From Gammaproteobacteria bacterium (GTDB lineage: Bacteria; Pseudomonadota; Gammaproteobacteria; GCA-001735895): 64,000 nucleotides of DNA. Shown here in pieces: positions 1 to 64,000 of this stretch. The position numbers were made by a program, and so were the translations under genes. The DNA is taken from NCBI GenBank assembly GCA_030066085.1, contig JASJCI010000029.1, positions 26,199 to 90,198 of the forward strand, in the 5' to 3' direction. Position 1 is the stretch's first letter, and every line of letters begins with the position of its first letter. The notes beneath the pieces are model-generated. The model searched no databases, had not been told where the DNA came from, and was given only the letters and a program-made list of their open reading frames with translations.

Positions 1-2
1 GC

Positions 3-431
3 GACAAGCAGGAACTGTTGCTTTACTACATGCAGCAGGTGGCCGAGGAGCGGGCCACGTTCAAGCTCGATGACGAAGCGCTAAGGCTTTGGAATGATTA
101 TACTTTTCCCGGAAATGTGCGAGAATTACGCAACATAATAATTCGCTTGTCGGCCAAGTACCCGGGCCAGACGATCAAACCTGAAGTGCTCAAGAGAGAG
201 ATGTCAGGACACCAGCGACACAACGGCGCCACGACGGGCTCGAACTGGCTGAGCGATGCCCTGCGCGATTCCGAATTTCAGCTCGATCGCCTGCTCAAGT
301 CGGTCGAGCGCGAGGCTATCGATCACGCGATGCGCAGCTGCTCCGGCAACGTGAGTAAAGCCGCGGAGATGCTCGGTATCAACCGCACGACCCTCTACGG
401 GCGCATAGATCGACTGGACGGCAAGGAGTAG
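3..431 (+). CDS. C-terminal part of a sigma-54-dependent Fis-family transcriptional regulator (truncated by window edge)
   Basis: Reading frame open to the left edge; FPGNVRELRN motif at the end of an AAA+ domain plus C-terminal Fis HTH (GNVSKAAEMLGINRTTLYGRIDRL). Confidence 0.88.
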   Translation, partial: DKQELLLYYMQQVAEERATFKLDDEALRLWNDYTFPGNVRELRNIIIRLSAKYPGQTIKPEVLKREMSGHQRHNGATTGSNWLSDALRDSEFQLDRLLKSVEREAIDHAMRSCSGNVSKAAEMLGINRTTLYGRIDRLDGKE

Positions 432-433
432 CC

Positions 434-2083
434 ATGTACGAAGATTATTTCGGCCTCGATCGACCGCCCTTCAAGATCACGCCCGACACCAGCCTGTTTT
501 ACGAGGGTGGCAAGCGTGGCGATATACTGGCGGCGCTGGTTTACGCCATTCATCGTGGCGAGGGCATTATCAAGGTGGTCGGCGAAGTCGGCAGCGGCAA
601 GACCATGTTGTGCCGCATGCTGCAGCTCAAGCTGCCCGATTCGGTCGAAATCGTCTACATCGCCAATCCCAGCGTGTCACCGGAAGATATTCTGTTCGTG
701 ATTGCCCACGAGCTCTCGCTGCCGGTCACGAAGGAAGCGACCAAGCACGAGGTTATGCACCAGCTGCACGATTACCTCCTGCAAAAGCACACCGACGACA
801 GGCAGGTCGTGTTGTTCATCGAGGAAGCCCAGGGCATGCCGCTGGAAACGCTCGAGGAAGTACGCCTGCTGTCGAATCTCGAGACCGACGAGCACAAGCT
901 GCTGCAGATCATCCTGTTCGGCCAGCCCGAGCTCGATGAAAACCTGTCGCAGCAATCGATTCGCCAGCTGCGCGAACGCATCACGCACAACTTCGCGCTC
1001 GAGCCCCTGTCGAGCGACGAGATCCATAACTACCTGAATTTTCGCATGCGCGAGGTCGGCTATACCGGCCCCGAACTGATCAACAAGGGCCTGGCGAGAA
1101 AAATCGAACAGCACTCGGCCGGGCTGTTGCGGCGCATCAACATCATCGCCGACAAGATCCTGCTGTCCGCGTTTGCCGAGGGTACCCACAACCTGAGCGT
1201 AAAGCACGTGACCGCCGCGGTCGACGACAGCGCCTTCGACAGTGAAGCCCGGCAGCGCTCGCGCGGCTTGCTCTGGCTCGGCCTGCTGCTGGCCGCGCTG
1301 GCGCTGGCGTTCGGACTTTACCAGACGCACAGCCTGTGGTCCGCGCAGCGTGTGTCGGGCAGCGTTCCGCAAGCCGATACCGTGCTGCCGGTCGAACAGC
1401 AGGACGAGACGCCGCTGCAAAACTCGGCGCCGCCTGTTGCCGGCGTGCAGCTGGCCAGCATGCAGGAACCGGTGACGCTCGAAATCGACGCTGTCCCGGC
1501 GGCCGATCAAGCCGTCCCGCCTGACGTCCCGGCCGCGATCCAGCAGGCGATTGCAAATGATCTCGATGAGCCCGTGCTGTCGGCGGAGCCGGAAGTCGAC
1601 GCCACGGTTGTCGCGGCACCCGCGCCGACACGGGTTGCGCTGACCGAAACAGCGACCGCCGAACCGCTGGCGGTGCAGAAGGCGATCGACCAGGCCACCG
1701 CCAGTGATCAGCTCGCCGATCGCACCGGTCTCGACCTGAGTCTCGAGCTCGATGACAACGAGTGGCTGCAGGCCAAGCTCGAGCAGAGCAAGGCCTGGCT
1801 GAGCCAGGTCGACAGCGACAAGGTGTCGATACAGGTTTTAATGCGAAGCAAGTCCGCCGCGCGTGAATTGGTCTATTATTTGCGTAACGAGTGGCCGCTG
1901 GAGCTTTCCAAGACTTATCTGTACGAGGTACAGACCGAAAGTCGAAGCATTTACCGGGTTTTTTACAGTGAATTCGATTCCCTGACGAAAGGCAGGGACC
2001 AGCTCGAAAAATTGCCCGAGTCGGTAAAGATCAATTCGCCTTACCTGCATTCGGTTTACCGGATGCAAAAGGCCCTGTTGTAA
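434..2083 (+). CDS. ExeA/GspA/MshM-like AAA+ ATPase with C-terminal SPOR-like region
   Basis: YFGLDRPPFKITPD start typical of the family, Walker A GEVGSGKT, single TM (LLWLGLLLAALALAFGLY), C-terminal region resembling SPOR. Confidence 0.88.
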   Translation: MYEDYFGLDRPPFKITPDTSLFYEGGKRGDILAALVYAIHRGEGIIKVVGEVGSGKTMLCRMLQLKLPDSVEIVYIANPSVSPEDILFVIAHELSLPVTKEATKHEVMHQLHDYLLQKHTDDRQVVLFIEEAQGMPLETLEEVRLLSNLETDEHKLLQIILFGQPELDENLSQQSIRQLRERITHNFALEPLSSDEIHNYLNFRMREVGYTGPELINKGLARKIEQHSAGLLRRINIIADKILLSAFAEGTHNLSVKHVTAAVDDSAFDSEARQRSRGLLWLGLLLAALALAFGLYQTHSLWSAQRVSGSVPQADTVLPVEQQDETPLQNSAPPVAGVQLASMQEPVTLEIDAVPAADQAVPPDVPAAIQQAIANDLDEPVLSAEPEVDATVVAAPAPTRVALTETATAEPLAVQKAIDQATASDQLADRTGLDLSLELDDNEWLQAKLEQSKAWLSQVDSDKVSIQVLMRSKSAARELVYYLRNEWPLELSKTYLYEVQTESRSIYRVFYSEFDSLTKGRDQLEKLPESVKINSPYLHSVYRMQKALL

Positions 2084-2111
2084 CAGTCTGGAACTGGACG
2101 GGAATAACACG

Positions 2112-3686
2112 ATGAAAAAGTATCTTTTGTTAGCCGCGACCCTGATGCTGTCGGCCTGTGCGAGCGTTACCGAGCCCGATCTGCGGATGGCGGTCTCCGG
2201 GCATATCAACGAGCAGGCGCCCGCGGAAAATACGACGGCCGCGGATATCCCGCCAGTGGTGCAACAGGTGCCGATCATCGCGGCGCCGGAACCGGTGGAG
2301 CCGATGCAGACTTTTACCGTCGTCGCCACCGATGTGCCCGCCAGTGAATTACTCTTCGCGCTCGCCCGCGACGCGCGGTTGAACCTCGACATCGACCCGT
2401 CGATCGACGGCCGCGTCAGCATCAATGCTATCGACCAGACGCTACCGCAAATCCTGCAGCGTATCTCGCGCCAGGTCGCGTTGCGTTACTACGTCGACGG
2501 TCCCAACCTCGTGGTGCAGGTCGATCGGCCGTTTCTGCGCATATACAACGTCGACTATCTCAACATGTCGCGCACTACCACTTCCGATGTCGGCATCGAG
2601 ACCCAGCTCGGCGAATCCGGTGAGGACGGCGGCAGCACCGGCGACTCGTCGGCCTCGATTACCGCCGAATCGGATAACCAGTTCTGGCGGACGCTGGAAG
2701 CAAACATCGAACTGCTGGCCAGCGCCGGTGGTGCAGACGGCGTCGTGATTTCCAATCGCGAGACCGGCACCGTGTCGGTGCAGACGACCTCGGTCAATCA
2801 TGCCAATATCCAGCGATTCATCGATACGATACTGGCCAGCGCGAGACGCCAGGTACTGATCGAGGCGACCGTCGTCGAGGTGACTCTGAACGATGACTTC
2901 CAGGCCGGCGTCGACTGGGCACGGATCGCCACCGATGGCAGTGGCTGGAGCTTTTCGCAGCAACTGCTCGGTGCGTCGGCCGGCACCCCGCTAGCGCCGA
3001 GCCTCGGTGAATCGCCGATCACTTCCGCGACCTATCTCAGCTCCAATAGCGATCGCACCATCTCCGCCGCGGTGCAGGCGCTCGATACCTTCGGCGAGGT
3101 TTCGGTCATGTCCAGTCCCAAGATCATGGCGCTCAACAACCAGACCTCGATCCTCAAGGTGGCCGATAACGTCGTTTACTTCGAGGTCGAGTCGACCGGC
3201 GCCACGGTTTCCGACGGCGTTACCATCGCCGGCGTGACCAACACCACGCCCAAAACCGTGCCGGTCGGTTTCGTCATGAACGTAACGCCCTTCATTTCCG
3301 CCGACAACGAGGTCACGCTCAATATCCGCCCGACCATCACGCGGATCATCGGTTTTGCGGTCGATCCCAACCCGGACCTGACGATCGAGAATCTCATCCC
3401 GGAGATACAGGTGCGCGAACTCGAATCCGTTATGCGGGTTGCCAGTGGCAACACCGCGGTCATCGGCGGCCTGATGCAGGATTCGGTCGACTCCAACGAA
3501 AGCGGCCTGCCGGGGCTGCACGACATGAAGGGTGTCGGCGTGCTGTTCGGTACCGAAACCCGGCAGTCGGATAAAACCGAGCTGGTTATATTCCTGCGAC
3601 CGCGCGTGATCGACAATGCGAGTCTCGACACCAGCCTGCAGGATTTCCAGAAATACCTGCAACCCGAGGTGTTTTCGAACAACTAG
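2112..3686 (+). CDS. mshL: MshL-like pilus secretin (lipoprotein)
   Basis: Lipobox LMLSACAS; secretin C-terminal signature (VMRVASGNTAVIGGLMQD...KTELVIFLRPRVI). Confidence 0.9.
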   Translation: MKKYLLLAATLMLSACASVTEPDLRMAVSGHINEQAPAENTTAADIPPVVQQVPIIAAPEPVEPMQTFTVVATDVPASELLFALARDARLNLDIDPSIDGRVSINAIDQTLPQILQRISRQVALRYYVDGPNLVVQVDRPFLRIYNVDYLNMSRTTTSDVGIETQLGESGEDGGSTGDSSASITAESDNQFWRTLEANIELLASAGGADGVVISNRETGTVSVQTTSVNHANIQRFIDTILASARRQVLIEATVVEVTLNDDFQAGVDWARIATDGSGWSFSQQLLGASAGTPLAPSLGESPITSATYLSSNSDRTISAAVQALDTFGEVSVMSSPKIMALNNQTSILKVADNVVYFEVESTGATVSDGVTIAGVTNTTPKTVPVGFVMNVTPFISADNEVTLNIRPTITRIIGFAVDPNPDLTIENLIPEIQVRELESVMRVASGNTAVIGGLMQDSVDSNESGLPGLHDMKGVGVLFGTETRQSDKTELVIFLRPRVIDNASLDTSLQDFQKYLQPEVFSNN

Positions 3687-3695
3687 GTTTCTTCC

Positions 3696-6062
3696 ATGAG
3701 TTTACTGCTAGACGCGCTAAAAAAAGCCGCTGAACAAAAAGCGGAAAAAAGCAAGCAGAAAGAGGCGCCGCAATCGTCCGGTGACGAGACGATCATCGCT
3801 GCGACGCCGGAGGATGCGTCCGCGCTCGAAACCGGCGACGACGCCGGCTCGCAGGTGCTGCCCCGCGACGTCGAGGATGAAACCGAACTGAACGCGGCCG
3901 AACTCGAAGCGCGCTACGAGCGCTCGCGAAGTGAAGGCGCGGCCGGCGACGAAACCGATATCGAGGCGCCGGAGCAGACCGATACCCACATTCCGGAGCC
4001 GAGCGCGCAGCTCCAAACCGGCGAGGACGAGACCATTGTTTTCGTCGACGATGACGTTTCGGAGTTCATGGGCGATCCGGCCTACATCAACCGCGACCGC
4101 CCCCCGGAAGACGAGACCGACCTGAGCCAGGCAGAGGTTGCCGAGGACCAGACCGGCATCGAACAAACGCCGCCGACCCCGCCCGAAGACGAGACCGATC
4201 TGAGCCAGTTCGCGCAACGCGAGCAAGATACGGACGTTCGTTCGCCCCCCGCGGCGGAAGACCAGACCGACATTTCGATCCCGCCGCCGCTGGCCGACGA
4301 TATCGACCAGGGCTACGCTGACGCGGGCGTGGTAGCCGAGGATACCGACCTGAGCCGTATCCGGGAGCCGGAAGACACCAATCTCGACCAGGCTGGAAAG
4401 CCGGCGGGCGAAGACACGGACCTGAGCCGTGTCGGCGCGAAAGGCGGCGAGGATACCGATATCAGCCGAACCGGCGCCGCAGCGCCGACCGATCCGGAGC
4501 CGTCCGAGCCGCAGGACCTGTCGCTGCTGCTGGCCACCGATCCGGACCAGACGGGTCAGACCACGCGTACGTCGCCAACGGATCCGCGCCTGCCGGGCGG
4601 TCTGCCCGCGACCGGCGACGACGAACTCGCGCTGGTCGATACGACCCAGCATAAATTACCGGACGAGCAGACCGCCGCAACCGAGGCCACGACCGAAGCG
4701 GCGGCGAGCGCCACCGCGACCACCGGCGTGCGTCTCGATACCCTGACTACCGAAGGCACCACCACGCGCACGGAGGCGACCGCGACGCGTACCTACGCGC
4801 CCGACAACTACGACCGCACGCTGATGAAGCTGCCTACCGACGATGCGTCCAGGCTGTTTGCGGGCATGAAGTCGGATGGCGATGTCGTCATGACGCCGGA
4901 CTATGCCAAGAAGGTATTTCTGAGCAAGTCGTCGGCACAGCGGATGCAGCACCTCAGGGTATATGCCGGGATTTTCGTGATGCTGCTGATCGCGGTCGGC
5001 GTCTATGCGGTGTACGAATTTGCCAACCAGTCCGATGCGATCGAAACCAGCCTGCGCCCGCTCAAGCGCGACCCGATGCCGGGCGTGATCCAGCCCCAGC
5101 GTGAGCCCGATATCCAGCTGTTTACCGAAACCGGTGAGGTCAGCCAGCAGACGATCGACATCGTCGAAAGCGCCGATGGCGGGGTCGAGGCCGAGGTTGC
5201 CGACCAGGGTGTCATCGCGGGCGGGGACGAAACCGGAGCGGATGCCGATGCCGCGGAGGAAGCGGCAGCCGGCGATACAGCCACGGCAACGGGGCAGGTG
5301 GCCGCGGTCGAGTCGAGCGCAGCGGGGCCGGCCAGCGACAGCGACGCTTCACCCGCGCCGGCAACCGGCAGTTCGACCGACTCCGGCACTGTCGCCGCAA
5401 TCGAACCCGCTGCCGGCGCCGATGGTCAGCCCGTGGCTTCAACCGACACTGCCGCTGGCAACAAGCTCGAAATCACTACCGGCAGCCGGCTCGACGAAAA
5501 ACAGCTCAAGCTGCGCGAGGCTTACAGCGCTTACCGCGCGGGCAACGACGCGCGCGCGCTCGAACTCTACAGCGAAGTGCTGCGGGAAGACCCCACCAAT
5601 CGCAACGCGCTGCTCGGGCGCGCGGCGATCCACGTGCAGAACGGTAACGTGGTTAACGCGGTGGACGATTACCAGGCCCTGTTGCTGGCCAATCCCAAGG
5701 ACTCGCTGGCGATGTCCTCGCTCCTCAGCGTGGCGAACCTGTCGCCGCGGGAATCAGAATCGCGGCTCAAGCTCATGATTCGCGAAGAACCCGAGTCGCC
5801 TTACCTGAATTTTGCGCTGGGCAATGCCTACGGTGCGCAGAATCGCTGGCAGGAAGCGCAGGGCTTTTATTTCACCGCGCTGCAGAACAACCCGGACGAT
5901 CCGAATTACGCCTACAACCTCGCGGTCAGTCTCGAGCATATCAAGCAGCCGCAGGCGGCAATGAATTATTATCGACGGGCGCTGGCCAACATGGGTAACG
6001 GGCTTGCAACCTTTAGCAGGGATGTAGTGAATCAGCGACTGGAGGTCCTGGGCGGGTCATGA
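3696..6062 (+). CDS. MshN-like TPR protein with long acidic repeat-rich N-terminus and one TM helix
   Basis: N-terminal MSLLLDALKKAAEQK, TM (VYAGIFVMLLIAVGVYAVYEF), C-terminal TPRs; position between mshL and mshE. Confidence 0.8.
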   Translation: MSLLLDALKKAAEQKAEKSKQKEAPQSSGDETIIAATPEDASALETGDDAGSQVLPRDVEDETELNAAELEARYERSRSEGAAGDETDIEAPEQTDTHIPEPSAQLQTGEDETIVFVDDDVSEFMGDPAYINRDRPPEDETDLSQAEVAEDQTGIEQTPPTPPEDETDLSQFAQREQDTDVRSPPAAEDQTDISIPPPLADDIDQGYADAGVVAEDTDLSRIREPEDTNLDQAGKPAGEDTDLSRVGAKGGEDTDISRTGAAAPTDPEPSEPQDLSLLLATDPDQTGQTTRTSPTDPRLPGGLPATGDDELALVDTTQHKLPDEQTAATEATTEAAASATATTGVRLDTLTTEGTTTRTEATATRTYAPDNYDRTLMKLPTDDASRLFAGMKSDGDVVMTPDYAKKVFLSKSSAQRMQHLRVYAGIFVMLLIAVGVYAVYEFANQSDAIETSLRPLKRDPMPGVIQPQREPDIQLFTETGEVSQQTIDIVESADGGVEAEVADQGVIAGGDETGADADAAEEAAAGDTATATGQVAAVESSAAGPASDSDASPAPATGSSTDSGTVAAIEPAAGADGQPVASTDTAAGNKLEITTGSRLDEKQLKLREAYSAYRAGNDARALELYSEVLREDPTNRNALLGRAAIHVQNGNVVNAVDDYQALLLANPKDSLAMSSLLSVANLSPRESESRLKLMIREEPESPYLNFALGNAYGAQNRWQEAQGFYFTALQNNPDDPNYAYNLAVSLEHIKQPQAAMNYYRRALANMGNGLATFSRDVVNQRLEVLGGS

Positions 6063-7765
6063 ACGCGGAAAACAAACCAAAGCGGCTCGGCGAGATCCTG
6101 ATCGATGAAGGAGTCATCACCAAGGATCAGCTGAATATTGCGCTTACCGAGCAGAAAAAGGTTCACGAACCGCTCGGTAAACTGCTGGTCAACCTCGGCT
6201 TCGCCACCGAGGCGATCATGCGCAGCGCGCTCGGCGAGGCGCTGGAGCAGGAAAGTGTCGACCTGTCGCGCGTGGTGCCCGACCCGGATGCGATCAAGAT
6301 GATCAACTCCGATACCGCGCGCAAGCACAAGATCATCCCGTTGAACTACGACCCGGTGCGCAGCACGCTCGCGATCGCGATGTCGGATACCTTCAACCTG
6401 TTCACGCTCGACCGGATCCGCATCCAGATCGGCCAGCATATCGAACTGTTGCCGGTACTTGCCGGTGAAACCGAGATCTCGAACGCAATCGACCAGTTCT
6501 ACGGCTACGAACTGTCGATCGACGGTATCCTGCGCGAAATCGAGACCGGCGAAGCCGATTACACCAACTACCAGGGTGATATCGAGGAGTATTCCCAGCC
6601 GCTGGTGCGCCTGGTCGATGTCATGCTGTCCGACGCCGTCAAGCGTGGCGCTTCCGACCTTCACTTCGAACCGGAAGAGAGCTTCCTCCGCATTCGCTAC
6701 CGTATCGACGGCGTGCTGCGCCAGATCCGCAGCCTGCACAAGACTTACTGGTCCGCGATCGCGGTGCGGCTCAAGGTCATGGCCGACATGAACATCGCCG
6801 AAACCCGCGCGCCGCAGGACGGCCGTATCTCGCGCACCATCGTCGGCCGCCAGATCGACTTCCGGGTCGCGTCGCAGCCGACCATTCACGGTGAAAACAT
6901 CGTGCTGCGCGTACTCGACCGCGAAAAGGGCGTTATCCCGCTGGAGGCGCTCGAGCTGCCGGCGGAATCGCTGCGCACGCTCAAGATAATGATGTCCCGT
7001 CCGGAAGGTATCATCCTCGTCACCGGTCCGACCGGTAGCGGTAAAACCACCACGCTCTACTCGTTGCTGAATTATCTCTCCAGCGAACAGATCAACGTCA
7101 TGACGCTGGAAGATCCGGTCGAATACCCGTTCCCGCTGATTCGCCAGACCTCGGTCAACGAGGCCGCCGGCGTCGACTTCGCCAACGGTATTCGCTCGCT
7201 GATGCGCCAGGACCCCGACGTGATCCTGGTGGGCGAGATCCGCGACGAGGAAACCGCCGAGATGGCGTTCCGCGCGGCGATGACCGGCCACCAGGTCTAC
7301 TCGACGCTGCATACCAACTCCGCCATCGGCGCGCTGCCGCGGCTGCGCGATATCGGTATCATCCCGGAAATCATGGCCGGCAATATCATCGGCGTCGTTG
7401 CCCAGCGCCTGATACGTAAACTGTGTCCCTACTGCAAGCAGGCCTACGCACCGAGCGCGGACGAACTCAGGCTGCTGCAGAACGACATGGGCCTCAAGCC
7501 GGAAAAGGTCTACAAGGCCAAGGGCTGCACCTCCTGCGACAACACCGGCTACAAGGGGCGCATGGCGCTGCTCGAAATCCTGAAGATGAATTCGGATCTC
7601 GATGACCTGCTGGCGCACGGTGCGACCACCAAGGAAATCAAGGATGCGGCCAACAAGCAGGGTTTCTTCACCCTTGCCGACGACGGCGTACGCCATATCC
7701 TCGAGGGCACTACGTCGATCGCCGAGGTGGGGCGCGTGGCCGACCTGACGGAACGGATGTCCTGA
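6059..7765 (+). CDS. mshE: MshE/PilB/GspE-family assembly ATPase
   Basis: Walker A GPTGSGKTTT, Asp and His boxes, zinc-binding CPYC...CTSC, N-terminal MshEN-like domain. Confidence 0.93.
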   Translation: MNAENKPKRLGEILIDEGVITKDQLNIALTEQKKVHEPLGKLLVNLGFATEAIMRSALGEALEQESVDLSRVVPDPDAIKMINSDTARKHKIIPLNYDPVRSTLAIAMSDTFNLFTLDRIRIQIGQHIELLPVLAGETEISNAIDQFYGYELSIDGILREIETGEADYTNYQGDIEEYSQPLVRLVDVMLSDAVKRGASDLHFEPEESFLRIRYRIDGVLRQIRSLHKTYWSAIAVRLKVMADMNIAETRAPQDGRISRTIVGRQIDFRVASQPTIHGENIVLRVLDREKGVIPLEALELPAESLRTLKIMMSRPEGIILVTGPTGSGKTTTLYSLLNYLSSEQINVMTLEDPVEYPFPLIRQTSVNEAAGVDFANGIRSLMRQDPDVILVGEIRDEETAEMAFRAAMTGHQVYSTLHTNSAIGALPRLRDIGIIPEIMAGNIIGVVAQRLIRKLCPYCKQAYAPSADELRLLQNDMGLKPEKVYKAKGCTSCDNTGYKGRMALLEILKMNSDLDDLLAHGATTKEIKDAANKQGFFTLADDGVRHILEGTTSIAEVGRVADLTERMS

Positions 7766-7766
7766 C

Positions 7767-8972
7767 ATGCCGCTGTATCAGTACAAGGCGATCGATGCCA
7801 GCGGCAAGTTCATCTCCGGCAGTCTCGATGCAGGAAACGTCAACGATCTCGAGCTGCGACTCGAGAAAATGGACATGGACCTGGTTACCTTCAAACAGAA
7901 GGAACACGGTCGCGACCTTTTTGGTCGCAACAAGATCGGTCGCCGCGACCTGATCAACTTCTCCTTCTACCTCGAGCAGCTGACGCGCGCTGGTGTGCCG
8001 ATCCTCGAAGGCCTCGCCGACCTGCGCGATGGCGAGGAAAACCCGACTTTCCGCGACGTCATTACCGGCCTGATCGAGGCGATCGAGGGCGGTAACTCGT
8101 TCTCGCAGGCGCTGGCGCTCTATCCCAAGATTTTCGACGAAGTGTTCATCAGCCTGGTCAAGGTCGGTGAACGCAGCGGGCGCATGAGCACGGTACTGGT
8201 CGATATTACCGAGACGCTCAAGTGGCAGGACGAACTGATTTCCAAGGCGCGCAAGATCATGATGTACCCGGCGGTCATCGGTGTGCTGGTGCTGTCGGTA
8301 GTGATGTTCATGATGATTTTTGTCGTGCCCGACATCATGGGCGCGATCGTGGCCCTGGGCGGCGAGATTCCGCTCGAGACCCGCGCGCTGATGGCGACTT
8401 CGGACTTCCTGGTCAACTTCTGGTATGTCGTGCTAGCGGCGCCGTTCGTGATTTATTTCGTCATTACCTACTTTTACCGCACCAGCAGCAAGGCGCGTTT
8501 CAAGCTGGACGGCGTGGCGCTGAAGCTGCCGATCATCGGTCACGTCAACGAGAAGATCAAGATTTCACGCTTCACGCGTTACTTCTCGCTGATGTTCGCG
8601 TCGGGCATCACGGTGCTCGACGCGATTTCGCTGTCCAAGGCGGTGGTCAGCAACAGCACGCTCGAGGACGGTATCGAGCGCGCCTGGCAGCAGATCTCGG
8701 AAGGTTCGAGCATCAGCGAGGCGTTCAAGAATATCGGCATTTTCCCGCCGCTGGTCATTCGCATGCTGCGTGTCGGCGAAAGCAGTGGCCAAATGGACAA
8801 GTCGCTGAACAACGTCAGCTATTTTTTCGATCGTGACATCAACGATTCGATCGATAAGCTGGGGCCGACGATGCAGACCGCGATGATGGCCACGATCGGC
8901 ACCATCGTGTTGTGGCTGGCGCTGTCGGTGCTCGGGCCGATTTACGACACCATCAGCACGATCGATTTTTAA
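7767..8972 (+). CDS. mshG: MshG/PilC/GspF-family inner-membrane platform protein
   Basis: MPLYQYKAIDASGKFISG start, duplicated GspF domains, C-terminal GPIYDTISTID. Confidence 0.92.
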   Translation: MPLYQYKAIDASGKFISGSLDAGNVNDLELRLEKMDMDLVTFKQKEHGRDLFGRNKIGRRDLINFSFYLEQLTRAGVPILEGLADLRDGEENPTFRDVITGLIEAIEGGNSFSQALALYPKIFDEVFISLVKVGERSGRMSTVLVDITETLKWQDELISKARKIMMYPAVIGVLVLSVVMFMMIFVVPDIMGAIVALGGEIPLETRALMATSDFLVNFWYVVLAAPFVIYFVITYFYRTSSKARFKLDGVALKLPIIGHVNEKIKISRFTRYFSLMFASGITVLDAISLSKAVVSNSTLEDGIERAWQQISEGSSISEAFKNIGIFPPLVIRMLRVGESSGQMDKSLNNVSYFFDRDINDSIDKLGPTMQTAMMATIGTIVLWLALSVLGPIYDTISTIDF

Positions 8973-8982
8973 CGGTACGGCT

Positions 8983-10575
8983 ATGAAACGAGTTCTCTAT
9001 TTCACCGGTTACAGGATGGTCGCCCAGGAGTGGGCCGGCCACAAGCTGGTCAGCAGCGTCTACTTCGAGCCGGACGAGCAGGGACTCGACCTGTTCAGCG
9101 CCTACCTGCGTTCCTTCCGCAACGAGCCGGTACGCCTGCTGGTCGACCTGATCGAGGAAGAGTTTCGCCAGGTTCGCATTCCGCTGCTGCGCGGTTCGGA
9201 TCGCCAGGCTATTTTGCAGCGTAACTTCGCCAAGTATTTTCGTACTTCCGAGTACAAGCACGCGATTTCGCAGTCGGTCGAGAAAAAAGACCGCAAGGAA
9301 GAAAAAGTCCTGATCATGGGGCTGACCAACCAGTACCTGCTCGAGCCCTGGCTCAACATCGTCGAGCAGACCCGCACACCCCTGTCGGGGATCATCAGCC
9401 TGCCGCTGCTGTCGGAGACTTTCGTCAAGGAGATCAAGTCGGAACACCGCGCGATCATCCTCGTCAGCCAGCAGGTGCCGAGCAACCTGCGCCAGTCGGT
9501 GTTCGTCGACGGCAAGCTGATCCTGAGCCGGCTGGTGCCGATCGCGAGTTTCTACCAGGGTGACTATGCCTCCGACGTCCTGCGCGACATAGAGTCGACC
9601 CAGCGTTACCTGATCAGCCAGCGTATCGTCGAGCGTTCGGAAACGGTCGCGGTGCACATCCTGACCAACAAGCGTCACTTCGACAAGCTGCTGATGCGCT
9701 GCGAGCAGGAAAGCTATTTCGACTTTACCATCCACGAGGTCAACGAGCTGCTCGAGCGGCACAAGATCGAAGTGCCCGACGAGCAGGATTTCGCCTCCGG
9801 CCTTTACTGTTATCTCGCCAGCAAGGGTATTACCGTCAATCACTATGCGCAGCCCAAGGAGCGGCGTTACTTCCAGCACCACCGCGCCGGGCTCGCGCTG
9901 CGCGCCGCGAGCATCGGCCTGGTCGCGATCGGCCTCGGTATGGCGGTCACCAGCGGGGCCAAGGGATGGCTGTACAATGACACGATCGAGTCCACCGAGC
10001 TGCTCGAGCAAAAGTACCGCTCCAAGTACAACCAGCTCAGCGAGAACCGCATCGACTCGACCACGTCGACCACGGCGATGCAGCACATCGTGCAGACCGT
10101 GGAAACCATCGAGGGTGAATACCTGCAGGATCCGGAGCAAATGCTCGCGCTGATCAGCAAAGACCTCAGTATTTTCCCGGATATCCGCATCAAGAAGGTC
10201 GAGTGGTTCCTGTCCAACTACTCGAATTCCGAGGGTGTCGAGGAAGTGAGCTGGGGCAAGCCCAAGCGGCGCAACAACCGCGACCGCGATCGCAGCAAGC
10301 CGAAACCGAAGAAAGGGTTTTTCGAAATCATCAATGTCGAGGGCGAATTCCTCAACTTCGACGGCAACTTTCGCTACGCGTTGTCAGCGGTCGACGATCT
10401 CGAAAAGGCGATGGCCGAATCCGGTAACTATTACTCCGTGGAGATCACCAAGCGTCCGCTCGACATCGAGTCGGACAATCGCCTGAGCGGTGACGTCGGC
10501 GCCAGCCGGCGTAACCAGCTGGTGCGTGCCGAGCTCGGCTTCCGCGTCGTCCGGGAGATCGAACAGGATGGGTAA
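8983..10575 (+). CDS. MshI/GspL-like bitopic protein (PilM-PilN-fusion-like), uncharacterised
   Basis: LRQSVFVDGKLILSRLVP resembles the MshI/PilM cytoplasmic domain; TM near residue 310; position after mshG. Confidence 0.6.
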   Translation: MKRVLYFTGYRMVAQEWAGHKLVSSVYFEPDEQGLDLFSAYLRSFRNEPVRLLVDLIEEEFRQVRIPLLRGSDRQAILQRNFAKYFRTSEYKHAISQSVEKKDRKEEKVLIMGLTNQYLLEPWLNIVEQTRTPLSGIISLPLLSETFVKEIKSEHRAIILVSQQVPSNLRQSVFVDGKLILSRLVPIASFYQGDYASDVLRDIESTQRYLISQRIVERSETVAVHILTNKRHFDKLLMRCEQESYFDFTIHEVNELLERHKIEVPDEQDFASGLYCYLASKGITVNHYAQPKERRYFQHHRAGLALRAASIGLVAIGLGMAVTSGAKGWLYNDTIESTELLEQKYRSKYNQLSENRIDSTTSTTAMQHIVQTVETIEGEYLQDPEQMLALISKDLSIFPDIRIKKVEWFLSNYSNSEGVEEVSWGKPKRRNNRDRDRSKPKPKKGFFEIINVEGEFLNFDGNFRYALSAVDDLEKAMAESGNYYSVEITKRPLDIESDNRLSGDVGASRRNQLVRAELGFRVVREIEQDG

Positions 10576-11164
10576 GATAGACTGGTTCTACCTGCAGCGG
10601 CCGCTCATCATGCTCGGTATCTGCATCGTCATATCGATACTGCTCGTACTGGCCGGCTGGCAGTATGAAAAGGCGCAATCCGAGCAGTACCAGCAATCCC
10701 TGTCGACACTGCAGTCGACGCACACGCTGTACCGCAACATCGTCAACGATATCGACTTGCTCGATCAGTATCGCAGTCTCTACAACGACTACAAGTCCAG
10801 CGGGTTGGTCGGCGAGGAACGTCGCCTGTCGTGGATCGAAAGCCTCGAGTCGACCAACGAGGTGCTGCGCTTGCCGACGCTGTCCTACAATTTGCAGCCA
10901 CAGGAAAAGTTCGAGCGGCCCGGGTTCAAGGCCAAGCGCGGTGTCGAGGTGCTGAGCTCGCCAATGGAACTGAGTATGGGCTTGCTGCACGAGGAGGACC
11001 TGTTCGCGTTGCTCGAGGGCCTGCGCCTGTCGATCAGGAACCTGTTCACGGTCGACAGCTGCCGGATCGACCGTAATTCCAGCATCGAGCGTTCGCTGGA
11101 TACCAGGCGCCCCAATCTGAACACAACCTGTACCATTCGCTGGGTGACGATCGATGCCAAGTAA
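10568..11164 (+). CDS. MshJ/PilO-like protein
   Basis: Single N-terminal TM followed by coiled-coil; ATG at 10568 inside the end of the previous gene; syntenic position. Confidence 0.6.
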   Translation: MGKIDWFYLQRPLIMLGICIVISILLVLAGWQYEKAQSEQYQQSLSTLQSTHTLYRNIVNDIDLLDQYRSLYNDYKSSGLVGEERRLSWIESLESTNEVLRLPTLSYNLQPQEKFERPGFKAKRGVEVLSSPMELSMGLLHEEDLFALLEGLRLSIRNLFTVDSCRIDRNSSIERSLDTRRPNLNTTCTIRWVTIDAK

Positions 11165-11606
11165 ATGCCTGATCTGCCTGTTGCTGGCTGCGCTCGGCAC
11201 CACCGGTGTCGCCCGCGCGGCCGACCTGATGACGCTGTTCACGACACCGGAAGAGCGCCAGATCATCAACGCCAATCGCTACAAGTCCGACGAGCCGCGA
11301 CCCGCGCCGGTGGAAGAAGTGGTCGAAGAAACGACGCTCGCCCCCGATATCCAGCAGCTGGTGCTGGAACAAGTCAGGCGCGAGTACCGCGTGTCGGGCA
11401 TCACCATCTCGCGCGACGGCTTGCATACCGTCTGGATCAATTCCGCCATCTACCAGGACGGTGAGCAGCTCGACAGCAGCAGCCGTATCAAGGTGTTCGA
11501 CGGTGACGAGGTTCGCGTGCGTATCACCGCGCCCGACGGCAAGCACTACTTCGCTCGCAGCGGTGAAACCGTCGAGGTCAGCTACATGGCGCCGGTCGAG
11601 AACTGA
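11154..11606 (+). CDS. MshK/PilP-like small periplasmic protein
   Basis: Signal peptide; short predicted beta domain (ISRDGLHTVWINSAIYQDGEQL); syntenic position. Confidence 0.55.
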   Translation: MPSKCLICLLLAALGTTGVARAADLMTLFTTPEERQIINANRYKSDEPRPAPVEEVVEETTLAPDIQQLVLEQVRREYRVSGITISRDGLHTVWINSAIYQDGEQLDSSSRIKVFDGDEVRVRITAPDGKHYFARSGETVEVSYMAPVEN

Positions 11607-11608
11607 GT

Positions 11609-13543
11609 GTGAGGCGAATCCAGCGACAACGGGGATATGCGCTGCTGCTGATAGTGCTGATGTTCATGGGGCTGGGCGGTGTAGTGGCTGCCAACTTCAG
11701 TCAGAACGCGCGCCAGAGTGCGGAACAGGAACGCTACCTGCATAATCAGCGAGTGCTCCGGGAAGCAAAACAGGCCTTGTTGCGCTACGCATACAGTTAT
11801 CCGGAATTCAATGACGAGGGGCCCGGACGTCTCCCCTGTCCGGATACCGATAACGATGTCGATGGATTGCCCGGCGACGGAGGACCACTCACGATTCCGA
11901 TTTGCACGTCGGTCGGAAGATTTCCCTGGGGCGATCCGGGGCTCCGATTCTACGATGCTCGCGATGCAACCGGCGAGCGGCTGTGGTACGCCGTTTCCGA
12001 CAAATTCCACAATCTTGGCGGAGGCCCCGGCGGGGGTGTCAACTCGGACTCGTTCGGTTCTATCACGGTGGTAAACCAGGCCGGCGACGCAGTCTACGAC
12101 GGCGGTCTGGGCGAGGGCATTGCCGCGGTTATCATCGCGCCCGGAGCGATCACGAGACGCGATCAGGACAACGACGGCAACTACGAAACCGTACAGCTCA
12201 GGGGTACCCCGCTGCAACGCACAGATCCGCGTAATTACATGGATACCTTTGCCGTGCCGGCAGCCGGGGCCAACAACCAGATCGACAACAGCGTTTTTAC
12301 CAACGACGAAAGCAACAGCAACGATGACGGATTCATTTTGGGGCCGATATTCGATCCCGCGCAGAGCGACTTCGTCGTCAATGACCAGATGATCATCATC
12401 ACCGCCGATGAAGTGATCGAAATGGCTGAAAAGCGAACCCTGCAGGCCTACCGTGATGCCATTAACGAATATATTGCGAATACCGGTACCAATGCCTATC
12501 CCTGGCTCGATGACTATGCGACTACCGACCTGACGGTTTTCGACGCCGATATCAACACGCGTATCGGCAGGGTGCCCTCGCTTTTCGCCAATTATTTTGC
12601 GCCTACTCCCGATAACCCGTCACCGCCGGCCCGCTCGATAACATCGGACGTGGAAATGAACGGCGTGGAAGTGTTGAACCTGGAAGGCTTTGTCGTGCCG
12701 CACCCGACGGACCTGGGCGTGATCAGTGCCAATGCCCAGATCGAGTTCGATAACAACGGTGACCTGATAATTACGCCCGTGGCAAACGGGGTAACGACCG
12801 ATCGTTTTTATTGGGATGAAATAGCAGCTCCCGATGGATGGCAAGAGTGCCTGCCGGCCGATACCGGGACTGAGCAGGACTGTCATCAGGCCCTGGCCAG
12901 TCCGGGAGTGCCGGATTCGAGCGTCGTGCCGAATGAACTCGCAACGCGGGTTGTGCGCGTCAGGTACGTCAATAACATGGCCGCGGGTACACCGTTCACG
13001 CGCGCCCTGACCGATAGCGCAGGCCTGGATCCGGTATACCAGCCTCCGACGGCCGCGGCGCACGCCCGGGTAGCGCTGGAGTACTCCGAGATCCTGCTGG
13101 ATGCCATCGGGGTCGAGTACCGCTATGACGACTTTTTCCTGGCCAGTCTCGACGACATTCAGTCGGGCGGTCTCAACTATCGCTTGCAGGTGACCTATTA
13201 CCCGGTGTTGCCCGAATGGGTGTTGAGCAACGACTGGCACAACTCGATGCAGATGAGTTTCGCGCAAGGATTTGCACCCGGGGCCGGCGCCAACTGTGTT
13301 CCCGGCGGGCTTCCTCCAGCGGCCTGCATCACGGTCAATAACAGTGGCGGTGTCACCGATGACAAGGCCGCTGTGCTCGTGCTGGCGGGCGAGCACGGTA
13401 TGGGCGATGCCGACGACGGTCTCGCTGGCTTTTCGGACGACCTGGCTGAAATTTTCGATTTGGACCATAGACAGGCTACCGGCGCCGAAGACGATGTGTT
13501 TGCTGTCCGCGCCGGTGATGACGAAATCCTGGTAATTGATTGA
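11609..13543 (+). CDS. Large (644 aa) prepilin-like protein, PilX/GspK/MshP-type N-terminus
   Basis: N-terminus QRGYALLLIVLMFMGLGGVVA with prepilin-like cleavage G; LPCPDTDNDVDGLPGDGG motif; GTG start. Confidence 0.7.
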   Translation: MRRIQRQRGYALLLIVLMFMGLGGVVAANFSQNARQSAEQERYLHNQRVLREAKQALLRYAYSYPEFNDEGPGRLPCPDTDNDVDGLPGDGGPLTIPICTSVGRFPWGDPGLRFYDARDATGERLWYAVSDKFHNLGGGPGGGVNSDSFGSITVVNQAGDAVYDGGLGEGIAAVIIAPGAITRRDQDNDGNYETVQLRGTPLQRTDPRNYMDTFAVPAAGANNQIDNSVFTNDESNSNDDGFILGPIFDPAQSDFVVNDQMIIITADEVIEMAEKRTLQAYRDAINEYIANTGTNAYPWLDDYATTDLTVFDADINTRIGRVPSLFANYFAPTPDNPSPPARSITSDVEMNGVEVLNLEGFVVPHPTDLGVISANAQIEFDNNGDLIITPVANGVTTDRFYWDEIAAPDGWQECLPADTGTEQDCHQALASPGVPDSSVVPNELATRVVRVRYVNNMAAGTPFTRALTDSAGLDPVYQPPTAAAHARVALEYSEILLDAIGVEYRYDDFFLASLDDIQSGGLNYRLQVTYYPVLPEWVLSNDWHNSMQMSFAQGFAPGAGANCVPGGLPPAACITVNNSGGVTDDKAAVLVLAGEHGMGDADDGLAGFSDDLAEIFDLDHRQATGAEDDVFAVRAGDDEILVID

Positions 13544-14325
13544 TGTATCCGCCGAACTACAAACGTCGCCGTGGTTTTACCCTGGTCGAAGTAGCGATCG
13601 TACTGCTGATCGTGGCAATTATCCTGGGTTACAGTGTTGCGCTGTTTCCGGTGCAGCAGCGTCTCAAGCAGTATCGTTCTGCCGAGGCGGAAATGGATCG
13701 GATTGTCGAGCAGCTGGTTGCATTTGCCCAGGTCAACGGGCGGTTACCGTGCCCCGATACCGGCGCTGGCGCCCTGACGCCGGACGGACTCGAGGATATA
13801 GATGCGGGACCACCGGTTTCCTGTACCGCCTTTTTCGGCTTCGTTCCCGCCCGCACCCTGGGTATGAACGGGAATTTCGATGCTGCCGGTGTCATGCTGG
13901 ATCCCTGGGGCGCGGGTTATGGTTACGCTGTCTCGGATATCGACTCCGGCCTGAATACCAATAAAATCCTGGTTACCGCGAACGAAATTCGTACACAGGG
14001 TATTGCGGCGGTACAGCCGGACCTGTTCATTTGCACCGACAATACCAACGCGGTCGCCAACGAAACCGATTGTGTAGCGCCTTCCGGAGCCGAGGTCATG
14101 GGATCCAATGGCGAGGTTGCGGCCGTGATCATATCCCTCGGGCTGGACAATACATTACCGGCAACTTCGAACGTTCAGGCCGAAAACGTCGACAATTTCG
14201 ACGATGGAACACTCGACAAGGTCTACATCTTTTCGTCGCAACGAGACGACTACGACGATATCGTCAAGTGGGTTCCCACCAACCTGTTGATATCAAGAAT
14301 GATCGAGGCCGAGCAGCTTCCCTGA
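13543..14325 (+). CDS. Type IV pilin-like prepilin
   Basis: RRRGFTLVEVAIVLLIVAIILGYSVALFP class III signal; overlaps previous stop by ATGA. Confidence 0.88.
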   Translation: MYPPNYKRRRGFTLVEVAIVLLIVAIILGYSVALFPVQQRLKQYRSAEAEMDRIVEQLVAFAQVNGRLPCPDTGAGALTPDGLEDIDAGPPVSCTAFFGFVPARTLGMNGNFDAAGVMLDPWGAGYGYAVSDIDSGLNTNKILVTANEIRTQGIAAVQPDLFICTDNTNAVANETDCVAPSGAEVMGSNGEVAAVIISLGLDNTLPATSNVQAENVDNFDDGTLDKVYIFSSQRDDYDDIVKWVPTNLLISRMIEAEQLP

Positions 14326-14421
14326 TTGCTCTGCTTGCGTCCCGCGGGGGCGGGATGCCGCGGTTCGAATCCCGTTGGTTACAGGTTCCCGCTTGCGTGG
14401 GAATGGCGCTGGTGGGGCGGG

Positions 14422-16119
14422 TTATTCGGACTGGTGCTGGAATAGATTGAAGCAAACCCGGCCGCGTTCGTTCTGGCTCAGCTCGAGTTCGTAGTTGAAC
14501 GCATTGGCCATGATCGCCGACTGGTACAGGCCGATGCCCATGCCGCTGCCTGATGACACGGGTTGCGCGAACAGGCTTTCCTCGATTTCCGCCGGGATCG
14601 CGTCGCCGTCGTCGCAGATCGACAGCACGATGATGTCGCGGCTCGACATCAGGCGCACGTCGATTTGTGTTGCCGACTCCTTCTTGAGTGCGTTGTTGAT
14701 CAGGTTTTCCGCGACGCTGTCGAACAGGTCGACCGGTACCGGGATGTTGTTGTCGATGTCGCTGTGAAAGGTCATGCGGGTATTGGCGTTGTGTTGTTTG
14801 CCGATGCGCTCGACCCACTGCTCGCAGTCGACCAGCTGTACCTGGGTGTTGAGCCGCGGCGCGCGCAGCTTGTTCAGCGTGCTCGACAGGCGTTCGCCGA
14901 TCTGCTTGAGGTTGCCCTGTAGCAAAATCTGCGACTGCGTGTCCTCGCCTTCCATGTCGAGAATATCGATCGAGGTCTTGATCGACTGCAGGATGTTCTT
15001 GATGTCGTGCGTCAGGCGCGCGCCGGTGTGGTGGATGGTCGCGAAGTGCTCCTGCGCGCGCACCTTTTCCTGGTTCAGCTTGGCCAGGTAAAACTGGTAC
15101 GCCATGCGGATCAGCAGGATCGTGTGCTGCTCCAGCGCGGCGCCCGGATCGGCCTTGAAGTAGATGACGACGCTGACCTTGTCGTCGAGATCGTGGGTGA
15201 GATGCGGCCCGGTCTTGTCGCCCGCCCTGATCCTGAAATTCTCGAACTGCCACTCGATCGCGTTGAGCCAGTCGTTTTCGACGAGGTGCTCGCAGGCGGC
15301 CTCGAGGTACTCGGTGGGCGTCAGGTAACGCTCTTCGATCAGCGTGGTCAGCGTGTTGATCCAGGTTTCGAACGGGCCGCCGATGGTCATCGCGTAGCGG
15401 TTCCACAACACGCCGATACCCGAATAGCCGATGCCCGGGTTCCAGAACCAGCTGATGCCGATGGTCAGGGTGGCGACGATAAACACGGTCAGCAGCAGGC
15501 CGTCGACGTAGTCGACCCCGTAGAGCAGGTTGATGACGATGCCGCCGAGCAGCACGATGAACAGCAGCGTGGCGGCCAGCAGGCCGTGCATCAGGTCGAC
15601 CTGGCTGCGGCCCTGTCGCTGGTGATCGGGGTTCGGCGCGAAGAAAAACAGCAGCACCGGGATCAGGATGACCGTTTGCATGTATTCCGCGAACAGCGCC
15701 GGCAGCTGGATCTGGCGGAAGGTGTCCGGGATCAGTCCGACCGCCATTTCCAGCGTGAGTATTAGCAGCGCGAGCAGGTCGAAGGAACGAAACGCGGTCT
15801 GGCTCAGCAGGCGGCTGCCGATCAGGCCCGCCAGGATCAGGCCGAAAAACAGCAGCGATTCGTTCGGAAACGAATAAGTCAGGAAGATGAAAACGATCCC
15901 GACTACAATTATCGGAAGCCGGGTGATGCGCGCTTCCTTGTGCCACAGGGGTTGCCACAACAGGAACAGGCCGTAGAGAATGAACGACAGCGCTAACTGC
16001 AGCAGGCTTTCGTCAACCGCCCAGATGAGAAAATGGTAGATCAGCAGGATCGCGGCCAGGATTTGCTGGCCGAATTGCAGCACCGGATTGATTCGAATCA
16101 AGGTCAGTGAATTACGCAT
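14422..16119 (-). CDS. Multi-TM sensor histidine kinase (PilS/PrsK-like)
   Basis: Multiple N-terminal TM segments; H-box LTHDIKNILQSIK; HATPase motifs (NLINNALK, DDGDAIP, GSGMGIGL). Confidence 0.85.
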   Translation of the reverse strand: MRNSLTLIRINPVLQFGQQILAAILLIYHFLIWAVDESLLQLALSFILYGLFLLWQPLWHKEARITRLPIIVVGIVFIFLTYSFPNESLLFFGLILAGLIGSRLLSQTAFRSFDLLALLILTLEMAVGLIPDTFRQIQLPALFAEYMQTVILIPVLLFFFAPNPDHQRQGRSQVDLMHGLLAATLLFIVLLGGIVINLLYGVDYVDGLLLTVFIVATLTIGISWFWNPGIGYSGIGVLWNRYAMTIGGPFETWINTLTTLIEERYLTPTEYLEAACEHLVENDWLNAIEWQFENFRIRAGDKTGPHLTHDLDDKVSVVIYFKADPGAALEQHTILLIRMAYQFYLAKLNQEKVRAQEHFATIHHTGARLTHDIKNILQSIKTSIDILDMEGEDTQSQILLQGNLKQIGERLSSTLNKLRAPRLNTQVQLVDCEQWVERIGKQHNANTRMTFHSDIDNNIPVPVDLFDSVAENLINNALKKESATQIDVRLMSSRDIIVLSICDDGDAIPAEIEESLFAQPVSSGSGMGIGLYQSAIMANAFNYELELSQNERGRVCFNLFQHQSE

Positions 16120-16897
16120 GCTCGCCCAGACTATAGCACTGTTTCGTTACCTCTGGCGGGGAATAATCGGCCGTCGATTCTTCGTCCTGGTCGGCGTGCT
16201 GCTGCTGGTGGCGGTGCTGTCCGGCACCTTTCTCGGCGAGCTTGCGATCATTCGCGGCGACGCCATCGTGGCCGGTTTCGTGGCCGATTTTTTGCGCTAT
16301 GGGCTGGTGCTGCTGGTGCTGCTGATGGTGGCCGCGAGCGTGGCCGACGACTACGAGTTCCGCCAGTTCGAACGCTTGTTGAGCATGCCGCTGTCGCGCT
16401 GGCAGTACATCGCCGCACAGGCGCTGGTAATCGCCGCGTTGACCTTCGTGCTGGTGATGCCGGTATTGCTGCTGATGGCCTGGTACAGCGAGCCCGCTAC
16501 CGCTTTCTACTGGGCGGCAGCCCTGTGGCTCGAGCTGTTCCTGGTTGGTCTGCTCGGCCTGCTGGCGATCATGAGCCTGGAAAAGGTCCCGGCCGCGGTG
16601 TTTTTTGCGCTCGCGGTCTACCTGCTGGCCAAGTTGTCCGGGCTGATCGGCCTGATCGTCGAGGAGTCGGTGCGGATGGCCGAGGGCAGTGCCGCCAGCC
16701 GCGTGGTCCAGCTCATCTTCGAAGCTATTTTGTACGTAATGCCGGACAGTTCGCACTTCGCGCGCAACGACGTCTTTTTCACCGCGCTCGACCCGCTGGC
16801 CGCGCTCGGGCAACAGGCGCTCGGCGTGCTGATCTACGGCGGCTTCCTGGTGACGGTCTGCCTGGTCGATTTTTACCGCAAGGAATTCAATCTTTAG
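16118..16897 (+). CDS. ABC-2 type transporter permease
   Basis: Six or so hydrophobic segments; FRQFERLLSMPLSRWQYIAAQ typical of ABC-2 permeases. Confidence 0.75.
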   Translation: MLAQTIALFRYLWRGIIGRRFFVLVGVLLLVAVLSGTFLGELAIIRGDAIVAGFVADFLRYGLVLLVLLMVAASVADDYEFRQFERLLSMPLSRWQYIAAQALVIAALTFVLVMPVLLLMAWYSEPATAFYWAAALWLELFLVGLLGLLAIMSLEKVPAAVFFALAVYLLAKLSGLIGLIVEESVRMAEGSAASRVVQLIFEAILYVMPDSSHFARNDVFFTALDPLAALGQQALGVLIYGGFLVTVCLVDFYRKEFNL

Positions 16898-16906
16898 CTC
16901 AGTAAC

Positions 16907-17644
16907 ATGCGCCGCGCGGAACGTCCACTGACCGGTTTACCGAAAATCCTGCTCGCGGGGTTGGGAATTTTTTTCCTGTTGCAGGTGCTGTTCCATCAGC
17001 TGACGCTGCAACAGCTCGCCGCGACCTATCGCCCGCTCGGCCAGCCGCTGTCGAGCGCAACCTACCGCCAGCTGTCGATGGGTTCCGAACAGCTGACGGG
17101 TTACCTGCTGGCAATCAGCCTGCAGCTGCACGACAACCAGGCCGGGCAACACTTCAGCTATCGCCTGATCGACTACGACCGGCTGATCGCGTGGCTCGAC
17201 CGCGCTACCGAGCTGAGTCCCGGCACCGAGTACCCGCTGCTGCTGGCCGCGCGCATCTACACCCAGACCGGCGACCGCGACCGCCTGCACAAGCTGCTTG
17301 CCTTCATCGAGCGCCGCTTCGACGAGGATCCCCAGCGCCACTGGCGGCGCATGACCGAGGCCTGCCTGATCGCGAAACACAAGCTCCAAGATCTCGAGCT
17401 GGCGCTGCAACTGGCGGAAAAGATCGCGAACCAGCCGGCCAGCGTGGTCATGCCGCACTGGGCACGCGATTTCCGCTTTTTGCTGCTCGCGGAACTGAAC
17501 GAGTTCGAGTCGGCAATTGCCGTTATCCAGGCGCTGCTCGAAACCGATGCGGTCGACGACCCCGACGAGCGCCGCTTCCTGCTGGAAAAGCTGTCAGATT
17601 TCCAACAAAAGCTGTTCGAATCTCAACAAAACCCGCCGGGTTGA
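16907..17644 (+). CDS. Membrane-anchored TPR-like protein, uncharacterised
   Basis: N-terminal TM plus helical repeats (AIYTQTGDRDRLHKLLAFIERRF). Confidence 0.65.
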   Translation: MRRAERPLTGLPKILLAGLGIFFLLQVLFHQLTLQQLAATYRPLGQPLSSATYRQLSMGSEQLTGYLLAISLQLHDNQAGQHFSYRLIDYDRLIAWLDRATELSPGTEYPLLLAARIYTQTGDRDRLHKLLAFIERRFDEDPQRHWRRMTEACLIAKHKLQDLELALQLAEKIANQPASVVMPHWARDFRFLLLAELNEFESAIAVIQALLETDAVDDPDERRFLLEKLSDFQQKLFESQQNPPG

Positions 17645-17653
17645 GATTTTTTT
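17622..17653 (+). terminator. Putative intrinsic terminator upstream of the pilin gene
   Basis: CTCAAC...GTTGAG stem followed by ATTTTTTT. Confidence 0.55.
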
Positions 17654-17691
17654 CGGTCGTGTATCACAGATTTAAAAGGTTTTTTTGGCCT

Positions 17692-17707
17692 TGGCACGCT
17701 AACTGCT
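17692..17707 (+). promoter_or_regulatory. Sigma-54 (-24/-12) promoter for pilin gene 17757
   Basis: TGGCACGCTAACTGCT: GG-N10-GC spacing, one mismatch to TGGCACGN4TTGCW. Confidence 0.78.
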
Positions 17708-17756
17708 ATATAAAATCTACAGCTACACACAACTACCGACACGACTGGAGAATTAC

Positions 17757-18407
17757 ATGCAGTTGAACAAGCAAAAAGGTTTCACGCTGGTTGAAATCGC
17801 AATCGTACTGGTCATCGTGGGCCTGCTGATCGGCGGCGTACTGAAGGGCCAGGAAATGATCACCAACGCCAAGCTCAAGCGCGTCGAGAGCGACAACGCC
17901 GGTATTGCCGCTGCGATGTTCTCTTACCAGGACCGTTACCTGCAGCTGCCGGGCGACGACGACAGTGCCAGCACTCGTTTCACGATCTTCGCCGGACCCC
18001 CGGTCGTGGCGGGCATCGACGGTGACAGCGACGGCAGTATCGCCGGCGGCTGGATCGGCGATTCCGCGGCAGCTGCTCCGGACCAGGAGACCGGCAACTT
18101 CTGGCGACACCTGCGTGCCGCGGGCCTGATCCCGGGCGGCGGTCTCGACGACACCCAGCCGACCAACGCCTACGGCGGTAATATCGGCCTGCGCGACGGC
18201 TCGATGGACCTCGCTGGACACGTTACGGTGTTCGGTTCGATCGAAGGCCCGATCGCCAAGATCATCGAGGCTCGTCTCGACGACGGCGATCCGACCACCG
18301 GTCGCGTTCAGTCGACCTCTACCGTGGCCGAAATCGACGCCTTTGCCACGTCGACCGACGCGGCCTATGTCGACGACGATCGCTACTTCATGGCGTTCCG
18401 TCTGTAA
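17757..18407 (+). CDS. Major-pilin-like type IV prepilin
   Basis: QKGFTLVEIAIVLVIVGLLIGGVLKG class III signal; strong terminator downstream and sigma-54 promoter upstream. Confidence 0.88.
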   Translation: MQLNKQKGFTLVEIAIVLVIVGLLIGGVLKGQEMITNAKLKRVESDNAGIAAAMFSYQDRYLQLPGDDDSASTRFTIFAGPPVVAGIDGDSDGSIAGGWIGDSAAAAPDQETGNFWRHLRAAGLIPGGGLDDTQPTNAYGGNIGLRDGSMDLAGHVTVFGSIEGPIAKIIEARLDDGDPTTGRVQSTSTVAEIDAFATSTDAAYVDDDRYFMAFRL

Positions 18408-18429
18408 TTGGTGAATCCGTGTGGCGATG

Positions 18430-18458
18430 ATGGCCTGCCCTCGCGGCAGGCCATTTTT
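18430..18458 (+). terminator. Intrinsic terminator after pilin gene
   Basis: 10-bp perfect stem ATGGCCTGCC-CTCGC-GGCAGGCCAT followed by T-run. Confidence 0.9.
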
Positions 18459-18588
18459 ATTTCGGGGTGGTCAGCCGTTACCACGGCATATGCATCACGC
18501 TCGGCGCCGCCAGTCGAAAGCCCGCGGAGTGCCCTAATCCACGCCCTGATCTACCCGTGAGACACGGTCTCACGAAACACGCCGACCG

Positions 18589-19317
18589 ATGACAGCTGCC
18601 CTTTCGATCGAAAAGATAAACTACTCGGTTGCAGGACTCGACATTCTCAAGGCCCTCGACCTGCGGGTAGGTGATTCCGAATACTACGCTATTGCCGGGG
18701 TCAACGGTGCCGGCAAATCGACCCTGATCAAGCTTATCCTCGATCTCATACGGCCGGCAGCCGGTGGGCAGATTCGTATTTTCGATCGCGACAACCGTGA
18801 CAGGGGGTGCCGCAAGCGGCTCGCGTACCTGCCGGAAAAGTTCGACGTCAAGCGCAATATCAGCGGCCGGCAGTATCTCGAGTTCATCGCCAGCGTTTAT
18901 CATCAGCGGGTTGACTGGAACAAGGTCGAGGAGCTGTCGGAACGGCTCGATTTCCCCCCCGACCGCCTGCATTCGCGCGTCGGCAGCTACTCCAAGGGCA
19001 TGGTGCAAAAGCTGGGGCTGGTCAGCTGTTTCATGCTCGAGCGGCCACTGATCATTCTCGACGAGCCGCTGAGCGGCCTCGATCCGCGCGCACGCTACTG
19101 TTTCAAGCAATTGATGCGCGACGAAAAGAGCCAGGCGCGTACCGTGCTCTACAGCACCCACCTGCTGGCCGACGCGGAAGACCTGTGCGACCGCTTCGGT
19201 ATCCTGCATGCCGGCGAGATGAAGTACCAGGGCACGCCGGCCGACTGTATCCGTGAATTCGAAGCCGAGTCGCTCGAGCACGCCTACATGAAGGCCATTA
19301 CCCCCGCCGATAGCTAG
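18589..19317 (+). CDS. ABC transporter ATP-binding protein
   Basis: Walker A GVNGAGKST, signature SYSKGMVQK, Walker B LIILDEPLSGLDPR. Confidence 0.93.
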   Translation: MTAALSIEKINYSVAGLDILKALDLRVGDSEYYAIAGVNGAGKSTLIKLILDLIRPAAGGQIRIFDRDNRDRGCRKRLAYLPEKFDVKRNISGRQYLEFIASVYHQRVDWNKVEELSERLDFPPDRLHSRVGSYSKGMVQKLGLVSCFMLERPLIILDEPLSGLDPRARYCFKQLMRDEKSQARTVLYSTHLLADAEDLCDRFGILHAGEMKYQGTPADCIREFEAESLEHAYMKAITPADS

Positions 19318-19441
19318 GCGAAGACTATCTCAAGGACGCAGAAACACCAGCAATGCGCAGACCCGCGTGTCAGTCAGGCGCGGGTGAAAACTTGTCGGGG
19401 CAAGTTGATAAACATCACCGGAACCGATCATGGAACATGTC

Positions 19442-19464
19442 ATCCCGCGACTTGATCGCGGGAT
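19442..19464. repeat. Short palindromic intergenic repeat
   Basis: ATCCCGCGA-CTTGA-TCGCGGGAT, 9-bp perfect stem. Confidence 0.6.
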
Positions 19465-19521
19465 CCAGCATTTATCAGCTATAGTTGTCGACTTCGCGAC
19501 CTGAAGCTTTATGCTGTGTCG

Positions 19522-20175
19522 TTAGCCCAGTTCTTTCAGCTTACGTGTGAGCGTATTGCGTCCCCAGCCGAGCAGCTTGGCGGCATCCTGCTTGCGTCCG
19601 CGGGTTGCCTCGAGCGCGCATTCCAGCAGGATTTTCTCGAAGGTGCGGGCCGCTTTCTTGAGTATCCGCGTTTCGCCCTGAGCGAGCTGCTGCTGCGCCC
19701 ACATCTTCAGCGACGATTCCCAGTCACCCACATCGGCCAGGCCGCCCGGGCGGTTTTCCGCGTTATCGGCGCCGGGCGGGGTTTCGCAGGCGCGCGCAAC
19801 CAGCTGCAGCGCGTCGTCGATGTCGAAGGGTTTGGGCAGGTACTCGAATGCGCCATCGTGAAAAGCCTGCACCGTGGTTTCCAGGTCGGTGTAGGCGGTC
19901 ATGACGATGATCGGCGTCTGCGGCGATACGTGCTTGATCTGCTTGAGCAGTTCGAAGCCGTTGATGCCCGGCATGCGCACGTCGGTGATGATCAGGTCGG
20001 GTCGCTCCTCGAACGGTGAACGCTTGAAGCGCGCCAGCGCCACCGAGCCCGATTCGAAAGCCGTGACGTCGTAGCCGTTGTTGCTCAGGGTTTTTTCCAG
20101 GACCCAGCGCATGGATTGATCGTCGTCGATGATCCAGACGGAGGCGGGTAGGGGTTTCATCTGCGGTAACGTCAT
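19522..20175 (-). CDS. ntrC: NtrC-derived response regulator, REC + Fis HTH only (no AAA+ domain)
   Basis: Intact REC (IIDDDQ, IITDVRMPG, MTAY, PKPF) joined to an NtrC-type C-terminus (ALEATRGRKQDAAKLLGWGRNTLTRKLKELG); 217 aa; overlaps ntrB stop. Confidence 0.9.
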   Translation of the reverse strand: MTLPQMKPLPASVWIIDDDQSMRWVLEKTLSNNGYDVTAFESGSVALARFKRSPFEERPDLIITDVRMPGINGFELLKQIKHVSPQTPIIVMTAYTDLETTVQAFHDGAFEYLPKPFDIDDALQLVARACETPPGADNAENRPGGLADVGDWESSLKMWAQQQLAQGETRILKKAARTFEKILLECALEATRGRKQDAAKLLGWGRNTLTRKLKELG

Positions 20176-21251
20176 GTCGACTCCAGGGGAAGTATGGTGC
20201 TGAAAGTGGTCCCGGCGGAACTGCTTTGCAGCAGGATCGTACCGCCGTGACGGGACACGATGTCCTGTGCAATCGGCAGCCCGAGACCGCTGCCGTCGGG
20301 TTTGTCCGTAATCATGGGCAGAAAAATGGTCTCCGCCAGCTCCTCCGCGATGCCGCGGCCGCTGTCGACGATGTCGATCTGCACGGCCAGCGGATGGTTC
20401 TTCTTGCCGATGGTGCACTGGCGCAGGATGCGGGTCCTGAAATGCACTTCGCCTTCGCCGTCGATCGCCTGCACCGCGTTGCGCGCGATGTTCAGGAACG
20501 CCTGGATCAGAAGGTCGCGGTCCGCCGTCATGTCGGGGATGCTGGGATCGTAGTCGCGGTGAAAGCGGATGCGCTCGGGCTCGGCCGCTACCATGATCTT
20601 GCGGATGTGCTCGAGCACTTCGTGAATGTTGAGCGGCGCCATCTGCAGCCGGCTTTCCGGCCCGAGCATGTTGTTGATCAGCGCCTGCAGGCGGTCGACC
20701 TCGCTGATGATGATCTCGGTAAACTCGCTCCACTCGGGATTGTCCAGTGCCCGCTGCAGCAGTTGCGCCGCGCCGCGAATGCCGCCCAGCGGGTTCTTGA
20801 TCTCGTGCGCGAGGCTGCGCGTCAACTGCTGGCTGGCCTGCTGGTAAAGCTGCTGCAGGTCTTCCTGCGCGAACTGCACCTGGCGTTCCAGCGGGCGGAT
20901 CTCGATCAGCAGTTCGCCCTCGTCGGGATCGTCGCCGAGCGGGAATATGCTGTAATCCGCGAACAGCGTCCTGCCGCTGGCGAGCGTAATCACGGCGCGG
21001 CGCTCGGTCAGGCCCTGCGGTGCTGCTGCCAGCCGCTGCAGGATCGATGATGGCTCGACACCGCTCAGCAACTTGCTGAACTTGCGACCGGCCAGGTTGC
21101 CGGCGCTGCTGTCGAACAGGTTTTCCGCGCTGGCGTTGACATAGGTGACCCGCTGCTCACGATCGAGACACAGGATCGCGACGTTGAGTGCGTCGAGAAT
21201 CCGGTAGCCGTTGTCGGTCGGTACTGCCTGGTTCATAGCTAGCGCGTGCAT
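20172..21251 (-). CDS. ntrB: Nitrogen regulation sensor kinase NtrB
   Basis: PAS domain; H-box SLAHEIKNPLGGIRGAAQLL; HATPase GSGLGLPIA; between ntrC and glnA. Confidence 0.92.
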   Translation of the reverse strand: MHALAMNQAVPTDNGYRILDALNVAILCLDREQRVTYVNASAENLFDSSAGNLAGRKFSKLLSGVEPSSILQRLAAAPQGLTERRAVITLASGRTLFADYSIFPLGDDPDEGELLIEIRPLERQVQFAQEDLQQLYQQASQQLTRSLAHEIKNPLGGIRGAAQLLQRALDNPEWSEFTEIIISEVDRLQALINNMLGPESRLQMAPLNIHEVLEHIRKIMVAAEPERIRFHRDYDPSIPDMTADRDLLIQAFLNIARNAVQAIDGEGEVHFRTRILRQCTIGKKNHPLAVQIDIVDSGRGIAEELAETIFLPMITDKPDGSGLGLPIAQDIVSRHGGTILLQSSSAGTTFSTILPLEST

Positions 21252-21271
21252 GGATCGGTCCGGGCCAGACA

Positions 21272-21297
21272 AAAAAGGCCCCAAGCGGGGCCTTTTT
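21272..21297. terminator. Intrinsic terminator downstream of glnA
   Basis: AAAAAGGCCCC-AAGC-GGGGCCTTTTT, symmetric, functional on either strand. Confidence 0.9.
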
Positions 21298-21320
21298 GTC
21301 GCTCGTCACTGGACGATGGC

Positions 21321-22730
21321 TTAAACGCTATAGTACAGATCGAATTCGACCGGGTTGGTCGCGAGCCGCAGGCGTTCGACTTCTTCCATCTTCAGGTCGA
21401 TGTAGCCGTCGATCATGTCGTCGCTGAACACGCCGCCGGCGGTCAGGAAGCCGCGGTCCGCGTCGAGTGCTTCCAGCGCCTGGTCGAGCGTGAACGCAAC
21501 CTGCGGGATTTCGGCCTCTTCCTCCGGCGGCAGGTCGTACAGGTCCTTGTCCATCGCGTCGCCGGGGTGGATCTGGTTCTGGATGCCGTCCAGGCCGGCC
21601 ATCATCATCGACGCGAACGCGAGGTACGGGTTGGCGGTCGAGTCCGGGAAGCGAACCTCGATGCGGCGAGCCTTGGGGTTGCTGACGAACGGGATCCGGA
21701 TCGAGGCCGAACGGTTGCGCGCGGAGTAGGCGAGCATGACCGGCGCTTCGAAGCCTGGAACCAGTCGCTTGTAGCTGTTGGTGGCCGCGTTGGCGAAGGC
21801 GTTGATCGCGCGCGCGTGCTTGATGATGCCGCCGATGTAGTACAGCGCGGTCTCGGACAGGCCGCCGTAGCTGTCGCCGGAGAACAGGTTGACGCCGTCC
21901 TTCATCAGCGACTGGTGCACGTGCATGCCGTTACCGTTGTCGCCGACCAGCGGCTTGGGCATGAAGGTCGCGGTCTTGCCGTAGCTGTGGGCAACGTTGT
22001 GCACACAGTATTTCAGTACCTGTACCTCGTCTGCCTTGCGCACCAGGGTGTTGAACGCTACACCGATTTCGCACTGGCCGGCGGTGGCGACTTCGTGGTG
22101 ATGGACCTCGACGCCGAGACCCATCTCTTCCATCGCCAGGCACATGGCCGAGCGGATGTCGTGCAGCGAGTCGACCGGCGGCACCGGGAAGTAACCGCCC
22201 TTGACGCCGGGGCGGTGGCCGATGTTGCCGTCTTCGTAAATCTTGATCGAGCTCCACGCGGCTTCCTCGGACTCGATCTCGTAGGCGCAGTGACCCATTT
22301 CGGTCGACCACTTGACGCTGTCGAACACGAAGAATTCGTTTTCCGGACCGAAGTAGGCGGTATCGGCGATGCCGGTGGACTTGAGGTAAGCCTCGGCGCG
22401 CAGCGCGAGTGAGCGCGGGTCGCGCTCGTAGCCTTCGCCGGTGGACGGCTCGACCACGTTACAGGTCAGGTTGAGCGTGGGCTCGTCGGTGAACGGGTCG
22501 AGGGTTGCGGTTGCCGGATCCGGCATCAGGATCATGTCGGACTCGTTGATACCCTTCCAGCCGGCGACCGAGGAACCGTCGAACATCTTGCCGTCGGTAA
22601 AAAGTTCCTCGTCGACGACGCTCGCCGGCACGGAGACATGCTGCTCCTTACCCTTGGTGTCGGTAAAACGGAAGTCGACGAACTTGACGCCGTACTCGTT
22701 GATCTTGTTCAGCACATCGGCAGCAGACAT
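21321..22730 (-). CDS. glnA: Type I glutamine synthetase
   Basis: [31 protein letters not shown]..., [30 protein letters not shown] motifs. Confidence 0.97.
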
Positions 22731-22770
22731 GGTTGTATCTCCAGAATCGGGGGATCGAAAACAGACGGCG

Positions 22771-22798
22771 ATTGTACCGATAATCGGCAAATTGCCAA
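22771..22798 (-). promoter_or_regulatory. Candidate sigma-70 promoter for glnA
   Basis: Minus strand TTGGCA-N16-TACAAT, each hexamer 5/6 to consensus. Confidence 0.55.
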
Positions 22799-22832
22799 TT
22801 TATCGTGCAAAAATCAGGAGTTTAGCAAAAAA

Positions 22833-22849
22833 TGCACTATTTTAGTGCA
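22833..22849. promoter_or_regulatory. Candidate NtrC operator upstream of glnA
   Basis: Perfect palindrome TGCACTA-TTT-TAGTGCA, matching the NtrC consensus form TGCACY-N5-GTGCA; ~100 bp upstream of the glnA start. Confidence 0.75.
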
Positions 22850-23985
22850 TTAGTCTCGGTATAGTAGACGTTGACCTTGCCGACGTAGTCGAGCGAGTCC
22901 GCACCGCTGCGCAAGCGCTCGAGCGCGCCGGCGGCGCCGGCGAGGCTCATGCTCACCGGCATGACGAGATCGATCTCGATCTTGTGCTCGAGGTAGTGCA
23001 GCTTCACCTGGCTGACCTGCTCGCGTTCGGGGATATCGTCCCAGGCCTGCGCCAGGTCGGCCTCGATCTTGTCCCGCTCCGGCAGCCGCGCCAGCACGGA
23101 TTCCTTGACGTTGTCGTCCAGCGGATCGATGTGAATCTGCACGTCGGCAATCTGCGGGAAGCGCCGCTTGACCAGCTGTTCCATTTTATGCGCGATGTAG
23201 TGTGCTTCCGATACGGTCAGGTCGGAATCGACCTCGATATGCGCGTCGATATAGCCGAGGCCTCCCATCGAACGGGTACGCAGGTTATGGATGCCGCTGA
23301 CGCTGGCGTGGCCCTGCATTGCGCCGCGAATTTCCTCGACCAGCGCGGTATCGAGGCTGGTGTCGATCAGTTCCGACAGCGACTGGCGTACCAGGCGAAA
23401 CCCGATCCACAGGATCATGCCGGCGACCACTACCGCGGCCAGCGCGTCCATATGCGGTACGCCGAGCACCTGCGCCGTAATCCCGCAGACGACCACGATC
23501 GACGACAGCGCGTCGGAACGATGATGCCAGGCGTTGGCCTCCAGCAGGCTCGAGTGGATGCGCCGCGCGGCGCGCCGGGTGTACTGGTACAGCCCTTCCT
23601 TGGCGACGATCGCGATCGCCGCGAACGCGATCGTGATCGGCTCCGGATTCACGCTGTCCGACGAGAGCACGCTCCGGATACCGCGCGCACCGATACCGAG
23701 TGCGACCAGCATCAGCATACCGCCGAGCAGCAGCGAGGCCAGTGTTTCGATGCGGCCGTGACCGTAGGGATGACTCTCGTCGGCTTCGCGCGCCGCGCCG
23801 CGGGCGGCCAGCAGCACGACGATATCGCTGCTCAGGTCGGCCAGCGTATGCAGGCCGTCGGCCAGCAGCGCCTGCGACTTGCCGAGCAGGCCGAACACGA
23901 TCTGGATGCACGCGAGCCCGGCGTTGATCGCGGCCCCGACCAGCGTCACGCGCTGGGTGGTGCGCTGGCGCTCCTCAGCTTCCAT
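22837..23985 (-). CDS. Cation diffusion facilitator (CDF) family transporter
   Basis: ALLADGLHTLADLSSD, HPYGHGRIETLAS, HHRSDALSS motifs; cytoplasmic C-terminal domain. Confidence 0.9.
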   Translation of the reverse strand: MEAEERQRTTQRVTLVGAAINAGLACIQIVFGLLGKSQALLADGLHTLADLSSDIVVLLAARGAAREADESHPYGHGRIETLASLLLGGMLMLVALGIGARGIRSVLSSDSVNPEPITIAFAAIAIVAKEGLYQYTRRAARRIHSSLLEANAWHHRSDALSSIVVVCGITAQVLGVPHMDALAAVVVAGMILWIGFRLVRQSLSELIDTSLDTALVEEIRGAMQGHASVSGIHNLRTRSMGGLGYIDAHIEVDSDLTVSEAHYIAHKMEQLVKRRFPQIADVQIHIDPLDDNVKESVLARLPERDKIEADLAQAWDDIPEREQVSQVKLHYLEHKIEIDLVMPVSMSLAGAAGALERLRSGADSLDYVGKVNVYYTETNALK

Positions 23986-24214
23986 CTTCGGCTTTTTCCA
24001 CCAGGAAGACGTACTCGTTGTCGCCTTCGTCGATTTCGAGCACGCTGTGGCCGTACAGCCGGCACCAGGTCGGGATGTCGTTGAGCGAGCCGGGGTCGGT
24101 GCTGGTAATGCGCACGCGCGCACCGGCGGCCTGTTGGTTGATGCAGTTCTGCAGGCGGATCACCGGCAGCGGGCACAGCAACCGCCGCGCATCCAGCTCG
24201 ACGACGTCGCTCAC
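23975..24214 (-). CDS. TusA-family sulfurtransferase-like protein
   Basis: LDARRLLCPLPVIRLQNCI, the CPxP signature. Confidence 0.88.
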   Translation of the reverse strand: MSDVVELDARRLLCPLPVIRLQNCINQQAAGARVRITSTDPGSLNDIPTWCRLYGHSVLEIDEGDNEYVFLVEKAEDGS

Positions 24215-25254
24215 GCGAGCACCCAGTCCGGCTCGATCTGGTCCGCGCTCAGCGGCTTGACCCGAATGCTGTGCTGCCCGCGGTCGCGGTTGCTGTAAAC
24301 CAGGCCGACCTCGTCGGCGTCGCGGCCCTTGCTGAAACGCGCGGTAATCGCGCCCGCCAGCTGCAGCTGCTGTTCATCGAGCGGTTCACCCTCGATCAGC
24401 GCCAGCGGGCCGGGATGACTCGAGGTCCAGATGCTCTGGTACTGTTGCCGGTAACCGTGCAGGAAATTGTTTTCGCCTTGCTCGCGCGCGATGATCAGCT
24501 TGAACGATTGCTCGGGGCGGATGTGGCGGCCGACCTTGAGCAGCATGATGTCGTCGAGTTCGTATTCGCGCCGGCCGCGGTTGTCCCACAGGTCGCGCAG
24601 CTTGACCGAGTAGCTTTCGTCGGTCAGAAAGCAGCAGCCGCCGGAAGGCTGGGCGTATTCCTCGAGGCCGAATTCGCGCGCCAGCGCCATCTGCGGCTTG
24701 CGCGAGCGACCGGTAAAATCCTTCAGCTGTGCGCGATCGACCCAGCCCTCGCGTTCGGGCAGGGTCTCGGCCAGGTTGAGCGCGCACAACGGCCTGAGCA
24801 GGCGGTCCTCGGCGCCGGATTCCTGCGCGATGATCGGCATCGTGCCCTTGCGCTGCGACATGGGTCGCTGGCCGATGACCTCGCCGGTGATAATGAAATC
24901 GAAGCCGTTGGCTTCGATCCACTCCAGCGCCTTGCCCACCATGAAGATCTTGCAGTCGAGGCAGGGATTGAGGTTGGCGCCGTAGCCGTGTTTCGGGTTG
25001 AGCACGACGCGCTTGTACTCGTCGATGACGTCGACGATGTGCAGCTTGATGCCGAGTTGCTCGGCCACCCACAGCGCATTGTTGCGCTTGTGCCGCTCGC
25101 GGCCGTGCCTGCGGATCGCGTGGGTGTGTCCCTCGACGCAAAAGCCGGTAAAAAAATTGATACCCTCGACCTGGATACCCTGTTGCTGCACCAGGCGTGT
25201 CGCCAGCATCGAATCGAGGCCGCCGGATATCAGCGCGGCTGCTTTCCTGTTCAT
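24211..25254 (-). CDS. PP-loop (adenine nucleotide alpha hydrolase) tRNA thiolation-like protein, ThiI/MnmA-related
   Basis: ALISGGLDSMLA PP-loop; NPCLDCKIFM; C-terminal NFACT-R/DUF814-like region (GEGNNF-like REQGENNF). Confidence 0.72.
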   Translation of the reverse strand: MNRKAAALISGGLDSMLATRLVQQQGIQVEGINFFTGFCVEGHTHAIRRHGRERHKRNNALWVAEQLGIKLHIVDVIDEYKRVVLNPKHGYGANLNPCLDCKIFMVGKALEWIEANGFDFIITGEVIGQRPMSQRKGTMPIIAQESGAEDRLLRPLCALNLAETLPEREGWVDRAQLKDFTGRSRKPQMALAREFGLEEYAQPSGGCCFLTDESYSVKLRDLWDNRGRREYELDDIMLLKVGRHIRPEQSFKLIIAREQGENNFLHGYRQQYQSIWTSSHPGPLALIEGEPLDEQQLQLAGAITARFSKGRDADEVGLVYSNRDRGQHSIRVKPLSADQIEPDWVLA

Positions 25255-25342
25255 ACGCCGGTGGAGATCCGGTTGAAAACCCGGAGTATAGCAACATCCG
25301 CCGGAGTCGCTAAGCGGCTCCGGCGGTCAGCAAGGGGTCAGG

Positions 25343-25747
25343 CTACCAGCACTCGCCGGTGTCGCCGCCGGTAGCGCCCTTGACGCCGGTATTGGTCAGG
25401 GTCAGCGTGGTGCAGTCCCCGTCGCTGGCCTGCGCCTGTCCCGCGATCGGGGTTGCGGTCAGCGTGAAGGTGGCGCCGGCGATGACACCCGAAATCCGGT
25501 AGTAGTTATTCTCGGTATCGAGCGGCAGGGTCGCGAGCACGGGGCAGTTGGCGTTGTTGTAGCTGCCGTAGAGGCTGCGGCATTTTTCCAGCGAGCCCGC
25601 GGTCTGGGTCAGCGCGGCGCGTGCCTCGGTGCGGTTGGTGGCGCGTACGTTGTCGCCGAAAAAGCCGGCACTGATCATGACCACGATGCCGATGATGGCG
25701 ACCACGATCATCAGCTCGATCAGGGTAAAGCCCTTGTTGTATTTCAT
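25343..25747 (-). CDS. PilE-like type IV minor pilin
   Basis: MKYNKGFTLIELMIVVAIIGIVVMIS; C-terminal Cys pair. Confidence 0.9.
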   Translation of the reverse strand: MKYNKGFTLIELMIVVAIIGIVVMISAGFFGDNVRATNRTEARAALTQTAGSLEKCRSLYGSYNNANCPVLATLPLDTENNYYRISGVIAGATFTLTATPIAGQAQASDGDCTTLTLTNTGVKGATGGDTGECW

Positions 25748-25764
25748 AACAAAACCCCAGCAGG

Positions 25765-26073
25765 TTAATGCGAATCGGGCGAGTCGTAGCGGAGTACGTC
25801 GACGTAGCGGGTACCGTTCACTACCTTGCCTTCGACATAAACCACGTCACCTTTGCGAAAGGCGCCGAACTCGGAACGGGACGGGTCGTCGCTGACGACC
25901 TCGATCTCCGAATCCGGACGGTAATCCCTGCCCTTGATCGTGATTTTTTCGTACTCGGTTCCCGAGATCATGCCCGCCTGCTGGAAGGTATCCAGCGCCT
26001 GGGCCAGGGACCAGGGCGCCAGCAGCAGGGCCACGCACAGCAGGCGCGCAATGTTCGTCGTCAGCTTTTTCAT
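25765..26073 (-). CDS. Small exported protein in pilus operon, uncharacterised
   Basis: Signal peptide MKKLTTNIARLLCVALLLAPWSLAQA; ATG overlaps the pilY1 stop. Confidence 0.7.
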   Translation of the reverse strand: MKKLTTNIARLLCVALLLAPWSLAQALDTFQQAGMISGTEYEKITIKGRDYRPDSEIEVVSDDPSRSEFGAFRKGDVVYVEGKVVNGTRYVDVLRYDSPDSH

Positions 26074-29000
26074 TGGATCAACTCCTGCCACGAGAAGCGG
26101 CCTTTGGGTATGTCTTTGAGCTTGGCAACCTTGGAGGGCGTCTCCGCGGTGTAGGCGATATCCTCGATGAACACCGGTTCGGGCAGGAAGCCGTCCTGCT
26201 GGATTGCCGCGACCGTGGCGGTGATACCGCCCGCGCCGCTGGCGCGGTCGTTGTCGTCGATCAGGCCGTCCTTGTTGACGTCGACCACGACGTTCTCGGG
26301 TGAACCGCCGGTGGCGACTTCGACCGCGAAGCGGTAGCCGTAACCGCCGACCGAGCAGGGGTCGGAGTTGGGCACGAAGGTGTTGAAGAACACGATGTCG
26401 GCCCGCACGACCGGCCGCGTAACCGAGCGTTCGCCGGTGTCCGGCAGCTCGAAGTACCAGCCGTACTCGCCGCCGCCCCAGTTGATGCTGTTGCGCGTCA
26501 GGACGCGATCGGTAAACGCGTTGTCGTAGAACTGCTGTACCAGGTCGGTATTGTCGAGGCTGGTGTCGCCCTTGTCCCACACGCCGTAAAAATAATTGGT
26601 GTCGGTGCTGGTCTTGTCGGCATTGGTCAGGTACTGGCCCGAGCCGAAGAACACCATCAGGTTGGGCGAGTTGCTGCCGGTGTCCGATTCGGTGGGGTGC
26701 TTGGACAGCGTCGGCTGCGCGGTAATGGGTTCATTGCCGATGGTCGTGAACAGCGGTGCCGACCCCGGGATGTCCCAGGCCGCGCTGTTGCTGTCGCTCA
26801 GGTCGAACGCCCACATCTGGCCGCGCAGGTCGCCGGCGTAGACGCGGTCGATCGTGCCGTTGCCGTCGATGTCGGCCAGCGCCGGCGTGGCCAGGCCGTT
26901 GCGGTTCGCGGCATCGCCGGAATTGGTGCTGATCTCGATGTAATCGCTCGGCGCCCAGGTGCCGTCGACACCGGCCTCGATCTTGAGGATGAACAGCTTG
27001 GCTTCGCCGTCACCGGTATCGTTGTAGCCGTTGCCGAAAATCGCTACCCAGGAACCGTCGTTGGCGAGGCCGATCTGCGGGCGGCTGTAGGTGTAGCCGA
27101 GATCCGGGTCGTCGTTGTTGGTGAACTCCCACAGGACGATATCGGATGCGTTGGCTTCGCTGAAGCTGCTCGGGTCGGTGACGTTGAGCGCAAACACACC
27201 GCGCTGGCCGCCGCGCAGGCCGGAAACCATGATGGTATTCCAGCTCGTGCCGTTACCGAGATTGGCATACACGTCCGACAGCGACGGCGTCAGGTCGTTG
27301 TAGTACTTGTGGCCGTAGTTCGGATCGGTCAGGTAATGCAGGCCGTCCGCGGTCCCGGTCGAAAACAGGATATTCGGCACGTAGGCGAGCACCTCGCGAC
27401 CGGTATTCTCGTCGAAGCCGTGCATCTTGCCGTCGTTGGCGCCGGCGTAGACCACACCGCTGCGGCTGCCCGCGGTGCCGTTCTTGAAGTCCGAGTAACG
27501 CTCGCCGACCGCGGTCGGGAAGGGTGCCTTGTCGGGCCAGTTCAGGCCCGGCGCGCCGACGAATACCGGGCCCGAGTTGACCAGGTCGCCGAGCAGCGAC
27601 AGGCGCTCGCGGAAAAAGTAACCGGCGCCCTCGTCCTTGCGATCGCCGCGCAGGTATTCGAGCCGCGCGATGCCGACCGCCTCGGCATCGGTGCCGCCGG
27701 CGGGATTGGTCCTGAGATCGGCCTGCTGTGCGGCACTCAGGTTGAGCCACTGGAACGGGGCGCCACCGGTCCCGTTGTGAGTCAGGATGGTGCGCGGATC
27801 GGTGGCGATGTTGCGCCCGTTCAGCTCCTCGGCCGCGGTCCACTCGGGCGTGGTCGCAAGTTCACCGGTAATCGTGTCGGCGATCTTGAACGCGAACAGG
27901 TTACCCTGCCAGCGGTTGGTGTTGAACTGCGCGAGGTAGACCACCGACTGGGTCGTCAGCTTGGCCGAGTTGATCGATACCGCCGCCGCGGTTGCGGTGC
28001 GCTCGGCGATGTCGGCGATCGCGGCGTTCAGCGCAATTTCCAGTTCGTCGGGATTCTGCGCGCTCAGGTACTTGCCGCGGCCGTTATAGGCAGCGTGCCA
28101 CATGTCGTCGACGCGCTCTTCCTCGCCGTCGTCGGGATCCGGCCACTGGAATCCGGGATCGAGCGGATCGTCGACCTTGGGGTCGAGCGTGCCCTCGATA
28201 CCGAACGCGATCGAGTAGGTCACCAGGTGCTGGTGGTCGGCCTCGTCGATGCCGGCGATGGTCGGCACCTTGTTGGCGAGGTCGGTGCGCAGATCGCGCT
28301 CGTAATCGCGCATCGCGACGTCGGCCAGCGTGTTGCTCTCGTTGTCGGCGTAATTGCCGCCGTCGTTGGACTGTGACGCGTTGCCGTCGAAGATCGAGTT
28401 GTCGTTGCCGCTGCCACCGTTGTTGTCGCGGTTGCCGACGCCGGGGCTGCCGCCGTTCCAGAAGCCGTCACCCATCAGGATATTGAAGTTCTGCTGGCAT
28501 TCGCCGCCGAGCGCGGCCGACAGGATCGGCGCGCTGCTGCCGGTATTGTCGAAGTAGTTACCGGTGTTGCGCAGCGCGCGGCGCATCGGCGTGCCGTTGC
28601 GGCCGATATTCATGCTGTAGAGTTGTTCCAGCAGCTCGCGCTTCAGATCGGCATCGCTCATGGTCTTGGAGTCTTTCGCCTGGCCGGCGTTGAACCAGCG
28701 CATACCCATGCGCGACGCGTCGGTGTTGTTGATCGTGCTGCCGATGATCGCCTTGGTCGCGTTGATGCGGTTGCGGTAGTACTGGAACCAGTTGGCGAAG
28801 TTCTGCATTTCCGGCGTACCGTAGCCGATGAATACCGGGAAGCGCGCATCGGTTTGCTCGACCACGCCGTCGGCGTCGGTATCGATCCACTCGTAGTACA
28901 TCGGCAGGTACAAGAAGTCCGTCGTATCGCCACCCTCGGTGAAGGTGTGGAACACGGTCAGGTCGATGCTTTCACCGCCCGGGTCGTTAGGGTCGCGCAG

Positions 29001-29516
29001 CGCCGCGAGCGGGTTCGCGTCCTCGTACATCGGTGTGCCGTCCGCCTTGCTGCCGGGCCAGGGCGTGTACTTGACCGCCGGGTTGTAGTAGTTGCGGTTG
29101 GCGTGATGGGTGAAGATCGGCCAGCCGAGGTCCCAGCCCGCATTGACGGGGTTACCGAAGCCGTCCAGCAGTCCGACGTCGGTCAGGAAGGCCGGCGGAA
29201 TCACGTCGCGGTTGGTATACAGCCGCGTGAAGGTCGGCGAATAGTAGGCGCGGTCGAGGCCGTTGATGAACGGCAGGCCGCTGGCCGAGGTCAGGCCGGC
29301 GGTGCCGTCACGGTACATCGGGCCCCAGTTCATGCTGCCGGAATCGTCGAGCGTGAAGAACACGTTGGGTTCGACGATGGTCGACAGGAACAGCGGTGCC
29401 GTCGCCAGGGGGCCGGGCGCCGCCAGCGCGTTGCTGCCGGTGCCGAGACCGAGGATCGCGGAGGTCGCGATGATACTGATTCCCTTGAGAAATTTTTTGC
29501 TAATCATGGCTTTCAT
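26070..29516 (-). CDS. pilY1: PilY1-like pilus tip protein
   Basis: N-terminal vWA-like FFTLDDSGSMNWG; C-terminal propeller with DIDGNGTIDRVYAGDLRGQMWAFDL Ca-binding loop. Confidence 0.88.
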   Translation of the reverse strand: MKAMISKKFLKGISIIATSAILGLGTGSNALAAPGPLATAPLFLSTIVEPNVFFTLDDSGSMNWGPMYRDGTAGLTSASGLPFINGLDRAYYSPTFTRLYTNRDVIPPAFLTDVGLLDGFGNPVNAGWDLGWPIFTHHANRNYYNPAVKYTPWPGSKADGTPMYEDANPLAALRDPNDPGGESIDLTVFHTFTEGGDTTDFLYLPMYYEWIDTDADGVVEQTDARFPVFIGYGTPEMQNFANWFQYYRNRINATKAIIGSTINNTDASRMGMRWFNAGQAKDSKTMSDADLKRELLEQLYSMNIGRNGTPMRRALRNTGNYFDNTGSSAPILSAALGGECQQNFNILMGDGFWNGGSPGVGNRDNNGGSGNDNSIFDGNASQSNDGGNYADNESNTLADVAMRDYERDLRTDLANKVPTIAGIDEADHQHLVTYSIAFGIEGTLDPKVDDPLDPGFQWPDPDDGEEERVDDMWHAAYNGRGKYLSAQNPDELEIALNAAIADIAERTATAAAVSINSAKLTTQSVVYLAQFNTNRWQGNLFAFKIADTITGELATTPEWTAAEELNGRNIATDPRTILTHNGTGGAPFQWLNLSAAQQADLRTNPAGGTDAEAVGIARLEYLRGDRKDEGAGYFFRERLSLLGDLVNSGPVFVGAPGLNWPDKAPFPTAVGERYSDFKNGTAGSRSGVVYAGANDGKMHGFDENTGREVLAYVPNILFSTGTADGLHYLTDPNYGHKYYNDLTPSLSDVYANLGNGTSWNTIMVSGLRGGQRGVFALNVTDPSSFSEANASDIVLWEFTNNDDPDLGYTYSRPQIGLANDGSWVAIFGNGYNDTGDGEAKLFILKIEAGVDGTWAPSDYIEISTNSGDAANRNGLATPALADIDGNGTIDRVYAGDLRGQMWAFDLSDSNSAAWDIPGSAPLFTTIGNEPITAQPTLSKHPTESDTGSNSPNLMVFFGSGQYLTNADKTSTDTNYFYGVWDKGDTSLDNTDLVQQFYDNAFTDRVLTRNSINWGGGEYGWYFELPDTGERSVTRPVVRADIVFFNTFVPNSDPCSVGGYGYRFAVEVATGGSPENVVVDVNKDGLIDDNDRASGAGGITATVAAIQQDGFLPEPVFIEDIAYTAETPSKVAKLKDIPKGRFSWQELIQ

Positions 29517-29546
29517 TCCATTCAGATATGCTTGCGGCAGATATGC

Positions 29547-30089
29547 CTACGGGGCCTCTTTGCCGAAGTACGACTGCACGTAACGCACCGAGTTGCCGGT
29601 CAGGCCCACGCCGCGCGAGGTCGAGCGGTAAATCGAGACGACTTCACCGGTTTGCTGGGTGCCGTAGCCGCCGATATTGACCGACGCCAGCGCGTTCTGT
29701 GAACGGTCGCCGAGATACTCGATCATGAAACGCGGCTGCTCGAAAGCTTTCAGCGACGTGGTCGCCAGCTGCGAATTGTTGGCCCAGGTGGTTGCGTCGA
29801 AGTAGTCCGGGCTGAACCAGCTCGGATCGTTGTCGGGTACCGTGTGCAGTCCGCTGTTGGGATCGTCGAAATCGGCGTTGGTGTTCGAGTTGTCGATAAA
29901 GTTTTCCGCGGTCACCAGGCCGACTTCAGCCGCCTGGAACATCAGGCCGGTTTCGCGCTGGTTGCCCGCCATCGACAGGTCGGTGGTGGTGCGCTGGACC
30001 GCGGTCAGGCCGAGCATGGTCAGGCTGACCAGGATTATCAGGCTGACGACCAGCGCCACGCCGCGTTGTGTTCTGATGTTGGCATTCAT
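29547..30089 (-). CDS. pilX: PilX-like minor pilin assembly protein
   Basis: RTQRGVALVVSLIILVSLTMLGLTAVQ. Confidence 0.88.
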   Translation of the reverse strand: MNANIRTQRGVALVVSLIILVSLTMLGLTAVQRTTTDLSMAGNQRETGLMFQAAEVGLVTAENFIDNSNTNADFDDPNSGLHTVPDNDPSWFSPDYFDATTWANNSQLATTSLKAFEQPRFMIEYLGDRSQNALASVNIGGYGTQQTGEVVSIYRSTSRGVGLTGNSVRYVQSYFGKEAP

Positions 30090-31087
30090 TACGATGAACC
30101 TATGCGGTTGCGCAGGGCAACTGTGGTGGTAAACACCTGCCGGATCCGGCGATCGGCCGGGGTAACGGCGGCACCGAGCCAGGTATAGGTCTGCGGTGCC
30201 TCGGTAACAAAATCTTCGATCGAGCGCATGAGCAGCGAAATCCGCACCGCGACCACGTCTTCCCAGTCACCGACGGCGTCGGAAGCCACGTACTGGTTGG
30301 GAAACTGGTCGTTGTCGTTGTCGATGCCATAGAGGATCTGCATGTCCTCGACGCCTTCGACCAGCTCCTGGGCGACGCCGAACTCGGCGCGAAACAGCGC
30401 AGGCTCGCCGCTGGCGCCGTTCTGGATGTCGTAGTCGACGGTCTGCAGCTCGATCACCATTGCGTCGTTTTCGAACTGCTGGCTCTTGTTGGCGCCGAGA
30501 TTGATGCGGCGCTGATCCGACGTGGTGCCGACCACGACGCTGGTAACCGGCAGGATATCGGCCTCGAACGCGATCAGCAGGTCGTTGGCGCCGCAACGCC
30601 CGACCAGGATGATATCGCCCGCGGTAATGGTGTTGGTCGTGTCGGTAAAGATGTTTTGCGTGGTCGGCGCCGTAAAGGGGCCCTCGACGTTGGTCTGGCT
30701 GGGTTTGCCGCCGCGAATCGTGAGCGTGTCGGAGCCGTTGATGCCGGTGTCGTTTTCGCCCTCGATCGATTCCTCGCCGACGAAGTCATGCAAATCGGTG
30801 TTGTAGCCGGTAACGTTGCCGGCGTTCAGCGTATCGTTGATGTTGGACGTGTCGTCGGGGTCGAACGGGATGCAGCCCCATTCGCCGGCCAGGCGCAGGT
30901 CCTGCGCCATGATCTCCATCGCGAAACGGGCATTCTCCTGGATTTCCGCCAGCGCGTTGGTGAACCTGAAAGTAGCCTTGTTGCCGGAGTAGACCTGCAC
31001 GATCCCGCCCAGCAGGAATACGCTGATGACCAGCGCCACCAGGACTTCGACCAGGGAGATGCCGAGTTGCTTGTTCAGTTTTTTCAT
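30089..31087 (-). CDS. pilW: PilW-like minor pilin
   Basis: MKKLNKQLGISLVEVLVALVISVFLLGGI...YSGNKATFRF. Confidence 0.88.
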   Translation of the reverse strand: MKKLNKQLGISLVEVLVALVISVFLLGGIVQVYSGNKATFRFTNALAEIQENARFAMEIMAQDLRLAGEWGCIPFDPDDTSNINDTLNAGNVTGYNTDLHDFVGEESIEGENDTGINGSDTLTIRGGKPSQTNVEGPFTAPTTQNIFTDTTNTITAGDIILVGRCGANDLLIAFEADILPVTSVVVGTTSDQRRINLGANKSQQFENDAMVIELQTVDYDIQNGASGEPALFRAEFGVAQELVEGVEDMQILYGIDNDNDQFPNQYVASDAVGDWEDVVAVRISLLMRSIEDFVTEAPQTYTWLGAAVTPADRRIRQVFTTTVALRNRIGSS

Positions 31088-31557
31088 TGGGCCACCGCCA
31101 GCGTGTAACAGGTCAGATCGACATCGGGATTGCCGCCGCAGCCGGTGCCGGTGGCGCCGGTGCCGTCGTCGTCCCACATCACCGTGATCAGCAGGCCGTC
31201 GGCGTTGCTCGTGATCTGGCCGCGACCGGAGGGCAGGTTCTGGATCAGCTGGGTCCACTCGGCGGCATCGGCGAGGCGCATGCCGTCGGGGCTGCACGTG
31301 GTCGAGCAGTCGCCGGTATAACCGGTGGTGGTATCGATACCGTCGTAGTTGTTGAACTCGGGCAGGTTGGCGCGAATCCGGTCCGACATGTTGTACGCGA
31401 TCCAGACGGCCTGGCTGTGATTGAGCGAACTGGCGTTCTGGTTCATCGCGGTGATCTGCAGCGCGGCGATACCCAGCAGGCCGATCGAAATCACCAGCAG
31501 GGCGACCATCGACTCGATCAGGGACAGTCCGCGCTGATTCGTGCGAAGCTTTAGCAT
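31084..31557 (-). CDS. pilV: PilV-like minor pilin
   Basis: NQRGLSLIESMVALLVISIGLLGIAALQ. Confidence 0.88.
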   Translation of the reverse strand: MLKLRTNQRGLSLIESMVALLVISIGLLGIAALQITAMNQNASSLNHSQAVWIAYNMSDRIRANLPEFNNYDGIDTTTGYTGDCSTTCSPDGMRLADAAEWTQLIQNLPSGRGQITSNADGLLITVMWDDDGTGATGTGCGGNPDVDLTCYTLAVAQ

Positions 31558-32066
31558 GATACGCCACCTCCGCTGCGAACCCGCCCGGTCGGCGATATCG
31601 AAATAGCCTTGCCGTAGCTGGCGCCACGATCGTCGCACAGCGAAAAGCTGCCGACCGAGGCGGCATCGACAAAGCCGCGATAATCGTAGGTTACCTGGGT
31701 GCCGATCGTGCCCGATCCCAGCGTATTGGCGCCCTCGAGCTGCTGCTGCGCGCGCAGCACCGTCTCGCCCGCGGTGAATGCGCCGTCACCGTCGATGTCG
31801 ACGTAAATGATCCAGCCGTCTTCCCAGCTGTTACCGCCGGTACAGGTAGTCGAATTGCTGCTGACGCAGACGCCCACCTGCTGGCTGCGTTTGACCGCCT
31901 CGCTGCGCGCGTAGGACAGGTGTCCGACGAGCGTGTTGATTTGCGTAACCAGCCGATCATTCTGTATAAAGGTATTCATAGACGGGATGCCGATAGCAAA
32001 AACGGCCGCGACCAGCGCGAGCGTTATGAGCAATTCGAGTAGCGAGTAACCTGAAGTCTTTTTCAT
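31551..32066 (-). CDS. FimT/GspH-like minor pilin
   Basis: SGYSLLELLITLALVAAVFAIGIPS; LSYARSEAVKR GspH/FimT signature. Confidence 0.9.
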   Translation of the reverse strand: MKKTSGYSLLELLITLALVAAVFAIGIPSMNTFIQNDRLVTQINTLVGHLSYARSEAVKRSQQVGVCVSSNSTTCTGGNSWEDGWIIYVDIDGDGAFTAGETVLRAQQQLEGANTLGSGTIGTQVTYDYRGFVDAASVGSFSLCDDRGASYGKAISISPTGRVRSGGGVSC

Positions 32067-32198
32067 GCCTGTATCCTAATCCAACTGGAATAAAAGTCCG
32101 CTTAATCAAGATAAGAGAGAAAAAAGCACCGATAAACGGTACCTGGCCCCCGGGACCGCGCCAGTAAGCGCCTGATGACATGAGATTCGCGTCACAAT

Positions 32199-32882
32199 AT
32201 GACCGCTGCCCCTCCAGATAAGCGCAGTATCCGCAGTTTTGTTCGTCGCGCGGGCCGGATTACGCCGGCGCAGAAGCACGCACTGCAGTGTTACTGGCCT
32301 ATATATGGTATTAACTATAGCGCGCAAACACTTGTTTTGCCTAATGAATTTGTTCGCTTTCGGCTCGAGATCGGGATCGGCAACGGGGATGCGCTGCTGC
32401 ACATGGCGAGCCTCGATCCACAATGCCTGTATTACGGGGTCGAAGTTCACGAGCCAGGCATCGGTCGCTGCCTGAACGGTATCCACGAACGTGCGCTCGC
32501 CAACGTGCGCCTGATAGGACACGACGCGGTGGAGGTGCTGGAGCACATGATCCCGGCCGCTTCACTGGAGCGCGTGCTGCTGTTCTTCCCCGATCCCTGG
32601 CACAAGAAGCGCCATCACAAGCGGCGGATCGTCAACTCCCGTTTTCGTGACCTGCTGGTGCGGGTGCTGGCGGTGGGCGGCGTGATACACGTGGCGACCG
32701 ACTGGGAAGAGTACGCGGAGTGGATCGCCGAGCAGTTCCTGGCCGACCAACGGTTCGTCAATCTCGGCGACGAGCGGGGCTACGCGCCCTGTCCGGACTA
32801 CCGTCCGCAGACGCGCTTCGAACAGCGCGGGCGACGTCTCGGCCACGGGGTGCGCGACCTGCTGTTTCGCAAAAAAGACTGA
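32199..32882 (+). CDS. trmB: tRNA (guanine-N7-)-methyltransferase
   Basis: LEIGIGNGD, VEVHEPGIGRCL, LFFPDPWHKKRHHKRR. Confidence 0.95.
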   Translation: MTAAPPDKRSIRSFVRRAGRITPAQKHALQCYWPIYGINYSAQTLVLPNEFVRFRLEIGIGNGDALLHMASLDPQCLYYGVEVHEPGIGRCLNGIHERALANVRLIGHDAVEVLEHMIPAASLERVLLFFPDPWHKKRHHKRRIVNSRFRDLLVRVLAVGGVIHVATDWEEYAEWIAEQFLADQRFVNLGDERGYAPCPDYRPQTRFEQRGRRLGHGVRDLLFRKKD

Positions 32883-32909
32883 TCTTCGGCGACTTGGATA
32901 TATGGCGAT

Positions 32910-34904
32910 CTAGTATATAAGGTTCATCATCGACAGCATCACGACGATGAACAGGATCGTCATCAGGCCGCCGGCGCGCATGAAATCCGGCACCCCGTAA
33001 CCGCCGGGACCCTTGATCAGCGCGTTGACCTGGTGGGTCGGGATCAGGAAGGAGTTGGAGGTCGCGAGCGCCACGGTCAGCGCGAACACCGCCGGGTTGG
33101 CGCCGGCGCCGATCGCGATGTTGACCGCCAGCGGCACCAGCAGCACCGTGGCGCCGACGTTGGACATCACCAGCGTGAAAAAGGTGCCGAGCACCGCCAC
33201 CGCGGCCTGGATGACCCAGATCGGCATGTCGCCGACCACCTTGAGCGTTTCTTCCGCGATCCACTTGGCGGTGCCGCTGGTCTCGACCGCGAGACCCAGC
33301 GGAATCAGGCTCGCGAGCAGGAAGACCGTGCCCCAGGACACCGATTCGTAGGCTTCCTCGATCTTGAGTACCCCCGAAATCACCATGCCGATCGCGCCGG
33401 TCATCAGCGCTACCGACAGGCGCAGGTCGGTAAACAGCACCATGAACAGCGCCAGCGAAAAGAAAAACGCGGCCCAGCCGACCTTGTTCGGGCGGGTTTC
33501 CTCCTGCGGGTAGTCGGCGGTAACGATGACGAAGTTGCGATCGCGCTCGAGGTGCGCCAGTGCGCGCCAGGTCGTGTGCGCCAGGATCGTGTCGCCGGCC
33601 TCGAACGGCATGTCGCGGATATTCTCGCCCTCGACCAGGGTTTCGCCGTCGCGGTGCAGCGCAACCACCGCGATGCCGTAAGCCTTGCGCATCCAGACGT
33701 CGCGCGCGGATTTGCCGATCAGCGATGAGCCGGGCGGAATGACGATTTCGGCGATGCCGGCATGAGTCGAGGACAGCGCCTCGGCGAATACGCGCAGGCC
33801 TTTCTGGATCTCGAGGCCGTAGGCGTCGACGAAATCGCGCAGGTGTTCCGGCGAACAGAGGATGCCGAGCGCGGAATTGGGTGGTATCTCGACCTCGCGC
33901 GAGATATCGCCCTGGCTCGAGCGCATGCCGGCGCCGACCGACTTGATCGCGATGACACGAATCTTGTTGGCATGCTCTATTTCGTCGAGTACCTGCCCCA
34001 CCAGCGGACTTTTCTCGGGGACCTGCACCTCGAACACCATGTAGTCGATACCGTAGACGTCCTCGAGGTGCTTGGTGCCGCCCTGTCCGCCCGCGGCAGC
34101 GTCCGGTGAAGTGGCCGGTAACACGAAACGGCCGGCGAGCACGAAGTAGAGAATGCCGGCCGTGATCAGCGCAAGGCCGATCGGCGTGACCGAGAACATG
34201 TCCCAGGTCTGCATCTGCTGCTCTGGCGGCAGGGCGACGTTGGACGTCAGGATCAGGTCGTTGAGCAGGATCAGCGGCGATGAACCCACCATGGTGATGG
34301 TGCCGCCGAGAATCGCGGTGAAACCCATCGGCATCAGCAGGCGCGACATCGGCAGCCCGGAACGCGAGGATATGCGGCTGACCACCGGCAGGAACAGCGC
34401 CGCGGCACCGACGTTCTGCATGAATGACGATATGATGCCGACCGTACCGGAAATGATCGGCACCACGCGCGTCTCGGAGCTGCCGCCGACCTTGAGGATG
34501 AAGCCCGCGACCTTGCTCATCATGCCGGTCTTGTCCAGCCCGGCGCCGATGACCATGACCGCGATGATCGACATCACCGCGTTGCTGGCAAAACCGTCGA
34601 ACAGGTGCGCGGTGTCGACCAGGCCCTGCTCCAGTCCCATCTGCGGCGCCAGCAGCGAGGTGACACCGAGCATGACCATGATCGTAATCGCGGCCTCGTC
34701 GACATTGACGATTTCGAACACGAACAGGTAGATGGTGAAAATGAGGAAGCCGGTGACCCAGGCGATTTCGGTGGTTGGAGTATGATCGACGACCCACCAG
34801 CCGAAGGCGATGAACAGGATGCCGAAGATCCACTTGGTACTGCGCAGCTTGCGGAGCCTGACCTTCCTGAGTCGAACCCTGAGTATTCTGGATAGTCTGC
34901 TCAA
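32910..34904 (-). CDS. SLC13/DASS-type permease with internal TrkA-C domains
   Basis: Two hydrophobic halves flanking TrkA_C-like region; QNVGAAALFLPVV and SNVGATVLLVPLA motifs. Confidence 0.87.
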   Translation of the reverse strand: MSRLSRILRVRLRKVRLRKLRSTKWIFGILFIAFGWWVVDHTPTTEIAWVTGFLIFTIYLFVFEIVNVDEAAITIMVMLGVTSLLAPQMGLEQGLVDTAHLFDGFASNAVMSIIAVMVIGAGLDKTGMMSKVAGFILKVGGSSETRVVPIISGTVGIISSFMQNVGAAALFLPVVSRISSRSGLPMSRLLMPMGFTAILGGTITMVGSSPLILLNDLILTSNVALPPEQQMQTWDMFSVTPIGLALITAGILYFVLAGRFVLPATSPDAAAGGQGGTKHLEDVYGIDYMVFEVQVPEKSPLVGQVLDEIEHANKIRVIAIKSVGAGMRSSQGDISREVEIPPNSALGILCSPEHLRDFVDAYGLEIQKGLRVFAEALSSTHAGIAEIVIPPGSSLIGKSARDVWMRKAYGIAVVALHRDGETLVEGENIRDMPFEAGDTILAHTTWRALAHLERDRNFVIVTADYPQEETRPNKVGWAAFFFSLALFMVLFTDLRLSVALMTGAIGMVISGVLKIEEAYESVSWGTVFLLASLIPLGLAVETSGTAKWIAEETLKVVGDMPIWVIQAAVAVLGTFFTLVMSNVGATVLLVPLAVNIAIGAGANPAVFALTVALATSNSFLIPTHQVNALIKGPGGYGVPDFMRAGGLMTILFIVVMLSMMNLIY

Positions 34905-35156
34905 CGCTGCTTATCAATCCCGCAATGTAACCCCTTCCGGGGTGGTGTTCTCCAGAGAATATAGGCCTGGTAAAAAAACTGCTTGAATCAAGTCACGCAT
35001 TTGAATTCTAGCTGCGGCACGACGAGACAGGTATATCCAATGGGGTGTACAGGATACCACCGGCGGCTAGCTGGCCAATCCCGCTCCGGCCCGCGAGCGT
35101 CGCCGCGATCGTGAAAACCGGCTAGAATCGGCTGTCGCGTGCAGGGGAATGGCGAC

Positions 35157-36050
35157 ATGTCGAAAAAACATCCCGTGATCGTGATTACCGGCTCCTCGGG
35201 TGCGGGTACCACCACGGTGAAGAAAGCGCTGGAATCGATTTTTTACCGGCAAAATCTCCGGCCGGTGGTGATCGAGGGCGACAGCTTTCACCGCTATGAT
35301 CGCGAAGATATGGCCGCGCAGGTGGAGCGCGCGACCCTGGCGGGACAGAATTTCAGCCACTTCGGCGAGGACGCCAACCTGTTCGACCGACTCGAGGCCC
35401 TGTTCCGCGAGTACGGTGAAACCGGCGGCGGACAACGCCGTTTCTACCTGCACGACCAGGACGAGGCCCGCGTCCACGGCGAGCGTCTCGGGCTCGAACT
35501 CGAGGCGGGCCGCTTCACGCCCTGGGAAGCCATCGAGCAGGGCACCGACCTGCTGTTTTACGAAGGCCTGCACGGGCTGGTGAAGACCGAACGGGTCGAC
35601 CTGACCCGCTACGCGGATCTGAAGGTAGGCGTGGTGCCGGTCGTCAATCTCGAATGGATCCAGAAGATTCACCGCGACAGCGCCGAGCGCGGTTACAGCA
35701 TGGACGAAGTAGTCGACAATATCCTGCGGCGCATGCCGGATTACGTCAAGTACATTACGCCGCAGTTCTCCGAGACCGATATCAATTTTCAGCGCGTCGC
35801 CACGGTGGATACGTCCAACCCGTTCATTGCTCGCGACATCCCGACGCTGGACGAAAGTTTTGTCGTCATCCGCTTCAAGAATCCGGATATTCGCCAGACC
35901 GATTTCAGCAACCTGCTGTCGATGATCAGCGGATCCTTCATGTCGCGGCGCAATACCATCGTGGTGCCGGGCGGCAAGATGGGCATGGCAATGGAGATCG
36001 TTCTTACGCCGATAATCCGCGAGCTGATGGCGCGCCGCGAGGCTTCGTGA
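35157..36050 (+). CDS. prkB: Phosphoribulokinase (PrkB type)
   Basis: VIVITGSSGAGTTTVKKAL, EGDSFHRYDR, FYEGLHG. Confidence 0.9.
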   Translation: MSKKHPVIVITGSSGAGTTTVKKALESIFYRQNLRPVVIEGDSFHRYDREDMAAQVERATLAGQNFSHFGEDANLFDRLEALFREYGETGGGQRRFYLHDQDEARVHGERLGLELEAGRFTPWEAIEQGTDLLFYEGLHGLVKTERVDLTRYADLKVGVVPVVNLEWIQKIHRDSAERGYSMDEVVDNILRRMPDYVKYITPQFSETDINFQRVATVDTSNPFIARDIPTLDESFVVIRFKNPDIRQTDFSNLLSMISGSFMSRRNTIVVPGGKMGMAMEIVLTPIIRELMARREAS

Positions 36051-36532
36051 GAGCGCTGCTCGTTCTGCTGGGCCTGGCCTGGGCCGGTTCGGCGGCGGCG
36101 GAGTCGTCGGTTGCGCGGGTGGCGGAACTGCTGGCGGCGCCGCAGGCTCCCGACGGCGTGGTGTTCGAAATCATGCAGTGGGAGGACCGCAGCTGGGACT
36201 GGGCGGTGCCGCTGCTGGATCGCCATGTCGCCGATCTGCGCGCGCGCTTTCCCGGGCTCGACGTCGCGCTGGTGTCGCACGGCGCCGAGCTGTTCGAACT
36301 GACGCGCGCCGCCGGTCTGGCCGAGACCGCGGCACTGCGGCAACTGGCGGAGTTGCATCGCGCCGGTGTCAGGCTGCATGTCTGCGGCGAGTACGCGAGC
36401 TGGAAACAGCTCGGGCAGGACGATTTTCTGTCTTTCGTCGACGTCGCCCCGAGCGGCAGCGCACAGCTCGCGGACTACGTCCGTCTCGGTTTCGTGCCGA
36501 TTCGCCTGGAGTCGAATCATGCTCTTGATTGA
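36047..36532 (+). CDS. Exported DsrE-family-like protein
   Basis: GTG start overlapping prkB stop (GTGA); signal peptide; DsrE-like VRLHVCGEYASWKQLG. Confidence 0.65.
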   Translation: MRALLVLLGLAWAGSAAAESSVARVAELLAAPQAPDGVVFEIMQWEDRSWDWAVPLLDRHVADLRARFPGLDVALVSHGAELFELTRAAGLAETAALRQLAELHRAGVRLHVCGEYASWKQLGQDDFLSFVDVAPSGSAQLADYVRLGFVPIRLESNHALD

Positions 36533-37280
36533 CAGCCACTGCCATCTCGACGACGACCGCCTCGACACGACCCGTGACGATGTGCTGGCACGGGCGGCTG
36601 CCGCCGGGATCGAGCGCATGATCGTGCCGGCGACCACCGCCAATCGCTGGGACAAGGTCAAGCAGGTTTGCGCCGAAGCCGGCGGACTGCATCCCGCCTA
36701 CGGCCTGCACCCGTGGTTCGTCGCACAGCATCAGCGGATTCACCTGGCCGAGCTCGACGAATGGCTCGAGCGCGAAAAGCCGGTGGCGCTCGGCGAATGC
36801 GGGCTCGACTTTTACGCGTCGCGCAATGACGAGGACTGGCAGAAGCAACTGTTCGCGGAACAACTGCAGCTGGCGCGTAATCACGATTTGCCGGTGATCG
36901 TGCATGCGCGCAAGGCGCTGGACGACATCATCGCGCTGCTGCGTCGCCAGGGTGAGCTGCGTGGGGTGGTACACAGCTTCAGCGGCAGCGAGCAGCAGGC
37001 GCGCCAGCTGTTCGACCTGGGGTTCCGGATCGGCATCGCCGCAACCGTGGGTTTCGAGCGCGCGCGGCGCCTGCGCGCGGTAGTGGCGGTAATGCCCGGC
37101 GACGCCCTGCTGCTCGAATCGGATGCGCCCGACCAGCCGGGTGCCGGCCATCGCGGCGAGCTCAACGAGCCCGCCTTTATCGTCGAGCACCTGCAGGTCA
37201 TGGCGGAGTTGCGCGAGACGGACGTGGATACGCTCGCCGCGCAGTTGAGCCGCAACGCGAAAGAGCTGTTCGGGATTTGA
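36519..37280 (+). CDS. TatD-family hydrolase
   Basis: LIDSHCHLDD, ALGECGLDFY, LLLESDAPD. Confidence 0.92.
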   Translation: MLLIDSHCHLDDDRLDTTRDDVLARAAAAGIERMIVPATTANRWDKVKQVCAEAGGLHPAYGLHPWFVAQHQRIHLAELDEWLEREKPVALGECGLDFYASRNDEDWQKQLFAEQLQLARNHDLPVIVHARKALDDIIALLRRQGELRGVVHSFSGSEQQARQLFDLGFRIGIAATVGFERARRLRAVVAVMPGDALLLESDAPDQPGAGHRGELNEPAFIVEHLQVMAELRETDVDTLAAQLSRNAKELFGI

Positions 37281-37335
37281 AGTTGCGGGCTTGGTCTGGT
37301 TTGGGAGTAGGCTCTGACATGCTTCGCTACACTAA

Positions 37336-37514
37336 GGGGGACAGAAGTTCGCCGGTACGATTGGAATCGGTAGCCAATTTGGTTTGCGGCTCGTTCTGTC
37401 CCCGATCATGGCAACCGCAACGATTTGGTCCGACTTTACCCGGGTTGGGGACAGAACGAGCTGCTAACCATCACTAACACGGCCTCGCTCACTGCCGGCG
37501 AACTTCTGTCCCCC
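37336..37514. repeat. Nested inverted-repeat element (REP/BIME-like)
   Basis: Outer arms GGGGGACAGAAGTTCGCCGG (37336-37355) / CCGGCGAACTTCTGTCCCCC (37495-37514); inner arms GCTCGTTCTGTCCCC (37389-37403) / GGGGACAGAACGAGC (37447-37461). Confidence 0.85.
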
Positions 37515-37560
37515 TAACTGGGGCAAAGCGCGCTTCGGTCTCCTCTTACCTTGCCGAAGC

Positions 37561-38319
37561 TTATTCCGGCAGGATCCGCTCCCGCACGACCTCGCCGGCA
37601 TGCGTGGCATCGACAAAATTGTGCTCGCTGAAGCGGACTTCGCCTTTGTTATCGAACAGCAGCACGCTGCAGGCGCGCGTGCCGTAATCCGGCGAGCGGA
37701 TGAAGCGGCTCGACAGCAGGCGCTCGACGTCGAGCGGCACCCCGGTGCTCGGCAGGGCGTGGTCCGGGGCGGTGCGATGATCGGTCAGGATCTCGAGCAA
37801 CGCGTCTTCGCCCGGCGAACCCGCCAGCAGCGTCGCGAGTTCGCTGCGCGCCGAGGCCAGCTTGGGCCAGTCCTCGTCGAAGGCGCCGTTGCTGATGCCG
37901 TACACGCCGGGCTCGACCGCGATCGGCTCGCCGCCCCGGTTCGAGTAAAACCACAGCGCCGCGCGGTCGCCGACCAGCAGGTTGAAACCGGAGTACTCGC
38001 TGCCGCGCGCGCTTATTTCGGCGAGGTAGGCCCGTGGCTCCCGCTCGCCGGCGAGAAAGTCGCGCGGCAGCTCGCCGCGGGAACGCTCGCCCGGGGTCAT
38101 CCCGCCGGGTTCGCGCACGTTGGTGACCGCGGCGAAACGTCCCCGCCGGTCGACGCCGAGCCAGGTGCCGCCGGCCTGCAGATCACGCCCGGCAAACACC
38201 GGTGCATCGTCCCACCAGTGTGCCGCGCGGCTCGGGCGCGCGTAATACTCGTCGCGGTTGGCGATGACCACTAGCGGGTAATCGCGATGTCGCCCCAATG
38301 CAAACAGGATCAGGCACAT
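37561..38319 (-). CDS. NRDE/TANGO2-family protein
   Basis: MCLILFALGRHRDYPLVVIANRDEYYARPS. Confidence 0.9.
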   Translation of the reverse strand: MCLILFALGRHRDYPLVVIANRDEYYARPSRAAHWWDDAPVFAGRDLQAGGTWLGVDRRGRFAAVTNVREPGGMTPGERSRGELPRDFLAGEREPRAYLAEISARGSEYSGFNLLVGDRAALWFYSNRGGEPIAVEPGVYGISNGAFDEDWPKLASARSELATLLAGSPGEDALLEILTDHRTAPDHALPSTGVPLDVERLLSSRFIRSPDYGTRACSVLLFDNKGEVRFSEHNFVDATHAGEVVRERILPE

Positions 38320-38359
38320 CGAGCTTGCCGTCGACGCATCAAGGCGAATGGTCTCGACA

Positions 38360-39634
38360 TCAGGTCGCGACCTGCTCGATTTCGGGCAGCGGCTTGTCGC
38401 GGATCGCCAGCTCGAACGCCAGCAGGCGCTTGTGGATCGACAGCAGTTCGATGATCGTGTTCCAGGAATTGACCAGGTACTGGAACGAGTTGCTGACCTG
38501 GCTGAATGCGGTCAGGATTTGCTGCAGGATGCCGAAAGTGATCGTGCCGGCGGCGATGCTCGGCAGCAGCAGAATGAAGACGAAGATGTTGTCCGCCTGC
38601 AGGTACATGCTGCGCGCGACGTTGAAATACATGTAATGAAAATAGATCGTGAAGTAGTTTTTGCGCACGTCGGCGAATAACTCCTGCAGTCTCATGGGTT
38701 GCGCGCGGTCCTCGTCGTCCTCGCCGTAGACCAGCTCCTTGCGGAAAGCCGCCTCGACTCGCTGGTTCTTGAAAAACAGCCCGGGCAGCTTGATGCCGAC
38801 CACGGCCAGCAGGGTGGTGCCGAAGATCGACCAGACCAGCGCGGCCCAGAACAGCGGCTGCGCGATCTCGCCGACGATCGGCAGTTCAGTAACGTACACC
38901 GACAGGGCCCATAGCACCGGCAAAAACGCGAACAGCGTCATGATCGCATCGACGATCGACACGCCGAGGTTTTCCATGATATCGGCGAAGCGCATCGTGT
39001 CTTCCTGGATTCGCTGCGAAGCCCCCTCGATGCTGCGTACCGTCTCCCACTGCGCGGTGTAGTAAGTGTTCATTGCCGTGCGCCAGCGAAATACGTAGTG
39101 ACTGCTGAAAAAACGTATTAGCACGAAGACGAAGACCGCCAGAAACGCGATTTCAGCAAAGATAATGATCAGGTCGAACATCGTCTGGCTGTACTCGGCG
39201 GCCTGCTCCGGGGTGTTGGTCGGTGTGCCCTTTTCCTCGGTGCTGCCGACCGCGTTTTGCAGCGCCTGCTGCACCAGGTCGAAAAAGGGTCGGCGCCAGT
39301 TGTTGATCGCCACCGATACCTGCACCGAAAAGTAGGTTGCGAACAGGATGAGCGCGGAACCGCTGATCGACCACCAGTGCCAGGGATGGCGCTCGAGTCG
39401 ATACCAGGTAAATGCAAAAAGGGCCGAGCAGGTGAAGTAGTACAGGTAAAACAGCAGGAAGGAGTCGGTGGTAAAGTGACCCAGGCCGATAACCGGCTCC
39501 TTCGGCGACAGGTCGAAGCCCAGGAATGCGCCGATTTGCTCGTTGAAGCTGTACCAGATAAAGACGCAGACGGCCGCGTAAATCACGACTGACGGGAAAA
39601 ACACCCGGGGATTCGGGAAAAACGATTTGAACAT
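38360..39634 (-). CDS. sbmA: SbmA/BacA-like peptide transporter
   Basis: MFKSFFPNPRVFFPSVVIYA..., VQVSVAINNWRRPFFDLVQ. Confidence 0.88.
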   Translation of the reverse strand: MFKSFFPNPRVFFPSVVIYAAVCVFIWYSFNEQIGAFLGFDLSPKEPVIGLGHFTTDSFLLFYLYYFTCSALFAFTWYRLERHPWHWWSISGSALILFATYFSVQVSVAINNWRRPFFDLVQQALQNAVGSTEEKGTPTNTPEQAAEYSQTMFDLIIIFAEIAFLAVFVFVLIRFFSSHYVFRWRTAMNTYYTAQWETVRSIEGASQRIQEDTMRFADIMENLGVSIVDAIMTLFAFLPVLWALSVYVTELPIVGEIAQPLFWAALVWSIFGTTLLAVVGIKLPGLFFKNQRVEAAFRKELVYGEDDEDRAQPMRLQELFADVRKNYFTIYFHYMYFNVARSMYLQADNIFVFILLLPSIAAGTITFGILQQILTAFSQVSNSFQYLVNSWNTIIELLSIHKRLLAFELAIRDKPLPEIEQVAT

Positions 39635-39732
39635 GACTCAGAACCTTTTTGTCATTGGCGCTGCCGGTGGGCCGGCCGAAGTGCTTATTGATCCCGAATC
39701 GCGGGATTGATTCAACCCGGGCAGAGGTTTTT

Positions 39733-40698
39733 TTACGTTGCTTCCAGGTGAGGCTGTACCAGCTGCGCCATCATTTCGATGTGCGCGGCATCGGTGTTTA
39801 GTGCCGGGATGTAGCGAAAATCCTCGCCGCCGAGCTCGATGAATTCGTCGCGGTACTCGACCTCGATTTCGTCGAGGGTTTCGAGGCAGTCGGCGGAAAA
39901 GCCGGGGCAGATCACGTCGAGCCGACGGATGCCTCGCCCGACCAGGTCGCGCAGCGCGTCCGAGGTGTAGGGCTGGATCCAGGTCTGCTTGCCGAAGCGT
40001 GACTGGTAGCTGATCGACCAGTCGCTGTCGGCCAGGCCGAGTTCCGCAGCCAGCAGGCGCGCGGTGCGTTCGCACTGCTGCTGGTACGGGTCGCCGCGGT
40101 CGACGTTGGCCTGCGGCAGGCCGTGAAATGACATCAGCAGGTGGCGTGGGTCCTCGATCTGGCGTTTGCGTACGCTGTCCGCCAGCGCGGCGATGTAGGC
40201 GGGATGGTCCGGATAGTAGCCGATGAACTCCAGCTCGGGCGAGTACTCCAGTTCCTGCAGCGTCCGCATCAGGTGCTTGTAGCTGGTGGCGGTGGTGGTT
40301 ACCGAGTACTGCGGGTAGAGCGGCAGGACGACGATACGCCTGACGCCGGCGTCGCGCAGGAGCCGCAATACCGAGGGGTAGGACGGGTTGCCGTAACGCA
40401 TCGCCAGCTCGACATGCGCCTCCTCGGCCAGGTGCTTCTGCAGCGCCGCGCGCTGGCGTTGCGAAATCGCGAGTATCGGTGAACCGTCGTCGCTCCAGAC
40501 CCGCCCGTAGGCTTCCAGCGTCCGCCCGCTGCGTATCGGCAGGATGATTCCGTACAGGATCGGGTACCACAGCAGTCGCGGCAGCCGCACCACCAGCGGA
40601 TCGGACAGGAATTCGCGCAGAAAGCGCCGTACCGATTCGCGCTCGAGCCGATCGGGCGTGCCGAGGTTGGTCAGGAGGACTGCGGTGTTGGCGGGCAT
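39733..40698 (-). CDS. hemH: Ferrochelatase (upstream in-frame starts possible to 40755)
   Basis: AVLLTNLGTPDRLE; LLMSFHGLPQ; CPGFSADCLETLDEIE. Confidence 0.94.
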   Translation of the reverse strand: MPANTAVLLTNLGTPDRLERESVRRFLREFLSDPLVVRLPRLLWYPILYGIILPIRSGRTLEAYGRVWSDDGSPILAISQRQRAALQKHLAEEAHVELAMRYGNPSYPSVLRLLRDAGVRRIVVLPLYPQYSVTTTATSYKHLMRTLQELEYSPELEFIGYYPDHPAYIAALADSVRKRQIEDPRHLLMSFHGLPQANVDRGDPYQQQCERTARLLAAELGLADSDWSISYQSRFGKQTWIQPYTSDALRDLVGRGIRRLDVICPGFSADCLETLDEIEVEYRDEFIELGGEDFRYIPALNTDAAHIEMMAQLVQPHLEAT

Positions 40699-41064
40699 GC
40701 CGTTTCCCGGGGCAAAAAACGCGGCCAGTTTAATCGGCATGCTGCTGAAAGTCACTGAGCGCGGGCACCGGCAAAAAAATGGTCGCCTCGGAATTAGCTT
40801 AAATCTATATTTAAGCGACTTTTAATAGATAAATTCATTTGAAAAAAAATTGCGCGGGTATTGACACGGTCGAGATATGCACAAAGGTGAGCGTGGCGCG
40901 TTGTCTGGCCCTATTAATCCCCACGATTATCGGTCAATTTTTGAACAGCTGCTGTAACTTGTTGAATTTAAATAAAAAATAAAAACGCCGAAAAAATGAG
41001 CAATTTGATCCACGGTCAATGGAAATGCGGCTTGCAGCGCTTTTTGAGCATTTCATTCACAGAC

Positions 41065-41087
41065 TTATCCACAGATAATGTGGATAA
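41065..41087. promoter_or_regulatory. Pair of inverted consensus DnaA boxes
   Basis: TTATCCACA-GATAA-TGTGGATAA in an AT-rich intergenic region. Confidence 0.75.
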
Positions 41088-41237
41088 ACATGATTGTCAC
41101 GGTTTCTTAATAATTTAGCATTTACTTGCTAGAAACTACTTTAACAACAGCCGCTAACTAAAATCACTTCTGAACCGTTCAATCCGGCTGAGCGGCTGCG
41201 TCAATTCGAGTAGAATTCAGCTTTCAGTCCCGCGGGA

Positions 41238-43433
41238 ATGCCTGTGCCGCCGAGCCGTCTCGCCGCCTTCGCCATCGCGTTACCCATTTACCGGGTTTTC
41301 GACTACGAAGTTGAAGCCGGTGATCCGTTGCGCCCGGGTACGCGTTACCGGCTGCCTTTCGGCAGCGGTACGCGCACCGGTGTGTTGCTCGATCCGGCGC
41401 CGGATAGCGAGGTCGACCCGGACAAGATTCGCCCGGCCGGGCCCCGCCTGGACGATCGGCCGGTGCTCGACGAACACATGCTGGCCCTGGCGCGCTGGCT
41501 GGCGGAGTACTACCTGCAGCCGCTGGGCGAAGTCATTTTCCTGTGCCTGCCGCTGCGACTGCATCGTACCGAATCGCCCCCGGCGGATCGGGTCAAGCGC
41601 TGGCGGCTGGTCGGCGAGGATCCCGCTGCGATCGAGGCGCTGGCGCGCCGCTCGCCGCGGCAGTACGAAATCTGTTGCGCCCTGGCCAGTGGCGGTATGA
41701 CCGCGGCTGACCTCAAGGCCCTGAATCCGAACTGGCACGCCGCCGTGCGCGCGCTCGAGCGCCGCGGGCTGGTCGCCTGGGCGTGGGACGAGCCCGGCAC
41801 CATCGAGCTGCCGGCCTTCAGCGCGCCGACATTGAGCGCGCAGCAGACCGGTATCCTGGATTCCCTCGGACCGCGGCTCGGCGGCTTCGGCGTCCATCTG
41901 CTCGACGGTATAACCGGCAGCGGCAAGACCGAGATTTACCTCCACCTGATACGTGAAACGCTCGACGCCGGCCAGCAGGTCATCTACCTGGTGCCGGAAA
42001 TTGGTCTCACCGACCAGTTGATCGAGCGCGTGCGCGAGCGCTTCGGTGACTGCTTCGAGCTGTCGCACTCGGGCCTCACCGAATCACGCCGCTACCGGGC
42101 CTGGGATCGATTCCGGCGCGGCGAGCGTCGCATCATGCTGGGAACCCGTTCGAGCCTGTTTGCGCAGTGCAACAACCTGGGCCTGATCGTGATCGACGAG
42201 GAGCACGATTCATCCTACCGCCAGGAAGACGGAGTTCGATACCACGCGCGTGACGTGGCGATCAAGCGGGCGCAGATGCTCGATATCCCGGTCCTGCTCG
42301 GTTCGGCAACCCCGTCGACGGAAACCCTGCGCAACTGCGCGCGCGACAACTGGTACACCTACCGGCTAGATCAGCGGCCGACGCGTTACCCGCCGCCGGC
42401 TTTGCAGCTGGTCGACCTGCGTCATGGCCGGATCGACTTCGGCATCGCCGGTGCCGTGTTCGAGCGTATCGATACGCACCTCGAGCAAGGCGGACAGGTG
42501 CTGATCTACCTCAACCGGCGCGGGTTTGCACCGGTGGTGATGTGTCACGAATGCGGCTGGCAGGCGGTCTGCGCCAACTGCGACAGCCGCCTGACCCTGC
42601 ACCAGTCTGTCGGCTCGCTGCTGTGCCATCACTGTGGCTATGCCGACCGCGTGCCGGAGGCCTGCCCGCAGTGCGGCAACCCGGAGATCCGCCACTACGG
42701 TGTTGGCACCGAGCAACTCGAGCAGGGCCTGGTCGAGCGATACCCGCAAATTCCGATCCTGCGCATCGATCGCGACGTCATCGCCTCGCGCGAGGCCCTG
42801 CAGTCGCGGCTGGAGCAATTGCGTACGGGTGACCCGTGCATCCTGATCGGTACCCAGATGATTGCCAAGGGCCACGATTATCCCGCGATTACGCTAAGCG
42901 TGGTGCTCGATGCAGACCAGGCGCTGTTCAGCGCGGCCTACCGCGCGCCGGAACGGCTCGCGCAAACCCTGTTCCAGGTTGCCGGTCGGGCGGGTCGCGG
43001 CGATCGGCCCGGCGAGGCGCTGGTGCAGTCGCGCTTCCCCGGGCATCCGCTGCTGCGGGCGCTGGTCGAACGGGACTATCGCGATGTTGTCGGTGATCTG
43101 CTGCACGAACGGGAACAGCTCGGATTCCCGCCGTACGCGCGGGTGACGATGTTTCGCGCCGATGCGCCCGCACTGGACGCCGCACTGGCCTGCCTGCAGT
43201 CGATCCGGGAAATCCTCGCGCGCACGCCCGGTATCGAGGCACTCACGCTGATCGGTCCCATGCCGGCGTTGATGACCCGGCGCATCGGGCGCTATCGTGC
43301 GCAGCTGTGCCTGCTTGCGCCCGCTTACGCCAGCCTGCGCGAAGTGCTTGCCCGCGCCATGCCGGAAATAGCCGAGCTTTCGGCTGCGCGCGATACCAAC
43401 TGGATCGTCGACGTGGATGCGCAGGACCTGTAA
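41238..43433 (+). CDS. priA: Primosomal protein N' (replication restart helicase PriA)
   Basis: LLDGITGSGKTEIYL, DEEHDSSYRQ, zinc-binding CHECGWQAVCANCDSRLTLH...CHHCG. Confidence 0.97.
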   Translation: MPVPPSRLAAFAIALPIYRVFDYEVEAGDPLRPGTRYRLPFGSGTRTGVLLDPAPDSEVDPDKIRPAGPRLDDRPVLDEHMLALARWLAEYYLQPLGEVIFLCLPLRLHRTESPPADRVKRWRLVGEDPAAIEALARRSPRQYEICCALASGGMTAADLKALNPNWHAAVRALERRGLVAWAWDEPGTIELPAFSAPTLSAQQTGILDSLGPRLGGFGVHLLDGITGSGKTEIYLHLIRETLDAGQQVIYLVPEIGLTDQLIERVRERFGDCFELSHSGLTESRRYRAWDRFRRGERRIMLGTRSSLFAQCNNLGLIVIDEEHDSSYRQEDGVRYHARDVAIKRAQMLDIPVLLGSATPSTETLRNCARDNWYTYRLDQRPTRYPPPALQLVDLRHGRIDFGIAGAVFERIDTHLEQGGQVLIYLNRRGFAPVVMCHECGWQAVCANCDSRLTLHQSVGSLLCHHCGYADRVPEACPQCGNPEIRHYGVGTEQLEQGLVERYPQIPILRIDRDVIASREALQSRLEQLRTGDPCILIGTQMIAKGHDYPAITLSVVLDADQALFSAAYRAPERLAQTLFQVAGRAGRGDRPGEALVQSRFPGHPLLRALVERDYRDVVGDLLHEREQLGFPPYARVTMFRADAPALDAALACLQSIREILARTPGIEALTLIGPMPALMTRRIGRYRAQLCLLAPAYASLREVLARAMPEIAELSAARDTNWIVDVDAQDL

Positions 43434-43580
43434 AGCGGACCTGCTTGTAGCGGGCCGGCGCCCCCGGCCCGGTAATTACGGAATCGGAGCCGGCGGGCAG
43501 GGGATGCGGGCTAGGCACTCGCCGGTTCTGCATGTAAAATCCCGCATCATTTTTGCCCTTCGCGGTCGAGCCGTCATCCC

Positions 43581-45335
43581 TTGAAGCAAGCCATTCACGA
43601 TCTGATCGCGCAGGCGCTGGCCGCGCTCGAGCAGGCCGAGCGTATTTCCCTGCCCGCGGCGCCGAACATCCAGGTCACGCCATCGAAAGAGGCCGCGCAG
43701 GGTGACTACGCGTCGAACGTCGCGCTGGCGCTGGCGCGACCGCTGCAAATGGCGCCGCGTGATCTCGCCCGGCTGATCGTCGACACAATCGGCCAGCCGC
43801 CCGGGGTCGAACGGATAGAAATTGCCGGCCCCGGATTCATCAACTTTTTCGTTGCCAGCGATGCCAACCTCGAGGTCGTGCGGCGCGTGCTCGCCCAGGG
43901 TGTCGATTACGGACGTGGCCAGGACGGCGCGGGCACCCGCGTGCAGGTCGAGTTCGTGTCGGCCAATCCGACCGGCCCGTTGCACGTCGGCCATGGCCGC
44001 GGCGCGGCCTACGGGGCGACGGTGGCAAACCTGCTCGCGTTCGTCGGTTACGAGGTGCAGCGCGAGTACTACGTCAACGATGCCGGGCGGCAGATGGATA
44101 TTCTCGGCACGTCGACCTGGCTGCGCTACCTCGACCTTTGTGGCGAAACGATCGATTTTCCCAGCAACGGCTACCAGGGCGACTACGTGTGGGACATCGC
44201 CGCGACGCTGCATCGCGAAAACGGCGACCGCTTCCGCCATCCGGCGGCGCAGGTGTTCGCCGATATCGCGCCCGACGCGCCGGCCGGCGGCGACAAGGAA
44301 GAACACATCGATGAGCTGATTGCGCGGGCGCAGACTTTGCTCGGCGATGCCGACTATCGCGTCGTGTTCGATCTCGCCAAGGATACCCTGGTCGACGTGA
44401 TCCGCGACGATCTGCATGCCTTCGGCGTCGATTACGACCGCTGGTTTTCGGAGCGCTCGCTGGCCGACGACGGGCTGATCGAAATCGCGATCGAACGTCT
44501 GTCGGAGCGTGGCCACCTCTACGAGCAGGATGGCGCGCTGTGGTTCCGCTCGACCGATTTCGGCGATGAAAAAGACCGCGTGGTGCGCCGCGAAAACGGT
44601 CACACGACCTATTTCGCGTCGGACATCGCCTACCACATGAACAAGTTCGACCGCGGCTTCGACCGGGTCATCAATGTCTGGGGTGCCGACCATCACGGTT
44701 ATATCGCGCGCGTCAAGGCGTCGCTGACAGCGCTCGGCTACGCCGCCGACGAACTCGAGATCCTGCTGTTCCAGTTCGCCAACCTTTACGAGAACGGCAA
44801 AATGATCGCGATGTCGACGCGCTCCGGCGAGTTCGTTACGCTCAAGCAACTGCGTGACGATGTCGGTCTCGATGCCGCGCGCTTTTTCTACGTCATGCGC
44901 AGGTCGGATCATCACATGGATTTCGATCTCGACCTCGCGCGCGAGCAGTCCAGCGATAACCCGGTGTATTACCTGCAGTATGCCCACGCGCGCATCCAGA
45001 GCGTATTGCGCCAGTGCGCCGACAAGGGCCTTACGGTCGACACCGCGGGCGCCGATCTCGCACCGCTCGGCAACGAGCACGAGCAGGCGCTGCTGCGCCA
45101 GCTCGAGCTTTTTCCCGAACGGGTGGCTACGGCCGCGCGGCGGCGCGAACCGCACCTGGTGATCAACTACCTGCGCGAACTGGCCAACCAGTTTCACTCC
45201 TGGTACAACGCGCACCAGTTCATCGTCGACGATGCCGCGCTGCGCGATGCCCGCGTTACGCTCGCGGTGGCGGTCGGCCAGGTGCTGCGCAACGGCCTGA
45301 CCCTGCTCGGGGTCGGCGCGCCGGAGCAGATGTAG
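43581..45335 (+). CDS. argS: Arginyl-tRNA synthetase (TTG start)
   Basis: VEFVSANPTGPLHVGHGRGAAYG; YDRWFSERSL; C-terminal DALR domain. Confidence 0.97.
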   Translation: MKQAIHDLIAQALAALEQAERISLPAAPNIQVTPSKEAAQGDYASNVALALARPLQMAPRDLARLIVDTIGQPPGVERIEIAGPGFINFFVASDANLEVVRRVLAQGVDYGRGQDGAGTRVQVEFVSANPTGPLHVGHGRGAAYGATVANLLAFVGYEVQREYYVNDAGRQMDILGTSTWLRYLDLCGETIDFPSNGYQGDYVWDIAATLHRENGDRFRHPAAQVFADIAPDAPAGGDKEEHIDELIARAQTLLGDADYRVVFDLAKDTLVDVIRDDLHAFGVDYDRWFSERSLADDGLIEIAIERLSERGHLYEQDGALWFRSTDFGDEKDRVVRRENGHTTYFASDIAYHMNKFDRGFDRVINVWGADHHGYIARVKASLTALGYAADELEILLFQFANLYENGKMIAMSTRSGEFVTLKQLRDDVGLDAARFFYVMRRSDHHMDFDLDLAREQSSDNPVYYLQYAHARIQSVLRQCADKGLTVDTAGADLAPLGNEHEQALLRQLELFPERVATAARRREPHLVINYLRELANQFHSWYNAHQFIVDDAALRDARVTLAVAVGQVLRNGLTLLGVGAPEQM

Positions 45336-45836
45336 ATGGCGATGGCGAAGAAACAGGGTACATCGCCCCTGGTCTGGGCTTTCCTGCTGCTGGTGCTGGC
45401 TTCTTTCTTCTCGTTGATCGTGTTTCTCGATCAAAGGATTGGCAGGGGTGGAAGCGAGCGCACGCCGGTCAGCGAAAGCAGTCCGGAAAAGAAGCCCGTC
45501 ATCGATTTTTACGATGTGCTGCCGGACCGTAAGATCGAGATCCCGATTTCCGACGAAGATCGCGAAGCCATCGAAAACCCGAGCATCAACAAGCAGGCGG
45601 TCACCCGTGTGATCCTGCGGGCGGGTGCGTTTCAGAGCGCGGCCGATGCGGAGACCATGAAGGCGCGGCTGGCGTTCCTGGGCCTGGAGGCGAAAGTCCA
45701 GGTGGCCGAACTCGAAGCCGGAACCTGGCACCGGGTACAGCTCGGTCCCTTCGCCAGTAACAGCGAACTGTCGCGCGCCGAGAAACTGCTGCTCGGAAAC
45801 GGCATCAAGTACTACCAGGTCGAAGTACCGCAGTAG
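45336..45836 (+). CDS. SPOR-domain protein (FtsN-like)
   Basis: N-terminal TM, C-terminal SPOR (VILRAGAFQSAADAETMKARLAFLG...RVQLGPF). Confidence 0.88.
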   Translation: MAMAKKQGTSPLVWAFLLLVLASFFSLIVFLDQRIGRGGSERTPVSESSPEKKPVIDFYDVLPDRKIEIPISDEDREAIENPSINKQAVTRVILRAGAFQSAADAETMKARLAFLGLEAKVQVAELEAGTWHRVQLGPFASNSELSRAEKLLLGNGIKYYQVEVPQ

Positions 45837-45841
45837 CGGCC

Positions 45842-46561
45842 TCAGTCGCCGTACAGGGTTAGCAGAAACCAGTCCGGCACCCAGTCACGCGGTTGCGACA
45901 GCCGCTCTTCGTGTTGCCGGTAGTCCGGGCAGTGTTGCGCCACCAGCTGCCAGTAGGCGCGCGAGTGATTGAGGTGGCGCAGGTGGCACAGCTCGTGGAT
46001 CATCAGGTATTCGACCGATGCGCGCGGCAGGAACAGCAGCTGATCGTTGAGGCTTATGTTGCCGCGCGCCGAGCAGCTGCCCCAGCGGGTCTTCTGGCTG
46101 CGAATGCTGACCCGTTTGAATGCCAGACCGGTCTGTCGCGACAGTTCCCGCAACAGGGGCGGCAGACAGTCCTCGGCCCGCGCGCGAATCCACTGGCGCA
46201 GTTCGCCGAGCTGTGTTTCGAAGTCGTCGCTTTGCAGCCGCAGGCTGCTGTCGCACGGGGCCGCGAACAGGTCGAGGGTGGTGCCGGGACGGGGGCGGGC
46301 ATACTCGATCCCGGTGATGCTGTCGTCGAAGGCCAGGCGTATCGCGTCGGGCAGACGCACCGCCGCGCGCAGCCGGGCCTGGCGGTCCAGCTGGCGCCGA
46401 ATCCAGCCGGCATGCTGCTCTACCAGCCGCGGCACTTCACGTTGCGGGAAACGTCGCGGAATGACGATCTCGAGCCCGCCGAAGGGTCTTACCTGCAGCC
46501 TGGCGTGACGCGCCCGCGGGGAAACGCGTAGCGAGTAGCGGATGGGGTTGTCGTCGTTCAT
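45842..46561 (-). CDS. YgjP/SprT-like metal-dependent hydrolase
   Basis: TRWGSCSARGNISLNDQLLFLP...YLMIHELCHLRHLNHS. Confidence 0.93.
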   Translation of the reverse strand: MNDDNPIRYSLRVSPRARHARLQVRPFGGLEIVIPRRFPQREVPRLVEQHAGWIRRQLDRQARLRAAVRLPDAIRLAFDDSITGIEYARPRPGTTLDLFAAPCDSSLRLQSDDFETQLGELRQWIRARAEDCLPPLLRELSRQTGLAFKRVSIRSQKTRWGSCSARGNISLNDQLLFLPRASVEYLMIHELCHLRHLNHSRAYWQLVAQHCPDYRQHEERLSQPRDWVPDWFLLTLYGD

Positions 46562-46704
46562 CGGTCGCGCATGATTTCGCTCGGGGCCAGGTGGCGTATC
46601 TTCGGCGGTCCGTGGCAATACTGGCCTGTATAACACAAATCGGGTAGTTTGAGCCATTTGCCAGGCAGGGCCGATCGCGGACCTGCCGTGACGGGGTACG
46701 GGGT

Positions 46705-47706
46705 TTGCAACCGATTACGATTCGCTATCTCAGCGGTCACGACGTGGCCGCGCTCGAACTCGCCAACGACGAAATCCTGGACGCCGTCGAGCAGGCGCTG
46801 CGCGCGCAGGGTGAAGGTCGCACGGTCATCGAGCCGCGCATGCACCTGGTCGCCGACCCTGACTGCGGCGGACATTTCAACGTGCTGCGTGGATACATCG
46901 GCCCCGGTAATAACGCCGGGGTCAAGGTGGTCGGCGACTTCCACGGCAATTACCGGCTCGGCCTGCCGTCCGAGTTCGGCCTGCTCAACCTGTTCGACGG
47001 CCGTACCGGGCAACCGCGCGCGATCCTCGATGCCACCGGTATTACCGAGATGCGCACCGGCGCGGTCACCGCGATCGGCGCGAAATACCTGGCGCCGTCA
47101 CGACCGCGAGTGCTCGGGCACATCGGTGCACGCGGCACCGCCTACTGGAACGTCCGCCTGCTCGACCACCTCTTCGACTTCGAGGAAATACGCGTGCATT
47201 CGCGCCGCGCCGACAGCCGCGAAGCCTTTGGCGAACGTCTTGCCCTCGATCTCGGCAAGCCGGTGCGGGTGGTCGACAACTGGCGCGACTGCCTCGAGGG
47301 TGCCGACATCCTGGTCGAGGCATCGCGTCTCGAGCAGCCGGAGCCGCTGTTACGCACGCGCTGGATTCGCCCGGGCGCGCTGGTGATTCCCTACGGCACC
47401 ATGAGCACGGTCGAGGACGATATCACCGATATCATGCACAAGATCGTGGTCGACGACTGGGGGCAGTGCACCGTTGGTCCCTTTGGCTGCCTGCGGCGCC
47501 ACGTCGACAGTGGTCGGATCACGCGCGCCAGCATTCACGGTGAACTCGGTGAAATCTGCGCCGGCCGCATTACCGGGCGTGAGCGCGACGACGAAACCTG
47601 CCTGCTGTGGCACCGTGGACTGTCGACCTCCGATATCGCGCTTGGCGTCGCCATGCTGGACAAGGCCGAGCGGCTCGGGCTCGGTATGGAGTTACCCTAC
47701 GCGTGA
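46705..47706 (+). CDS. Ornithine cyclodeaminase / mu-crystallin family protein (TTG start)
   Basis: GVKVVGDFHGNYRLGLP...GITEMRTGAVTAIGAKYLA. Confidence 0.85.
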   Translation: MQPITIRYLSGHDVAALELANDEILDAVEQALRAQGEGRTVIEPRMHLVADPDCGGHFNVLRGYIGPGNNAGVKVVGDFHGNYRLGLPSEFGLLNLFDGRTGQPRAILDATGITEMRTGAVTAIGAKYLAPSRPRVLGHIGARGTAYWNVRLLDHLFDFEEIRVHSRRADSREAFGERLALDLGKPVRVVDNWRDCLEGADILVEASRLEQPEPLLRTRWIRPGALVIPYGTMSTVEDDITDIMHKIVVDDWGQCTVGPFGCLRRHVDSGRITRASIHGELGEICAGRITGRERDDETCLLWHRGLSTSDIALGVAMLDKAERLGLGMELPYA

Positions 47707-49184
47707 TCCGGATAACCCGCCGCGAGGATCTCGACTGGGTGACTCTTTACGGGGTTGCCTACCAGGATGCGCCGCTCGAACTCGGTGCCGCGCTGCTGCA
47801 GCGGGTCGAGGCGGGGCGCCGGCACTTCGAGCAACTGATCGCGGCCGGGGCAGCCTGTTACGGCGTGACCACCGGGCTCGGCAAACTGGTCGACGCCGAG
47901 CTCGATGATCAGGCCCGGCGCGACATCGCCGCCAACATGCTGCGCGCCCGCGCGGCCGCGATCGGCGAAGCACTGCCGCGGCCGGCGGTGCGTGCCATGC
48001 TGCTGATTCGCCTGGTCAACTTCCTCGATGGCCGCGCGGCGGTCAGCGCGGATCTCTGCCGCTTCCTGGTCGAGCGCCTCAACGATGGCTTCACGCCGTG
48101 GGTTCCCGTGCTGGGTCACGGTATGGCGGGAGATGCGATTGCGCATACGCATGCCTTCCAGACCCTGATCGGCGAAGGCTTCGTGGTTGGTGCCGACGGT
48201 GCGCGCGAGCCGGCGGCTGCGGCACTGGCCGAACGCGCAGTCGAACCATTCGCGGTCAGCGGGCGCGAGGGCCTGGCCCTGGTCGGCGGCGTCTGTGCCG
48301 CGCCGGCCTGCGCCATGCACGCATATTACCGCGTGACCCGCGCGCTCGAGCTGGCCAACCTGGTTGCCGCGGCCTCGATGGAAGGACTGGCGGCGCCGAA
48401 AGACTCGGTCGATCCGGCCGTGGCGGCGGTTAGCAGCGAGAGCGGTATCGCCAGGGTGATCGAGCGCCTGCGCAAACACCTCGATCACAGCCGTATCGAC
48501 GTGCACAGGCTGCAGGCACCGGTCTCCTACCGGGTGATCCCGCAGGTGCACGGCGCGCTCGACGACGCGCTCGCGCAGCTGCGCGCCAGGATCGAAAATG
48601 CCCTGCGCGACAACAGCGACAATCCGCTGCAGGACGGCGACCGGCTGCTGTCGGTGGGCGGGTTTCACAACCAGCACCTGGTCAACCAGGTCGAGCAGGT
48701 GGCGCTGGCGCTGGCGCATGTCGGCGCGCTTTCCGAACGCCGCTTGCAGCGCCTGCTGCAGGCGGAATTTACCGGCCTGGCCCCGCAGCTTGCCGGCCGC
48801 CCGGGGCTCGACGCCGGACTCGTGGTTGCGCACAAGGCAGCGCTGGATCTCGGTGCGCGACTGCGCGTCATGGCGCAACCGGTTTCGCTGCTGACCGGCG
48901 AATCGTCGGCCGGCCAGGAAGACTACATGTCGCACGCGATTCCCGCCGTGCTGCGCCTGTTCGATATGCTCGAGCTGGTGCATGCGCTGTTCGCCTACGA
49001 ACTGCGTGCCGCCTTCGCCGCGCTCGATCTGCGCAAGCAGCGGGCGGGTGACGACGTCGCCGCCGTACGGCGCTACTTCGCCGAGTCGATCCCGCCGCTG
49101 GAGCGCGATCGAGCGCCGGGGCCCGAGGTCGAAATCCTGCTGGCGCACTTCGAGCGCGACGAATTCCGGCATCTCTGGAACTGA
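47703..49184 (+). CDS. HAL/PAL-family (aromatic amino-acid lyase) homologue lacking the MIO-forming ASG triad
   Basis: YGVTTGLGK, LRDNSDNPLQDG, family fold; but GHGMAGDAIAH in place of GxxGASGDLAPLAH; GTG start overlapping the previous stop (GTGA). Confidence 0.85.
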   Translation: MIRITRREDLDWVTLYGVAYQDAPLELGAALLQRVEAGRRHFEQLIAAGAACYGVTTGLGKLVDAELDDQARRDIAANMLRARAAAIGEALPRPAVRAMLLIRLVNFLDGRAAVSADLCRFLVERLNDGFTPWVPVLGHGMAGDAIAHTHAFQTLIGEGFVVGADGAREPAAAALAERAVEPFAVSGREGLALVGGVCAAPACAMHAYYRVTRALELANLVAAASMEGLAAPKDSVDPAVAAVSSESGIARVIERLRKHLDHSRIDVHRLQAPVSYRVIPQVHGALDDALAQLRARIENALRDNSDNPLQDGDRLLSVGGFHNQHLVNQVEQVALALAHVGALSERRLQRLLQAEFTGLAPQLAGRPGLDAGLVVAHKAALDLGARLRVMAQPVSLLTGESSAGQEDYMSHAIPAVLRLFDMLELVHALFAYELRAAFAALDLRKQRAGDDVAAVRRYFAESIPPLERDRAPGPEVEILLAHFERDEFRHLWN

Positions 49185-49200
49185 GCAGGCGGGAATTTTC

Positions 49201-50517
49201 ATGGCATCTCGCTGGCAACGAACGCTGTTTTACGCTGCCGGACTGCCGCTGCTGGCGGGGTTGCTCGGTGGCGGCTACTGGCTATTCCTGCATGATCCGG
49301 AACCGGTCGATGCCATCGCCTTTTTCTACCCGGCGCCGGGTATCGCAATTGAAGACAACGCGGCCTGGACGATCGCCGGCCTGGCCGCGCCCGCGGGCAT
49401 GGCGGATTTTCGCCCCTGGGGTTACCAGCAGGTGTTGCACAATCGCGAACGCGCGCGCGAGGGCGATACCCCGCTGCCGCTACTCGGCAGCTATGCCGGC
49501 AGCCGCCAGATTTCGTCTCTCGCGGGGGTCGATCGGCGCCGTCTCTACTGCTGGCTGCCGGATCCGGCGCTGCTGAGCCGCAGCGCGGACTGTTACTCGC
49601 GCGCCGAGCTCGATGACATCCTGCGGCGCAACCGCGAGCGCCTCGAACGTTATGCTTCGCTGTTCACCTATGCCACGCTGGACAACCCGGCCTACTACGG
49701 CATCGATCTCGCCGATCTGCTGGTGTTCAGCGATCTCTACCGCTTGCGCTTGTGGCTGGCGCGCGAGCGCCTGTCGGCAGCGGACCTGGGCGAGGTGTTT
49801 GCTTATTTTCGCTTCTGGGAAGGCCTCGCGCGGCGTGCCGAGGTCGACGTCAACAATCGCCTGATGCTGCTGCTGCACTATCGCAAGGCTTCGGCGCTGC
49901 TGGCCGCGCTGAGCGAGCGCGATCCCTCGGTCCTGTTGCGTTACCACGCCGTTCACGGTCGTTTCGACGAACCCGGCGACGGCCGCGAATTTCTCGATCG
50001 CGCGCTGCGGGGCGAGTATTTTCGCCTGGATCGGCAGCTGTGCCTGTCGCGCGCGCTCGGGCAGGATGGCGATTGCCTGGTCGACGGGCGGCGCTTTCGC
50101 GGCAAGCTGGGCGAGTTTCTCCGCCGCATACACGCGCGCAGGGTAGCGCCAGGGCAATGTGCCGCCGAAATTGCCAGTCAGTCGGGGCCGATCGAGCGCT
50201 TCGATTTCTGGCAAACCCTGCTGCGCGACCCGGCCAACATATCCGGCAATATCCTGCTCACCACGGTCGCAAGCCCCGCTGATCTGTGCCGTCTCTGGCG
50301 CGACTACCTGCTCGAGGCCGAGGCTGGCCGCTGGCGCAACCGTTTCGTCGAGATGGCGCTGGCGCCTGGCGCGCGCGGACCTTCGACGACCCTCTTCAGC
50401 GGTGACCTGACCGGCAACCGCTTCCTGTGGGATGCCGGCGGCGGTCGCCTGCGTTGGTTGAATCGGCAATTCGTGCGCGACTATTCGTTGCGGCTCGATG
50501 GTGTCGCAGCCGAATAG
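49201..50517 (+). CDS. Uncharacterised membrane-anchored protein
   Basis: N-terminal TM (LFYAAGLPLLAGLLGGGYWLFL), no family recognised; 13 bp after the HAL-like gene. Confidence 0.75.
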   Translation: MASRWQRTLFYAAGLPLLAGLLGGGYWLFLHDPEPVDAIAFFYPAPGIAIEDNAAWTIAGLAAPAGMADFRPWGYQQVLHNRERAREGDTPLPLLGSYAGSRQISSLAGVDRRRLYCWLPDPALLSRSADCYSRAELDDILRRNRERLERYASLFTYATLDNPAYYGIDLADLLVFSDLYRLRLWLARERLSAADLGEVFAYFRFWEGLARRAEVDVNNRLMLLLHYRKASALLAALSERDPSVLLRYHAVHGRFDEPGDGREFLDRALRGEYFRLDRQLCLSRALGQDGDCLVDGRRFRGKLGEFLRRIHARRVAPGQCAAEIASQSGPIERFDFWQTLLRDPANISGNILLTTVASPADLCRLWRDYLLEAEAGRWRNRFVEMALAPGARGPSTTLFSGDLTGNRFLWDAGGGRLRWLNRQFVRDYSLRLDGVAAE

Positions 50518-50537
50518 TCCTGTTCTTCGCGCGGCTG

Positions 50538-51386
50538 ATGCCGGAAAATGCCGACATGATCGAAACCGGTGACTTCGTCGCGTTCATGATCGCCCACGAG
50601 GGCATGTTTCGCCTGTGCCTGTTCGTGCTGGTTTTCGGCCTGATGTTCAGCTGGGAAAATCGCGCGCCGAAGCGTGAGCTGACGGTGCCGCGCTGGCAGC
50701 GCTGGCGGCATAACCTGGCGCTGACCGCGCTCAATACGCTGCTGCTGCGGCTGCTGTTTCCGGCCGCCGCGGTCGGCCTGGCGCTGTCGACCAACGCCGC
50801 CGGCTTCGGCCTGTTCAACCGGCTCGCCCTGCCATTGTGGCTCGAGCTGCCGCTCGCCGTGCTGGTACTCGACCTGGCGATCTACTGGCAGCACCGCCTG
50901 ATGCATCGCGTGCCGCTGCTGTGGCGACTGCACCGGGTGCATCATGCCGACCTCGATATCGACCTGACCACCGGCGCCCGCTTTCACCCGCTCGAGATCC
51001 TGCTGTCGATGCTGTACAAGTGGGCCGTGATCCTGCTGCTCGGTCCGGCCACGCTGGCGGTGCTGGTTTTCGAACTGTTACTCAACGGCATGGCGATGTT
51101 CAACCATGCCAACGTGGCGTTGCCGGCGAGGCTCGACCGCGCGCTGCGCCGGCTGCTGGTAACGCCTGACATGCACCGCGTGCATCATTCGATCCGGCGC
51201 GCGGAGAGCGACAGCAATTTCGGTTTCAACCTGTCGTTGTGGGACCGCTGGTTCGGCAGTTATACCGATCAACCCGCGCATGGTCATCGCGGCATGACTA
51301 TCGGCCTGGCCGGGTTGCGCGATGCGCACCAGGTCGACCGCTTGCCGGGTATGCTGAAACTGCCTTTCGTCGGTGGACGTGAGTAG
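50538..51386 (+). CDS. Sterol desaturase / fatty acid hydroxylase family protein
   Basis: Histidine boxes HRLMH, HRVHH, HRVHH. Confidence 0.9.
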   Translation: MPENADMIETGDFVAFMIAHEGMFRLCLFVLVFGLMFSWENRAPKRELTVPRWQRWRHNLALTALNTLLLRLLFPAAAVGLALSTNAAGFGLFNRLALPLWLELPLAVLVLDLAIYWQHRLMHRVPLLWRLHRVHHADLDIDLTTGARFHPLEILLSMLYKWAVILLLGPATLAVLVFELLLNGMAMFNHANVALPARLDRALRRLLVTPDMHRVHHSIRRAESDSNFGFNLSLWDRWFGSYTDQPAHGHRGMTIGLAGLRDAHQVDRLPGMLKLPFVGGRE

Positions 51387-52539
51387 CCGGGCAGCTGGCG
51401 CGGGCGCAAGCCTGATGAGCGTGCCGCAGGGCGAGTTCGAGCTCATGCGCTGCCCCCCGGCACCGTCCCTGCAGGCCTGGGACGCGGCCGACGAAATGCT
51501 GCTCAGGCACCTCGACGAGATTTGCATACTGCGGCGTGACTCCCGCGTGTTGATCGTCAACGACGGCTTCGGTGCGCTTGCCGTGGCGCTGGCGGATCAT
51601 CGCGTCTATGCCTGGAACGACTCGCTGCTCGCACAGCACGCGCGCGCGCTCAACCTGCGCGCCAACGGTATCGAGGACACCGGCCTCGAATACAACCGCG
51701 ATGCCGCCTTTCCGGCCGCGCCGGCGGACGTGATCCTGTTGAAAATTCCGAAATCGCTGGCCTTGCTGGAACAACAGCTTTATGCCCTGCGCGAGCGGAT
51801 GTTGCCGGATACCCGTTTGCTGGCCGCCGGCATGGCGCGCCACATTCACCGCTCGACCCTCGACCTGTTCGAACAAATCATCGGCCCGACGCTGACCACG
51901 CGCGCGGTGCGCAAGGCCCGGCTGGTCCTGCCGGAGCGTGATTTCTCGCTGACCCAGGGCCAGGGTCCAGGCCCCGGGAGTTATACCCTGGTGCTCGATC
52001 GCGATTACCGGATTCGCAGTCATGCCGGCCTGTTCAGCCGCGACCGGCTCGACCGCGGCAGCCGGATGCTGATCGAGCATTTGCCGACGGGCGATGCCCC
52101 GTTGCGTATCGTCGACCTCGGCTGCGGTAGCGGCGTGGTCGGCATTGCCGCCGCGGCCCTGAACCCGCGCGCGCAACTGTTGTTCAGCGACGAATCCTAC
52201 CTCGCGGTCGACTGTGCGCGTATCAATTTCGAGGATGCCTTCGGCCGCGCGCGGCAAGCGCGTTTCACCGTCGACGACTGCCTGCGCGAGGAGGCCGATG
52301 CCAGTGCCGACCTGGTGCTGGTCAACCCGCCCTTTCACCAGCAGCACAGCGTCGGTGATGCGGTTGCCTGGGAGATGTTCCGCCAGTCGCGCCGGGTGCT
52401 CGAGACGGGCGGTGGCCTGGTAATCGTCGGCAACCGGCACCTGGCCTACCATGCGAAGCTGAAAAAACTGTTCGGCAACGCCGAGGTGCTCGGTTCCGAC
52501 AGCAAGTTCGTCGTCCTGCGCGCCAGCAAAACCCTTTAA
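51373..52539 (+). CDS. rlmG: RlmG/RsmC-type rRNA methyltransferase
   Basis: LQAWDAADEMLL N-terminal domain; VDLGCGSGVVGIAA; LVNPPFHQQH. Confidence 0.87.
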   Translation: MDVSSRAAGAGASLMSVPQGEFELMRCPPAPSLQAWDAADEMLLRHLDEICILRRDSRVLIVNDGFGALAVALADHRVYAWNDSLLAQHARALNLRANGIEDTGLEYNRDAAFPAAPADVILLKIPKSLALLEQQLYALRERMLPDTRLLAAGMARHIHRSTLDLFEQIIGPTLTTRAVRKARLVLPERDFSLTQGQGPGPGSYTLVLDRDYRIRSHAGLFSRDRLDRGSRMLIEHLPTGDAPLRIVDLGCGSGVVGIAAAALNPRAQLLFSDESYLAVDCARINFEDAFGRARQARFTVDDCLREEADASADLVLVNPPFHQQHSVGDAVAWEMFRQSRRVLETGGGLVIVGNRHLAYHAKLKKLFGNAEVLGSDSKFVVLRASKTL

Positions 52540-52541
52540 TT

Positions 52542-52560
52542 GGGGACGTACCCCGTTTTT
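52542..52560 (+). terminator. Putative terminator / REP-like hairpin after rlmG
   Basis: GGGG-ACGTA-CCCC followed by GTTTTT. Confidence 0.5.
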
Positions 52561-52577
52561 CCAGGATTGACTTCCTG

Positions 52578-54457
<1,880 letters not shown>

Positions 54458-54461
<4 letters not shown>

Positions 54462-54988
54462 GTCGTACTGCTGCCCTCGAATTCGAAATAGGCGGCGTGC
54501 TCGAAACCGAACATTCGGGCCAGCAGCAGGTCGGGAAAAGATTCGATACGCGTATTGAGATTGCGCACCGCGCCGTTGTAGAAGCGGCGCGCGAACTGGA
54601 TATCCGCTTCCACCGTGCTGATATCGGTTTGCAGCTGCAGGAAACTGCGGTCGGCCTTGAGCTCGGGGTAAGCTTCCTGCAGCGCGTATATCGACAGCAG
54701 CCCGGCGCTGAGACCGGCTTCGGCCCGGCCCCGGTCGCCGGCTTTATGCAGCTGTCCCGCTTCTCCGCGCAGCGCGGTGACGCGGTCCAGCGTCGCCTGC
54801 TCGTAGGATGCGTACTGTTGTACCGCTGCTACCAGCTTGGGGATCAGGTCGTGTCGCCGCTTCAGCTGTACCTCGATATCGCTCCAGCCGGCGAACGTGC
54901 GCTGGCGATCTCGCACCAGCAGGTTGTAGAGATAGATGGCGTAGAGCAAAAGCCCGGCCGCCGCCACGGCGAACAGCCACTCGGTCAT
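54458..54988 (-). CDS. LemA-family protein
   Basis: YNLLVRDRQRTFAGWSDIEVQLKRRHDLIPKLVAAVQQYASYE. Confidence 0.92.
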
Positions 54989-55081
54989 GGTCGAGACCCC
55001 CGGTCGCGGGGACGGAGATCGTCGAACCGGTCGATGAAATTGCGGGCGAATTCCTGCGCTGCGAACATGGCGGCCGCGGGC

Positions 55082-56314
55082 TCAGTCGGCGGCGGCGGTC
55101 TGCTCCGGCGCGGCCGGCTCCTCCAGTGCGGGCAGTTTGCGGTTGCCTTCGTACACGATTTGCCAGCCCTGGTCTTTTTCGCCGAGACGCCAGTAGAGTT
55201 CCTTGCCGCTGTCGACGTTCAGGTTGTTGCTGCGGTAGCTCTGCGCGTACTGCATCAGCATCAGGTCCTGCTCGCCGGGATAACGGAACACGTTGAGGTT
55301 GCTGTATTCGATCGCGACGAAGGTCTTGTTGCGATTGACCCAGCGCTTATGGCCGTCCCAGGCGCGGAAATCGCGGCCCCCGGCGCTGAAGTCGGCGCGC
55401 GAGTAGTGCCGCGCGTAGCGCTCGTGGTCGAGGCTTTCCCAGTCGTTGAGCCAGGCCGACATCAGCTGCAGCGCTTCGCGCCGGCGCTGCTGCCACTGGT
55501 CGTGGCTGAGCCAGTTGACCGACTTGACCACCACCACCGGGGTCTGCAGGTCGGGACTGATGTAGCGCTCGATATGCAGGAAATCGGGATTGCTGACGAC
55601 GATGCAGCCGTCGCTGGCCCAGGGCGAGCGGTTGTAGGTATAGGACGGCGTGCCGTGAATCCAGATGCCGCTGCCGGTGCGCTGCTGCCGCTTGTCCCAC
55701 ACGTTGGGGTAGTTGATCGGAAACGCGCCTTCGCCGTACAGGTCCGGCAGTTCGTCGCCGTCGATGTAACGCGTAACGTGATACACGCCGATGGGGGTCT
55801 TCTGGTCGCCGCGTTTCTGCTTGCCGTAGCCCTTGACGCCGATGGTGGTGAAATAGTCGGTTTCGAGCGCGAGTTCGCCCTGTTCGTTACGGTAGACGTA
55901 GACCCTCGATCCCTCGAGGTCGACCAGGATGACGTAGGGCTGGTCGTCGGCCAGGAACAGGATGTTTTCCGGGTAGCGCCCGAGATGCGCCGGGCTGGTG
56001 TCGTGCTGCCAGCGCTGCTTGATTTCGTGGCGGAAATCGCGCATCGCGCGATCGAGCCCGATGCCGGAACCGATCTCGGTCAGCGGCGCCGCCTTGGCCA
56101 GCAGCAGGTCGGCGTACAGCATGTGGCCGAGGCGGCTGTACGGATACTGGCGGATCAGGTCACGGGTGGAACTGAGCGCCTGCTCGTGGTTCAGGCTCTG
56201 GATACTCTTGATCGTTTCGAGCAGGCTGCGCTCGTAAACGTTACCCGGCGGGTCCCCGGCCAGCAGCGTACCGGTAAGGGCCAGGCCCAGCAGCGCGACA
56301 ATCAGACGTTTCAT
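55082..56314 (-). CDS. L,D-transpeptidase (YkuD) family protein with C-terminal SnoaL-like domain
   Basis: KTPIGVYHVTRY; GIWIHGTPSYTYNRSPWASDGCIVVSN catalytic motif. Confidence 0.9.
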   Translation of the reverse strand: MKRLIVALLGLALTGTLLAGDPPGNVYERSLLETIKSIQSLNHEQALSSTRDLIRQYPYSRLGHMLYADLLLAKAAPLTEIGSGIGLDRAMRDFRHEIKQRWQHDTSPAHLGRYPENILFLADDQPYVILVDLEGSRVYVYRNEQGELALETDYFTTIGVKGYGKQKRGDQKTPIGVYHVTRYIDGDELPDLYGEGAFPINYPNVWDKRQQRTGSGIWIHGTPSYTYNRSPWASDGCIVVSNPDFLHIERYISPDLQTPVVVVKSVNWLSHDQWQQRRREALQLMSAWLNDWESLDHERYARHYSRADFSAGGRDFRAWDGHKRWVNRNKTFVAIEYSNLNVFRYPGEQDLMLMQYAQSYRSNNLNVDSGKELYWRLGEKDQGWQIVYEGNRKLPALEEPAAPEQTAAAD

Positions 56315-57216
56315 AAGACCGATAATACCCGCTCGTCGGTAATTTTCCATGTGGTGCCAAAGCGGCTGAAGGCGAGTCGCTTCACCACGCGATCGCTGTA
56401 AGTCGGTGAATCGAAAGCCTGCCTGAAGTCAATAATAGCCGTATTTTCGCTCACCCACCGTATTTTGAGGTCGCTGACTTCGACCCGAATATCGCCGGGT
56501 CGCAGGATACGCTCACGACGGTAGGCCTTCCAGGCGTCGTGGCTTTCCTGCTTTGCCTTGTGCTGCGGCGAGTAAAAGCCGACGTAGGTGGCGAAGTCCT
56601 TGCTGCTCCAGGCGGCGGCCCAGTTCTTGACGCGTTCGATCAGCAGGGTTTCGAGATTGGCGGTATTGATGGCCGACGCCTCGCTGCCCGCGGCTTCCTC
56701 GATCAGGCCCTGCTCGACCGCCGCGAGGCGGTCGATCGCGACCAGCTCGATATCGTGCGCGTACTTGTCCGCTTCCTTCGACTCGCTGACCGCGCGGCGA
56801 TAGGCTTCGCTCGCGATTGCCTTGTAGATGCGGCTGAGATTGTCGTAGGCCGTGGCGTAACTCGGGTGGGTATTGATCGCGTCGACCAAGAGCCGGCTGG
56901 CGCGATCGTAGTCGCCGGCGGCGAGATGAATCATCGCGAGGTTGTTGCGCGGTTCCGGCAGGTCGGGGTAGTCCGCGATCAGCGCCTCGTAAAGCGCGAT
57001 CGCCGCTTCGGGCTGCTCGCTCATCTGCAGCGCGTAGGCGGTCAGGAAACGGACCCGCAACTGCTTCGGCTGCTGTTCGAGCAGCGCCTGGCCGTCGCTT
57101 GCGGCGGCCGCAAAGCGGCCTTCGGCGATCAGTCTTTCGAGCGCCTGCGGCGAGGCGGCGGTGGTCGAGGCCGCCGCGAGCAGGCAGCAGCAGAGCAGGA
57201 TCAGGCGCGGAAACAT
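56311..57216 (-). CDS. TPR protein with C-terminal SnoaL/NTF2-like domain
   Basis: Signal peptide; TPRs; C-terminal VKNWAAAWSSKDFATYVGFYSPQHK; overlaps the L,D-transpeptidase start. Confidence 0.82.
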   Translation of the reverse strand: MFPRLILLCCCLLAAASTTAASPQALERLIAEGRFAAAASDGQALLEQQPKQLRVRFLTAYALQMSEQPEAAIALYEALIADYPDLPEPRNNLAMIHLAAGDYDRASRLLVDAINTHPSYATAYDNLSRIYKAIASEAYRRAVSESKEADKYAHDIELVAIDRLAAVEQGLIEEAAGSEASAINTANLETLLIERVKNWAAAWSSKDFATYVGFYSPQHKAKQESHDAWKAYRRERILRPGDIRVEVSDLKIRWVSENTAIIDFRQAFDSPTYSDRVVKRLAFSRFGTTWKITDERVLSVL

Positions 57217-57297
57217 GCGGGTCAGGGGTATTTTTGCGCGCGATTATAACAAACGCCGGTGTAAAATCTCCCGTCTTGATGGTTCGGACCGCTTTTC

Positions 57298-58188
57298 ATG
57301 CGCCTGTTTCTGGTCGATTCGAGCATTTACGTGTTCCGCGCCTGGTTCGGTCCCGAGCCCGGGCGTGTCAACCTCGCCGGCGAACCCAACCAGGCGCTGG
57401 TCGGTTTTACCGATTTTGTCTATCGCCTGCTCAGCGAACAGGCGCCGAGTCATGTCGTGTTCGCCTTCGACGAAAGTCTCGGCCAGTCCGAGCGCAAGCG
57501 TATCTACCCGGAGTACAAGGCCAACCGCGCGCCGGCACCGGACGAACTCAAGCGCCAGTTCGCCTGGTGCGGGGAATGGGTCGCGGCGCTCGGCATCAGC
57601 CGCGTCAGCAGCCCGGCCTGGGAAGCGGACGACCTGATCGGCTCGCTTGCGCGTTACCACCGCCGACCGGATTTGCCGCTGGCCATCCTGACCGCGGACA
57701 AGGACCTGGCGCAGCTGGTCGCCGAGGGTGACCTGTGGTGGTCTTTTCACGACGACCGCCGTCTCGGTTACCGCGATATCAAGAAGAAGTTCGGCGTGCC
57801 GCCGGAACAGATTGCCGCGCAGCTCGCGCTGACCGGCGACAAGATCGACAACATTCCCGGCGTACCCGAGGTAGGACCGAAGACGGCCGCGCGCCTGCTG
57901 GCAAAATTCGGCGATCTCGAGACGCTGCGCCAACGACTGGATGAAGTAGGCGCGATGAAGTTCCGCTACGCGGCGCGGGTGCAGGAGTCGCTGATCGAAC
58001 ACGCCGATAACATCGGCCTGTGGCAGCAGCTGACCCGTATCAACTGCGACCTCGAAGATATGCTCGACGTCGATATCCGTCGCCGTGCAGCGGACGTCGA
58101 GCTGCTGTCGGACATGATGCGTGCGCAGGACTTCGATGCGGCGCGCCGGCAACGCTGGCAACGGCTGTTACGCCGGCAGGCGGCCTGA
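57298..58188 (+). CDS. 5'-3' exonuclease (Pol I N-terminal / Xni-like)
   Basis: [54 protein letters not shown]. Confidence 0.92.
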
Positions 58189-58196
58189 GCACCGGC

Positions 58197-58736
58197 ATGT
58201 CGAACCTGCTGTTGTTCAACAAGCCGTTTCGCGTGATTTGCCAGTTCTCGCCCGCGGGCGACAAGCGCACCCTCGCCGAATTCATCGATGTGCCCGGGGT
58301 CTACCCGGCGGGTCGGCTGGATTACGACAGCGAGGGCTTGCTGGTACTGACCGATGACGGTGCGCTGCAGGCGCGCATCAGCAACCCGCGTTATCGCCGC
58401 GTCAAGACTTACCTCGCGCAGGTCGAGGGACTGGCGCGGGCCGATGCGCTGCGTGCACTGGCGCGCGGCGTCGAGCTCAAGGATGGCCCGACCCTGCCGG
58501 CGGAAGTCGCGCTGGTGGACGAGCCGGACTGGCTGTGGCCGCGCGATCCGCCGATCCGCGAGCGGCGCCAGGTTCCGACCTGCTGGCTCGAGCTGAAAAT
58601 TCGCGAGGGCCGCAACCGGCAGGTGCGGCGCATGACCGCCGCGGTGGGGCATCCGACCCTGCGCCTGGTCCGCACCGCCATCGGCGACTGGTCGCTCGAC
58701 GGGCTCGCACCCGGTGAATACCGGAGGCTCGAGTGA
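58197..58736 (+). CDS. rluE: RluE-like rRNA pseudouridine synthase
   Basis: [53 protein letters not shown]. Confidence 0.92.
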
Positions 58737-59608
58737 ACCCGAACGCGCTGCGCGCAGACCTCGAAGCACGTCTCGGCCGCAGCCTGGCGCCGGCGCGCAT
58801 CTCCCCTGCCGGCGGCGGCGACATCAACCGCGCGGTGAAACTGGAGGCCGCGGACCAAACCCTGTTCGTCAAGTACAATCGCGCCGATCGACTGGCGATG
58901 TTCGAAGCCGAGCGGCGCGGCCTCGAGGCCATGGCGGCGACATCAACCGTGCGTGTACCGCGTCCGCTGGCAGCCGGCCGCTGTGGCGACATCGCCTACC
59001 TCGCGCTCGAGTTCATCGACTTGCGCGGCCAGCCCGATCCCGCCGCGCTCGCCACCGCGCTGGCGGCCATGCATGCCTGCGGCGCGGATGCTTTCGGTTT
59101 CGACGGCGACAACACCATCGGCAGCACGCCGCAATCGAATCGCTGGAGCGACGACTGGCTCGAATTCTGGCGCGAGCAGCGCCTCGGCGCCCAGTTGCGC
59201 CTCGGTGCGCAAAATGGCCGCTTCGGGCGCGAACTGCTCGATAGCGGTGCACGACTCGGAGAAAAGCTGGCCGGGTTGTTCGGCGCTTACCGGCCTCGAC
59301 CCGCGCTGCTGCATGGCGACCTGTGGAGCGGCAACTGGTCCGCCGACGGTGCCGGTCGGCCGGTGCTATACGATCCCGCCTGCTACTACGGCGACCACGA
59401 GGCCGATCTCGCGATGATGGAGCTGTTCGGTTCGCCGGGCGCGCGCTTTTTCTCGGTATATCATGAACATTTTACGATCGATCCCGGCTACGATCTGCGC
59501 CGCGACCTGTACAACCTGTACCACCTGCTGAATCACGCCAACCTGTTCGGCGGTGGCTACGCGGCGCAATCGCTGGCCGTGATTCGCCGCCTGCAGGCCG
59601 TGCTCTGA
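58733..59608 (+). CDS. Fructosamine kinase family protein
   Basis: [49 protein letters not shown]. Confidence 0.92.
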
Positions 59609-59718
59609 TGCGCCCTGCGCGTGATAAACGGGATGAACCGCCGCGCGAATTAGTGTTACCATGACCGGCCGAAAACAATAATTACCGCAAGTAGCGGCAA
59701 CCGGGAGAGGCTATCGGG

Positions 59719-60501
59719 ATGGGCGAGGCAGCAGACGATCAGGCGGCGCTCGAAGTACACGACCTGCACAAGAGTTTTGGCGACCACGAGGTGATTCGCG
59801 GTGTGTCGCTGGCCGCGCACAAGGGTGACGTGATCTCGATTCTCGGCGCCTCCGGCTCCGGCAAGAGCACCTTCCTGCGCTGCATCAACCTGCTCGAAAC
59901 CCCGACTGCCGGCGAAGTCTACATCGCCGGTGAAAAAATCCGCATGCACACCAGGGGCGGCCGCTACCAGCCCGAGGATATTCACCAGGTCGAGCGCCTG
60001 CGCGCCAAGCTCGGCATGGTGTTCCAGAGCTTCAATCTCTGGTCGCACATGACGGTGATCGAAAACGTCATCGAGGCGCCGATACACGTGCTCAAGGTGC
60101 CGAAGGCCGAGGCCATCGAACAGGCCGAGGCGCTGCTGCAAAAAGTCGGCATTTACGAACGCAAGGACTATTACCCTTTGCAGCTGTCTGGCGGACAGCA
60201 GCAGCGGGTTGCGATCGCGCGCGGGCTGGCGATGCAGCCCGAGGTCATGCTGTTCGACGAACCGACCTCGGCGCTGGATCCCGAGCTTATCGGCGAGGTG
60301 CTGAAAGTCATGCGCGACCTCGCCGAGGAAGGCCGCACGATGCTGGTCGTGACCCACGAGATGGGTTTTGCGCGCGACGTGTCCAACAAGGTCGTGTTCC
60401 TGCACGAGGGACTGGTCGAGGAGCAGGGCGACCCGAAGGAGATATTCACCAACCCGAATTCTGATCGTTTTCGACAGTTCCTGTCGAGGACCAATCAGTA
60501 A
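59719..60501 (+). CDS. Polar amino acid ABC transporter ATP-binding protein
   Basis: LGASGSGKSTFLRC; LSGGQQQRVAIARGLA; MLFDEPTSALDPELIGEVL; HisP/ArtP-like. Confidence 0.95.
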   Translation: MGEAADDQAALEVHDLHKSFGDHEVIRGVSLAAHKGDVISILGASGSGKSTFLRCINLLETPTAGEVYIAGEKIRMHTRGGRYQPEDIHQVERLRAKLGMVFQSFNLWSHMTVIENVIEAPIHVLKVPKAEAIEQAEALLQKVGIYERKDYYPLQLSGGQQQRVAIARGLAMQPEVMLFDEPTSALDPELIGEVLKVMRDLAEEGRTMLVVTHEMGFARDVSNKVVFLHEGLVEEQGDPKEIFTNPNSDRFRQFLSRTNQ

Positions 60502-60507
60502 TGTACC

Positions 60508-60524
60508 GCGGGAATCGATCCCGC
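60508..60524. repeat. Intercistronic palindrome
   Basis: GCGGGA-ATCGA-TCCCGC between ATPase and binding-protein genes. Confidence 0.6.
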
Positions 60525-60553
60525 AAGCAATACAATCGAAGAGAGGAAATACA

Positions 60554-61327
60554 ATGAAACTCAAAAAAATACTGACCACCCTCGGCCTGGCAATTCTGCT
60601 CGGGGGAATGGCAAGTGCACAGGCAGCCGATCTCCGTATCGGTGTCGAGGGCGCGTATCCGCCATTTTCGTGGAAGGAATCCGACGGCACGCTGAAGGGT
60701 TTCGATATCGAAATCGCCGAGGCCCTGTGCGCGGAAATGGGACGTAACTGCGTCCTCGTCGAGCAGGACTGGGACGGCATGATCCCGGCGCTGCTGGCGA
60801 AAAAATACGATGCCATCGTCGCGTCGATGTCGATTACCGAGGAACGCAAGAAGCGGGTCAACTTTTCCGACAAGTACTACAACACGCCGGCCAAGTTCGT
60901 TGCCAAGAACGGTTCCGACCTGCAGATCACCAAGGAAGGCCTGAAAGGCAAGCGTATCGGCCTGCAGCGCGGTACCACGCACCAGTGTTTCATGGAAAAG
61001 ATGTTTCCCGATGCCGAGCTGGTACTGTACGCGACCCAGGAAGAGGTGTTCCAGGACCTGGCGATCGGCCGTATCGACGCCAATTTCTCGGACTCGATCG
61101 CTGCCGATGACGGTTTCCTGAAAACCGACGCCGGCAAGGGTTTCGGCTTTGTCGGCGGCGACATGCACGACATGGAATGCCACGGCGAAGGTGCCGGTAT
61201 TGCCGTGCGCAAGAGCGACGACGAGCTGCGCATGGAGTTCAACAAGGCAATCCAGGCACTGCGCGACAAGGGCGTTTACCAGAAGATCAACGCGAAGTAT
61301 TTCGACTTCGATATCTTCGGCGGCTGA
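60554..61327 (+). CDS. Basic amino acid ABC transporter substrate-binding protein
   Basis: Signal peptide; RIGVEGAYPPFSWKESDGTLKGFDIEIAEALC. Confidence 0.94.
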   Translation: MKLKKILTTLGLAILLGGMASAQAADLRIGVEGAYPPFSWKESDGTLKGFDIEIAEALCAEMGRNCVLVEQDWDGMIPALLAKKYDAIVASMSITEERKKRVNFSDKYYNTPAKFVAKNGSDLQITKEGLKGKRIGLQRGTTHQCFMEKMFPDAELVLYATQEEVFQDLAIGRIDANFSDSIAADDGFLKTDAGKGFGFVGGDMHDMECHGEGAGIAVRKSDDELRMEFNKAIQALRDKGVYQKINAKYFDFDIFGG

Positions 61328-61392
61328 CGGTCATTTGATACGCGAACCCGGCTGGCCGCGGCCGGCCGGGTAGCGAACCGACGGGGGCAGGC

Positions 61393-62091
61393 GTGGAAGC
61401 GATCATCGAGTACCAGGGGCAGTTGCTGCAGGGCACCTGGGTCACGATTCAGCTCGCCCTGTTCTCGCTGCTGTTCTCGGTGTTCTTCGGCCTGCTCGGC
61501 GCCTGGGCCAAGCTGTCGAAAAACATCGTCGCGCAGAAGACCGCGGCCGGTTACACCACCATCGTACGGGGTGTGCCGGACCTGGTGCTGATCCTGCTGG
61601 TGTTTTTTGGCGGCCAGCAACTCGCCAACCAGCTCGGCCAGCTCACCGGGCTGTGGGATTACGTCGAAATCAGCCAGTTCGCTGCCGGCGTCGGCACCAT
61701 CGGCGTGGTCTTCGGCGGCTACATGACCGAGACTTTTCGCGGCGCGATTCTCGCGATCCCGCGCGGCCAGATCGAGGCCGGCATTGCCTGCGGCATGAGC
61801 CGTTTCCTTATTTTTCGGCGTATCATCTGGCCGCAGATGGTACGCTACGCGCTGCCGGGTTTTTCCAACAACTGGCTGGTGCAGATCAAGTCGACCGCGC
61901 TGGTGTCGGTCATCGGCCTGCAGGACGTGGTCTACAACGGTTTCGTCGCCGGGCGCTCGACCCGCCTGCTGTTCACCTTCATGTTCGCGGTACTGATGAT
62001 CTACCTGGTACTGACCGCGCTGTCGGACCTGGGCCTGCGCTGGCTCGATAAAAAGTACAGCAAGGGCATGGTGAGGTCCGAAGATGGGTGA
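61393..62091 (+). CDS. ABC transporter permease (HisQ/ArtQ type)
   Basis: TWVTIQLALFSLLFSVFFGLLGAW; EAM-like loop IEAGIACGMSRFLIFRRIIWPQMVRYALPGFSNNW. Confidence 0.93.
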   Translation: MEAIIEYQGQLLQGTWVTIQLALFSLLFSVFFGLLGAWAKLSKNIVAQKTAAGYTTIVRGVPDLVLILLVFFGGQQLANQLGQLTGLWDYVEISQFAAGVGTIGVVFGGYMTETFRGAILAIPRGQIEAGIACGMSRFLIFRRIIWPQMVRYALPGFSNNWLVQIKSTALVSVIGLQDVVYNGFVAGRSTRLLFTFMFAVLMIYLVLTALSDLGLRWLDKKYSKGMVRSEDG

Positions 62092-62863
62092 AGCGATCAT
62101 CCAGTTCCTCGAGACCTGGTCGCCGCTCGACGTCGTCCTGATCGCGCAGAATTTCGACCGTTTCCTGCTGGGTGCCCTGGTGACCCTGCAGCTGACCGGC
62201 CTGGCGCTGCTGATCGGCGGTGCGCTGGCGGTACCGCTGGCGATCATCCGCGCCGGCAAGAATCCTTACCTGAACGCACCGGTGTGGGCATTTACCTACA
62301 CCTTTCGCGGTACTCCGCTGCTGGTGCAGACCTATCTTATATACTACGGCCTCGGCCAGTTCGAAGCCGTGCGCGAGTCTTTTCTGTGGGGACCGATCCT
62401 GTCGCAGGCCTGGTGGTGTGCGCTGATCGCGTTTTCGCTCAATACCGCGGCCTACACGACCGAGCTGCTGCGCGGTGCGATCGTGACCACCAGTCGCGGC
62501 GAGGTCGAGGCCGCGCTGGCCTGCGGCTTCAGCGCCGCCCAGCGCATGCGTCGCATCGTGTTGCCAAGCGCGTTTCGCCGCGCGCTGCCGGCCTATTCCA
62601 ACGAGGTCATCTTCATGCTGCACGGTTCGGTGGTCGCGAGCACGATCACGATCCAGGACCTGCTCGGCGTCGGCCGTTGGCTCAACGGTCGCTACTACCT
62701 CGCTTACGAGGGATTCATTACCGCGGCGGTGCTTTACCTCATTATCGTGCTCATCATTTCGCGCGGCTTCCGCTGGTGGGAGAGCCGCTGGCTGCGCCAT
62801 CTCTATCCGCAGAACGCGGTCGAGACCAAACCGAAGAAAGGCCTGGCCTCTTTCCGCTTCTGA
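62084..62863 (+). CDS. ABC transporter permease (HisM/ArtM type)
   Basis: YTFRGTPLLVQTYLIYYGLGQ; EVEAALACGFSAAQRMRRIVLPSAFRRALP. Confidence 0.93.
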   Translation: MGEAIIQFLETWSPLDVVLIAQNFDRFLLGALVTLQLTGLALLIGGALAVPLAIIRAGKNPYLNAPVWAFTYTFRGTPLLVQTYLIYYGLGQFEAVRESFLWGPILSQAWWCALIAFSLNTAAYTTELLRGAIVTTSRGEVEAALACGFSAAQRMRRIVLPSAFRRALPAYSNEVIFMLHGSVVASTITIQDLLGVGRWLNGRYYLAYEGFITAAVLYLIIVLIISRGFRWWESRWLRHLYPQNAVETKPKKGLASFRF

Positions 62864-62894
62864 CGCGACACGGGCCCGCCTGCAAGGTGTTTCA

Positions 62895-63851
62895 ATGAGC
62901 GATAACAAATTCAACCAGCCGCTCGGCGGTAACGAGATGCCGCGTTTCGGCGGCATCGCGACCATGATGCGCCTGCCACTGGCCGAATCGCCGGCCGGGC
63001 TTGACGTCGGCTTTGTCGGGGTGCCCTTCGACATCGGTACGTCGAATCGCAGCGGCGCACGTTACGGCCCGCGCCAGATTCGCGCTGAATCCTGCCTGAT
63101 CCGGCCCTATAACATGGCCACCCGCGCGGCGCCGTTCGACTCGCTGCAGGTGGCGGATATCGGCGACATCGCGATCAATACCTTCAACCTGCGGAAGTCG
63201 ATCGAGATCATCGAAAACGCCTACGACGATATCCTCGCGGCGAACTGCAAGCCGCTGACGCTCGGTGGCGATCACACGATTTCGCTGCCGATCCTGCGCG
63301 CGCTGCAGCGTAAACACGGCCCGGTCGGCATCGTGCACGTGGATGCGCATGCCGATATCAACGACCACATGTTCGGCGAGCGCATTGCCCACGGCACGCC
63401 GTTCCGGCGCGCGATCGAGGAAGGCCTGGTGGATCCCAAGCGCATGGTGCAGATCGGCCTGCGCGCCAGCGGCTACGAGGCTGACGATTTCGACTGGCCG
63501 CGCGCGCAGGGTGTGCGCGTGGTGCAGGCCGAGGAATGCTGGTACCAGTCGTTGGCACCGCTGATGGCCGAGGTGCGCGAGCAACTCGGTGAAGGTCCGG
63601 TATACCTGACCTTCGACATCGATGGTCTCGACCCGGCTTACGCCCCGGGCACCGGCACCCCGGAAATCGGTGGCCTCAGCGTCCACCAGGGTCTCGAGAT
63701 CGTGCGCGGCTGTCGCGGCCTCGACCTCGTCGGCGGTGACCTGGTCGAGGTGGCGCCGGCCTACGACACCTCCGGCAATACCGCGCTGGTGGCGGCCAAC
63801 CTGCTGTTCGAAATGCTCTGCGTTTTTCCCGGCGTCCAGTACCGCACCTGA
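62895..63851 (+). CDS. speB: Agmatinase / arginase-family ureohydrolase
   Basis: TLGGDHTISLPILRAL; VHVDAHADIND; YLTFDIDGLDPAYAPGTGTPEIGGL. Confidence 0.93.
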   Translation: MSDNKFNQPLGGNEMPRFGGIATMMRLPLAESPAGLDVGFVGVPFDIGTSNRSGARYGPRQIRAESCLIRPYNMATRAAPFDSLQVADIGDIAINTFNLRKSIEIIENAYDDILAANCKPLTLGGDHTISLPILRALQRKHGPVGIVHVDAHADINDHMFGERIAHGTPFRRAIEEGLVDPKRMVQIGLRASGYEADDFDWPRAQGVRVVQAEECWYQSLAPLMAEVREQLGEGPVYLTFDIDGLDPAYAPGTGTPEIGGLSVHQGLEIVRGCRGLDLVGGDLVEVAPAYDTSGNTALVAANLLFEMLCVFPGVQYRT

Positions 63852-63930
63852 TCAAAAACCAAAGTTAGGACGAAAGGGCTTTCCGGCTACTTGCCCTGCA
63901 AGGTCGTGAGAGGCTTTGCGGGAAGCGCTC

Positions 63931-63996
63931 CGTCCGCGGCGTTGCCGCGGACGGCACGTCCGTGTGACGCTCTCGCCGGGCCGTCCCTGGCCCGGC
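63931..63996. repeat. Two strong tandem hairpins downstream of agmatinase gene
   Basis: CGTCCGCGGC-GTT-GCCGCGGACG (63931-63953) and GCCGGGCC-GTCCCT-GGCCCGGC (63975-63996). Confidence 0.6.
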
Positions 63997-64000
63997 TAGG

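Follow-up and report, generated by a model that had tools for sequence, protein, structure and literature searches.

A short NtrC lacking the AAA+ domain in a genus of uncultured gammaproteobacteria, with target promoters that appear to have moved from sigma-54 to sigma-70

In the stretch of DNA analysed here (64,000 nucleotides of contig JASJCI010000029.1, hereafter the window), the nitrogen-regulator gene ntrC encodes a protein of 217 residues whose receiver domain passes through a short linker directly into the NtrC C-terminal domain, with no central AAA+ domain. Textbooks use NtrC to exemplify the sigma-54 enhancer-binding proteins and treat its AAA+ engine as essential. We know of no NtrC without this domain, and none was found in the open literature that we searched, most subscription journals lying outside its scope. 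The best explanation, to which we assign a probability of about 0.78, is that the protein is a genuine and functional NtrC orthologue devoid of the sigma-54-remodelling AAA+ domain, and that its phosphorylated form would activate sigma-70 promoters. The gene, its parts and its two neighbours are as follows.

19522..20175, (-), short ntrC, 217 residues, receiver-linker-Fis/HTH, without AAA+
19798..20139, (-), receiver domain, residues 13–126; D65 is the phospho-acceptor, and D65, T93 and K115 are invariant
19726..19782, (-), linker, about residues 132–150, short and fast-evolving, at the position of AAA+ in full-length relatives
19525..19725, (-), complete NtrC C-terminal dimerisation and DNA-binding domain, residues 151–217; four helices, match to 1ntc
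20172..21284, (-), ntrB (PAS-HisKA-HATPase), above the NF008293 NR(II) cut-off; ATGA overlap with ntrC
21321..22730, (-), glnA (glutamine synthetase), upstream of ntrB-ntrC

The translation of 19522–20175 is free of stops over all 217 residues. Pfam recognises Response_reg at residues 13–126 (104 bits) and HTH_8 at residues 177–216 (53.9 bits), and finds no match to Sigma54_activat (PF00158) in the protein; between receiver and HTH there is room only for the short linker and the beginning of the C-terminal domain. The top-scoring family is NCBIfam ntrC (TIGR01818), at 223 bits, below its cut-off of 558.6; in the genome search this match consists of two stretches, model positions 1–124 and 396–463, with the middle absent. 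Alignment with full-length relatives places a gap where the AAA+ domain sits. Residues D17–D19, D65, T93 and K115 are invariant among the orthologues of the genus, and these include the phospho-acceptor and the T and K switch residues picked out by the sequence-only reading.

Of the solved structures, 1dc7, that of the NtrC receiver, is nearest to the receiver, and for the C-terminal 67 residues the only PDB match is the NtrC DNA-binding domain 1ntc, over positions 24–89 of 91. The AlphaFold model is confident in the receiver, disordered in the linker (residues 136–149) and forms four helices within residues 152–216; Foldseek matches are mostly driven by the receiver and add little. The 1ntc match and the modelled helices indicate that the cut follows domain borders and that the dimerisation unit is complete. 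The clean in-frame loss of AAA+ at domain boundaries, as first proposed from the open reading frame, is backed by the comparative data below, and a tblastn search with the AAA+ domain of the congener G007 detected no AAA+ remnant near the short gene within the window. The glnA-ntrB-ntrC neighbourhood is normal, with the coupling of ntrC to ntrB (the ATGA overlap) that had been read from the letters. By descent and neighbourhood the protein is, as judged from its sequence, an NtrC orthologue. It does not qualify as a sigma-54 enhancer-binding protein, having neither the AAA+ sigma-54 interaction domain nor sigma-54 target promoters.

The organisms that carry the short form are uncultured gammaproteobacteria, and most of their genomes are MAGs. 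The same architecture occurs in 18 species of the genus (17 complete orthologues, that of the window included, and one partial), the orthologues being 54–82% identical to the protein of the window and lying in the same syntenic block. It recurs on an independent MAG contig (L076) that is 97% identical in DNA, and on the 1.4-Mb scaffold DS021199.1 (L085) of the Gamma3 endosymbiont of Olavius algarvensis, a gutless marine worm. Pairwise dN/dS is 0.03–0.20 overall, lowest in the receiver and the HTH (down to 0.01 in the latter) and mostly about 0.3–1 in the linker; the gene is under strong purifying selection. The fast-evolving linker and the prevalence of MAGs would suit a pseudo-regulator in decay or an artefact of assembly, whereas the low dN/dS in the receiver and HTH speaks against such a reading, and conservation refutes it: because 18 species and independent assemblies show the same architecture, and no relative points to the misassembly that had been raised as a concern, the short form is neither chance nor misassembly, and the probability left to a pseudo-regulator or artefact is negligible.

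Intact NtrC is encoded by two congeners (G007 and G016) and by seven genomes of two sister genera. A further congener, G014, has an NtrC of 451 residues (L062:7715-9070) that is in frame and carries a decayed AAA+ domain: the GAFTGA segment is deleted, Walker B is not conserved, and Sigma54_activat scores 64 bits, versus 235 in G007. As far as sequence can tell, G014 is a natural intermediate in a series from intact NtrC through a decayed AAA+ domain to the short form. Outside the family, two unrelated lineages carry independent short forms: G041, from another gammaproteobacterial family, has a short NtrC of 198 residues on contig C14 (L072:6082-6678), and L089, a MAG named Acidiferrobacteraceae, has one of 192 residues (4992–5570), both in a glnA-ntrB-ntrC locus and both with two NtrC boxes before glnA. 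The short form is not unique to the 18 species of the genus, these two lineages having it as well. Among 370 sampled genomes of the class, the matches listed included short forms only from the study genus and G041, which marks the event as rare. Loss of the NtrC motor has probably happened more than once among gammaproteobacteria.

Within the genus, the main short-form clade is well supported (100/99). On the GlnA+NtrB tree the short pair G010/G024 groups with the intact G007/G016 and with G014 (support 94/90 and 85/84); on that topology AAA+ would have been excised twice inside the genus. The sigma-54 site before glnK was also lost in two different ways. The alternative concerns the history only, and holds that one old excision stands beside one decayed cousin (G014); we place it at slightly less than even odds, given that an AU test does not reject a single clade of short forms (p 0.19) and that a quick REC+HTH tree places G014 beside all of them. 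A strict proof of two excisions was, by the same AU result, not obtained. We make no claim that G005, G017, G018, G019, G025, G027 and G028 have lost the whole system, because glnA is also absent or cut at contig ends in these genomes.

Upstream of glnA in the window, four elements can be placed.

22833..22849, (-), NtrC box TGCACTAAAATAGTGCA, a perfect TGCAC-N7-GTGCA palindrome upstream of glnA
22793..22809, (-), TGCACGATAAATTGGCA, possible degenerate second NtrC site over the -35, with a TGCAC half
22793..22798, (-), -35 element TTGGCA of a sigma-70-like glnA promoter, the NtrC-box centre lying 43 bp upstream
22771..22776, (-), -10 element TACAAT of the same sigma-70-like promoter, after a 16-bp spacer

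Nearly all genomes of the family have this arrangement at glnA, an NtrC box followed by TTGG(C/T)A-N16-TACAAT, with the box centre either 43–44 or 53–55 bp from the -35, two classes that are one helical turn apart. A sigma-54 site (called when 9 or more of the 12 consensus positions match and GG and GC are invariant, a score reached by 3% of shuffles) is recognised in none of 23 glnA promoters of the family, versus 42 of 46 in other gammaproteobacteria, a count that omits locus L116, whose upstream stretch was wrong; nor was one found in the scanned regions upstream of glnA in the short-form lineages G041 and L089. Since family species with full-length NtrC share the sigma-70-type glnA promoter, the switch at glnA appears older than the loss of AAA+. 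All crown short-form genomes examined have the TGCAC half of TGCACGATAAATTGGCA; G010/G024 and the full-length relatives lack it. Only two perfect TGCAC-N7-GTGCA palindromes exist in the 4.39-Mb genome, against one for the reversed-pattern control, and a wide NtrC regulon was rejected on this ground; the other (G000:C32:15872-15888, L164) lies about 300 bp before a HemN-like gene and may be there by chance.

Two NtrC boxes, spaced by about 31 bp, persist at glnK-amtB; in G014 they are not recognised. A sigma-54 site stands 50–65 bp before glnK in six of the seven species with intact NtrC versus none of the 11 short-form species, where G011 is counted as short on the strength of its sister G010 (a contig end truncates the ntrC of G011 itself) and where the species counts are not independent, so that Fisher tests on them ignore phylogeny. 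G034 has an intact NtrC yet no recognisable glnK sigma-54 site, and the site is also absent from G014. In the main short clade, the glnK segment bearing the site is deleted, and a conserved candidate promoter, TTGCnn-N16-nARAAT, is found 44 bp from the box centre in the same geometry as at glnA; its -35 and -10 are weak (7–9 of 12 matches) and were partly picked by position. At both main targets, recognisable sigma-54 promoters are missing where AAA+ is missing. We note that G018, whose ntrC is missing from the assembly, has a near-perfect sigma-54 site, TGGCACGGTTTCTGCA, upstream of glnK (L188), which predicts an intact NtrC in that genome.

The left-edge gene of the window (L008) is, as had been suggested, a sigma-54 activator; it is of PEP-CTERM type, with its AAA+ domain just beyond the window edge. 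The predicted sigma-54 promoter at about 17692 (+) also reads as a good site, TGGCATGCAAATTGCT, right before a pilin-like gene at 17757, and sigma-54 seems to be in use still outside nitrogen control. RpoN, presumed present from these two features, is found in 38 of 41 genomes of the family and gives two matches in that of the window. These lie at G000:C50:86648-87124 and G000:C76:2957-3430; nearly all congeners have one, and the pair may reflect duplication or MAG contamination. A second, full-length NtrC elsewhere, the other possibility raised from the sequence, was rejected: in the profile search no protein of the genome passes the ntrC cut-off of TIGR01818, a model that gives 663 for a congener's genuine full-length NtrC, and the eight sigma-54 activators encoded elsewhere in the genome (L002, L003 and L004 among them being judged by TIGR01818 scores only) all fall below it.

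In the mechanism that we propose, NtrB would phosphorylate the receiver of the short NtrC, and the phosphorylated protein, dimeric through its intact Fis-like C-terminal domain, would bind the ancestral NtrC boxes and contact sigma-70 RNA polymerase directly, activating glnA and glnK-amtB. The contact would be made from a fixed helical face, with the box at about -77 or -88 relative to the predicted start. We infer that the short protein depends on phosphorylation and is controlled by NtrB. Its targets would use sigma-70, and its effect is presumably activation and not repression. The shift of the target promoters to a sigma-70-like form bears out that part of the sequence-only reading's expectation of action through sigma-70, activation itself being suggested by the promoter sequences. 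Historically, the glnA promoter of the family would have passed from sigma-54 to sigma-70, the remaining sigma-54 target, glnK-amtB, would have been lost or rewritten later, and AAA+, needless by then, would have decayed with loss of GAFTGA, as in G014, or been excised; inside the genus, this order of events is the one we infer.

The main rival to sigma-70 activation is that the short NtrC acts chiefly as a repressor or anti-activator, blocking or modulating sigma-70 promoters of glnA and glnK that are constitutively active. Some promoters of other bacteria are repressed by NtrC (PMC10274813), the G041 boxes (-68 and -38 from the ATG) are near the gene start in a repressor-like place, and the degenerate box of the window overlies the glnA -35. 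In the genus, however, the good glnA box precedes the -35 by a helically phased 43–55 bp, and the promoter-proximal box of glnK is phased likewise, both of which fit activation better; we consider repression unlikely. It is very unlikely that the short protein instead tethers another AAA+ activator at sigma-54 promoters in a mixed assembly, a reading favoured by the presence of RpoN and the eight activators in the genome, since every short-form species lacks a sigma-54 site at glnA and, at the expected position, also at glnK, and no stand-alone AAA+ partner is found among the eight. Sigma-70 activation has its own difficulties: the classical class I spacing of CRP differs from a box at -77 or -88, and Caulobacter NtrC loses its function when AAA+ is deleted or Walker A/B is mutated (PMC10274813), so loss of the domain is not automatically tolerated.

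The closest precedents for the short NtrC are those of Rhodobacter capsulatus and Caulobacter, which lack GAFTGA and work at sigma-70 promoters in a phosphorylation-dependent manner, the R. capsulatus protein keeping its AAA+ domain with a requirement for ATP binding (PMC10274813 and references therein). Its promoter architecture appears compatible with sigma-70 activation of this type, but the domain that is kept and needed in these two proteins is wholly gone from it, and only the G014 protein, without GAFTGA and with AAA+, fits their description. The receiver and C-terminal DNA-binding domain are orthologous to those of enterobacterial NtrC, or NR(I) (TIGR01818, NF008176), which has the same glnA-ntrB-ntrC locus and the same TGCAC-N7-GTGCA operator. 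Unlike the enterobacterial protein, the short form has no AAA+, Walker A/B or GAFTGA and cannot remodel the sigma-54 holoenzyme. The likeness to the redox regulators ActR/PrrA/RegA drawn in the sequence-only reading stands for the architecture (REC-Fis, about 180–220 residues, no AAA+) and not for the family, whose model NF033791 scores 70.6 against a cut-off of 250; sequence and neighbourhood are those of NtrC. Fis, the sigma-70 activator of rRNA, has the same Fis-type dimerisation and HTH fold, without the receiver and without phosphorylation control. In a proposal of Morett and Bork, Fis is said to derive from the NtrC C-terminus.

We think it rather probable that in at least three gammaproteobacterial lineages NtrC independently gave rise to AAA+-less, phosphorylation-controlled sigma-70 activators, that in each case the target promoters had already left sigma-54, and that the intact, GAFTGA-less and excised stages live on in one genus. 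If so, this is a route by which sigma-54 activators can turn into RegA/Fis-like regulators. Sensing, DNA binding, the operators and the gene order have all outlasted the engine here, and the promoters have altered along with it. Close relatives with intact, decayed and excised NtrC form a natural set for testing how an activator leaves sigma-54 for sigma-70, whether the promoter is the first to change, and whether such a path could have led to the REC-Fis regulators and even to Fis. In these genomes, a nitrogen regulator that is probably functional escapes annotation when the ntrC cut-off is applied. We also note that the near-identical MAG contig L076 (JASJCA010000177.1) was deposited as 'Rhodobacter sp.'; its relatives are gammaproteobacterial, and the record is likely misnamed.

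Follow-up and report, generated by a model that had tools for sequence, protein, structure and literature searches.

A conserved branch of the HAL/PAL superfamily that lacks the MIO triad and is paired with a dehydrogenase gene

The MIO group, which helps the alpha-amino group leave, is regarded as a hallmark of the HAL/PAL superfamily. We analyzed a 64,000-nucleotide stretch of gammaproteobacterial DNA (the window; assembly GCA_030066085.1, contig JASJCI010000029.1, positions 26,199 to 90,198) in which one gene encodes a HAL/PAL-like protein without the residues that form this group. The question raised by the locus was whether such a protein is a dead copy or an enzyme that works without the cofactor. 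The initial annotation had offered both readings, a pseudoenzyme or an enzyme with new MIO-independent chemistry. Our analysis excluded decay, and the conservation described below favors a working enzyme; the word "new" needs a qualifier, since the HAL superfamily already includes an enzyme without MIO, ergothionase.

The lyase gene and its altered active site

The lyase gene and the positions discussed below are these:

47703..49184, + strand: MIO-less HAL/PAL-superfamily protein; GTG start, 493 aa, ORF intact
47859..47861, + strand: Tyr53, the retained catalytic Tyr (HutH Tyr53), by alignment
47949..47951, + strand: Arg83, conserved in the family, in place of the HAL ring-selectivity residue His83, by alignment
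48123..48131, + strand: Met-Ala-Gly codons ATG GCG GGA, in place of the MIO-forming Ala-Ser-Gly, by alignment and codon check
48285..48287, + strand: Gly195 (GGC) within LVGG, in place of Asn195, within the family in the window protein only, by alignment and codon
48513..48533, + strand: QAPVSYR for QDPYSxR, with Gln and Arg kept and Tyr280 lost, by alignment
48834..48836, + strand: Lys378, a new residue invariant in the family (Val386 in HutH), by alignment
48915..48923, + strand: Gln-Glu-Asp, which keeps the HAL-type Glu414, by alignment

The ORF had been described as full length, and it matched Pfam Lyase_aromatic (PF00221) end to end, with 332.8 bits over residues 14-455 (cut-off 27.3) and with positions 5-460 of the 466 in the profile covered, a whole-domain match. 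With the NCBIfam hutH equivalog TIGR01225 the protein scored 303.8 bits, below the cut-off of 539.15. The AlphaFold model of the lyase showed the full HAL fold with a mean pLDDT of 81.4, and Foldseek gave TM scores of 0.82-0.88 against HAL, aminomutase and ergothionase structures; pLDDT in the active-site loops of the model fell below 50, which is expected when a tetrameric enzyme is modeled as a monomer. By domain match and predicted fold, the window lyase is thus a member of the HAL/PAL superfamily.

The family-profile alignment placed Met141-Ala142-Gly143 of the window lyase on Ala142-Ser143-Gly144 of Pseudomonas putida HutH, with Asp145 kept. This was in agreement with the codons and with the earlier reading of the triad as M-A-G with Ser changed to Ala. 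It had been allowed that a canonical ASG might lie elsewhere in the protein, but a motif search of the whole window lyase detected no ASG, GSG, TSG or SSG. The motifs YGVTTGLG, DNPL and QEDYMS were present as described. The motifs QAPVSYR and LVGGV had also been read correctly as having lost Tyr and Asn, respectively; the two losses differed in reach, since Tyr280 was lost family-wide whereas the loss of Asn195 was confined to the window protein. Judged from its sequence, a protein without the triad Ser and without Tyr280 is outside the MIO-dependent ammonia-lyases and aminomutases.

A rare, preserved family and its dehydrogenase partner

We scanned the genomes of 85,462 species for relatives of the lyase and found ten close ones, 48-65% identical, in assemblies labeled gammaproteobacterial, 'Proteobacteria' or Chloroflexota/Anaerolineae. 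A further, divergent member (L053, from genome G253) came from a genome search, which makes 11 relatives and, with the window protein, 12 family members. The triad Ser was absent in all 12, the forms seen being GHGM-A/G-A/G-D or GHGFAAD, and the Tyr280 motif read QA/S-x-[VI]-S-x-R, with Val or Ile at the position in every member. Arg occupied the His83 position in every family sequence that covered the site. This substitution, like the partner dehydrogenase described below, had been missed by the initial annotation. Tyr53, Gln277, Arg283, Phe329 and Glu414 (HutH numbering) were kept in the family, while among ten members His139, Gln324, His325, Asn328, Asp370, Lys378 and Tyr408 (window numbering) were new and invariant. 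Asn195 was kept in all the relatives, with Gly in the window protein only.

None of the lyase genes tested had an in-frame stop. The dN/dS was 0.082 for L011/L012 at a dS of 0.19, the one unsaturated pair, and 0.34 for the window/L005 pair; other pairs were mostly saturated. The family was found in 2 of 369 Gammaproteobacteria genomes and 3 of 396 Anaerolineae genomes, and among 399 Pseudomonadota genomes in the window's own only. Profile scores in Anaerolineae left a clear gap between the family (708-882 bits) and the MIO-bearing proteins (from 323 bits down). The family is therefore rare but well preserved. Relaxed selection or frameshifts had been named earlier as signs of simple decay; the intact ORFs, the purifying selection, the shared active site with its conserved new residues and the occurrence of relatives with the partner gene in three phyla ruled this out at the family level.

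The gene directly upstream of the lyase encodes the partner:

46705..47706, + strand: ornithine cyclodeaminase/mu-crystallin-family (OCD) NAD(P)-dependent dehydrogenase, the conserved partner; 333 aa, Pfam OCD_Mu_crystall 157.4 bits
47703..47706, + strand: 4-bp overlap, GTGA, in which the dehydrogenase stop codon and the lyase start codon lie, read from the sequence; the same overlap occurs in L005 and L011

The overlap is consistent with translational coupling of the two genes. Orthologues of the dehydrogenase (53-79% identity) adjoined the lyase or lay near it in L005, L006, L007, L009, L011, L013 and L014; they were directly adjacent in L005, L007, L009, L011 and L013 and in Actinobacteria. 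By profile search the partner was present in 9 of the 11 lyase-bearing genomes, and in the two exceptions (G021 and G410) the lyase lay at a contig edge; the lyase and its partner were on different contigs in G408 and G253. A search that started from the dehydrogenase recovered the same pair in three further actinobacterial genomes. The partner gene is thus almost obligate across three phyla. The dehydrogenase model had a pLDDT of 87.7. It was about equally near to archaeal alanine dehydrogenase, pyrroline-2-carboxylate reductase and SbnB, with which it shares fold and family at 24-28% identity, and it passed none of the NCBIfam equivalog cut-offs (the best, TIGR02371, gave 155.7 against 409.15). 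Because the branch is well preserved and almost always occurs with this one dehydrogenase gene, the family protein is probably not a dead copy but a functional enzyme whose chemistry differs.

Phylogeny and known relatives

We built a maximum-likelihood tree from 44 proteins and rooted it at the midpoint, so the direction of change is not proven. The 12 family members formed one clade in it (support 100/99). A branch with support of 100/100 separated all 23 canonical ASG enzymes from a group made up of the family, four OCD-linked proteins from Actinobacteria and two paralogues from marine genomes. The marine proteins (L101:4476-5927, - strand; L106:5156-6607) are a third HAL-family paralogue in TMED61-type genomes, with Cys-Ala-Gly-Glu (C-A-G-E) at the triad, QAPVSWR, and GQND for GQED; in the tree a very long branch led to them, and the actinobacterial OCD-linked proteins were their sister group. 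Of the three actinobacterial triads read, two were A-A-G or S-A-G and one kept Ser as S-S-G. Within the larger clade this may reflect repeated loss of Ser or the survival of a Ser form. The Ser-keeping protein (L115:8373-10385, S-S-G-E) is OCD-linked and may be an intermediate form linking MIO-bearing and MIO-less proteins. In Paractinoplanes tereljensis a further divergent HAL-family protein (L102:5608-7044), which has GAIG-TGDL at the triad and LEEHA for QEDH, is encoded about 8 kb away from its OCD-linked counterpart.

Two plasmid proteins, one from Klebsiella pneumoniae (L048:4920-6452, NZ_CP046646.1) and one from Agrobacterium tumefaciens (L047:5860-7407, NZ_CP123840.1), had the triad deleted (GSVGY---LIA). 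They resemble the family in lacking the ASG triad and Tyr280 (here Leu) and have Gly or Ser for Asn195, with His83 and QD kept; no OCD partner was found in the annotated stretches around them. Since they fell among the ASG enzymes in the tree, they represent a separate loss of MIO. The Klebsiella copy is on a conjugative IncF plasmid alongside an ABC transporter, hutU, hutC and formimidoylglutamate deiminase, and both proteins are annotated only as aromatic amino acid ammonia-lyase.

Among proteins of known structure, HutH (P. putida 1B8F/1GKJ; T. acidophilum 7TQR) shares with the family the whole fold and length as well as Tyr53, Gln277, Arg283, Phe329, Glu414 and Asp145, and HAL structures gave the best profile and Foldseek E-values for the window lyase. 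The family differs from HutH in the missing MIO triad, in His83 to Arg and Tyr280 to Val/Ile, and in its place on the opposite side of the 100/100 branch. Ergothionase, the ergothioneine trimethylamine-lyase, expels trimethylamine. It is a HAL relative without MIO (PMC13405746). The T. denticola structure (6S7J) gave the highest TM score with the window lyase, 0.87-0.88, but at about 25% identity ergothionase is less similar in sequence than HutH. Its profile score was 194.6 bits against 301.6 for ordinary HAL, behind HALs, tyrosine aminomutase and AdmH, and the family's 74-residue stretch around Lys378 and Glu406 had no match in ergothionase at E up to 10. Neither the sequence rank nor this fragment search supported a simple ergothionase orthologue. 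The HAL fold without MIO was already known; the MIO-less clade with its rebuilt active site and dehydrogenase partner did not appear in the literature searched, which held nothing relevant on MIO-less HAL pseudoenzymes or OCD-HAL pairs.

Gene neighborhoods and the candidate reaction

In L011 and L012 the genes for PhyH, OCD and lyase were followed 11 bp on by HutI, and HutF, canonical HutH and HutU lay in the vicinity. L008/L105 had the lyase, a 218-aa protein and HutI, with the OCD gene on another contig next to a Rieske oxygenase. L006/L103 had HutU, DUF402, GAPDH, an MFS transporter, Rieske, OCD and lyase. An MttB-family methyltransferase lay downstream of the lyase in L007 (directly) and L013; a pyrrolysine-type TMA methyltransferase was rejected for the L007 neighbor (327 against 525 bits, and no in-frame TAG), which is thus a non-Pyl MttB. 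The Rieske gene adjoined OCD in G406 and G408, the two proteins being 91% identical, and PhyH lay near OCD in L011 and G253 (46% identical). In G253 (L053:4971-9003) the lyase lies by a cytochrome P450 and a gene read by eye as glycine-amidinotransferase-like, which had no Pfam or NCBIfam match; no hut genes were found in this lyase stretch. HutU shared the lyase contig in G406. Canonical HutH was not found in G406, G407 or G408; the genomes compared are draft assemblies, in which absence is weak evidence. Elsewhere the window's genome carries HutU, HutI and a canonical HutH that is divided between two contig ends; no hut or betaine genes were identified beside the pair, and the window itself contained no PhyH or Rieske homologues. 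Since most genomes of the family set also carry canonical HutH, the MIO-less protein is not simply their histidine lyase.

The kept Tyr53, Arg283 and Glu414 (Glu rather than Gln at 414 being the HAL, or imidazole, signature) and the Hut, MttB and Rieske neighbors point to a C-N lyase acting on an N-modified compound that would probably derive from histidine. Our preferred reading, to which we give a probability of about 0.45, is a functional MIO-independent HAL-fold C-N lyase that acts on an N-activated, likely histidine-derived substrate together with the OCD partner. Taken separately, that the family protein is catalytically active is very probable, C-N elimination as its reaction is somewhat favored, and the origin of the substrate from histidine is tentative. 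The lyase would be made together with the NAD(P)-dependent dehydrogenase; Tyr53 would be the base that removes the beta proton, Arg283 would hold the carboxylate, and Glu414 with the new Arg83 (perhaps also Lys378) would hold and polarize a nitrogen-containing ring. Cleavage of the C-alpha-N bond would need no MIO electrophile, since the nitrogen that leaves would already be activated as a methylated or otherwise substituted amine, as in ergothionase. In the step immediately preceding or following elimination, the dehydrogenase would oxidize or reduce an imine or an N-substituted amino acid, the lineage-specific oxygenases (Rieske, PhyH, P450) or the MttB-type methyltransferase may process the same modified amine, and in some hosts a histidine-derived product could drain into the HutU/HutI pathway.

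The differences in neighbors between lineages count against this histidine-derived reading. There is a substantial minority chance that the enzyme, equally MIO-independent, is not a C-N lyase of histidine derivatives. It would instead catalyze, for example, an elimination, dehydration or addition on a different substrate that resembles an amino acid, such as a guanidino, keto or imino compound, which the OCD enzyme would then reduce or would have just oxidized. The change of His83 to Arg and the loss of Tyr280 alter ring and amine recognition, and Arg83 suggests a fit to an anionic or carbonyl-bearing group better than to plain imidazole. The P450 and amidinotransferase-like neighbors in G253, away from hut genes, likewise suggest another substrate, and the OCD partner is as near to SbnB as to the alanine dehydrogenase and the pyrroline-2-carboxylate reductase. 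The retention of Tyr53 and Glu414, and HutI or HutU nearby in several hosts, speak instead for the C-N lyase.

It appears improbable that the protein is catalytically dead and persists in a structural or regulatory role, such as that of a scaffold or sensor working with the OCD enzyme. Such a pseudoenzyme would account for the loss of MIO and Tyr280 (and of Asn195 in the window protein) and for the near-strict co-occurrence with the OCD gene, but Arg83, His139, Gln324, His325, Asn328, Asp370, Lys378 and Tyr408 are new, invariant, polar residues at or near the aligned active site, which suggest chemistry, as do the kept Tyr53, Arg283 and Glu414. Still less credible is an ordinary ammonia-lyase that works at a low rate or draws its electrophile from other residues. 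Some Chloroflexi genomes with HutU or HutI had no canonical HutH in their incomplete assemblies, but HAL is known from established enzymology to be almost inactive once its MIO is mutated, no family member has the triad Ser, the window protein contains no ASG, and several hosts keep canonical HutH as well. Decay in the window's genome alone, to which the private loss of Asn195 might point, is negligible given the intact ORF and operon, the relatives in three phyla and the purifying selection.

Whether the OCD dehydrogenase and the MIO-free lyase form an undescribed two-enzyme module for a new degradation step of an N-modified amino acid in Gammaproteobacteria, Chloroflexota and Actinobacteria, with acid-base catalysis in a rebuilt HAL site free of cofactor, is in our estimate evenly balanced. 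A clade without MIO, its site rebuilt with Arg, Lys and His and tied to one dehydrogenase, is a natural experiment on what the fold does once the electrophile is gone. The clade also marks many automatic annotations of "histidine ammonia-lyase" as erroneous, and a substrate screen could be aimed at the two genes of the pair. Downstream of the window lyase lie genes for an FA_hydroxylase-family protein (50427-51386) and an RlmG-like 23S rRNA methyltransferase (51373-52539); homologues of both, recognized by N-terminal sequence, appear to follow the L004 lyase, which suggests local synteny in the genus.
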